NCBI GenBank assembly: GCA_030630935.1
Contig: DAOVMD010000182.1
Location: 1-6,496 of the forward strand
DNA: 6,496 nt
DNA from: Candidatus Mcinerneyibacteriota bacterium
Lineage (GTDB): Bacteria; AUK180; JAQVHJ01
Reading direction: 5' to 3'
The notes beneath the pieces are model-generated. The model ran no database searches. It was not told where the DNA came from and was given only the letters and a program-made list of their open reading frames with translations. The position numbers and the translations under genes are program-made. Shown piece by piece: positions 1 through 6,496 of the stretch. Within the stretch, counting starts at the first letter, position 1, and each line of letters starts with the position of its first letter.

Positions 1-1
1 A

Positions 2-895
2 TACTTTGATGAGATTCATCTTTTAGTTGTTAGAGACCATGAAGAAGCTTCCGAGATGTTTAGAAATGGTGAGATAGATATTTATATACCACAAACTTCG
101 GAACTGGAAGAGTTTCTTGAAGAGGAATATTATAAAGATAATATAATCAGTACACCGAGTTTGGATATTAAGTATCTTGGGTTTAATACTCAATCTGAAA
201 CACCTTTCAGAAATAAAGAAATCAGGCAAGCTTGTAATTATGCAATTAATGTCCCTGAACTAATTTCAAATTTACTCGGTCGCCAAGCTATTCCAGCGAA
301 GGGAGTTCTCCCGCCTGGAGTCAAGGGCTATAATAAGATGCTTAATGTTTATAAGTATAATCCTGAACGTGCTCTTGATCTACTTGCTGCTAATAGATTT
401 CCCGGAGGTCTTCCGGATGTATATCCTCTTGTTTGTTCAAATAGAGATGTTGAAGTGAAGAAGGCTGAGTTGGTATCGGGGTATCTTGCACAGATTGGGA
501 TAAAAGTGGATATAATTCCATTACCCTGGAAGGGATTAATTGACAGGTGTAATAAAGGTGATACGGTACTATTTCTTATGGGGTGGATCTCTGATAATGG
601 TGATCCGGATAACTTCTTCTTCCCTCTATTTCATTCAGATAATTTGGGGGTTCATGGGAACTACACCTACTTTAATGTTCCGAACATTGATGAAATGATT
701 GAAACTGCGATGCAGATAAAGAATCCCGGTAAGAGAATTGATTATTACAAACAGGTTGAAAAAGCAATATTAGAAGAAGCACCTGCAGTATTCTTACATC
801 ATCAAGTCGATTATATGGTTACAAGTCCAGAACTAAGAAATGTACATATGCATCCACTTGGTTTGAAGCGTTGGGGCCAGATGTGGAAAAAGTAA
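2..895 (+). CDS. Peptide/dipeptide ABC transporter solute-binding protein (SBP family 5, DppA/OppA-like), 5'-truncated
   Basis: This is the C-terminal 297 residues of a family 5 extracellular solute-binding protein; the signal peptide and N-terminal lobe lie before the window, and the reading frame is open from base 2. Such proteins capture peptides (sometimes nickel or sugars) outside the cytoplasmic membrane and deliver them to an ABC permease. The fragment opens with YFDEIHLLVVRDHEEASEMF and a NGEIDI segment, matching the family's 'LDEI...ALxxGEIDI' strand. It then has FNTQSETPFRNKEIRQACNY, and GWISDNGDPDNFF at about 581-619, nearly the same as the E. coli DppA segment GWTGDNGDPDNFF. In DppA the Asp of GWxxD contacts the ligand's amino terminus, and the equivalent Asp (593-595) is present. 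The end, LEEAPAVFLHHQVDYMV, is the usual family terminus, so the 3' end is intact. Family assignment is firm. Dipeptide specificity is inferred from one motif. No permease or ATPase gene follows. Confidence 0.93.
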   Translation, partial: YFDEIHLLVVRDHEEASEMFRNGEIDIYIPQTSELEEFLEEEYYKDNIISTPSLDIKYLGFNTQSETPFRNKEIRQACNYAINVPELISNLLGRQAIPAKGVLPPGVKGYNKMLNVYKYNPERALDLLAANRFPGGLPDVYPLVCSNRDVEVKKAELVSGYLAQIGIKVDIIPLPWKGLIDRCNKGDTVLFLMGWISDNGDPDNFFFPLFHSDNLGVHGNYTYFNVPNIDEMIETAMQIKNPGKRIDYYKQVEKAILEEAPAVFLHHQVDYMVTSPELRNVHMHPLGLKRWGQMWKK

Positions 896-2088
896 TAAAA
901 AAACTTGATAATGTAATCCTGGCATTTATCTTTTTATATGCAATCTCTGCTGCAATTTCGATTGCTGCAAGTGAAACCTTCCTGGGAATAGCCTTAGTTA
1001 TTTGGTTAGTAAAATTAGTAAAAAGTAAATTCAAGAGCTTAAAATCTTCTTCAATTGATGTCCCAATTATTGCATTTATTATTTTTCGAGTGATATCAAC
1101 ATTTGCTGGAGTCGATGTTGCAAATTCAATGCTGAAGTTAAAAGAACTTACTCTATTTATTGTAATTTATCTGGTTAGGTATAATTTGAATCAGGAAATG
1201 TTCAAGAAATCTATGATCGCACTTATTTATTCCGCTGCAGTTGGTGTAGTTAGCAGAATAATCTATATGTATCTAATTCAAGGTTTACCTTTTGATAAAA
1301 GCAACAGGTTATCCGGATTTAGCAGTGGGTATATGACTTATGGTTCAATCCTGACAATTATTATTTTATTAGGTGCAGCAATCCTATTATTTTCCAAGCT
1401 GGAGAAAATACATAAAATTCTATTAATGGGGAGCTTATTAATACTTGGTGCAGGACTTGGTTTAACACTTACAAGAAGTGCTTGGGTCGGGTTATTTACG
1501 GGAATGCTTTTCCTCGGAATATTTAAAAATAGATTTTTATTATTTGCTATGATTGGTTTATTAATTATCGGTTTTCTATTTGCTCCGCCAAAGATTAAGT
1601 CAAGAGTCTTCTCAATTTTCAGTAAGGAGGATGCAACAATTAATACTCGTCTCCAAATGTGGGATTGGGGCTTGAAGGTTTTTAAGGATCATCCAATCTT
1701 AGGGATTGGCCCGAATAATGTGAAGAAAATGAAATCTGCCTGTAAACAATACCCCCTTGAGAAATTGGTTGAAGAACAAATGGTTCACCAACACAGCAAT
1801 TTTATGCAATTCCTTGTGACATTAGGTTTATTAGGATTCTTAGTGTTTATTTGGATGATATTATCATTTTCTAAAGTTTTAATTCAATCAATTAAGAAAT
1901 TTAAAGCTGATCCTTTCTACTCAGGCGCCACCTGGGGAATCGCAGCTGGATTTTTAGGGTTTATAGTTACAGGATTATTTGAATATAACTTCTTCGATTC
2001 TGAAGTGATATTAATTATATTCTTTTTAATAGGTGGAACAATTGCAATTTTAAATAAAAGTGAAGATGAAAAAATTAATCAAAATTAG
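883..2088 (+). CDS. O-antigen ligase / polysaccharide polymerase family membrane protein (Wzy_C)
   Basis: Predicted polytopic inner-membrane protein of about 401 aa with roughly 10-12 hydrophobic segments. Wzy_C proteins either ligate undecaprenyl-linked O-antigen to lipid A-core (WaaL) or polymerise repeat units (Wzy). Visible family signatures, numbered from the GTG at 883, are LTLTRSAWVG at 194-203 (R198), a large hydrophilic loop at about 236-308 with RLQMW (R256) and DHPILGIGPNN (269-279), and HQHSNF (H302, H304) just before the next membrane segment. The Arg-rich and His positions correspond to residues essential in WaaL enzymes. Start choice: the frame is also open from a TTG at 871. 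GTG 883 is preferred because it gives MEKVIKKLDNVI directly before the first membrane helix and has a weak GGGG 6 nt upstream; neither start has a strong ribosome-binding site. The start overlaps the upstream gene (13 nt from 883, 25 nt from 871), implying coupled translation. Ligase and polymerase cannot be told apart from sequence. Confidence 0.88.
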   Translation: MEKVIKKLDNVILAFIFLYAISAAISIAASETFLGIALVIWLVKLVKSKFKSLKSSSIDVPIIAFIIFRVISTFAGVDVANSMLKLKELTLFIVIYLVRYNLNQEMFKKSMIALIYSAAVGVVSRIIYMYLIQGLPFDKSNRLSGFSSGYMTYGSILTIIILLGAAILLFSKLEKIHKILLMGSLLILGAGLGLTLTRSAWVGLFTGMLFLGIFKNRFLLFAMIGLLIIGFLFAPPKIKSRVFSIFSKEDATINTRLQMWDWGLKVFKDHPILGIGPNNVKKMKSACKQYPLEKLVEEQMVHQHSNFMQFLVTLGLLGFLVFIWMILSFSKVLIQSIKKFKADPFYSGATWGIAAGFLGFIVTGLFEYNFFDSEVILIIFFLIGGTIAILNKSEDEKINQN

Positions 2089-3085
2089 TATTATAACTTG
2101 TGCGGTATTAGTGTTAATCTGTTTAGGAGTAATCCTGAAGCTTTCGGGGAAATTCAAACCAGGAATAAAATACAGTCGAGTTTCCAATGCAATTTATCTT
2201 CAGCGTTCGTGGATAATGAAAGAAAAGGACAATGCGAAATTAAAAGATTTAGTATATTTTCTTAAAGAGATGGAGATCAAATATATTTATATTCATCATA
2301 CTCCTTTTGATTCTAATGGAAAATTACCAGAACTTTCTGAGACTGCAACGAGAAAGTTAATCTCGTATCTGAATAAGAACTATTCTGAACTGAAAATCTT
2401 AATCTGGGTCGGTGGGATTCAGACTTTTGATAAAGAAAGTGATAAAGGTACGTTTCTCCTGCGCGATCCTGATTATAGAAATACAGTAGTTTCAGAGATA
2501 AAAAATATTATTACTGAATTTAATTTTGACGGAGTTCACTTGAATATTGAACCGATTAAAAATCATGATCCTGATTTCCTGAAATTATTAGAAAAGTTAA
2601 AGAAAAATATACCGGAAGGTAAGTTATTATCAATTGCAGCTTTTAAACCGTATTTTATTAGAAACCCTGAAGGAATTTATTGGGATAGCAAATATTATAA
2701 AAAAATTGCACAATATTGTGATCAGATGGTTGTGATGGCTTACGATACTAATCTCTCTCATAAAATCTCGTACTTACTTTATTTGAAGTATACTGTTAGA
2801 AAGGTTTTATTAGCAATGAAATCCCTGGATAATCCACCGGAGATTCTAATTGGGGTTCCGGCATATCATCCGAAAGATAAACATGCTGCAAAGGTTGAGA
2901 ATTTAGAAAATAGTATCAGAGCAACTGCTGCCATAATTACTTCTCTTAAAAGTTCAGAGGTATTTAGCGGGATTGCAATCTATTCACTCTGGAGATTAGA
3001 CCAGGAAGAAGTAAATGATTATTTTCAAATGTGGATTGCAGCGAATCCCGTAATATTTAAGAATTTGGAAGGTTTACGAGAATGA
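2066..3085 (+). CDS. Membrane-anchored GH18-like TIM-barrel protein with N-x-E motif
   Basis: About 339 aa. A basic start MKKLIK and a hydrophobic stretch (about residues 4-26) form a signal anchor, so the rest should lie outside the cytoplasm. No convincing lipobox is present: the Cys residues follow Thr and Ile. The body resembles glycoside hydrolase family 18 and relatives. FDGVHLNIEP (D155, H158, N160, E162) sits where GH18 has DGxDxDxE, VVMAYD (226-227) matches the beta-6 MxYD, and YSLWRLD (W309) matches the beta-8 Trp. The presumed acid E162 is kept, but the Asp two residues before it is Asn. An Asn-x-Glu pair is the catalytic pair of GH85 enzymes, so activity is possible; a binding-only role is the alternative. 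Start: ATG 2066 is chosen over the in-frame GTG at 2060 because it gives a typical signal start. It overlaps the ligase gene by 23 nt. A role in trimming or recognising a surface glycan is inferred only from this neighbour. Substrate unknown. Confidence 0.75.
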   Translation: MKKLIKISIITCAVLVLICLGVILKLSGKFKPGIKYSRVSNAIYLQRSWIMKEKDNAKLKDLVYFLKEMEIKYIYIHHTPFDSNGKLPELSETATRKLISYLNKNYSELKILIWVGGIQTFDKESDKGTFLLRDPDYRNTVVSEIKNIITEFNFDGVHLNIEPIKNHDPDFLKLLEKLKKNIPEGKLLSIAAFKPYFIRNPEGIYWDSKYYKKIAQYCDQMVVMAYDTNLSHKISYLLYLKYTVRKVLLAMKSLDNPPEILIGVPAYHPKDKHAAKVENLENSIRATAAIITSLKSSEVFSGIAIYSLWRLDQEEVNDYFQMWIAANPVIFKNLEGLRE

Positions 3086-4128
3086 ATAAGAATATAAATC
3101 TAAGAAAAGGACTTGAGAAACTTGAACTTAAAATTCTATCTCCCTTTGCTGCAATGAGTTTAAATTCAAAGGGCCGTTTAAGAAATGAGAAACCACATCC
3201 GTTCTTAACTTGTTTCCAGGTTGACCGGGACAGGATAATTCATTCAGAAGCATTTAGGAAACTAAAACATAAAACACAAGTTTTCCTTTCTCCATTAGAA
3301 GATTATTTCCGAACAAGACTAACCCATACCCTTGCTGTTTCGCAGATATCCCGTACGATAGGGAAGGTTCTTGCTCTAAATGAAGATTTAATCGAAGCAA
3401 TTGCTTTAGGTCATGACCTTGGGCATACACCCTTCGGGCATATTGGTGAGAAAGCACTTAATAGAATTGCGAAACATGGGTTTGCCCATTATAAACAGAG
3501 TGTCAGAATTATTAATAACCTGGAAGGGAAGAATGGTTTAAATTTAACCTTTGAAGTTCAGGATGGCATACTGAAACATTCAAAAGGCTCCTCTGACCTT
3601 CCGTTAATCATCGGGAAGTTGGATAAGAATAATACACTGGAAGGAGCAGTTGTCAGGATATCTGATTCAATCGCGTATATTAATCATGATATTGATGATG
3701 CGATCGTGTCAGGATTAATTAAACCTGATGATATCCCGAAAAAAGCACGGCTGATACTTGGCAACAGTTATCGGAAGAGACTGGAGATTATGATTAATGA
3801 TATTATTATGAATAGTCTTGATAAGGATTATATTGCCTGGAGCTCAAAGATCAGGGCTGGTGTAAATATCCTGAAAGATTTCCTGTTTAAAAAAGTATAT
3901 CCACGCCCTGAGATTCAGAATGAAATGGATAAAGCCAATAAAGTACTTGAAGAGATATTTTATTACTTCAAAGAGAACCCGAAAAAATTCAAGAAACTAT
4001 ATAAACAATTCCACAAGGAATTTTCGATTGATGAAAATCTTTGTGACTATATTTCATCTCTATCGGATGACGAAATAATTGCAATGTATGAAAAAATTTT
4101 CATACCGGAAAAATGGATAAGGTTATAA
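3082..4128 (+). CDS. dgt: Deoxyguanosinetriphosphate triphosphohydrolase-like HD-domain protein
   Basis: 348 aa, cytoplasmic. The family hydrolyses dNTPs, typically dGTP, to deoxynucleoside and tripolyphosphate, which tunes dNTP pools; some members have other nucleotide preferences. The diagnostic dGTPase N-terminal block is clear: FQVDRDRIIHSEAFRKLKHK (45-64), then FLSPLEDYFRTRLTHTLAVS (68-87). The metal-binding HD residues are H82, H111-D112 in HDLGHTPFGH (111-120), and D195 in VVRISDSIAYI (190-200). H136 with Q139-S140 (HYKQS) matches the family HNxQS, with Tyr-Lys replacing the usual Asn-Glu. Length fits the shorter, type-2-like dGTPases; it lacks the long C-terminal part of E. coli Dgt (about 505 aa). 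The start ATG overlaps the preceding TGA as ATGA, with GGAAGG at 3067-3072, nine nt upstream, so translation is probably coupled. Its place in a surface-glycan gene run has no obvious functional logic and may reflect only co-transcription. Confidence 0.93.
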   Translation: MNKNINLRKGLEKLELKILSPFAAMSLNSKGRLRNEKPHPFLTCFQVDRDRIIHSEAFRKLKHKTQVFLSPLEDYFRTRLTHTLAVSQISRTIGKVLALNEDLIEAIALGHDLGHTPFGHIGEKALNRIAKHGFAHYKQSVRIINNLEGKNGLNLTFEVQDGILKHSKGSSDLPLIIGKLDKNNTLEGAVVRISDSIAYINHDIDDAIVSGLIKPDDIPKKARLILGNSYRKRLEIMINDIIMNSLDKDYIAWSSKIRAGVNILKDFLFKKVYPRPEIQNEMDKANKVLEEIFYYFKENPKKFKKLYKQFHKEFSIDENLCDYISSLSDDEIIAMYEKIFIPEKWIRL

Positions 4129-4135
4129 AAGGAGA
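4129..4135 (+). promoter_or_regulatory. Ribosome binding site that fixes the start of the UDP-sugar dehydrogenase
   Basis: AAGGAGA lies immediately after the dGTPase stop codon and four nt before the ATG at 4140 (five nt counted from the AGGAG core). An in-frame ATG also exists at 4113, but it lies inside the dGTPase gene and lacks such a site, so 4140 is the better start. Confidence 0.8.
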
Positions 4136-4139
4136 ACCA

Positions 4140-5450
4140 ATGGATAAATTTAAAACATTAGAAAAAAAGATCAAATCCAAAACCGCTGTTATTGGAATAA
4201 TCGGTCTTGGTTATGTTGGGTTACCTTTAACTGAAAACTATGTAAATGGTGGATTTAAGGTAATAGGAATTGATTCGAATCCAAAGAAGGTAAATGCACT
4301 TAAATCCGGAAAATCTTATATCCAGGATATCTCGTCAAAATCAGTAAAGTCTCTTATAAAGACGAAACGTTTCTTTCCATATTCCGATTTTAATAAGATT
4401 AGTGATATGGATGTTATCATCATCTGTGTTCCTACACCTTTAAGAAAATCCAAAGACCCGGATATTTCTTATATCCTTTCTGCATTGAAGGAGATTACTA
4501 AGAGAAAATACTTAGGGTCTTTAGTAATACTTGAAAGTACTACATATCCGGGCACGACAGAAGAGATATTACTTCCTGAATTAAGTAAAAATAATTTAAA
4601 AGTAGGAAAGGACTTTTTCCTTGCTTTTTCCCCCGAACGAGTTGACCCCGGTAATGCGGTTTATTTAATCAAGAATACTCCAAAAGTTGTGGGAGGTGTT
4701 ACTGCAAAGTGTACAAAACTTGCAGCTCTTGCATATAAGTCAATAATAAATAAAGTTCACGAAGTATCTTCACCAACAGTTGCAGAAACGTCAAAACTCC
4801 TTGAGAATATCTTCCGCTCGGTTAATATCGGATTGGTAAATGAAATGGCTCTACTCTGTAATAGAATGAAGATTAATGTCTGGGAAGTAATTGAAGCAGC
4901 AAAAACAAAACCGTTCGGGTTCATGCCATTCTACCCAGGTCCCGGACTTGGCGGACATTGTATTCCACTCGACCCGTTTTACCTTTCATGGAAAGCAAGA
5001 ACTTATGATTTCAATGCAAGATTTATTGAACTCGCCGGGGAGATAAATGGAAATATGCCGTATTATGTAATTGATAGAATATTTGAAATTTTAAATTCAA
5101 ATAATAAAACAATCAAAAAAGCAAAGGTTCTAATTCTTGGGCTTGCGTATAAAAATGATATTAACGATATGCGTGAATCACCATCATTGGATATCTTTAA
5201 ACTCCTGGTTAATAAAGGAGCAATTGTTGAATATTTCGACCCTTATATTCCAAGCGTAGAAATATATGAAAAGAAATATAAAACCATAAAAGATGATTAT
5301 AAGAAATTTAAAAAATATGATATCGTGGTTATATTAACTGCTCATTCAAAATTCGATTATAAAGAGATCATTAAAAATTCAAAATGTATTTATGATACTC
5401 GAAACGCAATTAAAACAAAACGAAAAATTAATAAAATTCATAAACTATAA
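4140..5450 (+). CDS. wbpA: UDP-N-acetyl-D-glucosamine 6-dehydrogenase (WbpA-type nucleotide sugar dehydrogenase)
   Basis: 436 aa, full length for the UDP-glucose/GDP-mannose dehydrogenase family. It oxidises C6 of a UDP-hexose to the uronic acid with two NAD+, in the cytoplasm, supplying uronic acid sugars for O-antigen or capsule. Domains in order: NAD-binding Rossmann fold starting IGIIGLGYVGLPL (18-30); VIGIDSNPKKV; FSPERVDPGN (163-172); AETSKLLEN (215-223) carrying the family's conserved Lys (K219); catalytic Cys274 in GLGGHCIPLDPFYLSWKA (269-286); and the C-terminal domain with LGLAYKNDINDMRESPS (333-349) and EYFDPYIP (364-371). The stretch KTKPFGFMPFYPGPGLGGHC is characteristic of the WbpA branch (UDP-GlcNAc to UDP-GlcNAcA) rather than UDP-glucose dehydrogenases; that substrate call is by similarity. 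The gene follows the dGTPase by 11 nt, so it appears to be the last gene of the run. No clear intrinsic terminator follows; the repeat region starts directly after. Confidence 0.92.
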   Translation: MDKFKTLEKKIKSKTAVIGIIGLGYVGLPLTENYVNGGFKVIGIDSNPKKVNALKSGKSYIQDISSKSVKSLIKTKRFFPYSDFNKISDMDVIIICVPTPLRKSKDPDISYILSALKEITKRKYLGSLVILESTTYPGTTEEILLPELSKNNLKVGKDFFLAFSPERVDPGNAVYLIKNTPKVVGGVTAKCTKLAALAYKSIINKVHEVSSPTVAETSKLLENIFRSVNIGLVNEMALLCNRMKINVWEVIEAAKTKPFGFMPFYPGPGLGGHCIPLDPFYLSWKARTYDFNARFIELAGEINGNMPYYVIDRIFEILNSNNKTIKKAKVLILGLAYKNDINDMRESPSLDIFKLLVNKGAIVEYFDPYIPSVEIYEKKYKTIKDDYKKFKKYDIVVILTAHSKFDYKEIIKNSKCIYDTRNAIKTKRKINKIHKL

Positions 5451-5485
5451 AAGGTAAAAGTTAAATTGTTTAAGTGTTCAAGACC

Positions 5486-5497
5486 TGCTTTGCATGC
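5486..5497 (+). repeat. Short GCATGC hairpin, degenerate copy 1
   Basis: TGC-TTT-GCATGC: the right arm GCATGC (5492-5497) is intact, while the left arm has decayed to ACCTGC (5483-5488). It occupies the same slot relative to the 20-nt palindrome as the better-preserved copy at 5619-5633. Confidence 0.55.
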
Positions 5498-5507
5498 GTT
5501 CAAAAGT

Positions 5508-5535
5508 TATTGTAGAGACGTGCCACGGCACGTCT
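5508..5535 (+). repeat. Palindromic repeat copy 1 (20-nt palindrome with 8-nt left flank)
   Basis: The palindrome AGACGTGCCACGGCACGTCT (5516-5535) has 9-nt arms around AC; as RNA it could form an 8-bp stem with a CACG loop. The preceding TATTGTAG is also conserved, giving a 28-nt block identical in all three copies of the window. Just downstream is ATGGTTAAAT, with no T-run, so it does not look like a standard intrinsic terminator. Confidence 0.85.
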
Positions 5536-5618
5536 ATGGTTAAATCGTTTAAATGTTAAATAAAATGTTCAAGTGTGCGGAAGTTGCGATAGTTCAATAG
5601 TTAAAGTGTTTTATAAGG

Positions 5619-5633
5619 GCATGCTTTGCATGC
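5619..5633 (+). repeat. Short GCATGC-TTT-GCATGC hairpin, copy 2
   Basis: A perfect 6-nt inverted repeat with a TTT loop. GCATGC is itself self-complementary, so each arm is also a small palindrome. It is preceded by TTTTATAAGG, a lead-in shared by copies 3 and 5 (TTTTATAAAG). Confidence 0.75.
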
Positions 5634-5642
5634 GTTAAAGTG

Positions 5643-5670
5643 TATTGTAGAGACGTGCCACGGCACGTCT
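5643..5670 (+). repeat. Palindromic repeat copy 2 (20-nt palindrome with 8-nt left flank)
   Basis: TATTGTAG followed by the same 20-nt palindrome (5651-5670) as copy 1. The following GATAGTT (5671-5677) is shared with copy 3, making 35 identical bases between these two copies. Confidence 0.85.
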
Positions 5671-5701
5671 GATAGTTAAATTGTTCAAAAGTTTTATAAA
5701 G

Positions 5702-5716
5702 GCATGCTTTGCACGC
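5702..5716 (+). repeat. Short GCATGC hairpin, copy 3 with one arm mutation
   Basis: GCATGC-TTT-GCACGC: the right arm carries a T-to-C change. It follows TTTTATAAAG as in the other copies. No 20-nt palindrome follows within this part of the island; the next bases are GTTCAAGAATTATTGTTGATTGG, so the third round appears cut short or decayed. Confidence 0.65.
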
Positions 5717-5789
5717 GTTCAAGAATTATTGTTGATTGGTAATTAAAATAAAATAAAATTTTATAGTAAGGAATGTCGATATAAGTAAA

Positions 5790-5810
5790 AGCATTGGACT
5801 ATATAATGCT
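5790..5810 (-). terminator. rpmB: Weak candidate terminator hairpin downstream of rpmB
   Basis: Read on the minus strand, AGCATT, a 9-nt loop and AATGCT are followed by TTTACTT, which gives a short hairpin with a T-rich tail about 100 nt past the rpmB stop. The stem is only 6 bp with two G-C pairs, so it is weak; this is listed because no better terminator exists for rpmB in the spacer. Confidence 0.2.
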
Positions 5811-5855
5811 AATCAATTATCAATTAATAATTAGAAATCGTGAATATTAAATGCT

Positions 5856-5876
5856 GAGCACAGCGAAGTTGTGTTC
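5856..5876 (+). repeat. Stem-loop with GAA loop and G-U pairs
   Basis: GAGCACAGC-GAA-GTTGTGTTC can form a continuous 9-bp stem in a plus-strand transcript if two G-U wobbles are allowed. On the minus strand the same two positions become A-C mismatches, so if it acts as RNA the plus strand is favoured. There is no T-run after it. Confidence 0.4.
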
Positions 5877-5909
5877 ACTGTTATCTGCTCTCTGATATCA
5901 GTTCTCTGC

Positions 5910-6119
5910 TTAAACAGTAGGTTTGCTTATACTTGGTTTGACAACTTTACCTTTCTTGATACACTTTGTACATACTTTAATATACTTAGGTTTTCCGTCG
6001 ACTAGTGCTTTAACTCGTTGAAGATTCGGTAAGCTGCGTTTTTTTGTCTTTCTATGTGAGTGAGAAACATTGTTCCCGACTAAGGGTCGTTTTCCACAAA
6101 TTGAACATACTTTTGCCAT
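5910..6119 (-). CDS. rpmB: 50S ribosomal protein L28 (zinc-binding form)
   Basis: 69-residue bacterial L28, a component of the large ribosomal subunit. The start [12 protein letters not shown] and the segments [20 protein letters not shown] (15-34) and [11 protein letters not shown] (49-59) are classic for the family. Two CxxC pairs (C5/C8 and C50/C53) mark the zinc-ribbon 'C+' form. Start: the frame is open further upstream to 6152, but the ATG at 6119 is preceded at seven nt by GGAGGC and yields the standard MAKVC start. The gene stands alone: it is not followed by rpmG and converges on the five-gene run. A well-formed promoter lies about 40 nt upstream. The lysine-rich composition is normal for a ribosomal protein. 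Identification is near certain. Confidence 0.97.
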
Positions 6120-6126
6120 TATTATT

Positions 6127-6132
6127 GCCTCC
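6127..6132 (-). promoter_or_regulatory. rpmB: rpmB Shine-Dalgarno site
   Basis: GGAGGC on the minus strand, seven nt before the ATG at 6119. This is the strongest ribosome-binding site in the window and it decides the 6119 start over longer upstream openings of the frame. Confidence 0.85.
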
Positions 6133-6158
6133 ATTAAAGTTACATAAAACAATTTTGA

Positions 6159-6187
6159 ATTATAACATAGAATTTAAGATAAATCAA
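6159..6187 (-). promoter_or_regulatory. rpmB: Sigma70-type promoter of rpmB
   Basis: On the minus strand, TTGATT (6182-6187) is followed after exactly 17 nt by TATAAT (6159-6164), a perfect -10 with a 4/6 -35. Transcription would start near 6152, giving a leader of about 33 nt that holds the GGAGGC site. The leader is too short for a riboswitch. In lineages such as Bacteroidota the housekeeping promoter consensus differs, so the canonical form is mild evidence against that phylum. Confidence 0.75.
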
Positions 6188-6258
6188 GTGATTTTTTCAT
6201 TTATTACAAGGTCAGGATACGGGAGAACATGAATAGTTAAATGGTTAAAGTGTTCAAT

Positions 6259-6273
6259 GCATGCTTCGCATGC
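6259..6273 (+). repeat. Short GCATGC-TTC-GCATGC hairpin, copy 4
   Basis: Perfect 6-nt arms, with the loop changed from TTT to TTC. The lead-in here is GTTCAAT rather than TTTTATAAAG. Confidence 0.7.
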
Positions 6274-6304
6274 GTTCAATAGTTCAAGTGTTAACAAAAC
6301 CGTT
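6274..6304 (+). repeat. Direct repeat, first copy (70-nt offset)
   Basis: This segment, from GTTCAATAGTTCAAGTG to AACAAAACCGTT, recurs at 6344-6374 with one mismatch (T/C at 6291/6361). The two copies bracket the 20-nt palindrome at 6320-6339. Confidence 0.8.
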
Positions 6305-6311
6305 TAAGTGC

Positions 6312-6339
6312 TATTGTAGAGACGTGCCACGGCACGTCT
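6312..6339 (+). repeat. Palindromic repeat copy 3 (20-nt palindrome with 8-nt left flank)
   Basis: TATTGTAG plus AGACGTGCCACGGCACGTCT (6320-6339), identical to the copies left of rpmB about 0.7-0.8 kb away. It is followed by GATAGTT as in copy 2. Confidence 0.85.
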
Positions 6340-6343
6340 GATA

Positions 6344-6374
6344 GTTCAATAGTTCAAGTGCTAACAAAACCGTT
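6344..6374 (+). repeat. Direct repeat, second copy (70-nt offset)
   Basis: Second copy of the 31-nt segment at 6274-6304, with one mismatch. It lies just after the 20-nt palindrome. Confidence 0.8.
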
Positions 6375-6477
6375 AAAATGTTTAACAAGTTTTGATAATT
6401 TAATAGTTCAAATGCTAAAAAGATGTTCAAGTGTTAAGGATGTTGAGATAGTTAAATGGTTCAAGAGTTTTATAAAG

Positions 6478-6492
6478 GCATGCTTTGCATGT
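6478..6492 (+). repeat. Short GCATGC hairpin, copy 5, at the window edge
   Basis: GCATGC-TTT-GCATGT: the last base of the right arm is changed. It is preceded by GTTTTATAAAG as in copies 2 and 3, suggesting another full round of the composite repeat begins here and continues beyond the window. Confidence 0.6.
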
Positions 6493-6496
6493 GTTA

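Follow-up and report, generated by a model that had tools for sequence, protein, structure and literature searches.

A dispersed intergenic mosaic of directional octamer arrays and GTAG-REP-like palindromes in an uncultured bacterial lineage

We report that the repeats on either side of rpmB in a contig of 6,496 nucleotides (the window) belong to a dispersed, genome-wide family and are not a local duplication. The family consists of directional arrays of 8-nt words that carry a GCATGC hairpin and a GTAG-tagged palindrome in two fixed slots and in one orientation; it is strongly biased towards intergenic DNA, its palindrome has the layout of a REP element and occurs also outside the arrays, and the genome encodes two RAYT-like genes. 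Sequence comparison leads us to regard it as a new family of GTAG-REPs embedded in an unusual, strictly directional two-slot octamer mosaic. The account that we favour with moderate confidence is that of a noncoding mosaic with two engines: the words of the array scaffold would slip or recombine with one another, so that it grows and shrinks, and a RAYT (an HUH/Y1 transposase), at present or formerly, would have moved the palindrome in trans in the form of single-stranded hairpin DNA.

The prevailing view is that RAYT enzymes disperse REPs as inverted pairs. A strictly head-to-tail family in an uncultured lineage, slotted into octamer arrays, provides a natural experiment on whether a REP can spread singly and whether it requires a RAYT.

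Two repeat arrays flank rpmB

The window comprises the whole of contig C260, from an assembly of 3.16 Mb in 471 contigs that is 80% complete. Its plus-strand genes encode a family-5 solute-binding protein, an O-antigen ligase-like protein, a GH18 protein, an HD phosphohydrolase and a UDP-sugar dehydrogenase, while rpmB (ribosomal protein L28, with an L28 Pfam match; ATG near 6119, stop at 5910) lies on the minus strand at 5910-6119. The initial annotation treated 5456-6496 as a single repeat block; there are in fact two separate arrays with rpmB between them. Array 1 (5456-5731, plus strand) is a directional array of GTT(C/A/T)AA octamers with two GTAG palindromes and three GCATGC hairpins, and is situated where the UDP-sugar dehydrogenase gene and rpmB converge, between their 3' ends. 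Array 2 (6226-6496) is of the same kind and on the same strand, has one palindrome and two hairpins, lies upstream of rpmB and runs off the contig end. A promoter-like site of rpmB, TTGATT-17-TATAAT, is found between the gene and array 2 (6159-6187, minus strand; a consensus match only). The sequence and the repeat search agree with the earlier description in that the same elements, in common order and on a common strand, stand on both sides of rpmB, which itself is on the minus strand.

A 28-nt block, TATTGTAGAGACGTGCCACGGCACGTCT (TATTGTAG plus AGACGTGCCACGGCACGTCT), is present in three identical plus-strand copies at 5508-5535, 5643-5670 and 6312-6339, each including a 20-nt near-palindrome (5516-5535, 5651-5670 and 6320-6339, respectively). 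The first copy is followed by ATGGTTAAA and the other two by GATAGTT, and copies 2 and 3 are thus identical over 35 nt, as had been noted. The five hairpins of the window, all on the plus strand, are of the GCATGC-TTY-GCATGY type: a degenerate one (GACCTGCTTTGCATGCGTT) at 5482-5500, GGCATGC-TTT-GCATGCGTT at 5618-5636, GGCATGC-TTT-GCACGCGTT at 5701-5719, TGCATGC-TTC-GCATGCGTT at 6258-6276, and GGCATGC-TTT-GCATGTGTT at 6477-6495, at the contig end. The spacers are filled with GTT(C/A/T)AA words at 8-nt spacing and, as the initial annotation observed, are less well kept than the palindrome core. Since the units have diverged, TRF detects the arrays weakly.

Between array 1 and rpmB, a module of purine/pyrimidine words (TGTTATCTGCTCTCTGATATCAGTTCTCTGC, TRF period 14) that carries a terminator-like hairpin lies directly against the rpmB stop (5852-5909); related CAGAGAACAGATATCAGAGAA words recur genome-wide beside CAGTCGTTTTATAG.

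Unit structure and strand

The scaffold, a directional array, consists of 8-nt words (GTTCAANN) grouped into units of roughly 44 or 52 nt with the plan GATAGTTCAANNGTTCAANTGTT - slot 1 - GTTTAANTGT - slot 2, each starting with GATA/ATGG-GTTCAANNGTTCAA. Units that hold neither module mostly measure 42-46 or 50-54 nt, those with either a hairpin or a palindrome mostly about 58-69 nt, and those with both mostly 73-85 nt. In the middle slot (slot 1) a GCATGC-TTY-GCATGC hairpin may replace a stretch like AATAAAAC, and in the last slot (slot 2) the GTAG palindrome replaces a stretch like GCGGAAGTTGA (11 nt) and is thus not a clean insertion. In each of 21 palindrome-bearing units only 0-1 nt separate the end of the palindrome from the following unit. 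Within arrays the hairpins (56:0) and the palindromes (28:0) follow the strand of the GTTCAA words, with none inverted; all four close palindrome pairs are head-to-tail, and no inverted palindrome pair was found within 500 nt on the contigs analysed.

This strand constancy and the exact slots (21/21) would fit a history with no transposase, in which array segments were copied from one intergenic site to another together with their hairpins, through recombination, gene conversion or a switch of template at palindromes, the palindrome being a passenger and a joint. The positions of the palindromes also fit such copying, as they sit at joints to different downstream modules, and the STAR elements (PMC3532100), which are interspersed intergenic direct repeats, offer a parallel. 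Fixed slots and a single strand thus favour recombination copying inside the arrays. On the other hand, about 40% of the palindromes are found outside the arrays, in unrelated flanks, where they still have the one-sided GTAG tag known from RAYT-linked REPs, and unrelated genomes that lack the arrays have the same stem plan (see below). The extra-array copies point to mobile REPs, as does the one-sided tag, and transposase-free copying, the main rival, is possible as the whole explanation but rather unlikely; a mixed history of REP mobility and array copying is likely.

Dispersal, gene context and the question of a host function

At up to three mismatches the 28-mer matches 51 places and the 19-nt hairpin 126 places in the 3.16 Mb assembly, while the reversed patterns match none; GTTNA(A/G) words at a spacing of 8 number 446 against 11 in the reversed sequence. 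With copies of both modules on some 100 contigs, a duplication restricted to the surroundings of rpmB is rejected. The palindrome centre is CATGG in 28 copies and CACGG in 13 genome-wide, and all three window copies share the minority CACGG form, which makes some local or subfamily copying likely; as the sole origin of the repeats, local duplication has next to no probability. The initial annotation had reserved this reading for the case of few copies, or of copies within genes at chance frequency; copies are many and strongly intergenic. With the exact 24-mer no match was obtained in viral contigs, and with array 1 none against plasmids.

For gene context 120 contigs were used (0.92 Mb including the window), among them every contig listed for a palindrome match and most of those listed for a hairpin match; as the contigs were mostly picked for carrying copies, the densities cannot be extrapolated to the genome, and ratios within the set are usable. 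Open reading frames of at least 90 aa, predicted with a simple caller, cover 82.5% of the bases. Only one of 55 strict palindromes, two of 77 hairpins and none of 77 arrays are inside such frames. No gene was called on one side of 23 of the 55 palindromes, which lie near contig ends, consistent with repeats breaking assemblies; the family may thus help explain the fragmentation into 471 contigs.

The bias out of genes, which the initial annotation had proposed to measure, is strong; orientation relative to genes gave no such signal, since arrays between co-directional genes are evenly oriented (8 same, 12 opposite). This even split speaks against a host function of the hairpins, whether as RNA 3'-end hairpins or as sites for a nucleoid protein, gyrase or another DNA-binding protein. 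If the arrays have any preference, it is for divergent gaps, upstream of genes, which hold 20 of 44 arrays but make up 28% of the gap length (p = 0.012, without correction), and 3'-end processing does not fit with this. There is neither a T-tract after the palindromes nor a terminator-like site on them, and transcription terminators were rejected as a candidate; two terminator-like matches are located elsewhere, at 5852-5877. The modules are restricted to a lineage, and no known RNA family was matched in Rfam at E <= 1. In favour of a host function, single-stranded DNA folds are stable both for the palindrome (-8.3 kcal/mol, z -4.7; 8-bp stem and 4-nt loop) and for the hairpin (-5.8 kcal/mol, z -3.6; 6-bp stem and TTT loop), stems stay paired through double changes, and the palindrome core has changed less than the spacers. 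Taken together, we regard maintenance for a host function as improbable.

The GTAG palindrome as an independent REP-like module

The palindrome has the layout GTAG-AGACGTGC-CAYG-GCACGTCT (24 bases). A looser scan of the 0.92 Mb gave 72 palindromes; GTAG directly precedes 63 of them and GTAG, GTAT or ATAG precede 67, whereas CTAC follows only two, so that the tag is one-sided. Octamer words (at least two within 40 nt) surround 38 of 61 strict palindromes, against a background of 1.6% of positions. Four kinds of flank were distinguished: octamer arrays; CCCCAATA/CTATAAAACGACTG (also CAGTCGTTTTATAG with CCCCAATA); a position before CGATGAAATAATTTAAAA; and solitary copies. On its left the neighbouring sequence usually has TATT or TATC at its end, on its right the sequence varies by class, and the palindrome thus sits at joints between modules. 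It is an independent module, present outside the arrays as well as in them.

Other modules were also observed. CAG(T/C)(C/T)GTTTTNTAG is dispersed in 52 copies in the 0.92 Mb (e.g. L154:3377-3391, L204 and L190) and is followed by many different modules, among them other GTAG palindromes; the genome's intergenic DNA is a mosaic of modules in varied combinations. A second GTAG-like REP candidate, CAGTAGGGGCGACCGGCCGGGCGCCC, occurs after CAGTTGTTTTATAGATGG (L128 and L130).

Among known systems the closest are the GTAG REPs, which are characterised by a one-sided GTAG tag and a short stem, often with a 2-4 nt loop (Di Nocera 2013, PMC3733652). A Stenotrophomonas REP, TGTAGAGCCGAGCCCATGCTCGGCT (Nunvar 2010, PMC2817692), has the same layout as TGTAGAGACGTGCCATGGCACGTCT. 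Common to both families are the GTAG head on one side, an 8-bp stem, a 4-nt CATG/CACG loop, a length of 24-25 nt, tens of intergenic copies, and stem variants that stay paired. In the home genome both sides have changed in 20 stem cells, at pairs 1, 2, 5 and 9; many of these represent one inherited variant (AATT centre), and the independent events are therefore probably only about four or five. Different self-complementary stems occur in other genomes (see below). Thus the defining features of GTAG REPs that we tested, a short palindrome (20-40 nt) with GTAG at one end only, extragenic copies (about 70) and stem variants that keep pairing, are all present, and with this hallmark in the palindrome the original guess of a REP was right.

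The family differs from the GTAG-tagged REPs in being head-to-tail only, an arrangement that is absent or under-represented among their pairs (PMC3733652), in its fixed octamer-array slots, in that no REP-flanked RAYT was seen, and in its stem, which does not appear in the text of those papers. No record of the stem sequence was found in searchable literature text, including the text of the GTAG-REP papers, and for GTAGAGACG the 20 papers listed out of 143 were all unrelated. The initial annotation knew of no matching named family, which agrees with this search as regards the sequence itself but does not hold for the super-family of GTAG-tagged REPs (PMC3733652).

It had further suggested a recently spread REP/REPIN- or MITE-like element. 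The REP-like part of this is borne out by the dispersed, intergenic, palindromic copies with a one-sided GTAG; the other two parts are not. REPINs (PMC3116915) resemble the family in their many REP copies, possibly moved in trans by a RAYT. However, a REPIN is an inverted REP pair in one hairpin; no inverted pair was found here, the 4/4 close pairs are head-to-tail, and REPINs were rejected. MITEs are likewise short, noncoding and dispersed, but have 15-30 bp terminal inverted repeats around a body of 70-300 bp; they were rejected as there was no inverted palindrome pair within 500 nt and we saw no longer unit bounded by terminal inverted repeats. Enterobacterial BIMEs are, like these arrays, intergenic mosaics with REPs and short motifs in a set order, but their REPs alternate in orientation while all are direct here (28:0 on the same strand in arrays), and this organisation was also rejected. 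The STAR elements of staphylococci share with the arrays interspersed intergenic direct repeats, recurring spacers and a variable number per locus, and their mechanism of spread is not established (PMC3532100). They are 14-bp GC-rich direct repeats, unrelated in sequence to the 8-nt AT-rich words and two hairpin modules described here, and the STAR motif T(G/A/T)TGTTG(G/T)GGCCC(C/A) is absent from the arrays that were read.

Comparison across genomes

Short runs of GTTCAA octamers are present in three genomes of the same class, with 28 (G002), 8 (G003) and 15 (G005) pattern matches; in these the palindrome was not found and the hairpin only once, in G003. A genome of the same family (G001, 72% complete) has neither octamer runs nor hairpin modules by these patterns. 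The scaffold is thus distributed more widely in the class than the hairpins, and to judge from this distribution the hairpin modules look like later additions to the octamer scaffold.

We also searched 290 genomes with the wider pattern TGTAGAGACG-N(4-20)-CGTCT. The GTAGAGACG-N-CGTCT plan, with other self-complementary stems (e.g. TGTAGAGACGCAAGATATTGCGTCT, TGTAGAGACGTTGCAATGCAACGTCT and TGTAGAGACGCACCATGGTGCGTCT), has at least three matches in nine other genomes, all of unrelated bacteria (G066, G070, G099, G237, G111, G051, G261, G215 and G081).

GTTCAA octamer runs were also seen in an unrelated genome (L271 of G113), and other short intergenic word runs such as CTCAACTCTCAATT, TCTAACCTC and GACTCTGGACTCTGG adjoin GTTCAA runs there and in G005 (L274 and L284).

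Candidate transposases

The initial annotation proposed a search for a RAYT or IS200-type transposase with matching ends. Two RAYT-like genes (L075 and L076) are present, with the HUH and tyrosine motifs visible in their translations; they score 67.7 and 41.5 bits with the NCBIfam REP_Tyr_transpos model, both below the cut-off of 80. In REP/RAYT systems the RAYT gene stands between two REPs of one type in inverted orientation. No palindrome copy was seen beside either of these genes as far as their contigs reach: none on both sides of L075 and none downstream of L076, the upstream flank of which is lost at a contig end of the 80%-complete assembly. That no RAYT gene was seen next to any copy fits the transposase-free copying discussed above. 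Across the 290 genomes, Y1 transposases and GTAGAGACG palindromes were not significantly associated (8/10 against 163/280, p = 0.21), and the palindrome-rich G099 and G237 gave no Y1 transposase match.

With no flanking copy on the contigs available, scores below the cut-off and no significant tie to Y1 transposases, spread by a RAYT is preferred but unproved. Also against it are the replacement of 11 nt in slot 2, in place of a clean insertion, and the strict head-to-tail order, which known GTAG REPs do not have. Its putative substrate would be the single strand GTAG-AGACGTGCCATGGCACGTCT (top strand TATTGTAGAGACGTGCCATGGCACGTCT). We infer that a RAYT was the mover and slippage the engine of the arrays, and that the elements would have no host function. 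More doubtful is a reading in which a GTAG-REP lineage became locked into the two-slot directional unit; hairpins and words would then have spread together as a satellite-like array, and GTAGAGACG-N-CGTCT would represent a REP super-family of unrelated bacteria, part of which would have been kept without a Y1 transposase.

A third Y1 fragment in the genome, of the IS200 type (L074), is broken by another repeat: at L074:480-1210 the transposase gene is interrupted and flanked by a different repeat family (CTCCGTAGGAGC; TACAAAGATATCGCTC).
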